From Candidatus Latescibacterota bacterium (lineage in GTDB: Bacteria; JAAXHH01; JABIQT01), in assembly GCA_018667995.1 (NCBI GenBank), contig JABIQT010000823.1:1-9763 (forward strand): a stretch of DNA of 9,763 nt, in the 5' to 3' direction. Under the pieces are notes generated by a model that worked only from the letters and a program-made list of their open reading frames with translations, ran no database searches and was not told where the DNA came from. Positions within the stretch are counted from its first letter, which is position 1. Every line of letters starts with the position of its first letter. The translations under genes and the position numbers were made by a program. This document shows positions 1 through 9,763 of this stretch, piece after piece.

Positions 1-67
1 GCAAAGGCCGCACCGCCTCCGTATAGAAGAAGTCGGCAAGACTAAGTCCTTTGGTAAATTCGTGCAT
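1..67 (-). CDS. Start of a further gene, possibly a DUF4037-family protein (3' end outside window)
   Basis: An ATG at 67-65 opens a frame that stays open to the window edge, giving 22 complete codons beginning MHEFTKGLSLADFFYTEAVR. It starts only 4 bases after the TGA stop of the GT4 gene upstream, the spacing expected for translational coupling within one operon. The Shine-Dalgarno sequence is weak. The pattern of a short lead, then G-L-x-L-x-x-x-F-Y-x-E-A-V-R-P-L, resembles the N-terminus I recall for DUF4037 proteins, which are predicted nucleotidyltransferase-like proteins of unknown role. That resemblance rests on memory and on a very short stretch. What is firm is an open, well-placed start in the same direction as its neighbours. 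The family call is tentative and no function is assigned. Confidence 0.55.
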   Translation of the reverse strand, partial: MHEFTKGLSLADFFYTEAVRPL

Positions 68-71
68 GGGG

Positions 72-1202
72 TCACTCGCCCGCGAGACATTCTGCGTAGA
101 CTATCTCGATCTTTCGGATCATCACATCCAAATCGAATTTCTCTCTCGCCTGATTCCTACCGGCCGCAGCGATCCGCTGTCTCGTTTCTGAATCCTCCAA
201 AATCCGCAGAACAGAGTTCGCCATTGCCGAATCATCTTCCGGAGGTACCGTGTAGCCTGTTATGCCATCTTCGATGATGTCAAGGGTGCCATCGGAATTA
301 GACGAGACAGATGGGACGCCCATGGCCATTGCCTCGATCAATGTAGCCCCCAAACCTTCAGCATGGGACGGGAAAATAAAAACATCCATAGCGTTAAGCA
401 AGGCTGGTATATCTGTTCTAAAACCAGTGAATACCACTTGATCAGTTAGTCCCAGTGAGACCGTTAGATCTCTGATGGATCGAAAATAGGCTTCTTCACC
501 GAAACTGGCATCTCCCACAATCAGGAACCTAAAACGACGTTTTGAATCCACAGCGAGCACACGCTTGGCGGATCTCAAAAAAGTCTCCAGGCCCTTACCT
601 GGCGAAACGCGACCCACTGTTCCCACGACTGTGTCTTGATCCGGTATTCCTAACTCACTGAGAACCGCCTTGCGGCTGTACATCTTGGGCTCATACCGGT
701 CAAGGTCCAGGGCGTGGTGAATTGTGGTGACGCGTTCAGAAGGTATGGCACACGTTTCAATGACATTCTTTCGGAGTACCTCTGACACCGTAATCACCCG
801 CTTGACATGACTGTACAAATACCTATGAAGGGGATCGCGTTTGTTGACATATGATCCCACATGCTTCGTCAGGATAAGCGTCCCCGTTCCCGCGCACACG
901 GCCGCCGGCACAATCTGCCATAGGTCTCTGGATAAATGGAGATGCAGTATATCTGGCCGTTCGGACTTGAGAATGTTATAGAGACGGAGTGTTTGTCTTG
1001 GATTAAAATATCCACCGATGGGCGCTGTGAGAGTCTTCACTCCGCGCACGCTCATCTCGTGGCCGATTTTGCCATCAGGATGGCAGACCGCTATTACGTC
1101 GTGTCCCTGCTGCTTCAATTTGGAGGCAACAATAGGCACGTGCATCTCCGTCCCGCCCCAAGCCAGAGAGGAGCATATCTGGAGAATTCGTAAAGGTGGC
1201 AT
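72..1202 (-). CDS. GT4-family (GT-B fold) glycosyltransferase
   Basis: A 376-residue cytoplasmic or membrane-associated glycosyltransferase that probably moves a sugar from a nucleotide-sugar donor to a glycan or lipid-linked acceptor. The N-terminal acceptor half begins RILQICSSLAWGGTE, with the GGTE loop at residues 16-19, and includes ITVSE near 137-141. The C-terminal donor half begins VGTVGRVSPGKG (193-204) and contains FTGFRTDIPALLNAMDVFIFPS (258-279). The EX7E motif typical of retaining GT4 enzymes is complete, with E282 and E290 in EGLGATLIE. Length is normal for the family. No signal peptide or transmembrane segment is seen. It starts 54 bases after the radical SAM gene; the Shine-Dalgarno is poor, but the start fits the usual beginning of the fold. 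Donor sugar, acceptor and linkage cannot be read from the sequence. Family call is secure. Confidence 0.93.
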   Translation of the reverse strand: MPPLRILQICSSLAWGGTEMHVPIVASKLKQQGHDVIAVCHPDGKIGHEMSVRGVKTLTAPIGGYFNPRQTLRLYNILKSERPDILHLHLSRDLWQIVPAAVCAGTGTLILTKHVGSYVNKRDPLHRYLYSHVKRVITVSEVLRKNVIETCAIPSERVTTIHHALDLDRYEPKMYSRKAVLSELGIPDQDTVVGTVGRVSPGKGLETFLRSAKRVLAVDSKRRFRFLIVGDASFGEEAYFRSIRDLTVSLGLTDQVVFTGFRTDIPALLNAMDVFIFPSHAEGLGATLIEAMAMGVPSVSSNSDGTLDIIEDGITGYTVPPEDDSAMANSVLRILEDSETRQRIAAAGRNQAREKFDLDVMIRKIEIVYAECLAGE

Positions 1203-1256
1203 GCAGTGCCCCGATGAAATAGAGGAGACGTGGACGCCCAGTCAATACAGGGAGGA

Positions 1257-2318
1257 TTAATCAGCCGTGGAAGGTACAGTCGGTTGCGCGGTGGGTATTT
1301 TGGGACGAAGTGGATCCTCGGCTTCCCCATCCTTCCACAGATAATGCCAAGAGCATTCGGTCTGGAAGATATAGTTATTGCACTGACTGCAGATATCCAG
1401 ATCCTGATAGCGACCGTCAATCATTTTCTGCCGAACATCATTGAGTGCCTGTCCATTCCAGATGTCTCTAATGGATTCTTTGCTGACGTCGCCTACAACG
1501 ACCTTAAAGTCAAAATCCAGACAACAGATCGAGACCTTGCCGTCGTGGGCGATTACAAATTCCTCAAATGGGTGTTTGCAGGGAAATGTGAATCCACCGA
1601 CTGTGGAGGCGTTCTCCATCTCACCCGTATTTCGGTCTTCAACGCTGCCGGTCCAAGTGGTATAGCTCTGAACTACGACATTGTCAGCAGCGTGTCTCCA
1701 CTGAGTCTTAAAATCCTCTATCTCTGACGCAGTCTCATCCATATTGATAATTGTGACCGTTATCTCTGGTTTCCGGCTGCCCGATTCTCGTTTCAATGAC
1801 ATCAAATGTCTGGCATTGCTCGCCACCTGATCGTAATCCAGACCTATTCGGACACCTTCAAAGGTTTCCTTAGTAGCGCCATCGATGTCAATGTTGATCT
1901 TGTCGAGACCGGAGTCGATGATCTCGCGTGCCCGTTCGGCATTGAGCAACGATCCATTTGTGCTCACATTTACCGGTACCGAGGGAATCCGGCTCTTCGT
2001 GTACTTAATCATCTCTACAAGCTGCTTGTTTATGAAGGGCTCTCCAAACATAAATGGCTGAATCAATTTGACACTACGAGAATGCTCCGCGCATTCGTCG
2101 ATGATTTTCTCGTACAAATCAGATGCCATGTTGCCTTTGGATCTCGTGAGCAGTTCACGGGGGCACATAATGCAGTCGGCATTGCAGTGACTAGACGACT
2201 CAATACTGATGACCTCGGGAAACCTCAGTTTGCGGCCCACCACAACACCGCGCACGGCCTTCTGCAGTGATGTGGACTTCGAAAGTGACTTGAATAGATT
2301 GGTCTTAAGGCCCATCAT
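1257..2318 (-). CDS. Radical SAM protein with C-terminal SPASM-type domain
   Basis: A 353-residue radical SAM enzyme. The cluster-binding CX3CX2C motif is C45, C49 and C52 (CNADCIMCP), after a region of about 30 residues that may be basic and membrane-contacting. GEPF (92-95) and STNGSLL (119-125) match the conserved GGEP-like and later core motifs of the barrel. The C-terminal part has C247-X12-G260-X4-C265, which fits the SPASM rule C-X9-15-G-X4-C, followed by C266, C310-X2-C313 and C322. It therefore probably binds at least one auxiliary 4Fe-4S cluster. The C-terminal cysteine set is shorter than the full seven-cysteine SPASM pattern. The start overlaps the upstream GT2 gene by 14 bases, and AAAGGA lies 5 bases before the ATG; a second ATG follows directly. 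SPASM proteins act on peptides, sugars or other small molecules. The setting between glycosyltransferases favours a glycan-related substrate, but that is inference. Confidence 0.92.
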   Translation of the reverse strand: MMGLKTNLFKSLSKSTSLQKAVRGVVVGRKLRFPEVISIESSSHCNADCIMCPRELLTRSKGNMASDLYEKIIDECAEHSRSVKLIQPFMFGEPFINKQLVEMIKYTKSRIPSVPVNVSTNGSLLNAERAREIIDSGLDKINIDIDGATKETFEGVRIGLDYDQVASNARHLMSLKRESGSRKPEITVTIINMDETASEIEDFKTQWRHAADNVVVQSYTTWTGSVEDRNTGEMENASTVGGFTFPCKHPFEEFVIAHDGKVSICCLDFDFKVVVGDVSKESIRDIWNGQALNDVRQKMIDGRYQDLDICSQCNNYIFQTECSWHYLWKDGEAEDPLRPKIPTAQPTVPSTAD

Positions 2319-3195
2319 TCAAATCCTTTCTGCCACCGAAATCAAATTCATCATCCCCACCGGAGTGAAGCCTGTTATATCCAGGTTGCCGGGTCGTTAC
2401 CTCCTCCGTACGAATTGGCGGAAACCACCCGTTTCCCTGCCTATGCCGCATTTGATATTCCCAAATCTTGGCGTAACCAATCATCTGTGATACCGAAGAG
2501 AGCATACAAAGCAAGAAGCCATTTATGCCGTCACGAAAACCGGATTTGACGACGTATAGCTTCCAGAATGTACCCAATGGTGCGAGGGCAATGTGCATCC
2601 AGCTAATCCGCCTATTCGGGCGCGCTCGCAACCGATTCCGTACCTCGATTGATGTATATTCATTTGATTTCTCAAAATACTGAAAGAGACTCTTATATGC
2701 ATCGTGGCTCATGAAATTGGTGAGTCGAGCCACGGTGCCAGTTACAACGAACCCCTCATGCACTTGGGTATCGGTGACTTGAGTGCTTGATCTCCTGAAG
2801 AGCCGAAGCGGGCGATCGTCCTGCCACCCGCAGTAACGAATTTCCCTACCGAGAAACTTGTTCTTCCGTAAGATATGAAATCCATCAGGCGCATCAGGTG
2901 ACCCGATAACCTGAAGTATCTCGTCCCGTAACGATTCAGGGATCTGTTCATCAGCATCGATATTCAAGACCCACGGAGCCGTCGCGAGATCAAGAGCTCT
3001 CTGCTTCTGCTGTCCGCTGCCTTGTCTCTCCATCAAATGTACGTGGGACGTATATCGTTGGCAGATAGCTACGGTGTCGTCCGTGCTCCCACAATCCACA
3101 ACCACAATCTCGTCAGCCCATGCCACACTTTCGAGGCAAGCCGCGATGTCTGGTTCCTCATTGTAGGTGATGATTATGACAGTCAGGGCGGACAT
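2305..3195 (-). CDS. GT2-family glycosyltransferase, WaaE/KdtX-like
   Basis: A 296-residue GT-A fold glycosyltransferase. It opens with TVIIITYNEE (5-14), then WADEIVVVDCGSTDDT (26-41), both hallmarks of GT2. The metal and nucleotide-sugar binding DxD is D80-A-D82 in LNIDADE. KNKFLGREIRYCGWQDDRPLRLFRR (111-135) and VHEGF (145-149) follow the pattern of the WaaE/KdtX group, which adds glucose to the inner core of lipooligosaccharide in Gram-negatives. Residues about 210-245 form a hydrophobic stretch likely to sit on the membrane. The last 45 or so residues are hydrophilic and Gly/Asp-rich and look like a lineage-specific tail. The gene starts 100 bases after the polyprenyl synthase stop with no clear Shine-Dalgarno, but no other in-frame start lies nearby. 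Fold and group are clear; the actual sugar and acceptor are not. Confidence 0.92.
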   Translation of the reverse strand: MSALTVIIITYNEEPDIAACLESVAWADEIVVVDCGSTDDTVAICQRYTSHVHLMERQGSGQQKQRALDLATAPWVLNIDADEQIPESLRDEILQVIGSPDAPDGFHILRKNKFLGREIRYCGWQDDRPLRLFRRSSTQVTDTQVHEGFVVTGTVARLTNFMSHDAYKSLFQYFEKSNEYTSIEVRNRLRARPNRRISWMHIALAPLGTFWKLYVVKSGFRDGINGFLLCMLSSVSQMIGYAKIWEYQMRHRQGNGWFPPIRTEEVTTRQPGYNRLHSGGDDEFDFGGRKDLNDGP

Positions 3196-3247
3196 AAGCG
3201 GTAGGTCGGTTGAATCCGGCCATTGATCGCTCGAGCCGAAAGGACGG

Positions 3248-3259
3248 GTGCAAGTGCAA
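3248..3259 (-). repeat. Tandem TTGCAC hexamer in the gap before the GT2 gene
   Basis: The 100-base gap between the polyprenyl synthase stop and the GT2 start holds two abutting copies of TTGCAC read on the minus strand. Each resembles a -35 element, but no acceptable -10 hexamer lies 16-18 bases downstream. Otherwise the gap shows only a weak 5-bp hairpin (CAAGG/CCTTG with an 11-base loop) and no terminator. I take the polyprenyl synthase and GT2 genes as possibly co-transcribed. Confidence 0.4.
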
Positions 3260-3295
3260 GGGTAAGTTCGTGCCTTGGTGGGGGATGCTCAGCGG

Positions 3296-4267
3296 CTACT
3301 TCTCGCGATTGACGGCGTAGTCAGCCATCGCGAGAAGAGATTCCTTTGCCGGCGATTCCTGGATACCCACTAATTCGGCTTTAGCCGCGGCGCTATATTC
3401 CAGAGCTCTAAATCTGGCATATTCTATACCACCGTTTTTGTGTGTGAAATCAACGATCGTTGGCCACGAGTCGTCGCTCCACTCACCATTCAACAGGCCA
3501 CGGATTTGCGCGTTCTCTGAAGGAGATGCCTTTTCAAGGGCCCTGATCAAGGGAAGCGTTACAGTACCGGCCTGTGCGTCATTCCCAGTAGGTTTTCCGA
3601 TAGTCTCTTCATCACCGACATAGTCAAGAACGTCATCCGTGATTTGAAACGCTTTACCAAGAAACTCGCCATATTTCCTGAAACTCTCCGCTATATCTGC
3701 AGAGCCACTGGTGAGGTATGCTCCGACCTCGCAACCAGAAGCCATGAGTGACGCGGTCTTGTCGCTTATAATATTGAAATACTGTTCTTCACTAATACCT
3801 GGATCAAAGCCATGGGTGGCCTGCAGCAACTCACCTTTGCTCAGTCGCTCCGTACACTTAGAGATCGTGCTCATCATATCCCTGGATTCCATCAATACAA
3901 TAAGACACAACGCCCTCGATAGGAGATAATCGCCCATGAGCACCGAAACATGATTGTCCCAAATGGAATTCAGGGAAGGAGAACCGCGGCGTAAGGCGGC
4001 TTCATCAACAACATCGTCATGTACCAAGGTAGCCGTATGAATCAGCTCAATGATCGCTGCGACTCGAATGGCATCTCCACCCGGTTTTCCGTGAGTTGAT
4101 GCGGCTAGCAGAACAAGAGCAGGCCTGAGCCTCTTTCCCTTGGTTTTTATCAGGTGATCCGCTATCTGATCGATGATATCAATCTTGGACTCAAACGTCG
4201 CTTTGAAGTCAATCTCAAACGCCGCCAGATCATCTTCGACGGGCGCGATGATAGATTTTACATCCAT
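3296..4267 (-). CDS. Long-chain trans-polyprenyl diphosphate synthase
   Basis: A 323-residue (E)-prenyl chain elongase that adds isopentenyl diphosphate units to an allylic diphosphate. The first Asp-rich motif is D84-D-V-V-D88 followed by RRG at 93-95; the second is D211-D-V-L-D215. GKRLRPALVLL (44-54) and GNDAQAGTVTLPLI (228-241) are also typical. The residue five positions before the first motif is Ala79 and the next is Thr80. Short-chain enzymes carry bulky aromatic residues there, so a long product of roughly C30-C50 is expected. An earlier in-frame ATG at 4315 would add 16 residues. I prefer 4267 because AGGAG sits 5 bases before it and because the likely transcription start falls almost on the 4315 codon. 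The product could be a quinone side chain for the adjacent complex I, or a polyprenyl precursor for glycan carriers. Enzyme class is secure; the chain length is inferred. Confidence 0.93.
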   Translation of the reverse strand: MDVKSIIAPVEDDLAAFEIDFKATFESKIDIIDQIADHLIKTKGKRLRPALVLLAASTHGKPGGDAIRVAAIIELIHTATLVHDDVVDEAALRRGSPSLNSIWDNHVSVLMGDYLLSRALCLIVLMESRDMMSTISKCTERLSKGELLQATHGFDPGISEEQYFNIISDKTASLMASGCEVGAYLTSGSADIAESFRKYGEFLGKAFQITDDVLDYVGDEETIGKPTGNDAQAGTVTLPLIRALEKASPSENAQIRGLLNGEWSDDSWPTIVDFTHKNGGIEYARFRALEYSAAAKAELVGIQESPAKESLLAMADYAVNREK

Positions 4268-4272
4268 GAATA

Positions 4273-4277
4273 CTCCT
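4273..4277 (-). promoter_or_regulatory. Shine-Dalgarno AGGAG deciding the polyprenyl synthase start
   Basis: AGGAG on the minus strand, 5 bases from the ATG at 4267-4265. It is the strongest ribosome-binding site in the window, and it supports the shorter form of the synthase over the in-frame ATG at 4315. Confidence 0.8.
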
Positions 4278-4326
4278 GCATGGCACGGCTCCAGAGTACT
4301 TTTGACCGGTATCATAAATCTGCCCC

Positions 4327-4355
4327 AACATAGCGGGAATGCACTTGAGTGTCAA
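4327..4355 (-). promoter_or_regulatory. Sigma70-type promoter for the polyprenyl synthase and downstream genes
   Basis: On the minus strand a perfect -35 hexamer TTGACA (4355-4350) is followed after exactly 17 bases by TATGTT (4332-4327), which matches 4 of 6 bases of the -10 consensus. Transcription would start near 4320 and leave a leader of about 50 bases before the AGGAG-preceded ATG at 4267. It lies in the only sizeable gap in the window, between nuoN and the polyprenyl synthase, where an internal promoter is expected. No operator or riboswitch is recognisable around it. Read-through from nuo is still possible because no intrinsic terminator is seen upstream. Confidence 0.6.
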
Positions 4356-4436
4356 GGAAAATGCGGAAGACAGATGCCCTCGAAAACACCTGTTAATACC
4401 GGACTAAACAACGATTAGGAAGAAGATGATCCCGAG

Positions 4437-4470
4437 AGAATCTATATCTTACCAGTTCCCTGTAGATTCT
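4437..4470 (-). repeat. 8-bp perfect inverted repeat in the nuoN-polyprenyl synthase gap
   Basis: AGAATCTA (4437-4444) and TAGATTCT (4463-4470) are perfect reverse complements around an 18-base loop. The transcript could form a modest A/U-rich hairpin about 40 bases after the nuoN stop. No U-run follows, so it does not qualify as an intrinsic terminator. It might be a 3'-end stabilising stem or a protein-binding site, or chance. Confidence 0.35.
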
Positions 4471-4508
4471 TTCTGAAAACGGGGAGGCCGTACATGCGTG
4501 GGGGGGGC

Positions 4509-5963
4509 TTACTGCAGTAGAGATACCGCCTGCTGCGCCATCTCTATGAGGTAGGAAGGTGCTATACCCAATTGAATGATTGCGAGCGCTGATACACAGA
4601 TCGCCGCAACGCCGCCAATCGATAATCTAACAGAGGGAGTAACCACGGAAATAGGTGCGTCCTTCATGTACATCCATACGATGACTCGAAGATAGTAGAA
4701 CAGCGAGACACCACTGAACAACACACCTATAATTGCAAGGGTAATATGATCTGTTTGTATCAAGGCCGTGAAGATATAAAACTTGGCCACGAATCCGGCA
4801 GTGGGTGGAATTCCCGCCAGAGAGAACATCGCCACTGCCATGACCATGGCCGGAATTGGATGACGCTTTGCGAGACCGGCGATGTCAGTCAGGCCGTGAC
4901 AGGTATCTCCTTTGGCAGAGAGGACGGCAATGACACCGAATGCAGCCATGTTCATTAGGGTATAGATCAGAAGGTAGAAGAGGATGCTCGCACTGCCTTC
5001 CGGGCCGCCGGCAACGATGGCCAGGAGCATATAACCCGCGTGTGCGATGCTCGAATAGGCAAGAAGTCTTTTGAGATCTGTCTGTACCAGAGCCACTAGA
5101 TTGCCCACGGCAATAGTGAGCACGGCCAATCCTGAAAGGAGGGGCACCCAGTCCGGGCGCATCTGTGGAAATACAGATACGAAGACCCTAACCAAGACAG
5201 CAAAACCGGCAGCCTTTGAGCCGGTAGACATGAATGCAGAGATCGGTGTGGGCGCGCCCTGGTACACATCCGGCGTCCATGAATGAAAGGGCGCCATGGA
5301 TATTTTGAATCCGATGCCCACAAGCAGCAATCCCAGACCTGCCAGCACCAGGAGATTAGAGCCTCCGGAAGTCTGATCAGAGATCGCTGCAAAATCTGTA
5401 GACCCGGTTCCACCGTATATGAGCGCAATGCCATAGAGGATAAAACCACTCGCAAATGCACCAAGCAAGAAGTACTTCAGAGCACTTTCATTTGATTCGG
5501 ACTTCTGATATTCAATCCCGATTAGAACATAAAGCGAAATCGAAAGAACCTCGAGACTCAGGAAAAAAGTGAACAGATTCACACTGGCCGCCATGAGACT
5601 CATCCCAGATATGGCGAAGAGAATCAGTGCATAATATTCCCCACGATCGATTCGACGATGCTCCGCATAGGAAACTGAAATGAGAATGGTCAGAATCCCG
5701 CCGGCGATGAAGATGAGTGTTGAGAAGATGGTAAAGTCGTCCAGCACAGCCATGGCTGAGAGGTCAGAGAATGCTCTGGCCTCTCCCCCCCATGCGCTGG
5801 TAGCCACAATACCACATATGGCAAGAAGGCCCACTGCGATGTATAGAATAACTCGGCGCATTCCGTCAAAGAGCCCCAGGACTAGAACCAATATGGCTGA
5901 AGTCACGAGTGCGATTTGTGGTGATACTGCGCTGATATCGACTACGGGAAAAATGATTTCCAT
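4509..5963 (-). CDS. nuoN: NADH:quinone oxidoreductase subunit N
   Basis: A 484-residue inner-membrane protein of many helices, one of the three antiporter-like proton-pumping subunits of complex I and the one nearest the quinone-side module. The core HSWTPDVYQGAPTP (227-240) and LKRLLAYSSIAHAGYM (297-312) are characteristic of NuoN. The charged residues of the proton path are in place: E138 in TM5, K163, K220 in TM7, H227, K250 in TM8 and K394 in TM12. From memory these correspond to E133, K158, K217, H224, K247 and K395 of the E. coli protein. Length is normal. It starts 3 bases after the nuoM stop codon, so translation is probably coupled. This is the last nuo gene here, matching the common order L-M-N. 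Unlike NuoM, its TM7-TM8 segment is complete. Confidence 0.97.
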   Translation of the reverse strand: MEIIFPVVDISAVSPQIALVTSAILVLVLGLFDGMRRVILYIAVGLLAICGIVATSAWGGEARAFSDLSAMAVLDDFTIFSTLIFIAGGILTILISVSYAEHRRIDRGEYYALILFAISGMSLMAASVNLFTFFLSLEVLSISLYVLIGIEYQKSESNESALKYFLLGAFASGFILYGIALIYGGTGSTDFAAISDQTSGGSNLLVLAGLGLLLVGIGFKISMAPFHSWTPDVYQGAPTPISAFMSTGSKAAGFAVLVRVFVSVFPQMRPDWVPLLSGLAVLTIAVGNLVALVQTDLKRLLAYSSIAHAGYMLLAIVAGGPEGSASILFYLLIYTLMNMAAFGVIAVLSAKGDTCHGLTDIAGLAKRHPIPAMVMAVAMFSLAGIPPTAGFVAKFYIFTALIQTDHITLAIIGVLFSGVSLFYYLRVIVWMYMKDAPISVVTPSVRLSIGGVAAICVSALAIIQLGIAPSYLIEMAQQAVSLLQ

Positions 5964-5966
5964 GGT

Positions 5967-7457
5967 CTAGCTGCCAGCCTTCGATAGTTGCGTTTCAGTT
6001 TCTATAGCAGAGGTCTGTGTGGTCTGCAAGAGTTTTTGAACCGATGCGTCCATAGTTTTCAGGAATGGTTGCGGGTACACACCGATCCAAATAATCATAC
6101 CCGCCAAACATGCGCAGACGACAAACTCACGGGTGCCGAGATCCTTTATCTGGCCCAGGCGTTGATTCTTCAATGGACCAAACATGAGGTGTCTATACAT
6201 CCGAAGCATGTAGACGGCGGCAAGAATAACGCCCAATGTGGCCAGAATAGCCAACAATTGGTGGGTCTGAAACGCTCCTACGAGTATGAGAAACTCACCA
6301 ACGAAATTGCTCAGGCCAGGAAGACCGAGCGATGCGAGGGTAAAAACCATCAGGAACCCACCAAATACAGGAATCGTATGCCACAGGCCACCATAGGTGT
6401 TCATATCCCAGGATTTTCCGCGTTCCTCCAGCATCATGAGCGCCAGAAAAAGTCCACCCGTTGATAAACCGAGGCTGACGATCTGAAGAACGGCGCCCTG
6501 AATCCCCTGCTCGTTCAACGCGAATACACCAAGTACAATAAATCCTGAGTGACTAATCGTTGAATATGCCACCAATTTCTTCAAGTCCGTTTGTGCGAGT
6601 GCAACCAGCGCACCGTATATGATACCAATTACGGCAAGGGCGCATAGCCATGGTGCAAGAATAGGGAGTGTCTCAGGAAACATTGGAAGCGAGAAGCGAA
6701 GGAAACCGTAAGCAGCCATCTTTACGACAACCACTGCGAGAACGATGGCATCAGGGAGCCAGGTATGAAACGGGAACATAGGGACCTTCACCGCAAAGGC
6801 GACGATAAAAGCCAGTGCAAGCCATATCTGGATTCCGGCAGGTATACTAGTCTGATACAGTAAGAAGAGATCGAAACTCATCAAACCCGTCTGTTGGAAG
6901 TGTAAATAGACAAGGGTAATCAAGGCTATCAGCATGAGAAGACTGCCGAAGACCGCAAACATGAAGAACTTCACGGCGGCGTAGGTCCGTTTTTCATATC
7001 CCCAGATGCCGATCAGAAAATACATGGGGATGAGCATGCCTTCCCAGAACAAGTAAAACAGGAAGACGTCAAACGATAGGAATACGCCGAGAAGGGCCGA
7101 TTCCATAAGAAGCATGAAGATATGGTATTCCCTCACCCTATCGGTGATGGCATTCCATGAACCCAGCAGCGCAAGGGGCCACATGAACGCAGTTAAGCCC
7201 ACCAGCAACAGGCTGATTCCGTCCGTTCCCAGGTAATAACTGATGCCGAACTGTTCGATCCAAGCGTTCCGTTCGACAAACTGCAATTCACCGCTGGCGT
7301 CGTTGAAGGCACCATAAAGTATGAGGAAGAGAACGAAGACTGCCAGTGACGCGATCAATCCGATGAGGCGAATCACAGACTTTTGCTTCACAAACAGCAA
7401 CAAGATAGCGCTAACGATCGGTATAAAGACCAATGATGAGAGAATGGGAAAACCCAT
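5967..7457 (-). CDS. nuoM: NADH:quinone oxidoreductase subunit M with a 9-residue deletion
   Basis: A 496-residue inner-membrane antiporter-like subunit of complex I. Key residues are E139 in FWEG (TM5), K163, K224 in KVPMFPFH (TM7), H231, K246 (TM8), DLKKLVAYSTISHSGF (291-306) and E388 in FVGEF (TM12). The family reads LPDAHxEAPTAGSVxLAGxLLKM; here LPDA (234-237) is followed at once by IVLAVVVVKM, so the nine residues equivalent to HVEAPTAGS are absent. The TM7-to-TM8 lysine spacing is 22, against 31 in E. coli NuoM (K234, K265 from memory). The TM8 Lys to TM12 Glu spacing is 142 in both, so the change is local and in frame. The start is supported by AAGGA 5 bases upstream (7463-7467). It follows the methyltransferase by 38 bases. 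Identity is certain; whether this subunit pumps normally is open. Confidence 0.96.
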   Translation of the reverse strand: MGFPILSSLVFIPIVSAILLLFVKQKSVIRLIGLIASLAVFVLFLILYGAFNDASGELQFVERNAWIEQFGISYYLGTDGISLLLVGLTAFMWPLALLGSWNAITDRVREYHIFMLLMESALLGVFLSFDVFLFYLFWEGMLIPMYFLIGIWGYEKRTYAAVKFFMFAVFGSLLMLIALITLVYLHFQQTGLMSFDLFLLYQTSIPAGIQIWLALAFIVAFAVKVPMFPFHTWLPDAIVLAVVVVKMAAYGFLRFSLPMFPETLPILAPWLCALAVIGIIYGALVALAQTDLKKLVAYSTISHSGFIVLGVFALNEQGIQGAVLQIVSLGLSTGGLFLALMMLEERGKSWDMNTYGGLWHTIPVFGGFLMVFTLASLGLPGLSNFVGEFLILVGAFQTHQLLAILATLGVILAAVYMLRMYRHLMFGPLKNQRLGQIKDLGTREFVVCACLAGMIIWIGVYPQPFLKTMDASVQKLLQTTQTSAIETETQLSKAGS

Positions 7458-7495
7458 GAGTTTCCTTTTAAAAAGACGTTCGCAGCTAAGAGCAA

Positions 7496-8335
7496 CTATG
7501 CCGCTCTTGCCAGTACCCCAACTATATCTCCATAACCAAATCTGTTGATCGCTCCAAACAAACAGCGTCTGATCTGACCTTTAAGGGTTTTTGGATAGTC
7601 TGTTGGCGCGTACGGAATCCACCTTCCAGACCAGATGACTTCCAACCCTTGATTGCTAATGACATCCGTCAATGTTCGTTGTGTGTAAGCCCACACATGC
7701 CCCGGGGTCGTTACTCCCAGCCATCGGCCTCTGTAAACTGCCCAGGCAATCGGGCTTGAGACATCTGGCGTTTCAATGTAAACAAGACCACCTGGGTTCA
7801 AACGCTCTCGAATTGCTTTCAACGCGGAATCAGGCCGCTCAATGTGCTCCAAGACGTGACTCATAGTGATTACGTCGAACGGTTCGACCGATTCAGGCAT
7901 ATTCTCCAAATAGGTGCTGTGTATCTCAAAGCCGTTCCTGCTCACAAACTCGCAAAAAGCGGGGTTTACATCGAGACCAACAGGGTCCCAGCCTCGGTCT
8001 CTGGCAGCCTTTAGAAGACCACCAAATTTACATCCAACGTCCAGTATCCGTCCGCCAGATTTAAATGATTCTACCAGATCAAGGATTCCATTTCCGTGGT
8101 TGAAGGCCACAACATCGCCGTCCTCCATCAGATCGATCTGGCGCCCCGTTTCACCATCATTGAGGCTCTCCACACCCTCCTCATGCATAAGGATCGGCCA
8201 AAGGTGCAGGAGGTTACAGCCACGGCATGCTACGAGTTGTATATCACCAAATGTCCACCGTGAACTTGCATCGAATTCACGCCCACCACAGTTAAAGCAC
8301 TCTTCAATGTGATCTTCGTTGCGACTCCAATTCAT
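7496..8335 (-). CDS. Class I SAM-dependent methyltransferase with N-terminal zinc-ribbon-like motif
   Basis: A 279-residue soluble methyltransferase. An N-terminal Cys set, C13-X2-C16 and C37-X2-C40, could bind zinc. The Rossmann core follows: motif I ILDVGCKFGG (97-106), the acidic SAM-ribose residue in GLDVNP (D122), DVITMSHVLEHI (154-165) and LNPGGLVYIETP (179-190). This arrangement (Methyltransf_23-like with a Cys ribbon) is common in surface-polysaccharide and sugar-modification clusters. UbiG/UbiE-type quinone methyltransferases lack the N-terminal ribbon, so a quinone role is less likely despite the setting. The gene lies between nuoL (40-base gap) and nuoM (38-base gap) in the same direction, and GGTGA lies just before the ATG. 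That placement is unusual for a nuo operon. Nothing mobile flanks it, and its base composition is not visibly different. Substrate unknown. Confidence 0.88.
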   Translation of the reverse strand: MNWSRNEDHIEECFNCGGREFDASSRWTFGDIQLVACRGCNLLHLWPILMHEEGVESLNDGETGRQIDLMEDGDVVAFNHGNGILDLVESFKSGGRILDVGCKFGGLLKAARDRGWDPVGLDVNPAFCEFVSRNGFEIHSTYLENMPESVEPFDVITMSHVLEHIERPDSALKAIRERLNPGGLVYIETPDVSSPIAWAVYRGRWLGVTTPGHVWAYTQRTLTDVISNQGLEVIWSGRWIPYAPTDYPKTLKGQIRRCLFGAINRFGYGDIVGVLARAA

Positions 8336-8375
8336 CTTTCACCGAATCATCTGTAGTCCAGGCAGCCCGCTTGAA

Positions 8376-9763
8376 TTAACGCAGGAAACCAGCAAAATAG
8401 CCGATAATCAAAACGGCACCGATTACCATGGCCAATGCATAGTTCTGGACCACTCCAGTTTGCATGTATCTTGCTATGCTGCCAATGCCGCGAACCAGCA
8501 AAGCAGAAATCGTTATCAGTCCGTCAATTAAACCTACGTCAATGACCTTCCAGAAGACCCAAGAAATAGTTTTGATCGGGCGAACTATAACCGTATCGTA
8601 AATCTCATCAACGTAGTATTTGTTCAGAAGAATTTTGTGTAACCCCTGAGGCGCTGCGTGCCCCGGAACTGTACTTCGAGCCACATATATGCCATATGCA
8701 ATTCCGATCCCGGCGACAGCCACTCCCATGGAAAGCATCATCAAGCCCAATTCAAGGGAGACCGGAGGGTGCGAATTCTCAGCGCCACCAATTACGGGTG
8801 AGAGAAATTCGCCAAATCGGTTTCCGCCTTCGATAATTGGAATCCACACAAATCCACCGACGACTGATAGACCAGCAAGCAGGATTAATGGAACACTCAT
8901 TACGGACGGAGTCTCATGCACCGAATCTGCTTCAGCCTCTGACAATCGACTCTTGCCGTGAAAAGTTAAAAACATAAGCCTGAACATGTAGAAGGCAGTC
9001 ATGAAGGCAGCTGCCAGTCCAATCACCCAGAGAGCGGGACTGTTGTCAAATGCGGCCCAGAGTATCGCATCCTTACTGAAAAAGCCAGACAGCGGAAATA
9101 TCCCTGATATAGCGAGGGCGGCCACCATCATCGTTATATATGTACGCGGCATGGCCGATTTCAATCCGCCCATATTCCGGAGGTCCTGAGCATCCTTATC
9201 GCCCGAAAATGAGTGCTCAAGTGTGTGTATTACACTTCCGGCTCCCATAAAGAGCAATGCCTTAAAGAAAGCGTGTGTCATTAAGTGAAAGATACCGGCA
9301 GCAAAAGCACCGACACCGCAGGCAAGAAACATAAATCCGAGCTGGCTGATGGTAGAATATGCCAAAACGCGCTTTATATCTCGTTGCACCAAACCGATTG
9401 AAGCCGCAAAGATTGCAGTGAGGGCTCCTACAACCGCCACAATAGCCATTGACACAGGAGACATCACGAACAGGGCGTTGCAGCGGACGACCATGTAGAC
9501 ACCGGCAGTTACCATAGTAGCGGCGTGGATGAGCGCGCTCACCGGTGTTGGTCCTTCCATGGCATCAGGAAGCCATACATGCAGAGGTACCTGTGCCGAT
9601 TTTCCCATGGCCCCTACGAAAAGCAATATAGTTATGGCAGTGACAACCGGTCCCAAAACGCTCTCAGGTGTAGCGAAGACCTCTTTGAACGTGAGGGAAC
9701 CTGTCGTTACGAAGATCAGAAGCATACCTATTATGAATGCAAAATCACCAACGCGGTTGACCA
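8376..9763 (-). CDS. nuoL: NADH:quinone oxidoreductase subunit L (5' end outside window)
   Basis: The C-terminal 461 or so residues of the largest antiporter-like subunit of complex I, at the far end of the membrane arm. The frame is open to the window edge; the visible protein begins VNRVGDFAFIIGM, a conserved NuoL segment, so the ATG at 9725 is internal and not the start. About 175 residues are missing, judging from E. coli numbering. Counting from that internal Met, K42 (GKSAQVPLHVWLPDAMEGPTP), K155 (THAFFKALLFM) and K218 (FFSKDAILW) correspond to the E. coli proton-path lysines K229, K342 and K399. The end has LNKYYVDEIYDTVIVRPI, leading into the long lateral amphipathic helix and the final anchor helix that define NuoL, so the C-terminus is intact with a TAA stop. 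The TM7-TM8 segment, unlike that of NuoM here, is complete. Confidence 0.97.
   Translation of the reverse strand, partial: VNRVGDFAFIIGMLLIFVTTGSLTFKEVFATPESVLGPVVTAITILLFVGAMGKSAQVPLHVWLPDAMEGPTPVSALIHAATMVTAGVYMVVRCNALFVMSPVSMAIVAVVGALTAIFAASIGLVQRDIKRVLAYSTISQLGFMFLACGVGAFAAGIFHLMTHAFFKALLFMGAGSVIHTLEHSFSGDKDAQDLRNMGGLKSAMPRTYITMMVAALAISGIFPLSGFFSKDAILWAAFDNSPALWVIGLAAAFMTAFYMFRLMFLTFHGKSRLSEAEADSVHETPSVMSVPLILLAGLSVVGGFVWIPIIEGGNRFGEFLSPVIGGAENSHPPVSLELGLMMLSMGVAVAGIGIAYGIYVARSTVPGHAAPQGLHKILLNKYYVDEIYDTVIVRPIKTISWVFWKVIDVGLIDGLITISALLVRGIGSIARYMQTGVVQNYALAMVIGAVLIIGYFAGFLR

Follow-up and report, generated by a model that had tools for sequence, protein, structure and literature searches.

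A clade of uncultured bacteria, mostly from sponge and sea, carries a complex I whose NuoM (ND4) subunit lacks nine residues between transmembrane helices TM7 and TM8. This short NuoM is specific to the lineage, where it is fixed and under selection, and comparison of aligned proteins shows that the N-side network of residues was lost in a coordinated way while the axis along the arm was retained. We found no paper on the complex I of this clade among the open-access papers searched.

The short NuoM and its clade

The window, the whole 9,763-nucleotide stretch of DNA analysed here, is one contig of a 6.06 Mb MAG (1,165 contigs, 85% complete) and carries the gene order nuoL, methyltransferase, nuoM, nuoN (Table 1). 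NuoM was identified by the NCBIfam model TIGR01972 (NDH_I_M, 1.7e-165, 551 bits, with the cut-off at 263.8), and the family model, operon place, axis residues and predicted 14-helix antiporter fold all agree with its being the NuoM (ND4) of complex I. Alignment with E. coli NuoM revealed no counterpart of E. coli residues 248–256, the segment in the window reading K224-VPMFPFHTWLPDA-IVLAVVVV-K246. K224 and K246 are 22 residues apart, versus 31 for E. coli K234 and K265, and the distance from K246 to E388 is unchanged relative to E. coli K265 to E407 (142 residues in both). The nine missing residues, the two spacings and a junction between bases 6746 and 6747 had been read in a preliminary description made from the letters of the window, and the alignment confirms all of them. 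The same description held that the neighbouring subunits keep the equivalent TM7-TM8 motif (AMEGPTP and YQGAPTP), and this is correct for both NuoL (LPDAMEGPTP) and NuoN (PDVYQGAPTP).

Table 1 Features of the window that bear on the short NuoM (E. coli numbering where indicated).
Feature	Position	Strand	Family or remark
nuoL, C-terminal 461 aa, cut by contig end	8376..9761	-	key residues present are retained
nuoM, 496 aa, short (nine-residue-deleted) form	5967..7457	-	TIGR01972, PF00361
TM5 Glu139	7041..7043	-	E. coli E144, retained
Ala168	6954..6956	-	replaces E. coli Thr178; Thr in 127/128 other NuoM
TM7 Lys K224 (6786-6788) to TM8 Lys K246 (6720-6722)	6720..6788	-	spacing 22 vs 31
His231-Thr-Trp233-Leu234	6756..6767	-	Leu-Trp-His gate, retained
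Junction A237/I238	6746..6747	-	missing: HVEAPTAGS equivalent (E. coli 248-256, including the uptake histidine H248)
TM10 Lys293	6579..6581	-	E. coli K312; Lys in window, Arg in 11 relatives
His303	6549..6551	-	E. coli H322, retained
TM11 Leu329	6471..6473	-	replaces His348; Leu in 12/12 clade, His in 127/128 others
TM11 end: Met341, Glu344, Lys348, Trp350	6408..6437	-	replace E. coli Gly360, Tyr363, His367, Arg369
TM12 Glu388	6294..6296	-	E. coli E407, retained
nuoN	4509..5963	-	key residues retained (E133, K217, K247, H305, K395 equivalents)

The input and output residues of NuoL that lie within the window are retained (equivalents of K229, H254, K305, H334, H338, K342, K399 and D400). In the genome G002, nuoL, nuoM and nuoN run uninterrupted with NuoH, I, J and K read upstream, and NuoH, J and K align normally. 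There (L072) nuoL and nuoM are neighbours, about 40 bases apart, versus the window, where a SAM-dependent methyltransferase gene (PF13489, 7496–8335, minus strand) separates the two. Downstream of nuoN in the window, two glycosyltransferases and a radical SAM/SPASM protein lie in a run (72–3195, minus strand), adjoined by a polyprenyl synthase gene (3296–4315).

We compared the window with 15 other genomes of its phylum, all of one order. The same junction, LPDA-IVLA, was found in 11 further species, which belong to one genus of a family differing from that of the window, and it is identical in all 12 clade NuoM proteins that cover the site. These come from separate assemblies with contigs of up to 2.87 Mb, and include G014, whose nuoM is split over two contigs. 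The site is uncovered in G001, where the contig starts at the very end of nuoM, and in G011, where it starts within nuoN. G013, which belongs to the order and is 97% complete, gave no match to NuoM or NuoH and may be without complex I. The nuoLMN set of G015 (L071, G015:C168) is canonical, at 34–43% identity to the clade's own, and its contig is probably contamination. No second, canonical NuoM was found in the genome of the window or in G002. Two antiporter-like proteins with about 24–26% identity to NuoM, L073 (G000:C331) and L070 (G013:C98), apparently belong to another complex of Mrp or hydrogenase type.

The clade NuoM proteins form one group in the tree, with support of 1.0. Scanning 84,980 species with a junction pattern, which requires [IMV][IMV]LA-like residues after this junction and misses other kinds of loss, returned only the clade records and one outside match in Tahibacter; that match, within a gene resembling an rRNA methyltransferase, is due to chance. 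By accession match, not phylogeny, the clade appears to be the candidate phylum JAAXHH01 (‘Candidatus Ifutiota’) in GTDB, whose listed genomes measure 3.06–6.06 Mb and come from sponges, the sea and freshwater (PMC11382960). A clade trait was one of the options that the preliminary description had left standing, and the junction shared by 12 of 12 clade proteins that cover the site bears it out; the 11 further species rule out a mutation in a single isolate.

Substitutions linked to the loss

We aligned the 12 clade proteins, one of which (L017) is partial and does not extend over E144, with 128 other NuoM from across the domain (E. coli numbering is used from here on). The spacing between the two lysines is 31 in 127 of the 128; the divergent NuoM-like L184 (G019) has a spacing of 29 and Tyr at H248. 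Among the other NuoM, H248, H348, K312 and T178 are each found in 127 proteins, H367 in 125 and Arg at 369 in 118. All 12 clade proteins have H248 deleted, H348 changed to Leu, R369 to Trp and T178 to Ala, and all have lost the histidine at 367, to Asn, Asp or Lys. Thus, the TM7b and TM11 histidines of the known N-side uptake route (H248-H348-K265) are absent throughout the clade. K312 is Arg in 11 of the 12, with Lys retained in the window. In 11 clade proteins (L003-L012 set), a His replaces Q344, a single turn of the helix away from the missing H348; this change is not present in the window. The axis residues Glu144, Lys234, Lys265 and His322 and the NuoM-specific TM12 Glu407 are retained throughout the clade, as are His241, Trp243, Leu244 and Phe356.

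Comparison of conserved columns indicates where these changes gather. In the 128 other NuoM, 89 columns reach a conservation of 95% or more; all clade members depart from 15 of them, 12 of which fall in TM7b-TM8 (244–270) or TM11 (340–372); the Fisher p values for this clustering (6e-6, or 0.004 for substitutions alone) are descriptive, since the limits of the regions were picked after viewing the column list. Several of the changes increase the nonpolar bulk (Leu for H348, Val for G261, Met for G360 and Trp for R369). Looking for buried polar residues that might compensate, we found only small ones common to the clade; none of the new buried residues that it shares is ionisable. The preliminary description did not include the linked loss of His348, His367, Arg369 and Thr178, with Lys312 to Arg, which makes the case much stronger than the deletion would by itself.

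Proposed loss of proton uptake through the short subunit

The N-side path has been traced in several complexes I. In mouse ND4, K237 is linked through H319 to the matrix via H220 (PMC10396290); in E. coli NuoM the path runs K312-D258-H248-K265 and then by H348/H322 to E407 (PMC13324432); and in Thermus it runs K282/D228-H218-K235 (PMC13220270). Paracoccus K232, H246, K263, H346 and R367 align with E. coli K234, H248, K265, H348 and R369 (chain 8qby_M). In Paracoccus, H246F abolished catalysis, H346Q was close to normal in activity and still gave four protons per NADH, the channel-entrance mutant R367H behaved normally, and water was able to replace axis histidines (PMC9802314). Judged by the roles of these residues in other species, the losses in the clade combine the histidine on TM7b with its partner on TM11 and the mouth of the channel.

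We propose, with a probability of roughly 45%, that NuoM has lost its cytoplasmic branch for proton uptake and kept its lateral charge relay. The uptake histidine H248 went with the nine residues, its TM11 partner H348 has given way to Leu and the mouth is altered at H367, R369 and, in 11 of the 12 proteins, K312, with the axis E144-K234-K265-H322-E407 and the H241-W243-L244 gate left whole. NuoM would then serve mainly as a lateral proton or charge relay between NuoN and NuoL, as has been proposed for NuoN/ND2, and protons would enter the membrane arm elsewhere, most likely via NuoL. The nonpolar side chains that replace H348 (Leu) and G261 (Val) favour a sealed N-side. Against this proposal stand the Lys at 312 in the window and the Q344 to His change in its 11 relatives, the tolerance of H346Q and the replacement of histidines by water in Paracoccus (PMC9802314), and the position of the junction in the weakest region of the structure model; removal of the segment could also open a water-filled path instead of closing one. 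The preliminary description had suggested an altered central proton channel. A change in conduction is plausible from these comparisons, but the central axis keeps its residues and the losses fall on the N-side uptake branch.

We used AlphaFold with a 30-sequence alignment to model the short NuoM. The model has the usual 14-helix antiporter fold (pTM 0.89) and superimposes on Paracoccus 8qby_M with a Z of 52.5 and an RMSD of 1.4 Å over 476 residues. Its pLDDT is 59–69 over residues 221–240 and it is least certain at the junction, whereas a canonical control built with the same sequences has a pLDDT of at least 82 in the TM7b-TM8 stretch. TM7b is predicted to be about one turn long, versus 8 residues in the control, and 6 residues of TM8 precede its Lys (240 to K246), versus 12 (242 to K254).

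These predicted differences would allow the main alternative, in which uptake is instead rerouted, the shorter TM7b and cytoplasmic end of TM8 giving a wider water vestibule to the TM8 Lys that makes H248 and H348 dispensable. We consider this somewhat less probable than the loss of uptake. The substitution of water for axis histidines (PMC9802314) is consistent with it, and the retained Leu-Trp-His gate and Phe356 suggest that some gating is left. On the other hand, the co-occurring substitutions add nonpolar bulk, the clade shares no new buried ionisable residue and the models are weak at the junction.

It is improbable that compensation comes from outside NuoM, with another subunit or lipid filling the gap and leaving function unchanged. 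The NuoL transverse helix is a candidate, as TM7b faces it (PMC10396290), but it appears ordinary by eye in the NuoL alignment, and at the key residues of NuoL and NuoN the clade has neither inserted nor lost anything.

A damaged or decaying NuoM, which the preliminary description had entertained and which the absence of residues nearly universal elsewhere might suggest, is very improbable. Among species of the genus the dN/dS of NuoM lies at 0.036–0.115; against the window, with dS close to saturation, it is 0.09 to about 0.14. These values point to strong purifying selection on the short form. Identity between the window and G002 is 63% for NuoL, 64% for NuoM and 63% for NuoN, so that NuoM is no more diverged than its neighbours. 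The retained junction segment is identical at 33 of 38 positions between the window and its relatives, the frame is open in every clade species, all axis residues are retained, and the 12 of 12 shared junction opposes damage further. The earlier suggestion of a 27-base assembly error has a negligible chance of being right, for despite the fragmented source MAG the relatives covering the site, from separate assemblies, all lack the extra bases.

The six clade genomes that we checked each have two matches to the menaquinone-route family PF02621, and the complex I of the clade is therefore likely to be a menaquinone enzyme. A lower proton ratio would fit the smaller energy drop of menaquinone, which we offer as a suggestion only. 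Most menaquinone users keep an ordinary NuoM. It is less likely than not, though conceivable, that the middle antiporter-like subunit has no cytoplasmic entry and acts as a lateral relay only, with all protons entering, and perhaps leaving, via other subunits and with a possibly changed H+/2e- ratio suited to menaquinone.

Whether the four protons per NADH are each taken up and released by their own antiporter-like subunit or all exit through NuoL is disputed (PMC10396290, PMC10212512, PMC9802314). Single mutants leave the dispute unsettled because one blocked subunit halts the whole enzyme. The clade provides a natural test of proton pumping, in which the entry residues of one subunit are gone as a set in 12 species and NuoL and NuoN are whole. 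A need for every subunit to take up a proton of its own predicts that the clade enzyme pumps fewer protons or relies on a new route; normal pumping is expected if the entire axis is fed by NuoL.

Comparison with known complexes I

The short subunit resembles NuoM/ND4/Nqo13 in its family models, its operon place between nuoL and nuoN, its fold and its E144-K234-K265-H322-E407 axis. It differs from them in the missing E. coli 248–256 and in carrying Leu for H348, Asn, Asp or Lys for H367, Trp for R369, Ala for T178 and, in 11 of the 12 proteins, Arg for Lys312.

The likeness to NuoN/ND2, which is thought to be without a ready N-side proton entry, is one of working only. NuoN/ND2 has no TM7b histidine, as in the clade NuoM, and mouse ND2 has Arg where ND4 and ND5 have the TM10 Lys (PMC10396290), as do 11 of the clade proteins. 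However, the clade protein is a NuoM by sequence and has Glu, not Lys, in TM12, whereas ND2 has no nine-residue loss and the NuoN of the window retains YQGAPTP.

The Paracoccus ND4 mutants H246F and H346Q match in position the two natural losses of the clade. The mutants change single residues, whereas the clade has removed the whole loop and both histidines.
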